Assembly: GCA_020249265.1 (NCBI GenBank) | Contig: JADCGA010000044.1 | Location: 1 to 45,385, forward strand | Direction of reading: 5' to 3' | DNA length: 45,385 bases | From: Roseomonas sp. | GTDB taxonomy: Bacteria; Pseudomonadota; Alphaproteobacteria; Acetobacterales; Acetobacteraceae | Part shown: in pieces, positions 1-45,385 of the stretch | Numbering within the stretch: the first letter of the stretch is position 1 | How the letters are laid out: the number at the start of each line of letters is the position of its first letter | Translations under genes and position numbers: made by a program | Notes under the pieces: model-generated | Told to the model about the DNA's origin: nothing | The model's input: the letters and a program-made list of their open reading frames with translations, nothing else | Databases searched by the model: none

Positions 1-86
1 GAGGGGTGTTCCCCCTCGTGATCCATTACCATCCGCACCGCGCGGGCACGGACTTCAGGGGAAAACTTGTTCGTCGTCTTGCTCAT
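1..86 (-). CDS. IS3-family transposase OrfA, N-terminal fragment cut by the window edge
   Basis: Starting at the ATG complementary to 84-86, 28 codons can be read before the window ends. The protein begins [20 protein letters not shown], the N-terminus of many IS3-family OrfA proteins, which carry a helix-turn-helix for binding the element ends. It lies 54 bp inside the element terminus at 140, the usual arrangement. Whether the gene is complete outside the window is unknown. Confidence 0.8.
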
Positions 87-140
87 AACGGCTCCATCCT
101 ATTTGGAAGTTGGAGCCTCCGACAAACCCGGAGCGGTTCA
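1..140 (-). mobile_element. Truncated end of an IS3-family insertion sequence
   Basis: The element's terminus reads, on the minus strand from 140, TGAACCGCTCCGGGTTTGTC, which begins with the TG and matches the style of IS3-family terminal inverted repeats. It is followed by a short leader and the start of an OrfA-like transposase gene at 86. The element runs off the left edge of the window, so the other end and the target duplication cannot be checked. Seen: terminus and transposase N-terminus. Known: IS3 elements carry orfA/orfB joined by frameshifting. The insertion lies next to a phage tail module. Confidence 0.8.
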
Positions 141-213
141 TGGGTGCCCCCAAAAAAGCACCTTGAAACACGCCTTAGGGCGTTTGAGAATCCATAGAGT
201 CCACACAACCTAG

Positions 214-261
214 TGGTCCGATCGCTGCTGTCGGTTCCCGATAGCAGCGTCAGTCGGACCA
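214..261. repeat. Long imperfect inverted repeat (hairpin)
   Basis: TGGTCCGA at 214-221 pairs with TCGGACCA at 254-261. Inside, CGCTGCTGTCGG pairs with CCGATAGCAGCG with one G-U-type mismatch, around a 3-nt loop. A few unpaired bases sit between the two stems on the right arm. No T-run follows on either strand, so a simple intrinsic terminator is unlikely. It could be the relic of a mobile-element end or a structured RNA. Confidence 0.5.
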
Positions 262-409
262 CCAAATATGGGGCTAGTGGTGCGCCGAGGCAGTTTTGGA
301 TCAGAAAAGTTTAGCATGAATCGCACCACGAGCGGTGGCCTTCTTTTAGCGAAATGCCGCGCAATCTTGAGGGGGGGGGAGGAAATTTCGCTGACCGGGT
401 AAATTTTCC

Positions 410-438
410 TTGACAATAGGCTTTAGTTCCTTTATCTG
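410..438 (+). promoter_or_regulatory. Possible sigma70-type promoter for the tail module
   Basis: A perfect TTGACA (410-415) is followed after 17 bp by TATCTG (433-438), which matches only three of six consensus -10 bases. It points toward the tail genes and lies about 115 bp before the first start codon. The -35 box is strong and the -10 box weak. Confidence 0.4.
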
Positions 439-555
439 GTGCCTATCAAGGGCCGAATTGCGCCCGAATCTCCCCCCTCCCCCCCTGAACCTTCACCCCA
501 AGCTTGCCACCAGCCCGGCGCGCGCCCGGCTGCCTGGCAGCGTGCAGGAGCGCCC

Positions 556-1206
556 ATGCCTTTCATCGCCACCAGCCTCTCGGCGCTCAGCGCCGCGAAT
601 GGCTTTACCCTATGGCATTACCGCACCACCGATAACCGTGCCGAGACAGGGGTCGCAGGCTATTTCACGCCAGCCGCGGACCGGGTGCGCATTGGTGATA
701 TCATCCTTGTGCAGGCGAGTGACGGCACAACCATGTTGCCGGTACGCGCCGGCAATCTGACCGGTGCGGCAGTCGTGCTCGACTCGCTTGGAGCACCGCC
801 GGAGATTCAGCGTTCGGCTTATCTGCCCTTCAGCATCAGCCTGACCGGGACCACCGAGGCGCGGGCCATCACCATTGATCCCATGCCCAATGCCATCGAA
901 CCTGGCGCTTCCGTTCCAGTCGGCGCAACGATCCTGGGCAACATCACGAATATTACCTTCCAGATCCGTAACGCAGCCGGGACTGTCCTTGCCACTCAGG
1001 CATCTGCGGTCGCCAATGGTCGGGCGAGTGTACTCTTTCCTGCTCAGGCCTCGGGCGGCGGTTATCGCATCCTGGCGCGCAATACGGCGGATACCAATCA
1101 TTTCTCCCTCTCCGCGCCTTTTGCCATCGGCATGGCGCCGCGACTGTTGAATGAAGAAGGCGGCGTCGTGCTGCTCGAAGACAGTGGTCAGCTGCTGCTG
1201 TTCTGA
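556..1206 (+). CDS. Phage tail-associated hypothetical protein
   Basis: A 216-residue protein without a family I can name with certainty. The start at 556 is chosen over an upstream GTG at 439 because AGGAG lies 5 nt before this ATG and the first 39 codons of the longer frame are low-complexity Pro/Ala. The N-terminus (MPFIATSLSALSAANGFTLW) and a small domain around residues 10-65 suggest a compact beta-rich phage structural protein. The rest is Thr/Ala/Gly-rich with alternating hydrophobics, as in tail-fibre and surface proteins. It precedes a beta-helix tail-spike gene by 87 bp in the same orientation. Function as a tail or host-recognition component is inferred from context. Confidence 0.55.
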   Translation: MPFIATSLSALSAANGFTLWHYRTTDNRAETGVAGYFTPAADRVRIGDIILVQASDGTTMLPVRAGNLTGAAVVLDSLGAPPEIQRSAYLPFSISLTGTTEARAITIDPMPNAIEPGASVPVGATILGNITNITFQIRNAAGTVLATQASAVANGRASVLFPAQASGGGYRILARNTADTNHFSLSAPFAIGMAPRLLNEEGGVVLLEDSGQLLLF

Positions 1207-1293
1207 ACCCCCCCTTTCCCCAAAACCCCGCCCCTGCCTGGCTTCGGATGGAAGAATCCGATGTGCCTGGCCTCAACCATGAAAAGGTAACCC

Positions 1294-3228
1294 ATGTCAG
1301 ATACCAAGATCAGCGCGCTTCCCAGCGTGACCAACACCGCTGATGCGGATATGCTGCCCGTTGTCCAGACAAGTGGTGCAACGCTTACGACGCGCCGCGC
1401 GAGCCTGGCGCAATTGCGCAGCGGCCTGTTCGTGGAACGCCCCTTCCATGTGCGCGACTATGGCGCTGTCGGCAATGGTGTTGCCGATGACGGGCCGGCT
1501 ATCCAGGCTGCCATCAATGCCATGAAGCTCGCGGGCGGCGGTGTTCTGCAATTCGGCCCACGCATTTATCGCATTGCGAGCCCTGTCGTGATCAATGGCG
1601 TCACGGTGATCCTGCAGGGGGCCGGCTTTACCGAAGGCCCGAATGAGGCGAACGGCACCTGGATACGCATTGATCAGACCGGTTTCACGCCCTTCACCTT
1701 CTCTGGCACCATGGCGCGCGGTTCCATTGTGCGCGACATTGCCATCCGGCAATTTCATCCGAATCCAAGCGCCACCTGGGTACCAAATGATTACGATTAT
1801 GTCTTCAGGGTGCAGGATTGTCTTGGCGCCGTGGATTTCGACAATGTCTTCCTGGTCGCGGTCAATCGCGGGATCTGGTGCGACAATTCCGGGCGCATGA
1901 ACATCAGGCGTCTGCGCGGGCAGGTCTATACGCGCGGGGTTGAAGTTGATCGCTGTCTCGACATTTGCCGTCTGGAACATGTCCATTTCTGGACCTTCCA
2001 CACCAATGACGCGAATATTCTCACGTGGCAGCAGAACAACCAGGATGCGCTGGTTTTCCGAAAGGTGGATGGTGTTTTCCTGGATGACATCTTCGTGCTT
2101 GGGGCGCGTTCCACGCTGCGCTTCAGCTCCTCCGCATCCGGTGTCACCACCAAATTCTATGGCAGCAACATTTATGCCGATTTCTCAAAATATGGTGTCT
2201 GGATTGATGGTAATGGCGTTGAAGGCCAGATCGCCAACATCACAACGCAATCGGAACGCCTCAACCCCGCTGATGGCACGCCATTTGTCGGCGCAGTCGG
2301 CATTCAGATTGATGGAAACAATGCGCGCGTCCAGATCGGCAATCTGCGCATAGACGATGCCGAAAGCAATGCCATCCGCGTCAATGGCAGCGACAATCGC
2401 CTGGATATCTTCGCCTTCCGTGTCGAATACTATAACCGCCTGAACAATGGTTCTGCCGCGATCCATCTTGCCAATGTGGTCACCGGCACGCCCAACCAGG
2501 TCTATCTCGGCTCCCCGGCCGTGCTTGGCAATGGCAATGGCGGGCCTTTGGTCAATGCCGGCACGAATGGTTTCGTTGCCTCTGCCGCACCTGCCGGGCG
2601 CGTTGACCGGCCTGGTGTGATGGTGGGCACGCAGGATGCTGGCCTATTTCAACCCAACGCCACCAGCCTCGCGCTCAGCGTTGGCGCTGCTGAACAGATA
2701 CGCCTGTCGTCGGGGAATATCTCAATGGGCGGCGCGCCCGGTGGACATGCTTTTGCCGTTACGACCCCAGCAAGCAACGTCAATCAGGTGACAGTGACGG
2801 GCAGCGCGGCGGGCGGCACGCCCAGCCTTGCCGCAAGTGGCACGGATGCGAATATTCCGCTTGCCCTTTCGGCGAAGAACATTGCACCGGTTCGGCTGAA
2901 CAGCCGCGGCAATATCGCGCTTGAAGTCAACGCGGTGGCGACACCGGTGAATTTCGTGCGCATCAATGGTTCGGGCGCTGCCGCACCGCCGCAAATCACT
3001 GCCCAGGGTACCGATACGAATGTGAATTTGTTGCTGCTAGGCAAGGGTACCGGCGCGGTGCAGGCAGGCTCTCCGTTGCAATTGCCATCCTTTACGGTGG
3101 CCACGCTGCCGCCTGCGGCCACCTATCTGCGCTGCCTGATTTATGTCGCCGATGGCACTGCCAATAAGCGCTTCGCGGTCAGTGATGGCACAAGCTGGCG
3201 CTGGCCTGATGGCGCGGTTGTTGCCTGA
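1294..3228 (+). CDS. Tail-spike/tail-fibre protein with pectate-lyase-like beta-helix
   Basis: A 644-residue protein. Residues 1-45 (KISALPSVTNTADADMLPVV) resemble the short N-terminal segment found on many phage tail fibres and spikes. From about residue 51 it enters a right-handed beta-helix domain of the pectate lyase superfamily type (FHVRDYGAVGNGVADDGPAI), a fold used by phages to bind or depolymerise surface polysaccharide. Asn/Gly-rich repeats continue to about residue 380. The C-terminal 250 residues are Ala/Gly/Asn-rich with repeated TGTDTN/SGTDAN-like turns, as in trimeric fibres. No catalytic residues can be assigned by eye. AAAAGGT precedes the ATG. Receptor binding is inferred. 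Confidence 0.75.
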   Translation: MSDTKISALPSVTNTADADMLPVVQTSGATLTTRRASLAQLRSGLFVERPFHVRDYGAVGNGVADDGPAIQAAINAMKLAGGGVLQFGPRIYRIASPVVINGVTVILQGAGFTEGPNEANGTWIRIDQTGFTPFTFSGTMARGSIVRDIAIRQFHPNPSATWVPNDYDYVFRVQDCLGAVDFDNVFLVAVNRGIWCDNSGRMNIRRLRGQVYTRGVEVDRCLDICRLEHVHFWTFHTNDANILTWQQNNQDALVFRKVDGVFLDDIFVLGARSTLRFSSSASGVTTKFYGSNIYADFSKYGVWIDGNGVEGQIANITTQSERLNPADGTPFVGAVGIQIDGNNARVQIGNLRIDDAESNAIRVNGSDNRLDIFAFRVEYYNRLNNGSAAIHLANVVTGTPNQVYLGSPAVLGNGNGGPLVNAGTNGFVASAAPAGRVDRPGVMVGTQDAGLFQPNATSLALSVGAAEQIRLSSGNISMGGAPGGHAFAVTTPASNVNQVTVTGSAAGGTPSLAASGTDANIPLALSAKNIAPVRLNSRGNIALEVNAVATPVNFVRINGSGAAAPPQITAQGTDTNVNLLLLGKGTGAVQAGSPLQLPSFTVATLPPAATYLRCLIYVADGTANKRFAVSDGTSWRWPDGAVVA

Positions 3229-3249
3229 TCTTCAAAGCATGTTTTCGTG

Positions 3250-3285
3250 CCTGATCCGCCATGCGGCTTGCGTGTGCGGATCAGG
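3250..3285. terminator. Hairpin between tail genes
   Basis: CCTGATCCGC (3250-3259) and GCGGATCAGG (3276-3285) form a perfect 10-bp stem with a 16-nt loop, in the 92-bp gap between the tail-spike gene and the next small gene. There is no T-run directly after it. It could attenuate transcription or stabilise the upstream mRNA end. Confidence 0.4.
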
Positions 3286-3320
3286 TGCCAACCGCAACTG
3301 ATCCATTCAGGAAGAACAAA

Positions 3321-3695
3321 ATGACCTCCATGACCGATTATGCGAAGAATCTGCTTGGCCGATCCGTGGTTGGCCGACGCCCGGCGCAGCCTTCGGCTGT
3401 CTTTATTGCGCTGGGCACCGGCGGTTCGGATGCCAGCGGCCTTTCCGGGGAACCCACCGGTACGGGCTATACCCGCCAGGCCGTGACCTTCTTTGGCACG
3501 GGCCTGCAATACAATGTTTCCCAACTGCGCTTCACCTTCACCAGCGCCCCCGGTACGCTTACCCATATCGGGGTGTTTGATGCGCTTACAGCGGGCAATC
3601 CGCTGCTATGGGCGCCGCTGGCAACACCGGTGACGCTAACGGTGCCGGGCATTGTGAACATCCCCGTCAATAGCATGAGCGTTGTTGGGGATTGA
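3321..3695 (+). CDS. Small phage tail-fibre-associated protein
   Basis: A 124-residue protein containing PSAVFIALGTGGSDASGLSG and TRQAVTF, features of small phage or prophage structural proteins that follow tail-fibre genes in alphaproteobacteria. The start at 3321 has AGGAAG six bases upstream; an in-frame ATG at 3330 is possible. The body is beta-rich with many Thr/Gly/Pro and no signal peptide. It is the last gene of the module and converges on the DUF3576 gene. No other phage functions (capsid, terminase, integrase) occur in the window, so this is an isolated cassette, a remnant, or the edge of a prophage to the left. Confidence 0.6.
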   Translation: MTSMTDYAKNLLGRSVVGRRPAQPSAVFIALGTGGSDASGLSGEPTGTGYTRQAVTFFGTGLQYNVSQLRFTFTSAPGTLTHIGVFDALTAGNPLLWAPLATPVTLTVPGIVNIPVNSMSVVGD

Positions 3696-3723
3696 ACCGA
3701 GGGAAATCAGCCTGTGCCGACCC

Positions 3724-3743
3724 GCCAAGTGTTACCACTTGGC
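3724..3743. repeat. Decayed copy of the GCCAAGTG palindromic repeat; likely bidirectional terminator
   Basis: GCCAAGTG and CACTTGGC form a perfect 8-bp stem with a TTAC loop between two convergent genes. The same core is the centre of the 44-bp repeats at 23508, 34672, 45276 and 45334. Here the outer GCATTTTC/GAAAATGC arms are largely lost. Confidence 0.55.
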
Positions 3744-3754
3744 TTTCCCATGCC

Positions 3755-4321
3755 TCATCGCCCGGCTGATTGGCTCCGTAATTCGCGCGCGCGGGTCAGC
3801 ACCTTGTCTTCCAACTCCGCGCCCGTTGCGGTGCTGACCGGCGCATCCACCCAGCCGCCCGGCCCGCGTACCTGGCGAAACACCGAAATCCGCACACCGT
3901 CGGAGCGCAATTGCCGCCCAAGCACATAGGCGGTCGCCTTGAAGCGTTCACTGGAAACGCCACCCGGCGCATGCCAATCCGTGATGATGACCCCACCGAA
4001 AGGATCAGCCGAGGCCAAGGGCATGAAGGAAAGCGTATCCAAAGTCGCGCGCCACAGGAAGGCATTGACGCCAAGCCCGCCGGCGCCAGCGCCGCCTTCC
4101 TGTCCCTTTTCCGTCCCGCCGCCAAAAACGGTAAGGCCACCCGAAGTGCCCGCCGCCGATGTCGAGCGCAGCAATTGTTCGCGCCGGCTCCCGGTATTGT
4201 ATTCGTCGCGCTCCACTTCGCGGAGCTGCGAGGAATCCGAACTACACGCAGCCATGATCAGCGCGAGCGGAAAAAGCAGGGCGGTGCGGGGAAAAGGGGG
4301 CAGATGGCGAAGGATGCTCAT
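3755..4321 (-). CDS. DUF3576 family lipoprotein
   Basis: A 188-residue protein with an N-terminal signal and a lipobox-like LIMAAC ending at Cys26, so probably a membrane-anchored periplasmic lipoprotein. The conserved core NAFLWRATLDTLSFMPLASA followed by DPFGGVIITDWHAPGG is the signature of DUF3576 proteins of alphaproteobacteria. A Gly-rich linker (about residues 60-85) joins the lipobox to this domain. Molecular function is unknown for the family. It is transcribed away from the VLCFA operon end, 135 bp downstream of it on the same strand, and a 10-bp direct repeat lies in its upstream region. Confidence 0.85.
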   Translation of the reverse strand: MSILRHLPPFPRTALLFPLALIMAACSSDSSQLREVERDEYNTGSRREQLLRSTSAAGTSGGLTVFGGGTEKGQEGGAGAGGLGVNAFLWRATLDTLSFMPLASADPFGGVIITDWHAPGGVSSERFKATAYVLGRQLRSDGVRISVFRQVRGPGGWVDAPVSTATGAELEDKVLTRARELRSQSAGR

Positions 4322-4330
4322 GGCAGCCTT

Positions 4331-4404
4331 CTAGCCTATCTCACCCGATACTGAAAAGGGAATCCGCAAGCCCCAGTAAGTGATGCGATTCATGCTAGCC
4401 TATC
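4331..4404 (-). promoter_or_regulatory. 10-bp direct repeats upstream of the DUF3576 gene
   Basis: CTAGCCTATC occurs at 4331-4340 and again at 4395-4404, 64 bp apart, in the 135-bp gap before the DUF3576 start. On the minus strand both read GATAGGCTAG. They may be regulator sites or chance; no clear -35/-10 pair was found. Confidence 0.25.
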
Positions 4405-4456
4405 CCGATCCAAAACTGCCCCCGCGCACCACCAGCCCTTCACTTGGTAGTCCGCC

Positions 4457-5785
4457 CTAAGCCGGCGCCATCAGCCGCAATAAGGCGGCAGAAGCCAGCC
4501 GCGCCATGGCATTATCCGCCCGGCTGGTCAGCGCCATGGGCACCCTGAGGCCCAGCACAATCCCGGCAGACTCCGCCCCACCCAGATAGGCCAATTGCTT
4601 GGCGAGCATATTTCCCGCCTCCAAATCCGGCACCAGCAGGATATCCGCCTGGCCCGCCACCGGGGATTGAATGCCCTTGGCCGCCGCTGCAACCGGGCTG
4701 ATGGCGTTATCGAAGGCCAGCGGCCCATCCAGCAGGCCCCCCGTGATCTGCCCCCGCTCCGCCATTTTGCAAAGCGCCGCGGCATCCAAGGTGGCCTGCA
4801 TCTTGGGCGTCACGGTTTCAACCGCGGCCAGGATCGCGACCTTGGGCGTCGCTATGCCCATGGCCTGCGCCAGCTTGATGGCATTGCGAATGATATCGGC
4901 CTTGGCTTCCAGGTCGGGCGCGATATTCACCGCAGCATCCGTGATGATCAGCGGGCGCGGGTAAAGCGGCGCATCCAATACAAAGGCATGGCTCACGCGC
5001 CGTTCCGTGCGCAGTCCCGCTTCCTTCGCCAAAGCCGCGCCCAGCAATTCATCCGTATGCAGGCTGCCCTTCATCAGCGCCGCCGCCCGGCCTTGCCGCA
5101 CCAGCGCCACCGCTGCCTCGGCCGAGGCATGGCTATGTTCCGTGCCAATCAGAACGATGCCTGTAAGATCCAGCGATTCCTTGGCTGCAATGGCGCGAAT
5201 CCGCGCCTCCGGCCCCGTCAGGATCGGCGTAATCAGCCCTTGCTGCGCGGCCAGGATCGCACCGCGCAGGCTTTCCGCATCACAAGGATGCGCAACCGCG
5301 GTCGGCACTGGCGGCAGGGCGCGGCAACGGGCAAAAAGGTCTGCCATCACCTTGCCGGCATGCGGGCCAAGCCCGGTCATTTGCGGCAGGGCGCGCTCTT
5401 CGGCGGTGGTGGGGGGCAGCACCTCAACCTCGCCTTCCGCCAGCACCACGCCGCCAGGCCCTGTCACGCGGCTGCCTAGCCGCGCCACGCCCGCCTGCCG
5501 GTCAATATCCAGCACCACCAGGCCCGTGGTCAGCACATCACCTTCCGCCATGCCGCCGCCATAGCGGAGCGTTTCGGCAATGATCCGGCTGCCCGGCCCC
5601 GGAAAGCGCGTCGTGATCACATGGGCGAGCAATGCGCCCGCAGCGCGCGCCGGCACCACCTTGTCATCCAGGCCGAACATTACGGAAAAACGCGCGACAT
5701 TCGCGGCGCTCAGCGTATCCTGCGCTTCAAAGGATTCGCCGCGATCAAGTTCGGAAAGCGGCTTGGAACGCCTGATCGTGAGCAT
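4457..5785 (-). CDS. Bifunctional MaoC-like hydratase / phosphate acyl(butyryl)transferase
   Basis: A 442-residue fusion. Residues 1-130 form a MaoC-type hot-dog domain (FEAQDTLSAANVARFSVMFG, then AETLRYGGGMAEGD), and residues 145-440 a phosphate acetyl/butyryltransferase domain (VAHPCDAESLRGAILAAQQG; PLIITDAAVNIAPDLEAK; ADILLVPDLEAGNMLAKQL). Proteins of this layout are annotated as bifunctional enoyl-CoA hydratase/phosphate acetyltransferase. Its start lies 27 bp after the acyltransferase stop, so it is probably the last gene of the VLCFA operon. It is not part of the classic rhizobial cluster as I know it. It may process acyl-CoA or acyl-phosphate; that link is inferred. Confidence 0.85.
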   Translation of the reverse strand: MLTIRRSKPLSELDRGESFEAQDTLSAANVARFSVMFGLDDKVVPARAAGALLAHVITTRFPGPGSRIIAETLRYGGGMAEGDVLTTGLVVLDIDRQAGVARLGSRVTGPGGVVLAEGEVEVLPPTTAEERALPQMTGLGPHAGKVMADLFARCRALPPVPTAVAHPCDAESLRGAILAAQQGLITPILTGPEARIRAIAAKESLDLTGIVLIGTEHSHASAEAAVALVRQGRAAALMKGSLHTDELLGAALAKEAGLRTERRVSHAFVLDAPLYPRPLIITDAAVNIAPDLEAKADIIRNAIKLAQAMGIATPKVAILAAVETVTPKMQATLDAAALCKMAERGQITGGLLDGPLAFDNAISPVAAAAKGIQSPVAGQADILLVPDLEAGNMLAKQLAYLGGAESAGIVLGLRVPMALTSRADNAMARLASAALLRLMAPA

Positions 5786-5812
5786 GAAAACCCGCCTTTC
5801 CTATAAAGTTTG

Positions 5813-6691
5813 TTACCGCCAGCGACGATGCATCCAAAGCCATTGGCCGGGATATTCCCTGACCCAGCCTTCAATCACCTTGTTCATTTTTTGCGTGGCG
5901 GCGTTGATGTCAATCAAGCCTTCCGCATCGCGTGGCATGGCGATTTCCTCGGTCAATTCCAGACGAAACCGCCCATCGGGCAGGCGAATGGCGCGCGCGC
6001 CATGCACCGGGCAATCATAGCGTCGCGCCAATTGCGCGAGCAGCGGATTAGCCCCCGCCTCGCGCCCCATAAACATCACGCGCGGCCCACGCCCGAAGCG
6101 CTGATCCACCAGCATGCCGATATGCTGCCCCGCTTCCAACGCGCGGGCCAAACGTAGCGGCGCACCCATGCCGGCTGGCACCAAAACCCCCATGCTATCC
6201 TTACGCAGCCGCAGGATTTCCCGCGCTACGGCGGCGTTATTCGGCGTGCGATACAAAACCGCGCTGTCAATGCCGTGCTTGGCCGCCGCCACCGCCGGCA
6301 ATTCCCAATTCGCCAGATGCGCAGAAAACACGATGGCGGGCTTGCCGTTATCCCGCAGCCTTTTATACAGCGCTACGGTTTCGGCGGAGGCGCTGATATG
6401 CCCGTCTGGCTTCGGGTTTTCGGGATCGAAATCCCAAATCCGATCCATATGGACATATTCGCATGCGGTGCGGCCCAGATTGTCCCAGGCTTCGGTCAGA
6501 ATGGCGGCAAGCTCCGCCGCCGATTTTTCGGGGAAGGCTGCCGCGATATTATCCCGCGCAATGCGATGGGCGGGCGTGATCGGTCCCAGATTGCGTGCCA
6601 GAAATGCCCCAAAGGCCGGGCCGAAGCTTGGGCCCATCAAGCGCAGCAGGCCAAAGCCCGCGCGCAGCGCAAGCCCGATCAGAAAATTCAT
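5813..6691 (-). CDS. lpxXL: LpxXL-type lysophospholipid/lipid A acyltransferase
   Basis: A 292-residue member of the LpxL/HtrB acyltransferase family. The catalytic H-x4-E motif is seen as HLANWE (His125, Glu130), and the C-terminal EYPGQWLWMHRRW is the usual closing motif. The hydrophobic N-terminus (residues 1-32) should associate with the inner membrane. As the sixth gene of an acpXL-fabZ-fabF2-fabF1-adh-lpxXL series, it most likely transfers a very-long-chain hydroxyacyl group from AcpXL to lipid A, as LpxXL does in rhizobia. Ordinary lauroyl transfer is the alternative; context favours LpxXL. Confidence 0.82.
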   Translation of the reverse strand: MNFLIGLALRAGFGLLRLMGPSFGPAFGAFLARNLGPITPAHRIARDNIAAAFPEKSAAELAAILTEAWDNLGRTACEYVHMDRIWDFDPENPKPDGHISASAETVALYKRLRDNGKPAIVFSAHLANWELPAVAAAKHGIDSAVLYRTPNNAAVAREILRLRKDSMGVLVPAGMGAPLRLARALEAGQHIGMLVDQRFGRGPRVMFMGREAGANPLLAQLARRYDCPVHGARAIRLPDGRFRLELTEEIAMPRDAEGLIDINAATQKMNKVIEGWVREYPGQWLWMHRRWR

Positions 6692-6710
6692 CCGCGTGGC
6701 GCGCTGCGCT

Positions 6711-7736
6711 TCACAGCGTCACCACAATCTTGCCGAAGACGCGCCGGCTTTCCAGCCGTTCCAGCCCCTCGGCAAAGCGTTCCAAAGGCACCACCGTATC
6801 CAGCACAGGCAAAATGCCGCGCGCCATTTTCGCATAGCCATCGGCGATATTGCGCATGGAGGCACCGAAGGACCCGAAGATGCGCAGCTGGCGCTGAAAC
6901 ACCATCATCAGATTGGTTTCAGCCGAAACGCCGGAGGTGGAACCACAAGTCACCAAGCGCCCACCCATTTTGAGCGACAGCAAGCTGCCCCCCCAGGTTG
7001 AAGCGCCGACATGTTCAAAGACAACATCCACGCCGCGCTTGCCGGTGACGCGCCGCGCCACGGTCGGGAAATTCTGCGTCGTGTAATTCACTACATGATC
7101 GGCGCCGAGCGCCTTGGCCTTGGCGCATTTTTCATCATCGCCCGCGGTCGCGATTACGGTGCAGCCCAAATCCTTCGCGATCCTGACGGCCACAGTGCCA
7201 ATGCCGGAACCAGCGGCATGGATCAGGATGGTCTCTCCCGCTTCCAGCTTGGCATTGTCGAACAGCATATGTTCCACGGTGGAAAAGGTGATCGGCCCGC
7301 AAGCGGCATCTTCGAAGGAAAGTGCATCAGGCACGCGCACCAAAAGCCGCGCATCCTGGTTCATCAATTCCTGCGCGAAGCCATCCAAATGGAAACCCTT
7401 CACGCCGCCAACATTTTCGCAAAGATTATCGCGCCCTTCGCGACACGCCTTGCACACGCCACAGGTCGCCGCGCCATAGGGCGCGACATGATCGCCAATC
7501 TTCCAGCCCGTCACGGCAGAACCAAGAGCGACGATTTCACCGACCGCTTCCGCGCCAACCGTAAGGGGCAGGTTCCGCTTGGCGAAGGCCATGCCGCGAA
7601 AGCCCCAGACATCAATGTGATTGAGCGCAACAGCGCGGATGCGAAGCTGCACCTCATGCGCGGCGGGTGGCGGCGGTGGGGCCACGGATTCCAGCCGCAA
7701 ATCGCGATCCCCATGCAGACGAAGTGCCCGCATCAT
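6711..7736 (-). CDS. Zinc-binding MDR dehydrogenase of the VLCFA cluster (AdhXL-like)
   Basis: A 341-residue medium-chain dehydrogenase. The structural-zinc lobe is intact (Cys92, Cys95, Cys98, Cys106 in CGVCKACREGRDNLC). The catalytic zinc site is not: the usual Cys is replaced in LNHIDVW and the GHE motif reads GAE. The nucleotide-binding turn HAAGSGIGTVAV is clear. This pattern fits an enoyl/quinone reductase-like enzyme rather than an alcohol dehydrogenase. It overlaps the upstream ketosynthase stop in an ATGA, so the two are translationally coupled. Rhizobial VLCFA clusters carry a comparable gene at this position; reduction of the enoyl-ACP intermediate is a plausible role (inference). 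Confidence 0.8.
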   Translation of the reverse strand: MMRALRLHGDRDLRLESVAPPPPPAAHEVQLRIRAVALNHIDVWGFRGMAFAKRNLPLTVGAEAVGEIVALGSAVTGWKIGDHVAPYGAATCGVCKACREGRDNLCENVGGVKGFHLDGFAQELMNQDARLLVRVPDALSFEDAACGPITFSTVEHMLFDNAKLEAGETILIHAAGSGIGTVAVRIAKDLGCTVIATAGDDEKCAKAKALGADHVVNYTTQNFPTVARRVTGKRGVDVVFEHVGASTWGGSLLSLKMGGRLVTCGSTSGVSAETNLMMVFQRQLRIFGSFGASMRNIADGYAKMARGILPVLDTVVPLERFAEGLERLESRRVFGKIVVTL

Positions 7737-8992
7737 GGCGCAGCACTCAGCACAAGGCAGACATTCTGCCCGCCAAAGCCAAAGGAATTGGACAGCACAT
7801 GGCGTAAGCCTGAAACCCGCCGCGCTTCATTCGGCACCACATCCAGCCCAAGCGTTGGGTCCGGTTCCACATGATTGATCGTGGGCGGCAGGATTTGGTC
7901 GCGCAGCGTCAGCAGGCTGAAGGCCGCCTCAATCGCCCCGGCGGCAGAAAGCGTATGGCCGATCATGGATTTATTGGAGGAAATCGGCGGTGGCGCCTCA
8001 CCAAATACGGCGCGCAGGCCAAGCGCTTCCATCTTGTCATTCTCCGGCGTGCTGGTGCCATGGGCATTCACATAGCCAATATCGGCTGGCTGCAAGCCGG
8101 CATCGGCCAGCGCATTCTTCATGGCGCCAATGATGGAAGACCCATCTGGGTTGGACCGCGTGCGGTGGAAATTATCCGCCCTTTCGCCGCAGCCACGCAC
8201 CAAGCCAATAATCGTGGCACCGCGCGCGCGCGCATGTTCCAAATCTTCCAGGATCAGCGCCGCCGCCCCTTCGCTCATCACAAAGCCATCGCGGGATTTC
8301 TCGAAGGGGCGCGATGCCTTGGTGGGGTCTTCATTGCGGGAAGAAAGCGCAGACAGCAGTGAAAAGCGAATGACGGCTTCCGGCTGCACCGAACCATCTG
8401 TGCCAAGCGCAATCACGGATTTCGCCTCGCCCCGTTGAATCGCTTCCACGCCCAATTGAATGGCGGAAGCGCCGGTAGCGCAGGCGGTGGTGATGGCAAT
8501 CGGCGCGCCCTTGGTGCCGAAACGCAGCGCCAGCCTTTCGCCGACACCGCCATACAAAAACGTCTCATACAAATCGCGCTGGCCGATGCTCGCCACCGAA
8601 AGCGCGGCATGGCCATTGCCACCCGCACGACGGGCGAGTGCTACGCGCTGCGGCCATTCCATTTCCACCGGCGGCATGCCGAGCATCAGCGGCCCCGGAA
8701 AATCACCCACCTGCAAACCGGCATTTCCCAGCGCTTCCGCAATCGCCGCTTCCGCCATGCGTTCCACACGCACCGGCGCCGGCACGGGTTCCGCGCCCGC
8801 CACCTCTTCCGGCAAATCCACCGTGCCGGCCATGGTCGTTTTCAGATGATCGGTCGCGAAACGGCGAATGCGGGTAATGCCGGATGTGCCGGCCAAAAGC
8901 GCCGCCCAATTCTTATCCAGCCCCCAGCCGAGCGGGCTCACCAGCCCAATACCCGTCACCGCCACCAAGGGGCGGCCCAGATGATCCTTCAT
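7733..8992 (-). CDS. Beta-ketoacyl-ACP synthase, catalytically complete (FabF1XL-like)
   Basis: A 419-residue condensing enzyme with the Cys-His-His triad visible: Cys171 in TTACATGASA, His311 in NAHGTSTPEND and His346 in KSMIGHTLSAAGA. The start at 8992 is chosen because its ATG overlaps the stop of the preceding gene (ATGA, 8989-8992); a longer frame begins 13 codons upstream inside that gene. It should elongate the acyl chain on AcpXL in the very-long-chain hydroxy-fatty-acid pathway. Its partner just upstream lacks the active-site Cys, so the pair may act as a heterodimer. Confidence 0.88.
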   Translation of the reverse strand: MKDHLGRPLVAVTGIGLVSPLGWGLDKNWAALLAGTSGITRIRRFATDHLKTTMAGTVDLPEEVAGAEPVPAPVRVERMAEAAIAEALGNAGLQVGDFPGPLMLGMPPVEMEWPQRVALARRAGGNGHAALSVASIGQRDLYETFLYGGVGERLALRFGTKGAPIAITTACATGASAIQLGVEAIQRGEAKSVIALGTDGSVQPEAVIRFSLLSALSSRNEDPTKASRPFEKSRDGFVMSEGAAALILEDLEHARARGATIIGLVRGCGERADNFHRTRSNPDGSSIIGAMKNALADAGLQPADIGYVNAHGTSTPENDKMEALGLRAVFGEAPPPISSNKSMIGHTLSAAGAIEAAFSLLTLRDQILPPTINHVEPDPTLGLDVVPNEARRVSGLRHVLSNSFGFGGQNVCLVLSAAP

Positions 8993-10164
8993 GGCGCTTT
9001 CTCCAGCAGGGCAAGCGCTTCTCCGCGCCATTGGCCGAAGCCGGTCACCAGAATGCGCTCCACCGCGCCATCGCCCGCATCGGCGGGGTCCATCGCCGGA
9101 TAGAAACCACCGCGCGAAAGCGCGAGTGCCGCGAGCGCAACATTGGCCGGAAAGCTTGCTTCGACCCCATGCCCAAGCAGCGAAGCGCTGCGCCGCACTG
9201 GCACGCTGCCAAGCCCGGCCAGGAAGGCTTCTTCTTCAATCCGCGCTTCCGCCACACCTGTCATGCCGGAAATCACGCCAAGCCCGGCAGTGCTGGCAGC
9301 CATGCCCTGCCACAGCGCCGCCGCCGAAGCCGCAGAACCGCCGCCGGCGCGCTGATGCGCCGCATTGCTCGCAATGCCACCAATCCGCGCCAAGGCCTTG
9401 GCACCACGCGCGCGCGCATGTTCTGCCGTTTCCAACACCAGAAACGCCGCCATGCCGCCAGGGATCAACCCACCCGCATCGCCACGCGCGGAAATTGGCG
9501 CGTAATCGCCCTGCCACAGCACGCCACCTGGCGCGTAAGCCAGCACCATATCCCAACGCTGAGACGCAAAAGCGCCGCCCACCAAAGCAATCTCTCCACG
9601 CCCTTCGGCTAGCCGTGCCGCGGCGATGCGAAGCGCATCGGCAGCGGCTTCTTCTTCCCCCATCAGCGTGCGCGAAGACCCCGTCACGCCATGCACGATC
9701 GAGATATTGCCCGCGAGCAGATTGGAAAGCTGCGCCAGAAACAACGTGGGCCGCAATTCAGTGGCCAACTTCTCATTCAGCAGCGCGCCAGAAGCTTCCG
9801 GCGTGCAACTGGTCAACACCGCCGTCATCGCCTCATCAACCGCGATGTCACGCTCACCGCCGCCAGCGGCGACCACCAGATGCATATCGGCAACCAGGCC
9901 GCGCGCGCCGGCATGGTCAAGCGCAAGCCCAGCGGCATAGGTGCCAAGCCGCTGCCAGGGTTCCATCTGGCGCTGGTCACCCTTTTTCGGGATTTGCGCA
10001 TCAAGGCTGAGCGCCGGCAAAGGGTGCACCGGGAAGGGCGCGAAGCTTGTCGCATCCACCACGGGCGCCGCGCCATGATGCAGCGCAGCCCAATGCGCCT
10101 CAGGCCCCTCACCGAGCGAGGATACCAGCCCAATTCCGGTAATGACGACATCGCGCCTTGTCAT
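8989..10164 (-). CDS. Ketosynthase homologue without active-site Cys (FabF2XL-like, chain-length-factor-like)
   Basis: A 391-residue member of the ketosynthase fold with the family's N-terminal VVITGIGLVSSLGEGPEAHW and a C-terminal LLGHGVEASFPANVALAALA. At the nucleophile position, where the partner reads TACATG, this protein reads VHGVTG, so Cys becomes Gly159. The first His motif (NAHGT) is also gone; only the second His is recognisable. It therefore should not form an acyl-enzyme. It overlaps both neighbours by 4 nt, so it is probably made in step with the active ketosynthase. By analogy with KS-alpha/KS-beta pairs it may be a structural partner that sets chain length (inference). Confidence 0.82.
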   Translation of the reverse strand: MTRRDVVITGIGLVSSLGEGPEAHWAALHHGAAPVVDATSFAPFPVHPLPALSLDAQIPKKGDQRQMEPWQRLGTYAAGLALDHAGARGLVADMHLVVAAGGGERDIAVDEAMTAVLTSCTPEASGALLNEKLATELRPTLFLAQLSNLLAGNISIVHGVTGSSRTLMGEEEAAADALRIAAARLAEGRGEIALVGGAFASQRWDMVLAYAPGGVLWQGDYAPISARGDAGGLIPGGMAAFLVLETAEHARARGAKALARIGGIASNAAHQRAGGGSAASAAALWQGMAASTAGLGVISGMTGVAEARIEEEAFLAGLGSVPVRRSASLLGHGVEASFPANVALAALALSRGGFYPAMDPADAGDGAVERILVTGFGQWRGEALALLEKAP

Positions 10165-10607
10165 AGCAGCCCCAATTCCCGGCCCCGACCGCGCATGGCA
10201 TCGGCCAATTCCGGCGCGGGGTAATCCATGATGCGGAAGGTCAGTTCCGCATCGGTGATGCGCTTGCCATCGGCTTCGATCCGCGCCTCGGTCACCGCAA
10301 AACCTGATCCATCATGCAGGCGCTTGGCATAGACGCGCACTGGCGTGCCGGGGCCGATGAAGCTGCGGAACTTCGCTTCCTTCACCGCCATCAGAAAGGG
10401 CATGCGCGCAAAACCCATCAGATCCAGCAATAACCAGCCGGAAGTCTGCGCCATGGTTTCCACCAATAGAACGCCAGGCATCAGCGGATGGCCGGGGAAA
10501 TGCCCTTCAAACACCGGGGAAGCATCCGGGATGCGGCTTTCCACAATGATGGTATCGCCTTCGCGCGATGCCACCCGGTCTATCATCTGGAAATATTCCA
10601 GGCGCAT
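10161..10607 (-). CDS. 3-hydroxyacyl-ACP dehydratase, FabZ family (FabZXL-like)
   Basis: A 148-residue hot-dog-fold dehydratase. The motif FEGHFPGHPLMPGVLLVE carries the catalytic His36 and Glu50 of FabZ. Length is typical for the family. It should dehydrate the 3-hydroxyacyl-AcpXL intermediate during chain elongation. Its stop overlaps the next start in an ATGA; it lies 47 bp after acpXL. A general FabZ for housekeeping fatty acids is possible, but position between acpXL and the ketosynthase pair favours the VLCFA route. Confidence 0.87.
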   Translation of the reverse strand: MRLEYFQMIDRVASREGDTIIVESRIPDASPVFEGHFPGHPLMPGVLLVETMAQTSGWLLLDLMGFARMPFLMAVKEAKFRSFIGPGTPVRVYAKRLHDGSGFAVTEARIEADGKRITDAELTFRIMDYPAPELADAMRGRGRELGLL

Positions 10608-10654
10608 CGCGTCAGGGGTCCGTGTTTTCGGTGGCGCGTGGCGTGGTGATGCGG

Positions 10655-10936
10655 TCAGCCGGCCTTGGCGGCAACCAGCTCATCCACACGCTCGGCCAGG
10701 TTCTTCATGACGAAGTACTTCTCCGCCGGCGCGCTGCCCGCATTCACTTCCTGCGTCCAGGCTTCCACCGGCACCTTGATTCCAAAAGCCTTGTCTATGG
10801 CGAAGACAATATCCAGAAAGTCCAGGCTATCAATGCCCAGATCAGTGATCACATGGCTATCCGGCAGGATCTTATCCCGCGGGACTTCGCTGTTTTCAGC
10901 GATGATATCGGCGATACGGTCGAAGGACGAGGCCAT
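10655..10936 (-). CDS. acpXL: Acyl carrier protein AcpXL
   Basis: A 93-residue acyl carrier protein. The phosphopantetheine site is Ser37 in [17 protein letters not shown]. The C-terminal half ([20 protein letters not shown]) is longer than in AcpP and typical of AcpXL, which carries the very-long-chain (omega-1)-hydroxyacyl group for lipid A in rhizobia. The start at 10936 has GGAGGG upstream; a longer frame to 11023 lacks ACP-like sequence before this Met. It is the first gene of the cluster, about 100 bp downstream of the copper operon end, so a promoter may lie at 10937-11037, though none is obvious. Confidence 0.9.
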
Positions 10937-11037
10937 GTGAGGCCCTCCATGCAGAATCAGGAGTGAAAGATAGGGGGGCTCTTTGGCCCGAAAGGGGGCG
11001 TAAGGCAAGCGATGACTGCCCAAACGCCCCCGGCCCC

Positions 11038-11505
11038 TTAATGCGCGTGGCCGCGGGCGCCGGCGGATTCGACGCCAAGCGTCACCTGCACTTCCCCGGC
11101 GCGTTCAAAGCGGAGCGTCAGCGGCACAGTGGCCCCCTGGCGGAGCGGCTCGGTCAGGCCAATCAGCATGATATGCAGCCCGCCGGGGCGGAGATGCACG
11201 GTTTGGCCCGGCGGGATCGGGATATCCGCCACCGGGCGCATGCGCATGACATCCCCTTCCCGGATATGGGTATGGAGTTCCACGACCCTGGCGGCGGGGC
11301 TGGCGGCGGAGATCAGCCGATCAGGCGCGGAACCATTGTTTTTCAGGGTCATGAAGCCCGCGCCATTGGTATTGGCGCCGGCGGCGCGGGTCCAGGGATG
11401 GCCGATCACAAGATCACCCTTGGTGACATCATGATGCGCCAGCGCGGCCGAGGCCGGCAGGGCAAGGATCAGGGCGCCAAGGGCGCGGCGGTTCAGGGAG
11501 GACAT
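11038..11505 (-). CDS. Periplasmic copper chaperone PCu(A)C
   Basis: A 155-residue exported protein with a signal peptide ending near SAALA. The copper-binding pattern H-x10-M-x21-H-x-M is perfect: His78, Met89, His111, Met113. Proteins of this family deliver Cu(I) to the Cu-A centre of cytochrome oxidase or act generally in periplasmic copper handling. The start at 11505 (AAGGA-type RBS upstream) gives a normal signal sequence; the frame runs open 16 codons further. The C-terminal HAH could also bind metal. It is the last gene of the copper operon, 25 bp after an unknown exported protein. Confidence 0.92.
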
Positions 11506-11530
11506 GAGGTTTTCCTTCTTTCCAGGGGCT

Positions 11531-11896
11531 TCAGCCGCGCGGCGCGGGGGCAATGCCGCCCAGCCTGTGCAGCGTGATAGGGGGTGGCGCCAGGCCCAGC
11601 CGGGCTTCGATATGGCCGATCAGGCGCATGATACCGGCGGCTTCACGGGTGCCCTGGGCGGGGTCCCCCGTTTCGCAGGCATCCCCGGCGCGGGCCAGCG
11701 CCGCCGCAAGCGCCGCTTTTTCAGGCGCGGGGAGTTGCGCCATGATGGCCTCAGCCGCCGCGCGGGTCGGGTGCAGGGCGCCCAGGCAAATCGTGGTCAT
11801 TTCCGCATTGATCGCTTCCATATCGCAAGCGCGGGCCAAAGGCGGCGCGGCCAGCAGCAGGGCGGCAAGCGGCAGGGTTTTCAGCATGGGGTGCAT
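11531..11896 (-). CDS. Unknown exported Cys-containing protein in copper operon
   Basis: A 121-residue protein I do not recognise. Residues 1-23 are a clear Sec signal peptide (MLKTLPLAALLLAAPPLARA). The mature part has three Cys (24, 37, 74) and several Met, followed by an Ala-rich helical region and a Pro-rich tail. It begins 3 nt after the YcnI stop and ends 25 nt before PCu(A)C, so it is surely co-transcribed with copper proteins. A role in copper binding or transfer is inferred from place only. A Met three codons in is an alternative start; GGAGG lies 10 nt before the first ATG. Confidence 0.7.
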   Translation of the reverse strand: MHPMLKTLPLAALLLAAPPLARACDMEAINAEMTTICLGALHPTRAAAEAIMAQLPAPEKAALAAALARAGDACETGDPAQGTREAAGIMRLIGHIEARLGLAPPPITLHRLGGIAPAPRG

Positions 11897-11899
11897 GGG

Positions 11900-12424
11900 T
11901 CAGTGGCCTCCGGCAGTGCGGGGTGGGGTCAGGCGGAGCGCCGGGGCGGGGAAGCGGTAATCCGTGCTCCGCCGCCCGGCTTCAGGGATTTCAGTCCAGG
12001 CGGCGATGCCGCCGCCTTCGCAATGCTGCACGGTTGGAATCCAGATGGTTTCATCCGGGCGGTTCGGCGTGCGCATGGCAATGATGAATTCATCATAATG
12101 CTCATTGGGAAGGGGGCCACCTTCCCAAACAATTTGCGTGATGGCGTGGGTGATCATGCCGCCATGGCCATCGGAAACCGGGGTCGCCAATGGTTGGCGG
12201 GTGATGGCAATGTGCCAGCCCGCCTTGGGCATGGGCCGCGCCACGGTGGTGCCTTCCGGCAGGGTCACGGTCACGCGGATGGTGGCCTGCTGGCCGCAGC
12301 CATGCGGCACGCGAAAGGCCGCACGCATATGGCCATTGGCCTGGGCCTGCGGAGGGTCAATGGTGACATGCGCCGCCACCGGTGAGGCGCAAAGCAGCGC
12401 AGCAAGAACAAGAAGCTTCTTCAT
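11900..12424 (-). CDS. YcnI/DUF1775-family copper-associated protein
   Basis: A 174-residue exported protein. After the signal peptide (cleavage predicted at SPVAA) the mature protein starts with His19 in HVTIDPPQAQANGH; an N-terminal His is the Cu(II) ligand in characterised YcnI domains. Core motifs HGCGQQATIRVTVTLPEG and WEGGPLPNEHYDEF fit DUF1775. No C-terminal membrane anchor is seen, unlike some Gram-positive members. It sits between a TonB receptor and PCu(A)C, a combination repeatedly linked to copper. Copper trafficking in the periplasm is the likely role. Confidence 0.88.
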   Translation of the reverse strand: MKKLLVLAALLCASPVAAHVTIDPPQAQANGHMRAAFRVPHGCGQQATIRVTVTLPEGTTVARPMPKAGWHIAITRQPLATPVSDGHGGMITHAITQIVWEGGPLPNEHYDEFIIAMRTPNRPDETIWIPTVQHCEGGGIAAWTEIPEAGRRSTDYRFPAPALRLTPPRTAGGH

Positions 12425-12439
12425 GATGCTTATCTTTCC

Positions 12440-14548
12440 TCAAAAGCGATATTGCAGGCCGGCAAAGACGGAACGCCCTGTGCCGGGTTCGTAAAGCGCG
12501 GAATTGGGCGTGGCGGTCGCGGCGACCGAGGCCGAAGCGATGTAGCGCGTATCGGCAAGGTTCCGTGCTTCCAGAAAGGCCGAAAGCCCGTTCTCGAAAT
12601 CCCAGCCGGCACGCAGCCCAAACAGCACATAGCTATCGGTTTTTTGCGTATTGGCATTGTCCACGTAATAGGCTTGCGGCACCCAATCCGTGGTCGGCCC
12701 GAACCAGGCGCCAGAGGGGTGTCGGTAGCGCATCTCCGCCCGGAACAAATGCCGCGGCACCCCGGGGAGTTCATTATTCTTGAAGGTGGGATCACCATCA
12801 AAGCGGAAATCGCTGAAGGTATAGGCGGGGCGGAAGCTCAGCCCATCGCCCTTCGTGCCGATATCGCGCAGGAATACCCAATCCGCCCCGGCTTCAATGC
12901 CTTGATGGATGGAACGATCGAGATTGAGCGCGACGCATTGGCTAAATCCCACCGTTTGGCACTGGATTTCATCGCGCAGCCGCGAATGATAGGCCGCGAC
13001 TTCCCAGGCAATATCGCCACGGCGGCCCCGCGTGCCGATTTCAAGCGTGGCGCTGCGCTGCGCATCCAATTTGGAAAAGCCCTGCACATCCTGTGCTTGC
13101 GGGATCAGATCAGACAGGGTTGGCGGTTCCGTGGTCCAGGAAAGATTGCCGAAAACCTGCGCCCCTTCCGCTGCCTGCCACAGCACGCCAAAGCGCGGGT
13201 TTATCCAGCCCCAATCGCCCTTGCCGGAATCATCGCCATTGGAGAGGAAGCCATCCTCACTTTCACGCCAGGCTCTGCCGGCGGAAGCACCGGCGATAAA
13301 GGCGAAGCCCGGTAGCACTTCCAGGCTGTTTTCCAGATAGGCATCCAGATTGGTGGCGCGATCAATGGAATTGGCCGTCATCACTGCGGTGGGGCGCCCA
13401 TCATTATTGAAAAAGCGCAGTGATCGATTGCGGCCCTTGGCTGCATTGACGCCGATGATGGTGCGATTTTCGCGCCCGAAGATTTGCCGATCAAAGGTAC
13501 TGCGGCCAAAGGCGGAAACATCCGTCGTGCGCTGATCAATGTATTGGTAGAACCCGGGCGCAAAAGCGACCGGGTGATCCAATTCGCGGCTGACAAAACC
13601 GGCACCCGCTTCCACCAGAATGCCTTCTTCCGGGCGGATGGCGGTGATGGTGCCAAGGCGCGTGCTTTCCAAATTGCGCATCGCATTCGCGGCCAGATTG
13701 GCGCTATTGGCCGCACGCGGATTATTCAGCGCTTGGCTCCGCGTCACCGCACCCGGAATCTGCTGCCAGATATTGTTGTAGGCGATGAAGATGCGCGTCT
13801 CCGCATTGTCTGCCCATTGCCAGCCGGTATTGCCATTCAGGCGATAGGCGCGCCCGGCGCTATGGTCCCGGTAGCCTTCCTGGGTCATGCCGCTGAAACT
13901 GGCCCAGGCGTCATGCGCCCCTTCCGCCCAGCCATGCGCCACCTGCCCACGCGCGAAGCCAAAGGAACCGCCTTCCCCGCGCAGGGTGGTCCCAGGCGCC
14001 GTGCGGCCTGTTGGCGTTATGAAATTGAGCGCCCCGCCCAGCGTATTGGCGCCCAGCGCGAAGGCATTGGCACCGCGGAAAACCTCAACGCGCTGGAAGC
14101 TTAGCGGGTCCAGTTCCTGGAAATCCCCGCTGCCATCAGCCTGATTGACGGAGAGCCCATCCTGGTAAAGCCGCACACCGCGCAAATGAAAATTGCGCGC
14201 AATGCCAGAACCGCGAATGGAAAGCCTGGAATCCTCGCCCCATTTCGGCTCCGCGAAGACGCCGGGCGTATAAAGCAGCATATCGCGAATGGTGGTGGCA
14301 CCTGCCCTGTCGCGGAAATCACTGGCTGGGACGATGGTGACATTGCCGGGGTTGCGGCGGGCTTCCTCGGCGGCTTGTTCATCGGATGGCCGGGTCAGGC
14401 TACCCGAAATAGGGGCGGCGGTGACGATGGTGGGTGGCAAAGTGGCGCTGGGTGTGGCCGGGGTGTTGGTTTGCGCCTGTGCTGTAAAGGCGCTGGCGGC
14501 CAAGGCCGCAGCGGCGGCGAAAAGCCGCGCATGGATATGGTGGAACAC
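12440..14548 (-). CDS. TonB-dependent outer-membrane receptor, probably for copper
   Basis: A 702-residue receptor with a signal peptide (ending AFTAQA), a plug domain from about residue 70 (NVTIVPASDFRDRAGATTIR; MLLYTPGVFAEPKWGEDS) and a beta-barrel ending in an aromatic residue (YRF). LDPLSFQRVEVFRGANA and LEARNLADTRYIAS are typical TonB receptor motifs. The start is a GTG with CAGGAG seven bases upstream. No substrate can be read from the sequence; neighbours (DUF2946, YcnI, PCu(A)C) indicate copper or a copper chelate. Siderophore uptake is the main alternative. Confidence 0.9.
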   Translation of the reverse strand: MFHHIHARLFAAAAALAASAFTAQAQTNTPATPSATLPPTIVTAAPISGSLTRPSDEQAAEEARRNPGNVTIVPASDFRDRAGATTIRDMLLYTPGVFAEPKWGEDSRLSIRGSGIARNFHLRGVRLYQDGLSVNQADGSGDFQELDPLSFQRVEVFRGANAFALGANTLGGALNFITPTGRTAPGTTLRGEGGSFGFARGQVAHGWAEGAHDAWASFSGMTQEGYRDHSAGRAYRLNGNTGWQWADNAETRIFIAYNNIWQQIPGAVTRSQALNNPRAANSANLAANAMRNLESTRLGTITAIRPEEGILVEAGAGFVSRELDHPVAFAPGFYQYIDQRTTDVSAFGRSTFDRQIFGRENRTIIGVNAAKGRNRSLRFFNNDGRPTAVMTANSIDRATNLDAYLENSLEVLPGFAFIAGASAGRAWRESEDGFLSNGDDSGKGDWGWINPRFGVLWQAAEGAQVFGNLSWTTEPPTLSDLIPQAQDVQGFSKLDAQRSATLEIGTRGRRGDIAWEVAAYHSRLRDEIQCQTVGFSQCVALNLDRSIHQGIEAGADWVFLRDIGTKGDGLSFRPAYTFSDFRFDGDPTFKNNELPGVPRHLFRAEMRYRHPSGAWFGPTTDWVPQAYYVDNANTQKTDSYVLFGLRAGWDFENGLSAFLEARNLADTRYIASASVAATATPNSALYEPGTGRSVFAGLQYRF

Positions 14549-14586
14549 AAAAAATCTCCTGAGGTCGAATAACGGGGACGGCTTTT

Positions 14587-14608
14587 GGCCGCCCGCATCC
14601 GGGCGGCC
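14587..14608. repeat. 9-bp GC hairpin ahead of the TonB receptor
   Basis: GGCCGCCCG and CGGGCGGCC pair perfectly around a CATC loop, immediately after the DUF2946 stop (14609-14611) and about 40 bp before the receptor GTG. On the coding strand the stem is followed by AAAA, not a U-run, so it is not a standard terminator. It may adjust expression between the first two genes. Confidence 0.5.
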
Positions 14609-14980
14609 TCAGGAGAAGGCTGGGGGACCTGTTGGGTCGTAAGGCGGTGCGCGCGCCGCCGGGCGCCAGCCGGCATCGCCTGAGGCGAGCCAGATAATCG
14701 CGCTGCCAAGCTCCGCCGGGGCGGAGAGCATGGTTGCCGCGGGCAGATCAGCCTGCGGCAGGGCATGGCAGGCAAGGCAGAAGCCCTGATGCGCTTCGGG
14801 GGCCGGCAATTCCTGGCCCTCGGCGCCAAGATGCACCGTGCGATCCCCATCCGGGGAGCAGATGACCGTCGCCAACCCAGCACTTGCCGCATGCGCCAAG
14901 CACAGCGCCGGCGCGAGGACGGTTTGCACCAGCAGCAGGGCCGCGATCAGGCGCGCGAGAAAGGTGGCGGGACGTTTCAC
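14609..14980 (-). CDS. DUF2946 family protein
   Basis: A 123-residue protein beginning, on this call, with GTG as VKRPATFLARLIAALLLVQT, which acts as a signal or membrane anchor. Conserved Cys-containing segments (VICSPDGDR; GFCLACHALPQADLP) and the C-terminal RAPP tail fit DUF2946, a family often found beside TonB receptors and copper genes. The frame is open to a TTG at 15016, which would add 12 residues; neither start has a strong RBS. Function is unknown, though CLACH looks suited to metal binding. It is first in the copper operon. Confidence 0.75.
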   Translation of the reverse strand: MKRPATFLARLIAALLLVQTVLAPALCLAHAASAGLATVICSPDGDRTVHLGAEGQELPAPEAHQGFCLACHALPQADLPAATMLSAPAELGSAIIWLASGDAGWRPAARAPPYDPTGPPAFS

Positions 14981-15071
14981 GGAGTTGTGCTTAATCCGGT
15001 GGGCGGGGGATGCCAAGGTGGGGTTGCGAGTATTGCGGCGGAGATTCCGGGAAGGGATGCGCGCGCCCCAA

Positions 15072-15380
15072 TTACCGCAACGCCCTCAGAACCGCCTCAG
15101 GCTCCCGCTCAATCACGAGCAACAAGGCGCGCGCAGCAGGATCGGGGCTGCGGCGCCCCTGTTCCCAGTTATTCACGGTCGCCGCTGGGATGCCGAAGCG
15201 AAGTTCGAATTCGCGGGCCGAACGTGCCACGCATTTGCGAATGGCGCGGATGCGGCTGGGCGGCATGGGATCAATATTGACAACCTCAAGCGCCACCTCG
15301 CCGCGCTTCCAGGCCACCGCCTCACGCAGCCCTTCCACCAAACCTTCACCAAAGTTGGGTTCTTTGCCTTTACCGGCCAT
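15072..15380 (-). CDS. HTH antitoxin of type II toxin-antitoxin system (HigA/NadS-like)
   Basis: A 102-residue protein with a C-terminal helix-turn-helix (REFELRFGIPAATVNNWEQG, then RRSPDPAARALLLV), of the HigA/NadS antitoxin type. The N-terminal part (MAGKGKEPNFGEGLVEGLRE) is the usual toxin-contacting region. It starts inside the toxin gene (11-bp overlap) and is therefore the second gene. It should neutralise the RelE-like toxin and repress the pair's promoter, probably at the palindrome at 15705-15721. Confidence 0.88.
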   Translation of the reverse strand: MAGKGKEPNFGEGLVEGLREAVAWKRGEVALEVVNIDPMPPSRIRAIRKCVARSAREFELRFGIPAATVNNWEQGRRSPDPAARALLLVIEREPEAVLRALR

Positions 15381-15696
15381 CGGTCATCTCCTTGAGCAAA
15401 GCCAGCGCTGCCTTGCGCTGCTCCGTCGTCAAATCTTCCTGAGCGGATTTCGCATAGGCAAAAATCATCACCGCCACATCGTCGGACACCACCAGAAAAT
15501 AGACCGCTCTGCCGCCGCCCCTCTTGCCCTTATTGCCGAGAGAAAAACGGATTTTCCGAAGCCCCATCAGGCCTGGAATGACGTCCCCGGCTTGCGGGTT
15601 CACGGCGATTTCTGCCTCAAGCCGCCCCATATCGGTGCTTGATGCGCCAAGGCGCTTCATTTGCCGAAGGTACAGCCCGGTGCGGACGATCTGCAT
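15370..15696 (-). CDS. RelE/HigB-family toxin
   Basis: A 108-residue protein of the RelE/ParE toxin superfamily. The core LMGLRKIRFSLGNKGKRGGG, then RAVYFLV and the Lys/Glu-rich helix AYAKSAQEDLTTEQRKAAL are typical of the HigB/RelE group paired with NadS-type antitoxins. Such toxins cleave mRNA at the ribosome. Toxin-first order with an overlapping antitoxin is the HigBA arrangement. The ATG at 15696 follows an A/T-rich promoter unlike the surrounding GC-rich DNA. Confidence 0.88.
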   Translation of the reverse strand: MQIVRTGLYLRQMKRLGASSTDMGRLEAEIAVNPQAGDVIPGLMGLRKIRFSLGNKGKRGGGRAVYFLVVSDDVAVMIFAYAKSAQEDLTTEQRKAALALLKEMTDGR

Positions 15697-15701
15697 ATCG
15701 A

Positions 15702-15730
15702 AAAATACGCCATTGGCGTATATTTAGCAA
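15702..15730 (-). promoter_or_regulatory. Promoter with embedded operator for the toxin-antitoxin pair
   Basis: Read on the minus strand: TTGCTA (15725-15730), a 17-bp spacer and TATTTT (15702-15707), four of six matches each. A perfect palindrome ATACGCC-ATT-GGCGTAT (15705-15721) lies across the spacer and the edge of the -10 box. A repressor bound there would block RNA polymerase, as expected for autoregulated toxin-antitoxin operons. The toxin start is 6 bp beyond the -10, so the 5' leader would be very short or absent. Confidence 0.65.
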
Positions 15731-15785
15731 GAGTTTTCTTCCCTTGAGCGCACCGCGTCCCTGAAAAAACGACGCCTTTCCCCCC

Positions 15786-16337
15786 TCAAGCCGCCACGCG
15801 CGCCACCAGATCGTAATCCACTTCAGGCGTATAGACCGAAGCCTCCTTCCCCAAGCGGGAGGAAAACAGCGTGAAATGCTCCACCTCCACCGGGGTCGCG
15901 CGGAACAGATTATACGCCTGAACAAAGGCCATCAGCTTTTCCGGCGTGGCGCGGTCCGTCCGCGCCAAAGTCACATGGGGCGAAAAGCGCTTGCGTTCCG
16001 GGGCCAAGCCCACGCGTTGCAACGCAGTTTCCACCTTGGTTTGCAAATGGGTCAGCGCGTCATTGCGTTCCGCACCCACCCAAAGGGATTGGATGCGCCC
16101 GGCTTTCTCGAAAGTGCCAACCCCGGCCAGTTGCAGTGTGAAGGGCCGCGCGCGGATCGCCATCAGCGCATCATCCACTTCCTGCGCGCGCCAGGGCTCA
16201 ATCTCACCAATGAAGCGCAAAGTAAGGTGGTAATTCTCAGGCGGCACCCAGCGCGCGCCGGGAATGCCGCCAACAAGGCCGGCGATTTCAGCGCGCAAAG
16301 CGGCGGGCAGGGCAAGGGCGACGAAAAGGCGCAACAT
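15786..16337 (-). CDS. thpR: RNA 2',3'-cyclic phosphodiesterase (ThpR/LigT family)
   Basis: A 183-residue protein of the 2H phosphoesterase family, with both HxTx motifs present: HLTLRFIGE and HVTLARTDR. These His/Thr pairs hydrolyse 2',3'-cyclic phosphates on RNA ends. The N-terminal MLRLFVALALP is the usual start of the family, so ATG 16337, preceded by GAGGAGGG, is preferred over a TTG six codons upstream. It is followed on the same strand by nothing clearly related; the esterase gene lies 30 bp upstream and may be co-transcribed. Confidence 0.9.
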   Translation of the reverse strand: MLRLFVALALPAALRAEIAGLVGGIPGARWVPPENYHLTLRFIGEIEPWRAQEVDDALMAIRARPFTLQLAGVGTFEKAGRIQSLWVGAERNDALTHLQTKVETALQRVGLAPERKRFSPHVTLARTDRATPEKLMAFVQAYNLFRATPVEVEHFTLFSSRLGKEASVYTPEVDYDLVARVAA

Positions 16338-16367
16338 GGCAGCGGCCCTCCTCAACGATCTGGCGCA

Positions 16368-17036
16368 TTAAGGGGCGGCAAGCTTCCCCAAAAGCGATTC
16401 GACATAAGGTAGCATGCGACGAACCAGCTCCTCCACGCCAGCGACATTTGGATGAATGCCGTCCGGCTGGTTTAGCGAAAGGTCGCCCGCCACCCCATCC
16501 AGCAGGAAGGGGTAGAAGACCACCCCCGGCCTTTCGCGGGCCAAGTCACTGAAACTCGCTGCAAATTCCCGCCCATACTCGGCGCCGAGATTGGGCGGCG
16601 CCAGCATCCCGGTCAGCATGGTGGGCAGGCGTTTCGCGGCCAAAGCGTCCAAAATCGCGGCCAGATTGGCCCGGCTTGATCGTGGTTCCAGCGCGCGCAG
16701 CCCATCATTCCCGCCAAGTGCCACAATCACCGCATGGGGATTATCGGCCAAGGCCCAATCGAGCCGGGCGCGCCCGCCCGCTGTAGTATCGCCGGAAACC
16801 CCGGCATCAATCACGCGCACGGCCCGGCCCCGGGCGCGCAAGGCCGCTTCCAGCCTGGCCGGCAGAGCATCCCCGCGCGCCAGCCCATACCCGGCGGTGA
16901 TGGAATCCCCCAGCATCATCAGCCGGATTTCTGCGGCCTGGGCCGGAATTACCCCCAAGACCAGCAACGCCAGCGATTGGCGCCCGAGCCATCTGCGACC
17001 ATATGCGCGGGCAGGATAGGAGTTTTGCGAGACCAT
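16368..17036 (-). CDS. tesA: Arylesterase / lysophospholipase L1-like SGNH hydrolase (TesA family)
   Basis: A 222-residue exported SGNH hydrolase. Blocks I-V are visible: MLGDSITAGYGL (nucleophile Ser45), GVSGDTTAGG, GGNDGLR and DGIHPN. Residues 12-35 form a signal peptide ending PAQAA. The start codon overlaps the ABC transporter start on the other strand (CATG palindrome). E. coli has the same divergent tesA/ybbA-ybbP arrangement, suggesting a conserved functional link, perhaps export or quality control of lipids or small molecules in the periplasm. Confidence 0.9.
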   Translation of the reverse strand: MVSQNSYPARAYGRRWLGRQSLALLVLGVIPAQAAEIRLMMLGDSITAGYGLARGDALPARLEAALRARGRAVRVIDAGVSGDTTAGGRARLDWALADNPHAVIVALGGNDGLRALEPRSSRANLAAILDALAAKRLPTMLTGMLAPPNLGAEYGREFAASFSDLARERPGVVFYPFLLDGVAGDLSLNQPDGIHPNVAGVEELVRRMLPYVESLLGKLAAP

Positions 17037-17763
17037 GGATGCCCTTCACATGACTGAACGGACCAGCGCCGGGGTCACCAAACCCCTGATCGAAGCGAGC
17101 CGCCTTGTCTTCAAGGTGAGGGCGGGGGAGGGCGAGATCAACATCCTCCGCGGCCTTGATCTGCAAGTCGCGGCTGGGGAAGCGGTGGGGATCGTTGGCC
17201 CTTCGGGTTCGGGCAAAACCAGCCTGCTCATGCTGCTGGCCGGGTTGGAACGCCCGACATCGGGGACGCTATTGATTGATGGCGCGGATATCGGCGCGAT
17301 GGAGGAAGACGCGCTGGCACGGTTCCGCCGCGAAAGGCTGGGCATTGTCTTCCAGGCCTTTCATTTGATCCCGACCATGACAGCGCTGGAAAACGTCGCC
17401 GTGCCTTTGGAATTTGCCGGCGTGCGCGACGCCTTTGACCGCGCGGCGGAAGCCTTGCGCTCCGTTGGGCTTGGGCATCGCCTGGGCCATTACCCGGCGC
17501 AGCTTTCGGGCGGCGAACAGCAGCGCGTCGCGCTGGCGCGGGCTTTTGTTGCGGAACCGCGCCTGCTGCTGGCGGATGAACCCACCGGGAACCTTGATCG
17601 CGCCAAGGGCGAGGAAGTCATGGCGCTGTTGTTTGACCTCCGCGCGCGGCTGGGCACCACGCTATTGCTGATCACGCATGACCCGGCGCTGGCGGCGCGC
17701 TGCCCGCGGCAATTGCGCATTGAAGATGGGCTGATTGTGGCGGATCAAAGGGTGGCGACATGA
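17035..17763 (+). CDS. ybbA: ABC transporter ATP-binding protein, YbbA/LolD type
   Basis: A 242-residue ATPase with Walker A GPSGSGKTS (residues 55-63), signature LSGGEQQR (157-164) and Walker B LLLADEPTG. It belongs to the MacB/LolD-like class that powers FtsX-type permeases. AGGAG lies 12 nt before the ATG at 17035, a long spacing; an ATG at 17050 is an alternative that would free the overlap with the divergent esterase. It overlaps the permease by 4 nt (ATGA), so the two are translated together. Confidence 0.9.
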   Translation: MDALHMTERTSAGVTKPLIEASRLVFKVRAGEGEINILRGLDLQVAAGEAVGIVGPSGSGKTSLLMLLAGLERPTSGTLLIDGADIGAMEEDALARFRRERLGIVFQAFHLIPTMTALENVAVPLEFAGVRDAFDRAAEALRSVGLGHRLGHYPAQLSGGEQQRVALARAFVAEPRLLLADEPTGNLDRAKGEEVMALLFDLRARLGTTLLLITHDPALAARCPRQLRIEDGLIVADQRVAT

Positions 17764-20258
17764 GCAACCTGTCACTCGCTTTTCGGATCGCGCGGCGCGA
17801 ATTGCGCGGCGGCTTGCAGGGCTTGCGCATTGTGCTGGCGTGTCTTGCGCTTGGCGTCGCGGCCATCACCGCTGTCGGCACCTTGCGCGCCGGTGTGGAT
17901 GCTGGGCTTGCCGCGGATGGGGCGCGCATTCTGGGCGGTGATGTTGAAATCGCCTCTCCCTATCGGCCCTTGACCGAAGCGCCCCGTGCCTGGCTGGCGG
18001 CACGCGGCGCGCGGGTTTCGGAGGTGGTGACGCTGCGCGCCATGGCAGTGGCGGAATCCGGCCAGCGCATGCTGGTGGAAGTGAAGGCGGTTGATGGCGC
18101 TTATCCGCTTTTTGGCGCGCTTGAGGTGCAGCCGCCGGTGGCGCTTGGTGCGGGTGATATCCTGCTTGATCCTTTCATTGCCGAAAGGCTTGGTATTGCA
18201 CCCGGCGCGGTGCTGCGCGTGGGTGAGGCCCGCCTGACCTTTCGCGCCATCATCACCCAGGAACCGGATAAGGTCGCGAGCCCTTCATTACTCGGCCCGC
18301 GCGCCATGATTGCTCTTGCGTCCTTGGGCGCAACGCAATTGATCCAGCCGGGCAGTCTCGTCACCTATGAATACCGGCTTGCACTGCCGCCGGGCGTGGA
18401 TCGTCAACGTTTCATTGCCGATTTGCGCAGGGATTTTCCGGAAAGCGGCTGGCGGATCAGAAGTTCTGATGTTGCCGCCCCCGGCGTCAATCGCTTCCTG
18501 GATCGTGCGGCGTTTTTCCTGACGCTGGCAAGCCTGACGGCGCTGTTGGTGGGCGGGATTGGCATTGCCACCGGCGTATCGGCCTGGCTGGAACAACGCG
18601 CGCGCACCATCGCGACGCTGCGCTGCCTTGGCGCGCCGCCATCGCTGATTTTCCTGACCTATCTGGTGCAGGTGATGGCGCTTGCGCTGCTGGGTATTGC
18701 GCTGGGTTTGGTGATTGGCTTTGGGCTGACCTGGGCTGGCGCGGCGGCTTTGGCTTCCATTCTGCCGGTGGCGCCGCGCATCCTGCCCTATCCCGTGCCG
18801 CTTTTATTGGCGGCGGCTTATGGGCTGCTGACAGCGCTGGCCTTCACGCTTTGGCCGCTTGGCCGCGCGGGTAGCATTCCGGGCGCGGCGCTGTTTCGCG
18901 ATGTGGTGGCGCCGAGTGTGGGCAGGCCAGGGCTTGGTATTTTGGCAGCGATTCTGGCGGCGGTAGCAGCACTTTCCGCGCTGGTGATCGGCACGGCGGA
19001 GAATCCGCGCTTTGCGGCCATGTTCATCGTGGCGGTGATTGGCACGCTTTTGCTGTTCCGCCTTGGGGCGGCGGCGCTGATGGCACTCGCGCGGCGCCTG
19101 CCGCATGCGCGCCGCCCGGCTTTACGCCTGGGGCTGGCCAATCTGCATCGGCCCGGCGCGCCAACACCCTTGATGTTGGTCTCACTTGGTGTGGGGCTCA
19201 CGGTGCTTTCCGCCATTGCGCTGATTGAAGGCAATCTACGCCGGCAATTGGCCAATGAAATGCCGGCTGCCGCACCGAATTTTTTCTTCATCGATATCCA
19301 GTCTGATCAGATAGGGGCGTTTGAGGCGCTGGCCCGCGCGCAACCGGGTGTAACCGAAATCCAGAGCGTGCCTAATCTGCGCGCGCGTATTGTCGCGGTG
19401 AATGGCGTGCCGGCGGAGCAAGTGAACGCAACGCCCGAGACCGCCTGGGCCTTGCGCGGTGATCGCGGCCTGACCTATTCCGCGACCCCGCCTGAGGGTG
19501 CGCGGCTCTCTGCCGGGGAATGGTGGCCGGCGGATTATGCCGGCTCGCCCTTGGTTTCCTTCGATGCGCAACTCGCGCGCGGATGGGGGGTTGGTGTTGG
19601 TGATACCATCACCGTGAATGTGCTGGGCCGCGACATCACGCTGAAAATCGCGAGCCTGCGAGAGATCGCCTGGCGCGGGCTTGGCATCAATTATGTGCTG
19701 GTGGCGTCACCGGGTTTGCTCTCGGCCGCGCCGCATACGCATATCGCGACCATGCGCAATGATATCGCGCAGGAAGCGGCGTTGCTGCGCTTGCTGACGG
19801 ATCGCTTCCCCAATGTTTCGGGCATTCGGGTACGCGATGCCTTGGATCAGGTGGTGGGGTTGTTGGAGAAGATCGGCTTCGCGCTTTCCGCCGTGGCCGG
19901 CATTACCTTGCTGGCGGGCTTGCTGGTGCTGGCGGGCGCGGTGGCGGCAGGGCAAAGGCGGCGTATTCGGGATGCGGTGGTGCTGAAGACCATCGGCGCC
20001 ACGCGTGCGCAAATTCGCGCGAGTTTCCTGGTGGAATTCGGCCTGCTTGGCCTGACGGCAGGGTTGCTGGCGGCGGCAGCGGGCACGGCGGCTTCCTGGG
20101 GCGTGGTGCGCTTTGTGATGCGCGCCGATTGGGTGTTCTTGCCGGGCACTTTGGCGCTGACGGTATTGGCCTGCATGGCCATCACCCTTGGTTTTGGATA
20201 TGCCGGCACGGCCTTTGCGCTGCGTGCCAAGGCGGCTCCTTTGCTGCGCAATGAATAG
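17760..20258 (+). CDS. ybbP: ABC transporter permease, FtsX/YbbP family
   Basis: An 832-residue permease. A TM helix near residues 20-40 is followed by a large periplasmic domain, then clusters of TM helices (about 260-410, 425-450, 485-500) with another periplasmic region and a final three-helix FtsX core near the C-terminus (LSAVAGITLLAGLLVLAGAV; GLLAAAAGTAASWGVVRFVM). Two FtsX-like halves within one chain are the YbbP layout. With the upstream ATPase it forms a transporter whose substrate is unknown; the nearby TesA-like esterase hints at lipids or esters. Confidence 0.88.
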   Translation: MSNLSLAFRIARRELRGGLQGLRIVLACLALGVAAITAVGTLRAGVDAGLAADGARILGGDVEIASPYRPLTEAPRAWLAARGARVSEVVTLRAMAVAESGQRMLVEVKAVDGAYPLFGALEVQPPVALGAGDILLDPFIAERLGIAPGAVLRVGEARLTFRAIITQEPDKVASPSLLGPRAMIALASLGATQLIQPGSLVTYEYRLALPPGVDRQRFIADLRRDFPESGWRIRSSDVAAPGVNRFLDRAAFFLTLASLTALLVGGIGIATGVSAWLEQRARTIATLRCLGAPPSLIFLTYLVQVMALALLGIALGLVIGFGLTWAGAAALASILPVAPRILPYPVPLLLAAAYGLLTALAFTLWPLGRAGSIPGAALFRDVVAPSVGRPGLGILAAILAAVAALSALVIGTAENPRFAAMFIVAVIGTLLLFRLGAAALMALARRLPHARRPALRLGLANLHRPGAPTPLMLVSLGVGLTVLSAIALIEGNLRRQLANEMPAAAPNFFFIDIQSDQIGAFEALARAQPGVTEIQSVPNLRARIVAVNGVPAEQVNATPETAWALRGDRGLTYSATPPEGARLSAGEWWPADYAGSPLVSFDAQLARGWGVGVGDTITVNVLGRDITLKIASLREIAWRGLGINYVLVASPGLLSAAPHTHIATMRNDIAQEAALLRLLTDRFPNVSGIRVRDALDQVVGLLEKIGFALSAVAGITLLAGLLVLAGAVAAGQRRRIRDAVVLKTIGATRAQIRASFLVEFGLLGLTAGLLAAAAGTAASWGVVRFVMRADWVFLPGTLALTVLACMAITLGFGYAGTAFALRAKAAPLLRNE

Positions 20259-20268
20259 GAAGCCGGAT

Positions 20269-20778
20269 ATGGCCGAGGATGAAAAACTTTCCGCGCTTGA
20301 TGCCACCCTGCTGCGCCGTGCCTTTGCCCTGGCCGGCGAGGCGCGCGCGCGGGGTGATCGCCCCTTTGCCGCGGTGATTGCGGATGAAAAGGGAGAGGTG
20401 CTGGCCGAGGCCGGTTCTACCCAAGGCAAGGGCGGCGGCGGGACGCTGGCGCATTCGGAAATGAACGCGCTGCATGCCGTACTGCGCGCTGGCCTGCCGC
20501 GCGACGTGCTGCGCAATGCCACGATTTATTCCTCGGGCGAGCCCTGCGCCATGTGCTCGGCGGCGATTTTCTACACCGGCATTGGCCGCGCGGTTTACGG
20601 GCTTTCCGCCGGCGCCATTTTGCATTTGCGCAATGCGCAGCGCCATACGGCAGGGCTTTCGCTTTCCTGCCGGGCGGTTCTGGACAGCGCGGCTGAAAAG
20701 GTGGCGGTGGTCGGGCCGTGTCTGGAAGAAGAAGGTGCCAAGCCGCATCAAGGCTATTGGCAGGAAGGCGCTGCCTGA
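20269..20778 (+). CDS. Nucleoside/guanine deaminase (CDA fold)
   Basis: A 169-residue zinc deaminase. Zinc ligands and acid are visible as HSE (His62, Glu64) and PCAMC (Cys93, Cys96). The ATG at 20269 has AGGAAG upstream and lies 10 bp after the permease stop; an ATG at 20251 overlaps that stop and is less likely. The body (residues 15-150) resembles guanine/cytosine deaminases of the tRNA-adenosine-deaminase-like family. Exact substrate cannot be read. TadA is an alternative, but the long C-terminal part and loops fit small-base deaminases better. Confidence 0.85.
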   Translation: MAEDEKLSALDATLLRRAFALAGEARARGDRPFAAVIADEKGEVLAEAGSTQGKGGGGTLAHSEMNALHAVLRAGLPRDVLRNATIYSSGEPCAMCSAAIFYTGIGRAVYGLSAGAILHLRNAQRHTAGLSLSCRAVLDSAAEKVAVVGPCLEEEGAKPHQGYWQEGAA

Positions 20779-20865
20779 AAGCAGTAGCCCGCCGAGCGCC
20801 TTTGGTTTATTGAGGCATCGTTAAAACTCGGCCATTGAAAATTGGCCCAGAGGAAGGAAAGCCAA

Positions 20866-21456
20866 ATGATGTTCACAAGCCTCGCGACGCGCCTTCGCCA
20901 AGGCGCCATTCTTGCCCTGCCGCTTTTGGCGCTGATCGGCTGCGCCACGCCGGAGCCCGAACCGCCGGTCGTGGTCTCCACAACTCGCGAAATGGTGGCG
21001 GCGGTGGATCGGGTGGATGCCCGCAATAGGACCATTGTGGTCCGCGGCCCGGATAACAAGCCGCAAACCCTGCAGCTTGGCCCGGAAGTCCGCAATTTCG
21101 ATCAAATCCGCCGTGGCGACCGCGTGCGGCTGCATTATGAGGAAGCCGTCGCCGTCCGCATGGCCCCCCGCGGCAGCCGGATGGAACCTGAAACCATGGT
21201 TGGCGCCGCCCGCGCTGAGCCTGGTGCCCGCCCCGCCGCTGGCGTCGCCGCCGCAACCCGCGCCCAGGTGCGCATTACCGCCGTGGATACCGCCAACAAC
21301 ACCGTAAGTTTTGTTGGCCCGTCCCGCGTGGAGCGCACGGTGGCTGTCCGCGCCCCTGAACTGCGCGAATTTCTGAAGACCCTAAGCGTTGGTGACCGCG
21401 TGGATGTCGCCATTGCCGAAGCTGTCGCCATCCGCGTGGAGCGGCCAGAGCGTTGA
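20866..21456 (+). CDS. Putative lipoprotein with tandemly duplicated domain
   Basis: A 196-residue protein with a signal peptide and lipobox (LLALIGCATP), so probably lipid-anchored. I know no named family for it. Two similar halves are visible: VDARNRTIVVRGPDNKP then GDRVRLHYEEAVAVRM, and VDTANNTVSFVGPSRVE then GDRVDVAIAEAVAIRV, separated by an Ala/Pro-rich linker. Each looks like a small beta-barrel. AGGAAGGAAA precedes ATG 20866. It lies between a deaminase and a BI-1 membrane protein, with a hairpin directly after it, and may be its own transcription unit. Confidence 0.75.
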   Translation: MMFTSLATRLRQGAILALPLLALIGCATPEPEPPVVVSTTREMVAAVDRVDARNRTIVVRGPDNKPQTLQLGPEVRNFDQIRRGDRVRLHYEEAVAVRMAPRGSRMEPETMVGAARAEPGARPAAGVAAATRAQVRITAVDTANNTVSFVGPSRVERTVAVRAPELREFLKTLSVGDRVDVAIAEAVAIRVERPER

Positions 21457-21464
21457 TCGGGCCA

Positions 21465-21495
21465 GGGCGCCCGCTGGTTTGACCGGTGGGCGCCC
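21465..21495 (+). terminator. Hairpin after the duplicated-domain lipoprotein
   Basis: GGGCGCCCGCTGG and CCGGTGGGCGCCC pair over 13 bp (two G-U pairs) with a 5-nt loop, nine bases after the stop codon. It is followed by CCCTATT rather than a T-run, so termination efficiency is uncertain. Confidence 0.5.
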
Positions 21496-21500
21496 CCCTA

Positions 21501-21530
21501 TTGATTTGGATTACGAAATCTCCATATCAT
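21501..21530 (+). promoter_or_regulatory. Probable promoter of the BI-1 gene
   Basis: TTGATT (21501-21506) and TATCAT (21525-21530) are separated by 18 bp, matching the consensus in four and five of six bases. It lies just after a hairpin ending the previous gene and 45 bp before the next ATG, in a locally A/T-rich patch. Confidence 0.5.
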
Positions 21531-21575
21531 CCACTCAAGGGGAATCATCCCCGCCATTTAGGAGTCTGTCTCGTC

Positions 21576-22358
21576 ATGGCCTCTGGTCCCGACATGCGTT
21601 ACACGACCGGCTGGGGTCGCCCCGTCGCAGCCGATGCCGCGGCGATTGATGCCGGGCTGCGGGCATATATGCTCCGCGTCTATAACTGGATGGCTTCCGG
21701 CCTGCTGGTCACCGGCATTGTTGCCTATGTGATCGGCAATTCGCCTGAGCTGCAACAGATGTTCTGGTCCGTGACCCGCGCTGCCAATGGCGCGCGCATC
21801 CTGGAGCCGACCATTCTGGGCTGGGCGGCGATGCTCTCACCGCTCGCCTTCATCCTGGTGCTATCTTTTGGCATCAATAAGCTCTCGCGCCCCGCGACGC
21901 AGGCGTTGTTCTGGGTTTTCGCCGCCTGTATGGGTGCCAGCCTTTCGAACATCTTCCTGCGCTACACCGGCCAGTCGATTGCCACCACCTTCTTCATCAC
22001 CGCGTCCATGTTCGCGGCGGTGAGCCTGTATGGCTACACCACCAAGGCGGATCTGACGCGCTTTGGCAGCTTCATGATCATGGGCCTGATCGGCATTATG
22101 ATTGCGGGTCTGGTCAATATCTTCCTGGCGTCTTCGGCGCTGGCCTTTGCGATCAGCGTGATTGGTGTGGTCGTGTTCGTTGGCCTCACGGCCTATGACA
22201 CGCAGCGCATCAAGGCGGATTACCTGCAATTCGCCTATGCGGAAGGCACGGATGAAGCCGGCAAGCGGAGCGTGATGGATGCGCTTGGCCTGTACCTGAA
22301 CTTCGTGAACCTGTTCCAGCTGCTGCTTTCCTTCATGGGTCAGCGCAACAACAATTGA
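21576..22358 (+). CDS. Bax inhibitor-1/YccA family membrane protein
   Basis: A 260-residue integral membrane protein with about seven TM helices after a 30-residue N-terminal tail. Family signatures include the conserved GLTAYDTQRIKADY loop and the closing LYLNFVNLFQLLLSFMG. Members are linked to membrane stress and protease modulation in bacteria and calcium leak in homologues. ATG 21576 is preceded by TTAGGAG 11 bases upstream; the longer open frame from 21486 lacks family-like sequence. It ends before a strong intrinsic terminator. Confidence 0.92.
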   Translation: MASGPDMRYTTGWGRPVAADAAAIDAGLRAYMLRVYNWMASGLLVTGIVAYVIGNSPELQQMFWSVTRAANGARILEPTILGWAAMLSPLAFILVLSFGINKLSRPATQALFWVFAACMGASLSNIFLRYTGQSIATTFFITASMFAAVSLYGYTTKADLTRFGSFMIMGLIGIMIAGLVNIFLASSALAFAISVIGVVVFVGLTAYDTQRIKADYLQFAYAEGTDEAGKRSVMDALGLYLNFVNLFQLLLSFMGQRNNN

Positions 22359-22382
22359 TCGGGGCCTTCAGGTCTTGATCAG

Positions 22383-22413
22383 AAACCCCGAGGGGCGACC
22401 CTCGGGGTTTTTT
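22383..22413 (+). terminator. Strong intrinsic terminator after the BI-1 gene
   Basis: AAACCCCGAGGG (383-394 in the 22-kb line) pairs perfectly with CCCTCGGGGTTT around a GCGA loop, followed by a run of six T. It sits between convergent genes and has AAA on its left arm, so it may also stop minus-strand transcripts. Confidence 0.92.
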
Positions 22414-22421
22414 ATTGGGCT

Positions 22422-22802
22422 TTACAGCCCGGGATCTATCGGCACACGGAGCGCTTCCGCCAGACGGTTGGTTTCTGCCGCCATGCCAAGCACGGCCAGC
22501 AATTCGCCATGCATCGCGTCTGTCATCCCCTTGGCTTTGGCGGCCGCCGTATGGGATGCGGTGCAATAGGCGCAACCCGCCGTGGCTGAGGCCGCGAGAT
22601 ACAACATTTCCTTAGTGAGTGGGTCGAGCGCACCTGGCGCCATCACCTGCTTCAGGCTTTCCCAGGTGCGCTTCAGCGTTGGCGGGTGCACCGCCAGCGC
22701 CTTCCAGAAATTATTGACATCAGCCACACCGCGCGTCGCCTTGATGTCATCAAACACTGCGCGCACCTCGGGCGCAGCATCGGCATATTCAATCAGCGCC
22801 AT
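22422..22802 (-). CDS. AhpD/carboxymuconolactone decarboxylase-like peroxidase
   Basis: A 126-residue protein of the CMD/AhpD fold. The redox pair Cys77-x-x-Cys80 with His84 (CAYCTASH) and Glu65 form the AhpD-type active site, which reduces peroxides using an electron donor such as lipoyl protein. The start ATG at 22802 shares a base with the stop of the preceding YciI gene (TGATG), so translation is coupled. The frame stays open 24 codons upstream, inside that gene. Confidence 0.87.
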   Translation of the reverse strand: MALIEYADAAPEVRAVFDDIKATRGVADVNNFWKALAVHPPTLKRTWESLKQVMAPGALDPLTKEMLYLAASATAGCAYCTASHTAAAKAKGMTDAMHGELLAVLGMAAETNRLAEALRVPIDPGL

Positions 22803-23443
22803 CAGGCGCCCCCGGGCAGGGGCCGATAGGGAAGTGCGGCCAGGCGCGTGGCATGCAGCGTAATGTCCTGCCAAACGCGGCCCGTCACATAGGGGTCTTC
22901 GGCCATCCAGGCGCGGGCGGCTTCATCGCTTGCATGGCGCGTGACAGTGATGGAGCCGATCATGCGGCTTCCAGCCTCATCCAGAATGGCGCCACCAACC
23001 GCCAAAGTTCCATCCGCTGCCATGGGCTGCATGCGCGCGATATGGGCATCGCGCGCCGCTTGCCGGCGGGCGGGGGCCTCGGCATCCGTGCCATCATAGG
23101 CGATGGCAACCGTATGGGTGCGGGTGGACGTCACCGGATCGCCAGGTTTAGGCAGGCGTTGATAGGGTAGCGCGGCGATACGGAAGGGCAGGATGCGGAT
23201 ATCCCCCCAGACGCCTTCCACCGAAAAGGGTTCTTCCGAGAGATAGGCCTGAACGCCGGCCATATCCGGCACATCCAGGATCATGAGCGACCCGGAAGGC
23301 ACCCATTCGGCGGTGAAAAGCGGCGTGCCGAAGGGCATCCGCCCATCTTCCGCCCAACGGCTGATCACCGCCCTGTGGCGGTCCATCGCCGCGGCGCGGC
23401 GGGTTTTATCGGCACCATCGAAAGCAAGTATCGCGTAGCCCAT
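22802..23443 (-). CDS. Protein with two YciI-like domains
   Basis: A 213-residue protein with two tandem YciI/dimeric alpha-beta-barrel domains (about 1-105 and 108-213). Each has a His-containing helix (MDRHRAVISRWAEDGRMPFG; ARDAHIARMQPMAADGTLAV), a GSLMILDVPD- or GSITVTRHAS-like strand, and a VWGDIRILPFRIAALPYQRL / VWQDITLHATRLAALPYRPL ending. Single YciI domains normally dimerise; fusion of two gives an intramolecular dimer. ATG 23443 follows AAGGGGAA. Enzyme function of the family is mostly unknown. Coupled to an AhpD-like gene. Confidence 0.85.
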   Translation of the reverse strand: MGYAILAFDGADKTRRAAAMDRHRAVISRWAEDGRMPFGTPLFTAEWVPSGSLMILDVPDMAGVQAYLSEEPFSVEGVWGDIRILPFRIAALPYQRLPKPGDPVTSTRTHTVAIAYDGTDAEAPARRQAARDAHIARMQPMAADGTLAVGGAILDEAGSRMIGSITVTRHASDEAARAWMAEDPYVTGRVWQDITLHATRLAALPYRPLPGGA

Positions 23444-23507
23444 GGCATTTCCCCTTCGTGAGAAGGGCAGCATGCCATGGCGCCGCGCTTATTCCAGGGG
23501 GGCGGGA

Positions 23508-23551
23508 GCATTTTCAAGCCAAGTGGTAACGCTTGGCGACTCGGAAAATGC
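23508..23551. repeat. 44-bp palindromic repeat, copy 2
   Basis: Outer arms GCATTTTC and GAAAATGC enclose inner arms AAGCCAAGTG and a near-match CGCTTGGCGA. It has the same length and order as the copies at 34672, 45276 and 45334. It lies between the phaB terminator and the yciI start. Confidence 0.8.
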
Positions 23552-23566
23552 GACCAAATAGAAAAC

Positions 23567-23610
23567 CCAGAGCATGTCCGGTGAGCGGATGCGAAACGGA
23601 CATGCTCTGG
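23567..23610 (-). terminator. Intrinsic terminator of phaB
   Basis: CCAGAGCATGTCCG (23567-23580) and CGGACATGCTCTGG (23597-23610) form a perfect 14-bp stem with a 16-nt loop, 13 bp after the phaB stop on the minus strand. On that strand it is followed by GTTTTCTATTT, an adequate U-rich tail. Confidence 0.7.
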
Positions 23611-23623
23611 CCCCCCACCCGCA

Positions 23624-24346
23624 TCAATACATATGCTGGCCACCATTGATGGACAGCGTGGAACCGGTGACGAAATCTGCATCATCGGCGGTCAGGAAGA
23701 CCACGCCGCGGGCGATATCCTCGGCCTTGCCAAGCCGGCCACGCGGGATGCGGGCGATGATTTTTTCCAGAACATCGGGCGGCACGGCGCGCACCATTTC
23801 GGTATCAACATAACCGGGGGCGACCGCATTCACGGTAATGCCAAGCTTGGCACCTTCCTGCGCCAAGGCCTTCGTGAAGCCATGGATGCCAGACTTCGCG
23901 GCGGCGTAATTCACCTGGCCATATTGCCCGGCTTGGCCATTTATCGAACCGATATTCACGATGCGGCCGAACTTGCGCGCATTCATGCCTTCCCAAACCA
24001 GCTTGCAAAGATTGTAGCAGGCACCGAGGTTTGTATCTATCACCGCATCCCACATGTCGCGGTTCAGCTTGCGCATGGTGGCATCGCGCGTGATGCCGGC
24101 ATTATTCACCAGGATTTCAATCGGCCCCACTTCGGCTTCGATTTTCGCAATCGCCTCCGCGCATTGCGCGTAATCGGCGACATCGAATTTGTAGCAGGGA
24201 ATACCGGTGCGATCGGTAAACGCCTTCGCCGCCGCATCATTCCCGGCATAGGAAGCAACCACGGTCCGGCCCGCCGCTTGCAGCCCTTCGCTGATCGCAG
24301 CCCCAATGCCTCTTTGGCCACCGGTAACAAGTGCAACACGCGCCAT
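23624..24346 (-). CDS. phaB: Acetoacetyl-CoA reductase PhaB (SDR)
   Basis: A 240-residue short-chain dehydrogenase with TGGQRGIG nucleotide-binding turn, NNAG motif and a Ser-Tyr-Lys catalytic set (GSINGQAGQYGQVNY then AAAK). ITRDATMRKLN and the C-terminal FVTGSTLSINGGQHMY match PhaB, which reduces acetoacetyl-CoA to (R)-3-hydroxybutyryl-CoA with NADPH for polyhydroxybutyrate. AGGAGAGAG precedes the ATG. No phaA or phaC is adjacent, so the pathway partners lie elsewhere. FabG is the alternative. Confidence 0.9.
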   Translation of the reverse strand: MARVALVTGGQRGIGAAISEGLQAAGRTVVASYAGNDAAAKAFTDRTGIPCYKFDVADYAQCAEAIAKIEAEVGPIEILVNNAGITRDATMRKLNRDMWDAVIDTNLGACYNLCKLVWEGMNARKFGRIVNIGSINGQAGQYGQVNYAAAKSGIHGFTKALAQEGAKLGITVNAVAPGYVDTEMVRAVPPDVLEKIIARIPRGRLGKAEDIARGVVFLTADDADFVTGSTLSINGGQHMY

Positions 24347-24557
24347 GACATCTCTCTCCTGATTCGCTTGTTATGGCCCGGCAGCCCCATGGCAGCCGTG
24401 CCAGACTGGGTATTTGCGGCAAATCAATAGCGCCTTGGCATTTTCGCGCCACAAGAAATACGCGGGCCGGGTGATTTTCCGCCCCGCAGATAGCTTCTCC
24501 TCGTTTAGTCGTGACACTCTCACGGCGCGGCTTCCCCCGAGCCACGCCGTATTTTTT
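24347..24557. promoter_or_regulatory. Divergent intergenic region between phaB and the ACT/pdx operon
   Basis: About 210 bp without a gene. A small palindrome TTTGC-G-GCAAA at 24413-24423 lies 67 bp upstream of the phaB start and could be a regulator site, since PhaR-type repressors favour TGC/GCA half-sites; that is speculative. No convincing -35/-10 for phaB was found. Confidence 0.3.
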
Positions 24558-24585
24558 TGACTGGGCGGCAGGTTGTGCTAGATAT
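24558..24585 (+). promoter_or_regulatory. Probable promoter of the leader peptide/ACT/pdx unit
   Basis: TTGACT (24558-24563), a 16-bp spacer and TAGATA (24580-24585). The predicted start of transcription, seven bases past the -10 box, is at 24592, exactly the A of the leader-peptide ATG. An A/T-rich run (seven T) precedes the -35 box. Confidence 0.5.
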
Positions 24586-24591
24586 GACCGA

Positions 24592-24639
24592 TGGTTCTCA
24601 GGGTTGTTCTTTTTCGAATTACCGCCGCGGCCACTTAAG
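24592..24639 (+). CDS. Leader peptide rich in branched-chain amino acids (possible attenuator)
   Basis: A 15-codon reading frame encodes MVLRVVLFRITAAAT followed by TAA: four Val/two Leu/one Ile/two Thr in 15 residues. It lies upstream of an IlvM-like ACT protein, as ilv leader peptides do. No Shine-Dalgarno is visible; with the predicted start site it would be leaderless, as is the trpL leader of Sinorhizobium. Starvation for Val/Leu/Ile could stall ribosomes on it and alter folding of the RNA downstream. The composition could be chance; short frames are easy to find. Confidence 0.45.
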
Positions 24640-24687
24640 GTGCCGGGCTTCGGGTCTGCGCGCCTTGCCGGTCGGCCGCCCTTTTTT
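24628..24687 (+). promoter_or_regulatory. Possible attenuator RNA after the leader peptide
   Basis: Competing pairings can be drawn: GCGGCC (24628-24633, the leader's Ala codons) with GGCCGC (24674-24679); AAGGTGC (24638-24644) with GCGCCTT (660-666 of this kb, one G-U pair); and GGGC (24646-24649) with GCCC (24678-24681) right before six T (24682-24687). The first and third exclude each other, as antiterminator and terminator would. GC-rich DNA gives such pairings by chance, so this is tentative. Confidence 0.3.
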
Positions 24688-24720
24688 GCCCGCCCCGCCA
24701 CCCTGAACCGGACCCTTCCC

Positions 24721-24993
24721 ATGCTTCCTAGCCCCTTGCCCACGCGCTTTGATCTGCGCGCCGAGCCCTCCCCCGGCCTGCTGCCGCGCTTGTTGCAGCC
24801 CTTCGCCAAGCGCGATGTGACGCCCGATCTGTTCCAAGCCCGTCGGAGCGGAGAGGATATGGACATCACCATCACCTGCCATGATCTGGAGCCCGGCATG
24901 GCGGCGCTGATTGCCGGCAATCTGGGGCAGGTGATTGGCGTGAGCCGTGTGGTGGTGACGCCCGGGGAAAGCCTCGCCACACGCCGAGCATAG
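24721..24993 (+). CDS. Small ACT-domain protein, IlvM-like
   Basis: A 90-residue protein with an ACT-like pattern: FDLRAEPSPGLLPRLLQPFA, KRDVTPDLFQARRS, MDITITCHDLEPG and LGQVIGVSRVVVTPG. It resembles the small regulatory subunits of acetohydroxyacid synthase (IlvM type), but no large subunit (ilvB/ilvG) is nearby. The start at 24721 is the only ATG that fits; a GTG at 24641 lies inside the possible attenuator. Its stop is 15 bp before pdxA, so the genes are probably co-transcribed. Whether it regulates AHAS or something else is open. Confidence 0.65.
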   Translation: MLPSPLPTRFDLRAEPSPGLLPRLLQPFAKRDVTPDLFQARRSGEDMDITITCHDLEPGMAALIAGNLGQVIGVSRVVVTPGESLATRRA

Positions 24994-25008
24994 GGCTAGA
25001 ACCACCCT

Positions 25009-25980
25009 ATGAAGCCGCTGATCCTGACCATGGGTGAGCCCGCCGGGATCGGCGCGGAAATCGCTGCCGGCGCCTGGCGCGCCTTGCGGGCCAGCGGGCC
25101 ATGCTTTGCGCTGATAGATGATGCCGGGCGCGATTTCGGCGTGCCGGTGGTGCGGATCAGCGGACCAGAAGAAGCAAGCGCGGTCTTCGCGCAGGCCCTG
25201 CCCATCCTGCATCGGCCTTTGGCGGTGCCTGTGGTGCCCGGCAAGCTAAACACAGCCCATGCAAGCGCTGTGATTGCGGCCATTGAGGAAGCGGTCGCTT
25301 TCACGAAATCAGGCCGTGCGGCGGGCGTGGTGACCAACCCCATCCAGAAGGCCAGCCTGACGGCGGCGGGCTTTCCACATCCTGGCCATACGGAGTTTTT
25401 GGGCGAATTGGCCGGCACGGGCGTGCCGCCGGTGATGATGCTGGCCTGCCCAGAACTGCGCGTGGTGCCGGTGACGGTGCATGAAGCCTTGGCGAAGGCG
25501 ATTGCGCGGCTGAACCCCGCGCTGATTATGGAGACCACCCGCATCGTGGCCGCCGCGCTCAAGCGCGATTTCGGCATTGCCGCGCCGCGCTTGGCGATTG
25601 CGGGCTTGAACCCTCATGCCGGGGAAGCCGGCACCATGGGGCGGGAGGAGATTAACATCATCGCCCCCGCGATCGCGGCACTACGCGCGGAAGGCATTGA
25701 TGCGCGCGGCCCCATGCCGCCTGATACCATGTTCACCGCACTCGCGCGGCCTGGCTATGACGTGGCGATTTGCCACTATCATGACCAGGCGCTGATCCCG
25801 ATCAAGACGATTGATATGGCGGGCGGCGTCAATGTGACGCTCGGGCTTTCCATCATCCGCACCAGCCCTGATCACGGCACGGCGTTGGATATTGCGGGTA
25901 AGGGCCTGGCTGATCCTGCTTCGCTGATCGCGGCCATCAGGCTGGCGGGTGATTTGGCTGCAAAGAGAGGTTTGGCGTGA
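25009..25980 (+). CDS. pdxA: 4-hydroxythreonine-4-phosphate dehydrogenase PdxA
   Basis: A 323-residue enzyme of vitamin B6 synthesis. It oxidises 4-phosphohydroxy-L-threonine using NAD and a divalent metal. Signatures: [13 protein letters not shown] at the N-terminus, [38 protein letters not shown] with its metal-binding His, [12 protein letters not shown] and [14 protein letters not shown]. Length is typical. It overlaps pdxJ by 4 nt (GTGA), joining two consecutive pathway steps. The pdxA-pdxJ pairing differs from the pdxA-ksgA order of enterobacteria. Confidence 0.95.
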
Positions 25981-26708
25981 AGCATCTCGATCTATCAGTG
26001 AATGTTGATCATGTGGCGACACTGCGTAATGCGCGCGGTGGCGTGCATCCCTGCCCGGTGGAGGCTTCACGCATGGCGGTGGAAGCCGGTGCTGATGGCA
26101 TTACCGTGCATCTGCGCGAGGACCGCCGCCACATCAAGGATCGTGATGTGGAACGCATCCGTGCTGAGGTCGCGGCACCGCTTAATTTCGAAATGGCGGC
26201 GACCGAGGAAATGGTCGCTTTCGCGGAACGCATTCGCCCGCCCTATTGCTGCATTGTGCCGGAAAAACGCGCGGAACTGACAACCGAAGGCGGGCTTGAT
26301 GTGCTGCGCGCCGGGCCATTCTTGCGCGAAGCCGTGGCGCGGCTGCGTGCGGCCAATGTGCGCGTATCCATTTTCATTGAGGCCGATGCGGCGCAGATTG
26401 AAGCGGCTGCCGCGATTGGCGCGGTGGCGATTGAATTGCACACAGGCACCTATGCCGAAGGGCCGGTGGCGGATCGGCCAGCGCAACTTGTGCGCTTGCA
26501 GGCGGGTGTTGCGGCAGCGCGGCGCGCGGGTTTGCTCTGCCATGCCGGGCATGGGCTGACCTATGAGACGGTGACCGATATCGCCCGGATGGCGGAGGTG
26601 ACGGAAATCTCCATCGGGCATTTCCTGATTTCACAAAGCGTTTTTGAAGGGTTGCCCGCGGTGGTGCGTCGTTTCAAGGCGCTGATCGCCGCTGCGCGTG
26701 GCGCTTGA
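25977..26708 (+). CDS. pdxJ: Pyridoxine 5'-phosphate synthase PdxJ
   Basis: A 243-residue TIM-barrel enzyme that condenses 3-amino-2-oxopropyl phosphate with deoxyxylulose 5-phosphate to form pyridoxine phosphate. Clear motifs: [69 protein letters not shown] and [10 protein letters not shown]. The start is GTG within the pdxA stop overlap. Length is normal for the family. Confidence 0.95.
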
Positions 26709-26718
26709 GGAGGGTGTG

Positions 26719-27519
26719 ATGCCGACAATGACCGTTGATGGTTATCCGATTGCCTATGCCGAAGCCGGCAGTGGCACGCCTGTGGTGATGGTGCATGGCA
26801 CTCTGGGGGATCAGCGTTCCTTCGCGGGGCAGATGGAAGCTTTTGGCGCACAGTATCACGCGGTTTCGATCAGCCTGCGCCATTGCTGGCCGGATAAGTG
26901 GCGCGAGGATGGGGATTTCACCATTGCGCGGCATATGGCGGATGTGGCGGGATTCATTCGTGGGCTTGGCAAGGGCCGCGTGCATTTGATTGGCCATTCG
27001 CGCGGCGGGCATATCGCCTTTCGCGTGGCGCAGCATCATCCGGAATTGCTGGAATCGGTGGTGTTGTTGGAACCAGGCGGCGAATTGGATGAAAGCCTTG
27101 GCGGTGCGCCGCCGGCCGGTAATCAGGCATCGGCCTTCGCGCGCGGTGCTGCCTTGATTGCGGTAGGCAAAATTGAAGAAGGCCTGACGGTTGTTGCCGA
27201 ACACACGGGCGGGCCGGGTGCTTGGGAAAAGCGTTCTGAGGCGCGCAAGACAGTCAATCGCGATAATGCCACGACCTTGCTTGGCCAGATCAAGGAACAG
27301 CGCAAGCCCTATGCGCGGGCGGAGGCAGCGGGGATTGCTGTGCGCACGCTGCTGGTGGGGGGTGATCGATCCCAACCGCAATTCGGGCGTATTCTGGATG
27401 CGTTGGAAGGCGTGATGCCCAATGCGCAGCGTGTGACGATTGCGCGCGCTGCGCATAGTGTGCAGGCGGATAACCCGGCTGATTTCAACGCGGCGGTGTT
27501 GAGGTTTTTGGCGGGCTAA
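26719..27519 (+). CDS. Alpha/beta hydrolase
   Basis: A 266-residue alpha/beta hydrolase. Nucleophile elbow GHSRGG (Ser94), oxyanion HGTLGDQ and a late His in ARAAHSVQ give a plausible triad; the acid is likely the Asp in VGGDRSQ. No signal peptide. GAGGAGGG precedes ATG 26719, which lies 10 bp after pdxJ, so it is probably the last gene of that operon. Substrate unknown; nothing links it specifically to vitamin B6. Confidence 0.87.
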   Translation: MPTMTVDGYPIAYAEAGSGTPVVMVHGTLGDQRSFAGQMEAFGAQYHAVSISLRHCWPDKWREDGDFTIARHMADVAGFIRGLGKGRVHLIGHSRGGHIAFRVAQHHPELLESVVLLEPGGELDESLGGAPPAGNQASAFARGAALIAVGKIEEGLTVVAEHTGGPGAWEKRSEARKTVNRDNATTLLGQIKEQRKPYARAEAAGIAVRTLLVGGDRSQPQFGRILDALEGVMPNAQRVTIARAAHSVQADNPADFNAAVLRFLAG

Positions 27520-27528
27520 GTCCTGGCG

Positions 27529-27556
27529 GGGGGCTGTGGGCCGAGCCCCCGGTTTT
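27529..27556. terminator. Intrinsic terminator between convergent genes
   Basis: GGGGGCT (27529-27535) pairs with AGCCCCC (27544-27550) around an 8-nt loop, followed by GGTTTT. It directly follows the hydrolase stop and abuts the stop of the convergent WD40 gene. Confidence 0.7.
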
Positions 27557-28813
27557 CTAACGCGTCGCCTGCTCCAAAAACCGCAGCAGCGCGGCTAAAT
27601 CCTCTGCATTGTCCACGCGCTGCACCGGCATTTTCGTCCCCGGCGTCACTACATCCGGCCCGCGCGTGAATAGATCGCCGATGGTTGTCGCGTCCCAGGT
27701 GATATCCCCGCGCGCGAGGCGTTCGGAATAGGCATAGCCGGGCAGGGACCCCATGCGTCGGCCAAACACGCCATGCAAATGTGGCCCGGCCATTGGGCCG
27801 GCATCGGGCGTGAGGGCGTGGCAGGCGCTGCAGGCGCGAAATACCTGCGCGCCATGCGCATCAAGCCCCTGCGGCAGGTTGCTGGTGGCGGGCGCGGCGA
27901 TGGGGCCAATGGCGCGGCCGCTCAGCGCGTCCCAGCGCCGCACTTGGCGGTCGGCGCCGCCGGTCCATAGCAGGCGCCCATCGGGGGCGAAGGCCACGGA
28001 CCACACGGGCAATCCCGGGCCTTCCAGCGTGTGGAGCAAGCGCGCTGTCTCCACGCCCCAGATCGTCACATTCCCGCCGAGGGACGCCACGGCCAAGCGC
28101 GTCCCCGACGCATCCAGGCTGAGTGCCACAATGGGCCGCGCGCCTGCTTCCACTTCGCGCATGGCGCCACTGGGGTTGATCAGGCGCAGCACGCCATCCA
28201 CGCCGCCGGCGGCGAGGCCTCCGTCAGGCAGGACAAGCAGCGCATTCAGCGGCAGGCCGGCTTCGGCGATGATCTGGTTGCTGCCATTGGTGGCCCAAAG
28301 CCGGATGGTGCCGTCGAAGCCCGCGCTGACCAGCGCGCCATCGGGGCGGAAGGCGACCGCGTTTACATTGCCGCGATGGCCTTCAAGGATTTGCGCGCTG
28401 CCATCGGCAAGGTTCCAAAGACGCACCGACCCATCCCAGGCGGCTGAGGCCAAATACCCACCGCGCGCGGCAAGGGCGGCGATCTGCCCCGTATGCCCTT
28501 CCAGCACTTGCGCCGGCGCCGCGCCAAGCCCCGGCGCCCAAAGCGCGATGCGCCCGCCCTCACCAGCACTCGCGATGCGCCCATCGGGCAAAAGCACCAG
28601 CGCGTTGACGCTGCCGCGATGCCAACGCGCGACGGCGCGTGCCTGGCCAGCGCGGGCATCCCATAGGATCACCGCATGATCGAAACTGCCCGAGACAATG
28701 TGCTGCCCATCAGGCAGGGGCAGCACGGCGCGCACCGGGCCTCCATGGCCGGTTAAATCCTGCGCCATTGCGGGCGCAGCAAGCAGCAAGAACACCCAGA
28801 AGAAGCGCAGCAT
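27557..28813 (-). CDS. WD40 beta-propeller fused to cytochrome c
   Basis: A 418-residue exported protein. After a signal peptide (LLLAAPAMA) come about seven WD40-type repeats (residues 20-310), each with a GH and a W-D/W-N-like end (HIVSGSFDHAVILWD; LASAAWDGSVRLWN; LLWTGGADRQVRRWD). The C-terminal domain is a class I c-type cytochrome: haem motif CSACH (328-332) and axial Met395 in PGTKMPVQ. A periplasmic electron-transfer protein with a docking propeller is likely. It starts within the SDR stop (TGATG), so the two are translated together; partner enzyme unknown. Confidence 0.85.
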   Translation of the reverse strand: MLRFFWVFLLLAAPAMAQDLTGHGGPVRAVLPLPDGQHIVSGSFDHAVILWDARAGQARAVARWHRGSVNALVLLPDGRIASAGEGGRIALWAPGLGAAPAQVLEGHTGQIAALAARGGYLASAAWDGSVRLWNLADGSAQILEGHRGNVNAVAFRPDGALVSAGFDGTIRLWATNGSNQIIAEAGLPLNALLVLPDGGLAAGGVDGVLRLINPSGAMREVEAGARPIVALSLDASGTRLAVASLGGNVTIWGVETARLLHTLEGPGLPVWSVAFAPDGRLLWTGGADRQVRRWDALSGRAIGPIAAPATSNLPQGLDAHGAQVFRACSACHALTPDAGPMAGPHLHGVFGRRMGSLPGYAYSERLARGDITWDATTIGDLFTRGPDVVTPGTKMPVQRVDNAEDLAALLRFLEQATR

Positions 28814-29562
28814 CACATCACCACGCCGCCGCTGACATGGATGGATTGCCCGGTGATGTAGCCCGCGCCGGGGGAGGCAAGAAAAGCAATGGTGGCAGCC
28901 ACATCATCGGGCGTGCCAAGGCGCCGAAGCGGGATGCGCGCGGTAATTTCCTCCCATTGCGCCGCTGAAAGCGCCGCATGGGCGCCGGGGTCTTTGCGCG
29001 TATAGCCAGGCACCACCGCATTCACCGTGACTTTCGGCGCCCATTCAATGGCGAGTGCGCGGACCAGCGCCTCCACCGCCGCTTTGGCCGCGGCTGAGGC
29101 CGGGAAAGTGGTGACATCATTGCGAAACAGGTGCGCAACAAAGGAAGAAACCGCAATCAGGCGAGGGTCTTCGCCCGCTGCCAGATGCGGCGCGGCGGCG
29201 CGGGCCAGGCGCAATAGGCTGAAGGTGATGGCCTCATGGCTTTTGGCAAAGCCGGCATCGGTCAGGGCCGCGATGGGCGTGCGGTCAGCAAAGCCGGCAT
29301 TGGCCACCACCACATCCAAGCCGCCAAGCGCCGCGACGCTTTCCGCAACCACCCGCGCCGGTGCCCCGGCTTCGGTGAAATCGGCGAAGGCTTCCGCAAC
29401 CTGCGCGCCTTTTTCCCGCGCGGCGGCGGCCACACGCGCCAGGGCTTCGCGGTTGGCCCGCGTGTGCAGCATCAGCGCCACGCCTGGTGCGGCGAAACCG
29501 CGGGCCGTTGCGGCGCCAATGCCGCTTGCTGCGCCGGTGATCAGAATGCGTCGTTCCGCCAT
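28813..29562 (-). CDS. SDR-fold protein lacking the catalytic Tyr
   Basis: A 249-residue short-chain dehydrogenase fold with ITGAASGIGAAT for NAD(P) binding, VVANAG and a Ser at VSSFVAH. Where SDRs have Tyr-x-x-x-Lys this reads SAAAK: the Lys is present and Tyr is Ser (codon TCA, so not an obvious sequencing slip of one base from TAT/TAC alone). It may be inactive, a binding protein, or use another residue. The C-terminus GYITGQSIHVSGGVVM is standard. It is coupled to a downstream WD40-cytochrome c gene, an unusual pairing. Confidence 0.82.
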   Translation of the reverse strand: MAERRILITGAASGIGAATARGFAAPGVALMLHTRANREALARVAAAAREKGAQVAEAFADFTEAGAPARVVAESVAALGGLDVVVANAGFADRTPIAALTDAGFAKSHEAITFSLLRLARAAAPHLAAGEDPRLIAVSSFVAHLFRNDVTTFPASAAAKAAVEALVRALAIEWAPKVTVNAVVPGYTRKDPGAHAALSAAQWEEITARIPLRRLGTPDDVAATIAFLASPGAGYITGQSIHVSGGVVM

Positions 29563-29670
29563 GAAGCCGCTCCCTTAGCCTCACCGCAGGATAGGCCAGC
29601 GCGGCGCCATTGCCAGCCCCGCTTGCCCGCCCCATCCTGCCCCGAAATCAGCCAAGCAAGGGAATGCCAA

Positions 29671-30681
29671 ATGACACTCACCGTCCTTGAACCCGAAGGT
29701 CTCTATCCCGATACGGATTTGGAACAGCGCATCATGGGGCCATCGGTGCGCATCCTGCAGGGGCCGTGCAAAACCTCGCTCGCGGAATTGCCGGATGAGC
29801 TTTGCCAGCAGGCGGAAGGGCTCATGACGCTGCGGATGGCCGTGCCGGCGGATCAGATTGCGCGTTTCCCGAAGTTGAAGGTCGTGATCCGCATGGGCGT
29901 GGGGTATGACCGCGTGGATCGCGCGGCCTGCGCGGCGCGCGGCATCAAGGTCTGCAATGTGCCGGATTACGGCACGCAGGAAGTGGCGGAATTCGCGGTG
30001 CTGATGGCGCTTGGCCTGCGCCGAGGCTTGACGCTGTATCACGACACACAACGCGGCCCGATGCCCGCGAAATGGGCGGTGATGCCCCACCCGGCGGTGC
30101 GCCGGCAGGAAGTGCAAACCTTCGGCATTCTGGGCCTTGGGCGCATTGGCACGGCGGCAGCTTTGCGTGCCAAGGCGCTTGGCTATCGCGTGGTGTTTTA
30201 TGATCCCGCTTTGCCCAATGGATCGGACCGCGCCATTGGCGTCACGCGCTGCCGGACCATGGATGAGATGCTGGCGCAGGCCGATGTGCTTTCCATCCAT
30301 TGTCCCCTCACGCGCAAAACGCGGGGTTTGATTGGGGAGCGTGAATTGCGGCTGCTGCCGAAGGACGCTGTCGTGGTGAATACGGCGCGCGGCCCCATTC
30401 TGGATATTGATGCTTTGGAACGCGTGTTGCGGGATGGGCATGTGGCGGCGGCGGGGCTTGATGTGATCCCCGTGGAACCGCCGGTGGAGCCCGTGCCATC
30501 CCTGCTGCAAGCCTATCGCAACAAGGAAGAATGGCTGGCAGGCCGGCTGATCATCACGCCGCATATTGCCTTCCATACGCCGCAAGCCTGGGATGATATT
30601 CGCCTGAAAAGCGCCGAGACCATGCGCGATGTGTTGGTGGAGGGGCTGAACACCAATGTCATCCCGCCTGAATCGGATTGA
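29671..30681 (+). CDS. D-2-hydroxyacid dehydrogenase / C-terminal-binding-protein-like
   Basis: A 336-residue NAD-dependent dehydrogenase. The dinucleotide fold GILGLGRIGTAAA, the substrate-binding VVIRMGVGYDRVD, catalytic Arg in NTARGPILD, the acid in GLDVIPVEPP and His in PHIAFHT are present. Start 29671 has AAGGGA upstream; the open frame extends far back into unrelated sequence. Length and motifs fit CtBP-like/2-hydroxyacid dehydrogenases rather than SerA (no ACT domain). Substrate unknown; glyoxylate/hydroxypyruvate reduction is one option. Confidence 0.87.
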   Translation: MTLTVLEPEGLYPDTDLEQRIMGPSVRILQGPCKTSLAELPDELCQQAEGLMTLRMAVPADQIARFPKLKVVIRMGVGYDRVDRAACAARGIKVCNVPDYGTQEVAEFAVLMALGLRRGLTLYHDTQRGPMPAKWAVMPHPAVRRQEVQTFGILGLGRIGTAAALRAKALGYRVVFYDPALPNGSDRAIGVTRCRTMDEMLAQADVLSIHCPLTRKTRGLIGERELRLLPKDAVVVNTARGPILDIDALERVLRDGHVAAAGLDVIPVEPPVEPVPSLLQAYRNKEEWLAGRLIITPHIAFHTPQAWDDIRLKSAETMRDVLVEGLNTNVIPPESD

Positions 30682-30690
30682 TTGGGCGGG

Positions 30691-30719
30691 CTGATTTCCC
30701 CGGCATGGCGCGGTATATA
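30691..30719 (+). promoter_or_regulatory. Possible promoter of the exported hydrolase
   Basis: TATATA (30714-30719) is a good -10 box 27 bp before the ATG, but the -35 candidate 17 bp upstream is only CTGATT. GGGGG follows as RBS. Confidence 0.3.
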
Positions 30720-30745
30720 AGCGGAAAGACAATTGGGGGTTTCCG

Positions 30746-31786
30746 ATGAATAGACGCACCATGCTGACGGCACCTTTGGCAGTGCCGCTTTTGGTCGCAA
30801 GCGCGGCCCAGGCGCAGGCCGCGCTGGTGATGGAAGAATTCATGATCCCGTCGGGCGATGCCGGGATTGAGCTTTTCCTGCGCAATAAGCGCCCGGAAAG
30901 CCTGAACGCCTTCACGCCCGCGCGCACGGTGATCTTCGTGCATGGCGCGACCTATCCTGCGCATACGGCGTTTGACCTGCCGCTCGGTGGCTTGTCCTGG
31001 ATGGATTACATCGCAGGCCAGGGTTTTGATGTTTGGTGCCTGGATATTCGCGGCTATGGCCGCAGCACGCGCCCACCGGAAATGAGCCAACCGCCTGAAG
31101 CCAATCCGCCCATCGTGCGCGGTGAGACAGCAGTGAAGGATATCGGCACCGCGGCGGCCTTCATTCGCGAAAGACGCAATGTCGCGAAGCTGGTGCATAT
31201 CGGCTGGTCCTGGGGCAGCACGCTGATGGGCCGCTTCGCTGCCGATAACCCCGCGCTGGTGGAACGCCTGGTGCTATTCGCCCCACCCTGGCTGCGCGAT
31301 GGGCCAAGCCTTGCGGGTGGCGCCGCAACTGCGACGCTGGGTGCTTATCGCACCGTGACGCAGGCGCAGGCGCGGGAACGCTGGATGACGGGTGTGCCGG
31401 AAGGCAAGCGCGCCGGCCTTATTCCGCCCGGCTGGTTTGAACATTGGGCGGGCGTGACCTGGGCGACCGACCCGGAAGGCATGCGCCGCAACCCGCAAAC
31501 GCTCCGCGCGCCCAATGGCGTGCTGCTGGATAGCCGCGAATATGCCCAGGCTGGCCGGCCCTATTGGGACCCCGCCAAGGTCACGGCGCCAACGCTGCTG
31601 GTGGTCGCGGAATGGGACCGCGATACCCCGCCGGCCATGGCCATGGCGATTTTCCCGCTGCTCACGAATAGCCCCGGCAAGCGTCTGGTGGTGCTGGGGG
31701 AAGGCACGCATACGATTGTGATGGAACGCAATCGCGGCGCGCTGTTCCAGGCGGTGCAGGGCTTCCTGGCGGAAGTCTCTGCCTGA
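30746..31786 (+). CDS. Exported alpha/beta hydrolase
   Basis: A 346-residue hydrolase with a signal peptide that begins MNRRTML, a twin-arginine-like start, and ends AQAQAA. Nucleophile elbow GWSWGS (Ser155), oxyanion FVHGATYP, acid likely in AEWDRDTPP and His in GEGTHTIV. It belongs to the large hydrolase family with lysophospholipase/peptidase-like members; the substrate cannot be read. It stands between unrelated genes and has its own short upstream region. Confidence 0.85.
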   Translation: MNRRTMLTAPLAVPLLVASAAQAQAALVMEEFMIPSGDAGIELFLRNKRPESLNAFTPARTVIFVHGATYPAHTAFDLPLGGLSWMDYIAGQGFDVWCLDIRGYGRSTRPPEMSQPPEANPPIVRGETAVKDIGTAAAFIRERRNVAKLVHIGWSWGSTLMGRFAADNPALVERLVLFAPPWLRDGPSLAGGAATATLGAYRTVTQAQARERWMTGVPEGKRAGLIPPGWFEHWAGVTWATDPEGMRRNPQTLRAPNGVLLDSREYAQAGRPYWDPAKVTAPTLLVVAEWDRDTPPAMAMAIFPLLTNSPGKRLVVLGEGTHTIVMERNRGALFQAVQGFLAEVSA

Positions 31787-31846
31787 CGCCGCGTTTTGCC
31801 CCGCGCCATGCTACATCCTGCCTGAACGAATCGGAGACCGCCTTCC

Positions 31847-32857
31847 ATGTCCAAACCCGCCCCTGCCCCCGGCCTGGTTGTTGATCGCAACCTGGCGCTT
31901 GAATTGGTGCGTGTGACGGAAGCTGCGGCGCTCGCGGCCTCCCGCTGGATCGGGCGTGGCGACAAGAACGCCGCCGATGGCGCTGCGGTGGAAGCCATGC
32001 GGAAGGCCTTTGATACGGTCGCCATCACCGGCACCGTCGTGATCGGCGAAGGCGAGATGGATGAGGCGCCGATGCTCTATATCGGCGAAAAGGTCGGGCT
32101 TTACGCCAAGGCCGGCGGCGGGCCGGAAGTGGATATTGCGGTGGACCCGCTGGAGGGGACCTCCATCACCGCCAAGGGCGGGCCGAATGCGATTGCGACG
32201 GTGGCGCTGGCGGAAAAGGGCGGGTTTCTTCACGCACCCGATATCTACATGGACAAGCTCGCGATCGGGCCTGGCCTGCCGGAAGGCATTGTGGATCTGG
32301 ATGCGAAGCCCGAGGAAAACCTCCGCGAATTGGCGCGCGCCAAAAAATGCGACATTGGCGATTTGATGGTCTGCACTTTGGATCGTGACCGCCATAAGGA
32401 AATGATCCGCGCCTGCCGCGCGGCCGGCGCGCGCATCATGCTGCTGGGGGATGGCGATGTTTCCGGCGTGATTGCCGTCAGCCAGCCGGAAGCGGGCGTT
32501 GATATCTATATGGGCTCGGGCGGGGCGCCTGAAGGTGTGCTGGCGGCGGCAGCCTTGCGCTGCATAGGCGGGCAAATGCAAGGCCGGCTGATGTTTGAAA
32601 ATGAGGAACAGGTGGCGCGCGCGCGATCCATGGGCATCACCGATCCCAACCGCAAATACAGTGTTGAGGAAATGGCCAAGGGCGATGTGATGTTCGCGGC
32701 GACAGGTGTGACCAGCGGGGCCATGCTGCGCGGCGTGCGGCGCTTTGCCGGTGGGGCCTATACGCATTCCATCGTCATGCGGTCCAAATCCGGCACGGTG
32801 CGCTATGTGGAAGGGCATCACAATTTCGCGCGCAAGCCCAGCGCCTTTATCGCTTGA
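31847..32857 (+). CDS. glpX: Class II fructose-1,6-bisphosphatase GlpX
   Basis: A 336-residue enzyme that removes the C1 phosphate of fructose 1,6-bisphosphate in gluconeogenesis. Metal and substrate motifs: GRGDKNAADGAAVEAM, IGEGEMDEAPML (66-77), DPLEGT (100-105), LGDGDVSGVI and GSGGAPEGVLAAAALRC. Length is typical. CGGAGA precedes the ATG. RecJ starts 18 bp after the stop, so they may share a transcript, an arrangement seen in several alphaproteobacteria. Confidence 0.95.
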   Translation: MSKPAPAPGLVVDRNLALELVRVTEAAALAASRWIGRGDKNAADGAAVEAMRKAFDTVAITGTVVIGEGEMDEAPMLYIGEKVGLYAKAGGGPEVDIAVDPLEGTSITAKGGPNAIATVALAEKGGFLHAPDIYMDKLAIGPGLPEGIVDLDAKPEENLRELARAKKCDIGDLMVCTLDRDRHKEMIRACRAAGARIMLLGDGDVSGVIAVSQPEAGVDIYMGSGGAPEGVLAAAALRCIGGQMQGRLMFENEEQVARARSMGITDPNRKYSVEEMAKGDVMFAATGVTSGAMLRGVRRFAGGAYTHSIVMRSKSGTVRYVEGHHNFARKPSAFIA

Positions 32858-32875
32858 TCAGGGCGCGCGTATTTC

Positions 32876-34657
32876 ATGGATGATGGCGCGCTGGCAGGAC
32901 CCGTATTGGGTGTCACGCGCAGCCTGACAGGGCGTAGCTGGCAATGGCGCGCGGGCGATGCGCGGATTGGGCTTGGCATTGCGCAGCGGCTTGAATTGCC
33001 TGAGGTGCTCGGGCGCCTGCTGGCGGCACGCGGTGTTGGGCTGGATGATGCGGCGGATTTTCTGGAACCGAAGCTGCGCGCTCTGATGCCGGACCCCTCG
33101 CGGCTGGCGGATATGGAAGCGGCGGCGGATCGCATCGCGGTTGCGGTACGCAGTGGTGAGCATGTCGCGGTATTCGGTGATTATGATGTGGACGGCGCCT
33201 GCGCTGGTGCGTTGATGACGCGGTTTTTGCGTGATCTTGGCTGCCAAGTAACGCCTTACGTGCCGGATCGCATCAAGGAAGGCTATGGGCCGAATGCGCC
33301 GGCGATTGCGGCCCTTTGTAATGCCGGCGCTTCGCTGATCATTTGCGTGGATTGCGGCATAGCCGCCGCGGCCGCTTTGGCGGCTGCGGAGGGCCGCGCC
33401 GATGTGGTGGTGCTGGATCATCACAAGGCGGAAGGCGTGCTGCCGGCGGTGCTGGCCGTGGTCAATCCCAATCGGCTGGATTGCCCATCTGGCTTGAAAC
33501 ACATCTGCGCCGCTGCGGTGGCGTTTCTGGCAGCAACGGCGAGCCTTCGTGTGTTGCGCCGCGCTGGTTGGTTCACGCGCCGCAAAGAGCCTGATTTGCT
33601 TGCGCTGCTGGATATCGTCGCACTCGCGACCGTGTGCGATGTCATGCCGCTTACGGGGTTCAATCGCGCCTTGGTCACGCAAGGCTTGAAGGTGCTCGGC
33701 AAGCGCGGGCGGATTGGCCTGGCCGCGCTTCTGGATGTGGCCGGGCAGAAGGATATGCCAAGCGCGCATACGCTTGGCTTCATGCTGGGCCCACGCATCA
33801 ATGCCTCGGGCCGCATTGCGGAGGCTGATTTGGGCTTGCGGCTTTTGCTTTCGGAAGATGCGATTGAAGCGCGCGCCATGGCGGAAAAACTGGATGAGGT
33901 GAATAAGCGCCGGCAGGAAGTGGAAGGCGATATGCTGGGCACGGCGCTGGCGATGGCGGAAGCGCAGGTCAAGGCGGGCCATGCCGTGCTGCTGATTGCG
34001 GCAGAGGGTTGGCACCCCGGCGTGGTTGGAATAGTCGCGGGCCGCGTCAAGGAAAAATTCAATCGCCCCGCCTGTGTCGCGGGGATTGCGGGTGGCATTG
34101 CCAAGGGCTCAGGCCGGTCTGTCACGGGCATTGATCTTGGCACCGCCATCATCGCGGCGCGAGAGATGGGCTTGCTTGAGACCGGCGGCGGGCATCCGAT
34201 GGCGGCAGGGTTTTCCTATAATGCCGAGAAGGGCGAAGCCTTCCACGCCTTCCTGGAAGAACGCCTTGCCCATGCTGCGCGGCTACCCAGTGCGGCGGAT
34301 TTGGTGGTGGAAGGTGCTTTGACGGTCGCTGGCGCCTCGATTGCCTTGGCGCAGGATATTGCGCGGCTCGCCCCTTTTGGCGCGGGCAATGAGGAACCGA
34401 TCTTTGCCCTGTCGCGCGCCCGTGTGGTGCGCGCGGATCGCATCGGCAAGGAAGGTGCGACGATCCGCGCCTTTGTGGAAGGCGAAGGCGGCGGGCGGCT
34501 CAAGACCATTTGCTTTCGCGCCAAGGAAGGACCGCTGGCCGAGGCTTTGCTCTCACCCGATCGGACGCCCTTGCATTTGTGCGGGCATTTACGCGCGGAA
34601 GCCTGGAATGGCGATGTCAGCGTCGGCTTTCAGATTGTGGATGCGGCGCGGGTATGA
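32876..34657 (+). CDS. recJ: Single-stranded-DNA-specific exonuclease RecJ
   Basis: A 593-residue 5'-3' exonuclease of recombination and repair. DHH-family motifs are clear: GDYDVDGACA (from residue 101), CVDCG, LDHHKAEG (180-187), the domain linker and DHHA1 part with LLIAAEGWHPGVVGIVAGRV and GGHPMAAGFS. The C-terminal OB-fold contains LAPFGAGNEEPIF. RBS is weak. It ends 15 bp before the palindromic repeat that separates it from the convergent DUF2125 gene. Confidence 0.95.
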   Translation: MDDGALAGPVLGVTRSLTGRSWQWRAGDARIGLGIAQRLELPEVLGRLLAARGVGLDDAADFLEPKLRALMPDPSRLADMEAAADRIAVAVRSGEHVAVFGDYDVDGACAGALMTRFLRDLGCQVTPYVPDRIKEGYGPNAPAIAALCNAGASLIICVDCGIAAAAALAAAEGRADVVVLDHHKAEGVLPAVLAVVNPNRLDCPSGLKHICAAAVAFLAATASLRVLRRAGWFTRRKEPDLLALLDIVALATVCDVMPLTGFNRALVTQGLKVLGKRGRIGLAALLDVAGQKDMPSAHTLGFMLGPRINASGRIAEADLGLRLLLSEDAIEARAMAEKLDEVNKRRQEVEGDMLGTALAMAEAQVKAGHAVLLIAAEGWHPGVVGIVAGRVKEKFNRPACVAGIAGGIAKGSGRSVTGIDLGTAIIAAREMGLLETGGGHPMAAGFSYNAEKGEAFHAFLEERLAHAARLPSAADLVVEGALTVAGASIALAQDIARLAPFGAGNEEPIFALSRARVVRADRIGKEGATIRAFVEGEGGGRLKTICFRAKEGPLAEALLSPDRTPLHLCGHLRAEAWNGDVSVGFQIVDAARV

Positions 34658-34671
34658 ACCTTAATTTGGTC

Positions 34672-34715
34672 GCGTTTTCCGAGCCGCCAAGTGATGCCAC
34701 TTGGCTTGAAAACGC
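34672..34715. repeat. 44-bp palindromic repeat, copy 3 (inverted orientation)
   Basis: GCGTTTTCCGAGCCGCCAAG and CACTTGGCTTGAAAACGC flank a short loop; this is the reverse complement of the copies at 23508 and 45276, with the outer arm changed from GCATTTTC to GCGTTTTC on both sides (a compensated change). It fills the gap between two convergent stops. Confidence 0.8.
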
Positions 34716-34726
34716 TCCAGCGTCAT

Positions 34727-35803
34727 TCAGTGTTGCGGCCAGGCAATGGGCGGCAGGCGCGTCAGTGGTATCTGCGCCACGCTCACCACGCCATTTTGCA
34801 GGTTGATCGGAATTTCCGCGACCGGCGGGCCACCATCTTGGGGCCGGCGCGTGAGCAGCGCGACGGCGAATTTCGTACCATCCAGAGCGCGCCGCTGAAT
34901 AAGGCCAGACCGCGCCAAGGAATCGAGTGCGGCATTGGGATTGGTCACGGAAAGCGTCCCCCCCAAGGCGGGTTGCAAAGCGGGGTCGAGCCGCGCGGAA
35001 AGCCGGAGCCCCGCATCCAATTCCCCCCAGGCCAGGCGCAATTGGCGGACATCCAGCTTGCCTTCTGAAGCGCGCCAGGCATCCAATTGCTCACGCAGGC
35101 TCGGCAGGGGCAGCACGCTGCCGTAAAGCGCGCCGTCGAATTCAAGCTTGGCGAGTCTTGGGCCAAGGCCGGCCAGGGCAGGGGCCTGAAGCCAAGCTTG
35201 TGGCAGGGAAGCGTCTTCAGCGGCGAATTGCAGCGTCAGCGTCGGTTCGGCAGAGCGCGTCCAATTCGCATCCATGCCAAGCCGCTGCACGTTCAGCACG
35301 CCATCGGGGGTTTGCGCGACCACGCCTTGCAGCAGCGCATTGGCCCGGCGCGGCGGCTGGCCCACTTCAAGCGGCAGCAACGCCTGAAAACTGGTTGCGG
35401 TGAAGGGGATTTGTGTGGCGCCGATGCGCAGCGCCTGTTGGCCTGTTGCTTCCAGGCGCAGCGCACCGGGCAAGGGAAGCGGGGTGGTCAGCGTCAGCGC
35501 CTCAGCCGCCCAGCCCAGGCCCTGGCCTGAGGTCTCATCACCTGGGCTTGCGATGGAAAGCCGCGGGATGGAAAGCCGCGCCGTGAAGGGCCAGCCGCTG
35601 CGGTCCGGGATATCGTGGTTGATGGTCCAGCCCTGGGCGCGATGCCTGATCACCCAATCGCTGAAACCCTCGGCCAGCGCCCCGGTGCTCCAACGCCAAA
35701 GCAGGCTTTGGCCGGCCACCAAAGCGGCCAGCAGGATCAGCACGCCAAACAGGATTCGACCAAGGACCGGCGCGCGGGTGGAAGGGGCTTGCTTGGCGAT
35801 CAT
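34727..35803 (-). CDS. DUF2125 domain membrane-anchored protein
   Basis: A 358-residue protein. Residues 14-36 form an N-terminal TM helix (LGRILFGVLILLAALVAGQS); the rest is predicted periplasmic and beta-rich, with WAAEALTLTTPLPLPGALRL and related repeats typical of DUF2125, a family of alphaproteobacteria of unknown function. The start at 35803 is preferred; the open frame to 36274 runs through a real gene on the other strand. The divergent ChaC-like gene begins 38 bp away. Confidence 0.83.
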   Translation of the reverse strand: MIAKQAPSTRAPVLGRILFGVLILLAALVAGQSLLWRWSTGALAEGFSDWVIRHRAQGWTINHDIPDRSGWPFTARLSIPRLSIASPGDETSGQGLGWAAEALTLTTPLPLPGALRLEATGQQALRIGATQIPFTATSFQALLPLEVGQPPRRANALLQGVVAQTPDGVLNVQRLGMDANWTRSAEPTLTLQFAAEDASLPQAWLQAPALAGLGPRLAKLEFDGALYGSVLPLPSLREQLDAWRASEGKLDVRQLRLAWGELDAGLRLSARLDPALQPALGGTLSVTNPNAALDSLARSGLIQRRALDGTKFAVALLTRRPQDGGPPVAEIPINLQNGVVSVAQIPLTRLPPIAWPQH

Positions 35804-35841
35804 GCTGGTGCCCGATATAGCGGGGTTTGAACGCGCCCGCC

Positions 35842-36405
35842 ATGACAACCGATATCGCACCACTCCTCGCCCCTGATGGGGATTTTTATGTCTTTGCCTA
35901 TGGATCGCTGATCTGGCGCCCAGGCTTTGACCATGCCGCGCGTCACCCGGCATTGCTGCGTGGCTTTCACCGGCGCTTTTGCCTATGGAGCCACCGTTAT
36001 CGTGGCACCCCAGAACGCCCAGGGTTGGTCTTGGGGCTTGATCGCGGCGGCGCCTGCCGGGGCGCGGTGTTTCGTGTGCCGGGCCGTGCGGCGGTTGAAA
36101 CGCTGGCCTATCTGGATGCGCGCGAATTACCCGATGGCGGAGAGGTTGTTTATCGCCGCCAGCTTTTGCCGCTGACGCTGTTGGATAGTGGGGAACGTGT
36201 TCCCGCCATTGCCTATGTCGCGAACCGGGCGTGTCGGCTTTATTGCGGCAAGCAGCCGGCGGAAATTCTGGCACGCGCGATTGATACCGGACATGGGCAG
36301 ATGGGGTCGAACCGCGATTATTTGTTCAATACGCTGGATCATTTGGGCGAGATGGGCGTGCGGGATCGCGGGCTGGAAGCCATCGCGGCATTGGTTGGGC
36401 GGTGA
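35842..36405 (+). CDS. Gamma-glutamylcyclotransferase, ChaC-like
   Basis: A 187-residue protein with the substrate loop YGSLIWRP (residues 20-27) and a catalytic Glu95 in YLDARE. WSHRYRGTPERPGLVLGLD and the C-terminal GSNRDYLFNTLDHLGEMGV fit ChaC proteins, which cleave glutathione to 5-oxoproline and Cys-Gly. ATG 35842 is chosen over an upstream TTG. It lies 66 bp before the Lin0512 pair, same strand; no evidence they act together. Confidence 0.88.
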   Translation: MTTDIAPLLAPDGDFYVFAYGSLIWRPGFDHAARHPALLRGFHRRFCLWSHRYRGTPERPGLVLGLDRGGACRGAVFRVPGRAAVETLAYLDARELPDGGEVVYRRQLLPLTLLDSGERVPAIAYVANRACRLYCGKQPAEILARAIDTGHGQMGSNRDYLFNTLDHLGEMGVRDRGLEAIAALVGR

Positions 36406-36420
36406 TGGTGACTATGGCGC

Positions 36421-36438
36421 GATCCCGAAAAAGGGATC
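36421..36438 (+). promoter_or_regulatory. Hairpin ahead of the Lin0512 operon
   Basis: GATCCC and GGGATC pair around GAAAAA, extended by GCG/CGC after one mismatch. It lies 16 bp after the ChaC-like stop and 34 bp before the next ATG. There is no T-run. It could be a weak terminator or an mRNA element. Confidence 0.4.
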
Positions 36439-36471
36439 ACGCTACCTCCAGGATTGGATAAGGACAGGATC

Positions 36472-36810
36472 ATGGCCCTGCAACGCATGGTGCTTGAAAT
36501 CGGCATGGGTACCGATATTCGCGGCGCGGATTACACCAAGGCCGCGGTGCGCGCGCTTCGCGATGCGCTTTGGCACAACTCGCTCACCATCGGTGCCGCA
36601 GTTGGCCAGGATGTTGACGCCATGCAGGTTGAAGTGCTGATCGGCGTGCCGAAGCCAGATTTGGTGGATAAGGACCAGGTGCTGGCCATTCTGCCGCATG
36701 GCAGCGGCACCGTGACGCTGGTGGAAGGCGGCCTCGAAATCCCGAATGATGAGGGCACCAATAGCACCGTGATCGCCAATTGCTGCGCCATTGTGCGGCT
36801 GGATGTGTGA
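36472..36810 (+). CDS. Lin0512 family protein, variant copy
   Basis: A 112-residue protein of the Lin0512 family (function unknown). The family's N-terminal signature GxGxDxHG appears here as GMGTDIRG, with Arg for the otherwise conserved His. Other shared blocks: ADYTKAAVRALRDAL, MQVEVLIGVPKPDLVD, GGLEIPNDEG. Start 36472 has AGGACAGGA upstream. It is followed 12 bp later by a second member that keeps the His. Position with DUF35 and thiolase genes suggests a role with acyl-CoA chemistry (inference). Confidence 0.85.
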   Translation: MALQRMVLEIGMGTDIRGADYTKAAVRALRDALWHNSLTIGAAVGQDVDAMQVEVLIGVPKPDLVDKDQVLAILPHGSGTVTLVEGGLEIPNDEGTNSTVIANCCAIVRLDV

Positions 36811-36822
36811 GGGAGACCGACA

Positions 36823-37164
36823 ATGGCCTTGAAGCGCATCATCCTTGAAATGGGCAGCGGCAATGATTTGCACGGCGGGGATTACACCAAGGCCGCTTTG
36901 CGCGCGGTGCAGGATGCCTTGCATCATTCCTCGCTCGCTTTCGTTCGCACGCTGGGGCTTGATATCAAGACCATGCAGGTGGAAGTGACCATCGGCGTGC
37001 AGCAGCCAGACAAGGTGGATATCGAAGCGGTGCGCAAATCCCTGCCTTACGGCGTGGTGACCGCGCGCGCGGTGAAGGGTGGCTTGGATGTTCCGGAAGA
37101 AGGCGCGCATGACAAGGCAGTGATCGCCTCGGCCGCCATTGCCGTGCGTTTCGATTTGCCCTGA
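36823..37164 (+). CDS. Lin0512 family protein, canonical copy
   Basis: A 113-residue paralogue of the preceding gene. The signature GSGNDLHG matches GxGxDxHG exactly. GGDYTKAALRAVQDALHHSS, MQVEVTIGVQQPDKVD, GGLDVPEEGAHD are shared with the first copy. The two copies are about half identical by eye and probably arose by tandem duplication; they may form a heteromer in which only one has the conserved His. The DUF35 gene begins 30 bp after. Confidence 0.87.
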   Translation: MALKRIILEMGSGNDLHGGDYTKAALRAVQDALHHSSLAFVRTLGLDIKTMQVEVTIGVQQPDKVDIEAVRKSLPYGVVTARAVKGGLDVPEEGAHDKAVIASAAIAVRFDLP

Positions 37165-37194
37165 GGCATCCTACAACACATGCGGCAGGATAAG

Positions 37195-37575
37195 ATGGAA
37201 AACGCCAAAAAATCGCCCCTCGGCATTTACAATGAGCATTTGCGTCGGGGCGAACTTGCCTATCAATTCAGCCCGAGCGTCGGCAAACCCGTATTCTACC
37301 CGCGCATCGTCTGCCCCTATACGGGCAGCGAAGATCTGGAATGGCGAATCTCCAAGGGGCTTGGCACGGTGCATGCGACCACCGTCGTGCATCCCGCGCA
37401 GGGTGAGGCTTACAATGTCTGCCTGGTGGATATGGATGAGGGTTATCGGCTGATGAGCCGGGTTGAGGATATTGACCCGATGGCGGTGAAAATCGGCATG
37501 CGCGTGACCTTCCGCACGCATCATCAGGGTGATGATGAAGCGCCCATTCCCGTCTTCACGGCGTTGGGGGGCTAG
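37195..37575 (+). CDS. DUF35 OB-fold protein, thiolase partner
   Basis: A 126-residue protein with the DUF35 OB-fold: GTVHATTVVHPAQGEAYNV, LVDMDEGYRLMSRVED, IGMRVTFRTH. The N-terminal zinc ribbon of typical members (two CxxC) is missing; only one Cys (VCPYTG) is left, so zinc is probably not bound. ATG 37195 has AGGA upstream; an ATG at 37180 is possible. The thiolase gene starts 5 nt after its stop. In characterised pairs DUF35 helps bring acyl-CoA to a thiolase-fold enzyme. Confidence 0.85.
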   Translation: MENAKKSPLGIYNEHLRRGELAYQFSPSVGKPVFYPRIVCPYTGSEDLEWRISKGLGTVHATTVVHPAQGEAYNVCLVDMDEGYRLMSRVEDIDPMAVKIGMRVTFRTHHQGDDEAPIPVFTALGG

Positions 37576-37579
37576 GGCG

Positions 37580-38734
37580 ATGGGCAGCATGAAGCGCGGC
37601 AGTGTTGCCATTGTGGGCGCGGCGGAATCGGATATCGGCAGCGTTGCGGCTGATATGTCGGTGATTGATCTGATGGCGCAGGGGACAGTGCGGGCACTGG
37701 CGGATGCGGGGCTGACGCTTGCCGATGTGGATGGGCTTTTTTGTGCCACCACCCAGGCGCGGACCTCCGCCATGTCCTTGGCGGAATATCTGAAAAAGCC
37801 GGATGCTTATGTGGATTCCACCATTGTCGGTGGATCATCCTTTGAAATTCACGTGGCGCATGCGCAGGCTGCGATTGAAGCGGGGCTTTGTTCCGTGGCG
37901 GTTGTTGCTTATGGCAGCACGCAGCGATCAGCGGGGCGGAAAAATGCGTCGCCCCGCGAATTCAACCCTTATGGGACGCCCTTCAAACCCTTCATGCCTT
38001 CCACCGCCTATGCCATGGCGGCCAACCGGCACATGCATGAATACGGCACAACGCGGGAACAATTGGCGGAAGTGGCGGTGGCGGCGCGACGCTGGGCGCA
38101 GCTCAATCCCGTTGCATTCGATCAAAGGCCGCTGGATATCGCGGGCGTGCTGGGGGCGAAGATGGTGTCCTACCCCTTCACCGTGCGCGATTGCTGCCTG
38201 GTGACGGATGGCGGGGGCGCGATTGTGCTGACTTCTGCCGCGCGGGCCGAGGCGCTGAAGAAGCCGCCGGTCTATGTGCTGGGGACCGGGACCAGCATCA
38301 CCCATGCGAGCATTTCAAATATGCCGGATTTGACGCGGACGGGGGCGATTGCGTCCGGCGCGCGCGCCTATCACGCGGCGGGACTTGGGCCCAAGGATAT
38401 GGATATGGCGCATCTGTATGATGCGTTTACCATCAATACCATCCTGTTCCTGGAAGATCTGGGCTTTTGCAAAAAGGGCGAAGGCGGCGCGTTTGTTGCC
38501 AATGGGCGCATCGCGCCGGGGGGTGCCTTGCCGGTGAATACCAATGGCGGGGGTTTGTCTTACTGCCATCCGGGCATGTACGGGCTTTACTTGCTGATTG
38601 AAGCGGTGCGGCAAATCCGCGGCGAATGCGGCGCGCGGCAAGTGCAAAAGCACGATACCGCCATTGTGCATGGCAATGGCGGCGTGCTGTCGGCGCAGAG
38701 CACTGTTATTCTGGGCGGGGCGGGGGCGGTTTAG
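37580..38734 (+). CDS. Thiolase-fold protein without the usual catalytic Cys (lipid-transfer/aldolase-like)
   Basis: A 384-residue protein of the SCP-x/lipid-transfer thiolase group. In place of the nucleophilic Cys the N-terminal motif reads VGGSSFEIHVAHA (Ser86-Ser87). HLYDAFTIN (Tyr280) and GGGLSYCHPGMYG (His330) are retained. Cys-less thiolase-fold proteins that pair with DUF35, such as the Ltp2-ChsH2 type, act as retro-aldol lyases on acyl-CoA rather than as thiolases. Aldolase action is therefore the best inference; substrate unknown. Start 37580 has GGGG upstream; ATG 37589 is an alternative. Confidence 0.83.
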   Translation: MGSMKRGSVAIVGAAESDIGSVAADMSVIDLMAQGTVRALADAGLTLADVDGLFCATTQARTSAMSLAEYLKKPDAYVDSTIVGGSSFEIHVAHAQAAIEAGLCSVAVVAYGSTQRSAGRKNASPREFNPYGTPFKPFMPSTAYAMAANRHMHEYGTTREQLAEVAVAARRWAQLNPVAFDQRPLDIAGVLGAKMVSYPFTVRDCCLVTDGGGAIVLTSAARAEALKKPPVYVLGTGTSITHASISNMPDLTRTGAIASGARAYHAAGLGPKDMDMAHLYDAFTINTILFLEDLGFCKKGEGGAFVANGRIAPGGALPVNTNGGGLSYCHPGMYGLYLLIEAVRQIRGECGARQVQKHDTAIVHGNGGVLSAQSTVILGGAGAV

Positions 38735-38810
38735 CGGAGACGACCCTCCTTGGTGCCCGCTTTGACCAGGCGCCGTAGCCCCAGTTCCGATAGCCCAGGG
38801 CGATTCTAAT

Positions 38811-38840
38811 CTTGACATAGCGTCAAGTTTTCCGTATCCA
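38811..38840 (+). promoter_or_regulatory. Promoter and operator of the DUF4258/HTH pair
   Basis: TTGACA (38812-38817) and TATCCA (38835-38840) are 17 bp apart. The -35 box is part of a perfect inverted repeat CTTGAC-ATAGC-GTCAAG (38811-38827), a likely binding site for the HTH antitoxin. The toxin ATG is 30 bp downstream. Confidence 0.6.
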
Positions 38841-38869
38841 ATTCCCCCGGGGAGTTCTCAGGGTGCAAC

Positions 38870-39148
38870 ATGTTTCGGAGTAAGGAGAGCGCCTCCCTCG
38901 GCGTTTTGCTGGCGCAAGGTGCTGCCATTGTCTGGAGCCGCCACGCCACTGAGCGCGCGTATGAACGCGGTGTTTCGAAATTGGATTCGGAACGTGTGAT
39001 CAGGCGGGGCCGCGTCACCGGCCTTGATATGCAAGCGGACGGGCAAGAGCGTTGGCAGCTTGCCGGCCAGGATGAGGATGGTTTCGCCTTCACCGTCGTG
39101 ATCACCCCGATCGCGCCGGATGTCCTTGTTGTTACTGTGATCACATGA
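38870..39148 (+). CDS. DUF4258 protein, probable toxin
   Basis: A 92-residue basic protein. SRHATERAYERGVSKLDSER, then VIRRGRV and the C-terminal FAFTVVITPIAPDVLVVTVI fit DUF4258, a RelE/MqsR-like toxin group. It lies 15 bp before an HTH gene of the antitoxin type and has its own promoter-operator, the usual layout of a type II toxin-antitoxin pair with the toxin first. RNA cleavage is inferred from the family. Confidence 0.78.
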   Translation: MFRSKESASLGVLLAQGAAIVWSRHATERAYERGVSKLDSERVIRRGRVTGLDMQADGQERWQLAGQDEDGFAFTVVITPIAPDVLVVTVIT

Positions 39149-39163
39149 AAGGGAGAGAATGCC

Positions 39164-39688
39164 ATGCGGCGCGTATTGCCACGATATGAGGAAAGGGGCC
39201 TCGGCCTGCCCTATCCGGTCGTGCTCATCAACGCGGCCGAGGAACATTCTGACGCGGCCGGCAATGTGCTTGGCGTTTCGGTCCCTGATCTTGAAGGCCT
39301 GGCGGCTGCCGTTGCGGTCGCGCGCGCCTTGCTGCCGGTGGAACTGACCGGCAGTGAGGTGCGTTTCATGCGCAAGGTCATCGGCATGTCGGCCAAGGAT
39401 TTTGCTGAGGCGTTGAAGCTCGACCCCGCGTCTCTTTCCCGGTGGGAGAACAATAAGCAGACGCTGGGCGGCTGGGCAGAAAGCCAGGTCCGGCTGGCGA
39501 CCGTTGCCATTGTTGCGCAGCGCGTGCCAAGCCTGAAGCCGGATATGGAAAAGCTGTTTCGTATGGTGGCGCGCAAGCGAGAGGAAGGCGAAGCTTGGCC
39601 GCTATTCGAAATGCGCCTTGAACCGCATCACGTAACAGATACCCCGCGCGCTACGGGTGAAAGCTGGGCGGCGCTTCAGGCGGCCTGA
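39164..39688 (+). CDS. HTH antitoxin (MqsA-like) partner of the DUF4258 toxin
   Basis: A 174-residue protein. Residues about 60-110 hold an HTH of the MqsA/YgiT type: LTGSEVRFMRKVIGMSAKDF, ALKLDPASLSRWENNKQ. The N-terminal zinc-binding Cys motifs of MqsA are absent; instead YEERGLGLPYPVVLINAAEE precedes it, as in the non-zinc group found beside DUF4258. AGGGAGAG precedes the ATG. A C-terminal 60-residue extension ends with SWAALQAA. Expected to neutralise the toxin and repress the promoter at 38811. Confidence 0.8.
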   Translation: MRRVLPRYEERGLGLPYPVVLINAAEEHSDAAGNVLGVSVPDLEGLAAAVAVARALLPVELTGSEVRFMRKVIGMSAKDFAEALKLDPASLSRWENNKQTLGGWAESQVRLATVAIVAQRVPSLKPDMEKLFRMVARKREEGEAWPLFEMRLEPHHVTDTPRATGESWAALQAA

Positions 39689-39732
39689 AGGACCCTCGCG
39701 CTTTCCCGCCGCACCCTTTATGTCTCCCGTCC

Positions 39733-41130
39733 ATGGAGTACATCTCAACACGCGGGCAGGCGCCGGCCCGGGATTTTGAAGGCGTATTGCTGGCTGGCCT
39801 CGCTGAGGATGGCGGGCTTTTCGTGCCGCGCCATTGGCCAGAGCTTTCGCCTGCCGAATGGCGCGCCATGCGCGGGCTTTCCTATCCCGAGTTGGCCGCG
39901 CGTATCATTGGGTTGTTTGCCGGGCCCAGCCTGCCGCTCGATAAGCTGTGCCAGGAAGCCTATGCGGGGTTTGGCCATCCGGCCATTGTGCCGCTGGTCC
40001 AGCTTGACCAGCGGTGTTTTGCGCTGGAGCTGTTCCATGGCCCGACCCTCGCCTTCAAGGATATGGCGCTGCAATTGCTGGGGCCCCTGTTCGATCATGT
40101 GCTGACCAAACGCGAGGAGCGTGTGACGATTGTTGGCGCGACGTCAGGCGATACAGGCTCGGCGGCCATTGAAGCCTGCCGGGATCGCGCGGCTGTTGAT
40201 ATCGTCATCCTGCATCCCGAAGGCCGCACCAGCGAAGTGCAACGCCGGCAAATGACCAGCGTGCTGGCGCAAAATGTCAGCAATATCGCGATCAAGGGCG
40301 ATTTCGATGCCTGCCAGGATTTGGTCAAGGCCATGTTCAATGATGCGCCCTTCCGCCAGGAAATGCGGCTTTCGGCGGTGAATTCGATCAACTGGGCGCG
40401 GATTGCGGCGCAAATCCCCTATTATGTCGCAGCAGCCTTGGCGCTTGGCGCACCTGATCGCCCGGTCGCGTTCAGCGTGCCCACCGGCAATTTCGGCAAT
40501 GTGCTGGCCGCCTGGGCCGCGATGCGCATGGGTCTGCCGGTGGCGAAGCTGATCGTGGGGTCGAACCGCAATGACATCCTGGCGCGGTTTCTGGCGACCA
40601 ATGACATGACAGCGCGCCCGGTTGAACCTTCGCTTTCACCATCCATGGATATTCAGGTTTCCTCCAATTTCGAACGCCTGCTGTTCGAATTGCAGGGCCG
40701 CGATGGTGCCATCACGGCGGAAGCCATGCGCCGCTTCCGCGCCGAAGGGCGGATGCCCATTGCGGATGCAGCGTGGCGGGAAGCGACCAAGCTATTCGCC
40801 GGCTTCACCTTGGATGATGCCGGGACACTCGCCGAAATCCGCCATCTGCATCAGGCGGCGGGGTATTTGGCGGACCCGCACACGGCAGTTGGCACAGCCG
40901 CCGCGCGCGCCTTGGCGCCGGAAGACCCTGCCATCCCCGTGGTGGTGGCCGCCACCGCGCATCCGGCGAAATTCCCCGATGCGGTTGAACGCGCCACGGG
41001 GCTGCGCCCCCCTCTGCCCGCGCGGCTCGCCGACCTATATGATCGGGAAGAACGCTTTTCCACCCTGGCCGATGACCTCGGCACGGTGGAAGCCGCGGTT
41101 CGTGCCCATGCCCGTCGTAATGCAGCTTGA
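39733..41130 (+). CDS. thrC: Threonine synthase ThrC
   Basis: A 465-residue PLP enzyme that converts O-phosphohomoserine to threonine. MEYISTRGQAPARDFEGVLL is the typical N-terminus; Lys109 in HGPTLAFKDMALQLLG binds PLP; GATSGDTGSAAIEAC and VPTGNFGNVLAAW are family signatures. Length fits the longer, fungal/proteobacterial type. The M16 peptidase begins just after its stop, so they share a transcript. Confidence 0.95.
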   Translation: MEYISTRGQAPARDFEGVLLAGLAEDGGLFVPRHWPELSPAEWRAMRGLSYPELAARIIGLFAGPSLPLDKLCQEAYAGFGHPAIVPLVQLDQRCFALELFHGPTLAFKDMALQLLGPLFDHVLTKREERVTIVGATSGDTGSAAIEACRDRAAVDIVILHPEGRTSEVQRRQMTSVLAQNVSNIAIKGDFDACQDLVKAMFNDAPFRQEMRLSAVNSINWARIAAQIPYYVAAALALGAPDRPVAFSVPTGNFGNVLAAWAAMRMGLPVAKLIVGSNRNDILARFLATNDMTARPVEPSLSPSMDIQVSSNFERLLFELQGRDGAITAEAMRRFRAEGRMPIADAAWREATKLFAGFTLDDAGTLAEIRHLHQAAGYLADPHTAVGTAAARALAPEDPAIPVVVAATAHPAKFPDAVERATGLRPPLPARLADLYDREERFSTLADDLGTVEAAVRAHARRNAA

Positions 41131-41146
41131 AAAGATAAACCCACCC

Positions 41147-42412
41147 ATGACCGAAGCCGTCCGCGTGACCCGCCTTGCCAATGGCCTGACCGTTGTTTCC
41201 GAAAACATGCCGCGCGTGGAAACCGTTTCCTTCGGCGCCTATGTTGCTGTCGGCACGCGGCATGAAACGCCGGAAGACAATGGCGTCTCCCACTTCCTGG
41301 AACATATGGCCTTCAAGGGCACGGCGCGGCGCGATGCGGCGGCGATTGCGCGGGAGATTGAAAATGTCGGCGGGCATTTGAATGCCTATACCGCGCGCGA
41401 ACAAACCGCTTATTACGCCAAGGTGCTGAAGGAAGACACGGCGCTGGCCGTTGATATCATCGGCGATATTCTGACGCATTCAACCTTTGAGCCTGAGGAA
41501 GTGGAACGCGAACGCGGCGTGATTTTGCAGGAAATCGGCCAAGCGAATGATACGCCGGATGATATTGTGTTCGACCATTTCCAAACCACGGCGTTTCCGG
41601 ATCAGCCCATGGGAAGGCCCGTGCTGGGCACGGAAGGGTCAATCAAAGCCATGACGCGCAATGCGCTCAGGGGCTATATGGGCCGCAATTACGGGCCTTC
41701 ATCAATGGTTGTCGCCGGCGCGGGCGCGCTGGATCATGATACGCTGCTTGACCTGGTCGGCAAGCATTTCGCCGATCTGCCCAAGGTGGATATCGCAACC
41801 CCGGAAGCCGCGCGCTATGCCGGCGGCGAGTTCCGCGAGGAACGCGAATTGGACCAGGTGCATATTGTGCTTGGCTTTCCTTCCGTCCCCTATCTGGACC
41901 CGATGCATTGGCCGACTCAGGTGTTGGGCACGCTTTTGGGTGGTGGCATGTCGTCGCGCCTGTTCCAGGAAATCCGTGAAAAGCGTGGCTTGGTTTATTC
42001 CATCTATGCCTTTGCTTCGCCCTTCAAGGATGGCGGCTTGTTCCAGATTTATGCCGGCACGGGGGAAAAGGAAGCGGCGGAATTGATGCCCGTGACGCTT
42101 GAGGAATTGCTGAAAGTGCAGCACGACGTGACCGAGGATGAATTGGCCCGCGCCAAGGCGCAGCTTCGCGCTTCCTTGCTGATGTCTTTGGAATCTACCG
42201 GCAGCCGCTGTGAACAGCTTGCGCGGCAATTGCAGGTGCATGGCCGTGTGATCCCGATTGAGGAAACCAAACAGCGCATCGCCTCGGTCACCGTGGAACA
42301 GGTGCAGCAAGCCGCCGCGCATGCCTTCCGCCAACGCCCGACGCTGGCGGTGATGGGGCCATCGGGCGAGGTGCCCTCCGTTGCCACAATCATGGAGCGT
42401 TTGGCGGCATGA
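41147..42412 (+). CDS. M16-family zinc peptidase (mitochondrial processing peptidase-like)
   Basis: A 421-residue peptidase with the inverted zinc motif HFLEH (His49, Glu52, His53) and the distal Glu in VERERGVILQEI. Gly-rich loop TLLGGGMSSRLFQEIREKRG is also present, so it is a complete single-domain-pair enzyme like the beta subunit of mitochondrial processing peptidase and the alphaproteobacterial homologues. ATG 41147 is preferred; ATG 41120 overlaps thrC. No signal peptide. The stop overlaps the TldD-like gene by 4 nt. Confidence 0.92.
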   Translation: MTEAVRVTRLANGLTVVSENMPRVETVSFGAYVAVGTRHETPEDNGVSHFLEHMAFKGTARRDAAAIAREIENVGGHLNAYTAREQTAYYAKVLKEDTALAVDIIGDILTHSTFEPEEVERERGVILQEIGQANDTPDDIVFDHFQTTAFPDQPMGRPVLGTEGSIKAMTRNALRGYMGRNYGPSSMVVAGAGALDHDTLLDLVGKHFADLPKVDIATPEAARYAGGEFREERELDQVHIVLGFPSVPYLDPMHWPTQVLGTLLGGGMSSRLFQEIREKRGLVYSIYAFASPFKDGGLFQIYAGTGEKEAAELMPVTLEELLKVQHDVTEDELARAKAQLRASLLMSLESTGSRCEQLARQLQVHGRVIPIEETKQRIASVTVEQVQQAAAHAFRQRPTLAVMGPSGEVPSVATIMERLAA

Positions 42413-43734
42413 ACCGGCTGGATGCGCTTGCTGATCTGATCAAGACCGCGCGCGCGGCGGGGGCGGATGCGGCGGATGCGCTGCTGGTTGCCTCAACCTC
42501 GCTTTCCGTGGATCGGCGCCTGGGGGCGATTGAAAAGCTGGAACGCTCCGAAAGTCTCGATCTTGGCTTGCGTGTTTTTGTCGGCAAGCGCCAGGCGATT
42601 GTGGCTTCCACGGAACCTGACCCGAAGGGTTTTGCGGCACTCGCGGAACGCGCCGTGGCCATGGCGCGCGTGGTGCCGGAAGACCCGTTCGCCGGCCTGC
42701 CGGAGGCGGTCGCCATCCCCGCCCGCCCGCTTGATTTGGAAGACCCGAACGAGCCCAGCGCCGAGGCCCTACTCGCCCGCGCCGCGGCGGCGGAAGAAGC
42801 GGCGCTGGCGGTGAAGGGCATCACCAATAGCGAAGGGGCCGGCGCAGGCTGGGGGCGGACCGAGATTGCGCTGGTTTCGTCCAATGGTTTCGCCGGGCAA
42901 TATGCGCGCACATCCCATGGCATTTCCGCAACCGCCGTCGCCGGTGAGGGCACGGGGATGGAGCGGGATTATGATTACTGGCAATCGGTCTATCTGGCCG
43001 ATCTGCCGGACCCCGCCTTGGTTGGGCGCGTGGCGGCGGAAAAGGCGGTGCGCCGGTTGAACCCGGTGCGTGCCAAGACCGCGCGTATTCCGGTGGTTTT
43101 GGACCCGCGCGTTTCCGGTTCCATGCTCGGGCATTTGCTGGGGGCCATTAATGGCGCGGCGGTGGCGCGGGGCACGTCTTTCTTGAAGGATTCCATGGGC
43201 CAGCAGGTGCTGGCTGCGGGCTTGACCGTGCATGACGACCCAACGCGCCCGCGCGGCCTGCGTTCACGCCCCTTTGATGGGGAAGGTATGCCGGGTGAGG
43301 CGCGGGCCCTGGTGCGGGATGGCGTGCTGACAAGCTGGGTGATGGATTGGCGGAGCGCCCGGCAATTGGGCCTGACTTCCACCGGCCATGCCAGCCGGGG
43401 CACGGGTGGCCCGCCCGGCCCGGCGCCGAGCAACCTTTGGCTTTCCCCTGGTGGGCTCAGCCCGGCTGAGCTTATGGCCGATATCAAGGAAGGGCTCTAC
43501 GTCACGGAATTGATCGGCATGGGTGTCAATGGCGTGACGGGCGATTACAGCCGCGGCGCGGCGGGCTTTATGATCCGGGACGGGGTGCTGGCGGAAGCGG
43601 TGAGTGAAATCACGGTGGCCGGCAATCTGAAGCAGATTTTCCTGAACCTGACCGCCGCCAATGATCTGGTGTTTCGGCGCGGGATGGATTGCCCGACGCT
43701 CAGGATCGAAGGGCTTACCTTGGCGGGGGCGTGA
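42409..43734 (+). CDS. pmbA: TldD/PmbA family metalloprotease
   Basis: A 441-residue member of the TldD/PmbA (U62) family. GLRVFVGKRQAIVASTE, VVLDPRVSGSMLGHLLGAIN and GVNGVTGDYSRGAAGFMIRD are conserved segments. PmbA is the partner of TldD and helps degrade unfolded or modified peptides; no tldD is in the window. The 4-nt overlap with the M16 gene joins two peptidase genes in one unit. Confidence 0.9.
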   Translation: MNRLDALADLIKTARAAGADAADALLVASTSLSVDRRLGAIEKLERSESLDLGLRVFVGKRQAIVASTEPDPKGFAALAERAVAMARVVPEDPFAGLPEAVAIPARPLDLEDPNEPSAEALLARAAAAEEAALAVKGITNSEGAGAGWGRTEIALVSSNGFAGQYARTSHGISATAVAGEGTGMERDYDYWQSVYLADLPDPALVGRVAAEKAVRRLNPVRAKTARIPVVLDPRVSGSMLGHLLGAINGAAVARGTSFLKDSMGQQVLAAGLTVHDDPTRPRGLRSRPFDGEGMPGEARALVRDGVLTSWVMDWRSARQLGLTSTGHASRGTGGPPGPAPSNLWLSPGGLSPAELMADIKEGLYVTELIGMGVNGVTGDYSRGAAGFMIRDGVLAEAVSEITVAGNLKQIFLNLTAANDLVFRRGMDCPTLRIEGLTLAGA

Positions 43735-43802
43735 GTTGCCATTGACCGCTTGCGTCCTACCCCGTGCCTGGGTTACGCAAAACTGTAAGAAAGGCGTCCC
43801 TC

Positions 43803-45275
43803 ATGGATCGGCCATTGGCTGAAATCTCTGTCGCTGAATTGATGGCTGCAGCGCGGCAGCTCCGCCATGCTTCGGCGCTGGTGGTGGGCGATGCCATGCT
43901 GGACCGCTATGTTTATGGCCGAGCGCAGCGCATCAGCCCAGAAGCGCCGGTGCCGGTGCTGACCGTGGAACGCGAAATCGCCATGCCGGGCGGTGCCGGG
44001 AATGTGGTGCGTAACCTGACGGCACTTGGCGCCGCCGTGGCCTTTGTTTCCGTGGTTGGCGATGACCAGGCCGGCAGTGACCTGACCGGGCTGATCGGTG
44101 GCCAGCCGGGGGTTGAGCCCTGGTTGCTGGTGCAAACCGGGCGCGTCACCACGACCAAAACCCGCTTCCTGGCCAATGGCCAGCACATGCTGCGCGCGGA
44201 TCATGAACAGGTGGCGCCAATCCAGCAGCGCCTGGCCGATCGGCTGGTGCGGATTGCGGGCGATGCTGCAGCCGCCACCACGGTGATGGTGCTGTCCGAT
44301 TACGGCAAGGGCGTGCTGGTGGGCGATACAGCGGCGCGGCTGATCCAGGCGGCGCGGGCGGCGGGCCGGCGCGTGGTGGTGGACCCCAAAGGGCGCGATT
44401 ACAGCCGCTATGCCGGGGCTGATCTGGTAACACCAAACCGCGCCGAATTGGCCGAAGCCACCGGCATGGCGGTGGATACGGAAGAAAACATCATCGCCGC
44501 CCTACGGGCGCTGCGCGATGCACATGGCTTTGGCGCCGTGCTGGTGACGCGCAGCGAAGACGGCATGACCCTGCTTGATGGCGACAAGCTGCATCATTTC
44601 CCGGCGGAAGCCGCCGAAGTGCAGGATGTGTCTGGCGCGGGCGATACGGTTGTTGCCACCATCGCTGCCGGGCTTGGCGCGAAATTATCCCTGCCTGTCG
44701 CCGTGCGGCTGGCCAATATCGCCGCCGGTATTGCGGTGGGCAAGGTTGGCACGGCGGTCACGCGGGAAGAGGAAATTCTGGAAGCGCTCGGCCCCGAACG
44801 TGGCGCCTTGCGGAAGGTGATGTCTCGTTCTGCCGCCTTGGAGCAGGTGGAACGCTGGCGCCGGCGCGGCTGGCGCGTGGGCTTCACCAATGGCTGCTTT
44901 GATCTTCTGCACCCCGGGCATGTGCATTTGCTGGAACAGTCCCGGTCCTGGTGTGACCGCCTGGTGGTTGGCCTGAACAGTGATGACAGTGTGAAGCGCC
45001 TGAAGGGCCCGGCGCGGCCCATTCAGAATGAAGCCGCGCGCGCGGCTGTATTGGCTTCTTTGGCGACGGTGGATTGCGTCACGGTCTTTGATGAGGAAAC
45101 GCCGCTGGAATTGATCCGGCTGTTTCAGCCCGAAGTGCTGGTGAAAGGCGCCGATTACACCGTGGATACCGTGGTGGGGGCCGAGATTGTGCAGGGCTAT
45201 GGCGGGCAGGTGCGCTTGGCGCAATTGCTGCCGGGCAATAGCACCACGGCCACCGTGGCGCGGATGAAGGGCTGA
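43803..45275 (+). CDS. hldE: Bifunctional heptose-7-phosphate kinase / heptose-1-phosphate adenylyltransferase HldE
   Basis: A 490-residue enzyme that makes ADP-heptose for the LPS inner core. Residues 1-330 are a PfkB-type kinase (YVYGRAQRISPEAPVPVL, GGAGNVVRNL, catalytic Asp281 in SGAGDT) and residues 361-490 a nucleotidyltransferase (FTNGCFDLLHPGHVHLLEQ; NSDDSVKRLKGPARPI). Start 43803 has AAGAAAGG upstream; the open frame 13 codons further back is less likely. It is followed at once by two palindromic repeats. Confidence 0.95.
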   Translation: MDRPLAEISVAELMAAARQLRHASALVVGDAMLDRYVYGRAQRISPEAPVPVLTVEREIAMPGGAGNVVRNLTALGAAVAFVSVVGDDQAGSDLTGLIGGQPGVEPWLLVQTGRVTTTKTRFLANGQHMLRADHEQVAPIQQRLADRLVRIAGDAAAATTVMVLSDYGKGVLVGDTAARLIQAARAAGRRVVVDPKGRDYSRYAGADLVTPNRAELAEATGMAVDTEENIIAALRALRDAHGFGAVLVTRSEDGMTLLDGDKLHHFPAEAAEVQDVSGAGDTVVATIAAGLGAKLSLPVAVRLANIAAGIAVGKVGTAVTREEEILEALGPERGALRKVMSRSAALEQVERWRRRGWRVGFTNGCFDLLHPGHVHLLEQSRSWCDRLVVGLNSDDSVKRLKGPARPIQNEAARAAVLASLATVDCVTVFDEETPLELIRLFQPEVLVKGADYTVDTVVGAEIVQGYGGQVRLAQLLPGNSTTATVARMKG

Positions 45276-45319
45276 GCATTTTCAAGCCAAGTGGCGACAC
45301 TTGGCGGCTCGGAAAATGC
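45276..45319. repeat. 44-bp palindromic repeat, copy 4
   Basis: Begins directly after the hldE stop. GCATTTTC/GAAAATGC outer arms and AAGCCAAGTG/CACTTGGCGG inner arms. Followed by GATCGTAA. Likely ends the hldE transcript. Confidence 0.88.
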
Positions 45320-45333
45320 GATCGTAACAACGG

Positions 45334-45377
45334 GCATTTTCAAGCCAAGTGGCGACACTTGGCGGCTCGGAAAATGC
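45334..45377. repeat. 44-bp palindromic repeat, copy 5 (tandem)
   Basis: Identical to the copy at 45276 including the trailing GATCGTAA, with a 58-bp period. The window ends 8 bp after it, so more copies may follow. Confidence 0.88.
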
Positions 45378-45385
45378 GATCGTAA

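Follow-up and report, generated by a model that had tools for sequence, protein, structure and literature searches.

Four closely spaced genes on one strand of a Roseomonas sp. contig raise the question of whether two paralogues of the Lin0512 family, a DUF35 protein and a thiolase-fold protein constitute a single functional system. The window, i.e. the whole stretch of 45,385 nucleotides that was analysed, is contig C39 of a 3.96 Mb genome comprising 72 contigs. ORF coordinates confirmed the predicted gene order, common strand and gaps of 12, 30 and 4 bp, the 30 bp gap shrinking to 15 bp if an alternative ATG at 37180 is used. The family identities were likewise borne out by profile matches. 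Both paralogues, hereafter A and B, scored above threshold with PF09585 (106 and 120 bits against 23.4) and TIGR02058 (68.7 and 67.2 against 56.85), and the DUF35 and thiolase-fold proteins exceeded the cut-offs of PF01796 (27.1 bits) and NF004811 (421 bits), respectively, the latter protein also matching PF22691. Among the closest relatives, the ChaC gene preceding A is likewise conserved to the left of the pair; it is not thought to be part of the system.

Table 1. Genes of the locus and its left flank (positions within the window).
Feature	Position	Strand	Length and matches
ChaC gene	35845..36405	+	PF04752 130 bits; left flank of A-B
Lin0512 paralogue A	36472..36810	+	112 aa; PF09585/TIGR02058
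Lin0512 paralogue B	36823..37164	+	113 aa; PF09585/TIGR02058
DUF35 (ChsH2-type OB) protein, zinc ribbon incomplete	37195..37575	+	PF01796 49.6 bits
Thiolase-fold protein lacking both catalytic thiolase cysteines	37580..38734	+	NF004811 600 bits, PF22691

Conservation of the gene arrangement

To place the arrangement in context, we compared it with 80 Lin0512 loci, the best 80 of 545 confirmed in a scan of a genome collection. The DUF35-thiolase genes adjoined the Lin0512 pair in only two of these (L048 and L050), both being sister contigs of the window with 94–98% identity in these genes and both ending inside the thiolase gene; in three further loci (L064, L074 and L079) the contig ends too soon after B to judge. 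The operon idea thus fails the refuting condition originally set for it, co-conservation limited to close relatives: no Lin0512-DUF35-thiolase neighbourhood from distant taxa was found among the 80 loci, and we reject a conserved four-gene operon, the adjacency being confined to the genus of the window.

The closest relatives locate the boundary. The order chaC-A-B is kept in L047–L050 and L055, and in L047, L049 and L055 these genes share 89–92% DNA identity with the window, their homology stopping at window positions 37165–37167, the end of B, and being followed by three different right flanks. In L049, B is immediately followed by the genes for a DUF4258 and a helix-turn-helix (HTH) protein that in the window stand after the thiolase. 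The genome of L047 (G397) carries a 96% identical thiolase together with its DUF35 gene on another contig. More broadly, the two modules lay on different contigs in 27 of the 29 Acetobacteraceae genomes holding both. The two exceptions with both on one contig (G000 and G782) are the window itself and a genome of its genus, and in G782 the Lin0512/thiolase spacing fits the window arrangement (DUF35 not checked there). The locus is best read as two functional modules, an A/B pair and a DUF35-thiolase pair, which are neighbours in one genus only.

The Lin0512 A/B pair

A protein search for Lin0512 scored at least 7,999 candidates, every one a match. A search of the open literature, including the accessions of the family and its structure 3C8L, found no paper on this widespread family with a solved structure. 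Both A and B share the fold of PDB 3c8l. The nearest known systems further include the FtsZ C-terminal domain, IspF and RidA/YjgF, a group of chorismate-mutase-like α/β folds. Comparison with the RidA/YjgF fold gave Foldseek probabilities of up to 0.97 with a TM score of about 0.4, and this fold was absent from the 50 matches listed in further comparisons; membership of the RidA/YjgF family was rejected, with no PF01042 match at E ≤ 0.01.

The pair itself is strongly conserved. A and B are arranged in tandem in 78 of the 80 related loci, the exceptions being L062 and L100, and their stop and start codons overlap in loci of another family (f12). In L016 (1486–2184, minus strand) the two are naturally fused in frame through a short linker. 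A second A-B fusion of 193 aa (P0008) is probably chimeric. Among 103 distinct pairs, all A sequences formed one clade and all B sequences another (plus two singles), which points to one old duplication as the origin of A and B.

The two clades have diverged at a pair of positions that single-copy relatives keep together. Met12 and His17 occur jointly in 16 of 17 single-copy relatives. In the 103 pairs, A retains Met12 and never has His17, whereas B keeps His or Tyr at position 17 and has mostly lost Met12, with exceptions in 12 of the 103 pairs, where B retains Met12, eight of these carrying Met12 plus His17. Thus, in contrast to 3c8l and most other singles, in which Met12 and His17 reside on one chain, the two residues are here split over two diverged paralogues. 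Taken together, the tandem arrangement, the natural fusion and the complementary loss of Met12 and His17 lead us to read A and B as a probable heteromer with one site built from both chains. In such an assembly, A and B would fold alike and associate as an obligate heteromer, to whose site A would contribute Met12 and B His/Tyr17. The complementary residue loss offers a direct and inexpensive test of a shared A/B site, and a heteromeric Lin0512 enzyme, if confirmed, would be new for the family, judging by the literature searched. Two B-type genes without an A neighbour (L003/L062 and L100) carry Met12, as single-copy homologues do.

No conserved neighbour of the pair emerged: excluding the pair itself and antisense ORFs, the commonest families within 3 kb were present in just 10 of 81 loci. 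A zinc-type/quinone oxidoreductase gene follows B in L067, L074, L091, L109, L116, L121 and L124, most of which are titled Betaproteobacteria or Burkholderiales, with three unlikely titles of metagenome-assembled genomes (two Bordetella, one Chitinophaga). A relative of the L067 oxidoreductase (59% identical) precedes the single Lin0512 gene in L258, and a similar gene is present in L260; the Pfam check of these genes covered L074, L121 and L260. As a general partner of the pair the oxidoreductase was rejected, being limited to seven loci. Single Lin0512 genes were found in unrelated surroundings in one Listeria innocua and three Azospirillum records, the four examined of 14 matched plasmid-collection records. 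In the Listeria innocua record (L129, 7539–8363) a helix-turn-helix gene shares the strand of the single Lin0512 gene and ends six bases ahead of it.

The DUF35-thiolase module

In the second module, the gene immediately preceding the thiolase encodes DUF35 in 41 of the 42 thiolase loci examined (not found in L224). The other neighbours of the thiolase vary, including enoyl-CoA hydratase, CoA-transferase III and others; L153 has genes for RidA, an alpha/beta hydrolase and an ABM-domain protein nearby, and L154 resembles it in this respect (the Pfam check of thiolase-neighbour proteins covered ten proteins). The DUF35 protein matches the OB domain, and its zinc-ribbon half (zf-ChsH2) remains below the cut-off (17.1 versus 23.2); its nearest solved chains are 6htj, 9myr_B and 6ok1_B. 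One genome (G689) holds two close-thiolase copies, 87 and 86% identical to that of the window, on two contigs.

The thiolase-fold protein carries GGSSF (84–88) as its nucleophile loop and HGNGG (364–368) as its C-terminal motif. Across 42 close and 14 sister sequences, positions 84–86 are occupied by G, S or A only and position 364 by H, Q or N only. As both catalytic cysteines are absent, we reject a canonical thiolase. The earlier description of the protein as lacking cysteine holds for these two catalytic residues and not for the protein as a whole, which contains seven other cysteines.

Among solved structures it scores highest, by a wide margin, against 4u4e (378 bits), an uncharacterised protein, with further scores of 189 bits for 9myr_A (Sal), 149 bits for 6ok1_A (Ltp2) and, close to the latter, 143 bits for the benzoylsuccinyl-CoA thiolase BbsB, which was matched over residues 141–372 only. 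The archaeal thiolase (6esq, 107 bits) and PhlC (5m3k, 59–62 bits) are more distant. According to PMC12329534, BbsAB (7pxp), the archaeal acetoacetyl-CoA thiolase/DUF35 (6esq) and PhlABC (5m3k) are DUF35-thiolase complexes, and in Ltp2 and Sal, each with a DUF35 partner, a Tyr serves as the base of retro-aldol cleavage.

The module resembles the steroid side-chain aldolases Ltp2-ChsH2 (6ok1) and Sal-Shy (9myr) in its thiolase fold and DUF35 partner, in the Tyr of the YDxF motif and in a nucleophile loop without Cys. Tyr280 of the window protein (YDAF, 280–283) aligns with Ltp2 Tyr294 and is present in all 42 close and all 14 sister sequences. The motif itself differs, however, reading YDAF here against YDHF or YDCY in Ltp2 and Sal. 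Further differences concern the second catalytic residue: His330, kept in 42/42 close sequences, takes the place of the acid Tyr344 of Ltp2, and Ala282, likewise invariant in the 42, that of Cys304 of Sal, so that the second catalytic residue of neither enzyme is matched. Next to His330, and likely on an active-site loop, Cys329 is specific to the close group (41/42 close thiolases, 0/14 sister sequences), and a cysteine may thus still play a role. Given the differences at positions 282 and 330, the protein is not simply another Ltp2 or Sal. The DUF35 zinc ribbon is also incomplete, unlike in Ltp2-ChsH2 and Sal-Shy. We do not claim a steroid side-chain function.

By analogy with Ltp2 and Sal, the shared Tyr base and DUF35 partner lead us to expect that the protein acts on an acyl-CoA as a C–C lyase and does not carry out thiolysis. 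The DUF35-thiolase would accordingly make or break a C–C bond of its acyl-CoA in the manner of these aldolases and not by Claisen thiolysis, with Tyr280 as the putative base, His330 or the neighbouring Cys329 as the putative acid, and the DUF35 protein shaping the cleft.

Co-occurrence of the two modules and its explanation

We then analysed whether genomes holding one module also hold the other. A close thiolase was defined by at least 65% identity, a cut chosen once the gap from 65% down to 59% was apparent. In a sample of 100 Acetobacteraceae genomes, Lin0512 was present in 22 and the close thiolase in 11 (next best, 59%). Omitting the window, Lin0512 was found in 10/10 thiolase genomes versus 11/89 others (p = 2e-8). 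The sister thiolase (56–59%) exhibited no such association (2/9, p = 0.61). Since these Fisher tests take no account of relatedness among genomes, simulation on a tree is the better guide. On a single-gene (RecJ) tree of 96 of the 100 genomes (omitting G026, which has Lin0512, as well as G039, G050 and G098), both traits were patchy, requiring 9 and 12 parsimony changes, and none of 7,021 simulated patterns, conditioned on 9–13 positives, fell wholly within the Lin0512 genomes, the best overlap being 73%.

The same picture was obtained for 299 genomes of this one family, a sample overlapping with the first and sharing all 22 of its Lin0512 genomes. Lin0512 occurred in 29/30 close-thiolase genomes versus 44/269 others (73/299 overall; p = 3e-19), and in 27/28 thiolase genomes after removal of the genus of the window. 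The sole exception, G727, is 89% complete; in draft genomes such as those sampled, absence may reflect missing data. The 30 thiolase genomes represent 12 genera, each of which also belongs to the 25 genera, out of 102 sampled, in which Lin0512 occurs. For the 299-genome sample, as for the Burkholderiales and phylum samples described below, the thiolase was scored among the best six to nine first-look candidates per genome.

The association extends to a second proteobacterial class. In 200 genomes of Burkholderiales, the order of G414 (titled Burkholderiales bacterium), two Lin0512 genes were present in six, and all six had a thiolase of 63–68% identity (p = 6e-8); removing G414, known beforehand to hold both, left 5/5 (p = 8e-7). 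Three genomes with a single Lin0512 gene lacked the thiolase. Overall, the thiolase occurred in 15 of the 200, nine of these without Lin0512, so it would be too strong to claim that the thiolase strictly depends on Lin0512. In the thiolase tree, for which many of the Lin0512 rows were picked for having Lin0512, nine of the 11 loci that come from genomes without Lin0512 fell outside both clades of Lin0512 genomes, with G543 as sister of one such clade and G492 and G536 nested inside. A phylum-wide sample contained no thiolase above 60% identity except that of the window and is thus uninformative on the close group; its 10 pair genomes, chosen for Lin0512 and kept out of the statistics, gave no thiolase match at E ≤ 1e-100.

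The proposed functional link between the Lin0512 proteins and the DUF35-thiolase is thus rather supported, the unlinked co-occurrence being strong in Acetobacteraceae and Burkholderiales. Genomes with the pair but no thiolase are nevertheless common. On balance, we lean towards a reading in which an A/B heteromer and an Ltp2/Sal-like DUF35-thiolase are two modules that probably belong to one pathway in these two groups. That pathway would probably be one of small acids or acyl-CoAs, in which the Lin0512 heteromer acts on a metabolite either ahead of the C–C step or following it; elsewhere, the Lin0512 pair would work without this thiolase. The data show directly the gene anatomy, the tandem conservation, one fusion, the complementary residue loss, the missing thiolase cysteines, the separability of the modules and their co-occurrence; the heteromer with its shared site, the lyase chemistry, the common pathway and the order of its steps are inferred. 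More tentatively, A and B may be a subfunctionalised heteromeric enzyme and the DUF35-thiolase a lyase lacking the catalytic cysteines, kept together by selection across two proteobacterial classes in an undescribed acyl-CoA pathway. The unlinked co-occurrence is a concrete pathway lead, one that would escape methods based on gene neighbourhoods, since the genes hardly ever adjoin each other in the sampled genomes, and the genus of the window provides a natural case of both modules side by side.

Alternatively, both modules could be accessory genes of large, versatile bacteria, gained and lost together through a shared niche and devoid of any biochemical link. Lin0512-positive genomes are indeed larger (mean 5.5 versus 3.8 Mb), and genome size is a partial confounder of the co-occurrence, the association weakening to p = 0.04 (6/6 versus 8/16) among genomes of at least 5 Mb. 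The close thiolase is moreover absent from 44/73 Lin0512-positive Acetobacteraceae, 9/15 thiolase-positive Burkholderiales lack Lin0512, and the modules are unlinked in nearly all genomes with both. However, the association persists among genomes of at least 4 Mb (8/8 versus 10/40, p = 1e-4) as well as against the tree simulation, and the sister thiolase (53–59%) in the same 299-genome sample shows none (6/25, p = 0.60), so that we regard shared niche as a somewhat unlikely explanation.

Less likely still, a DUF35-thiolase cassette could have landed beside an unrelated pair by chance. The chaC-A-B genes of L049, running directly into the DUF4258/HTH genes without a cassette, and the separate contig of the nearly identical thiolase and DUF35 genes in G397 are in line with this reading, yet it leaves the unlinked co-occurrence in two classes unexplained. 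Finally, a dedicated four-gene system as originally proposed, with the Lin0512 proteins either built into the DUF35-thiolase complex as subunits or feeding it directly, is improbable: the tight same-strand spacing, its repetition in L048 and L050, the compatible spacing in G782 (DUF35 not checked) and the co-occurrence of the modules are consistent with it, but adjacency is confined to one genus, homology breaks off right after the stop codon of B in L047, L049 and L055, which have three different right flanks, and Lin0512 is widespread without this thiolase.

Elsewhere in the window, the alpha/beta hydrolase encoded some 5 kb ahead of the pair (30761–31786) clusters with the hydrolases located near DUF35-thiolase in L153 and L154. 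Between the thiolase and threonine synthase, the region 38870–39688 encodes a candidate toxin-antitoxin pair: the first protein is DUF4258-like (21.9 bits, short of the Pfam cut-off), and the second, starting 15 bp on, is the HTH protein, which bears a weak likeness to MqsA-type antitoxins (TIGR03830, below cut-off).
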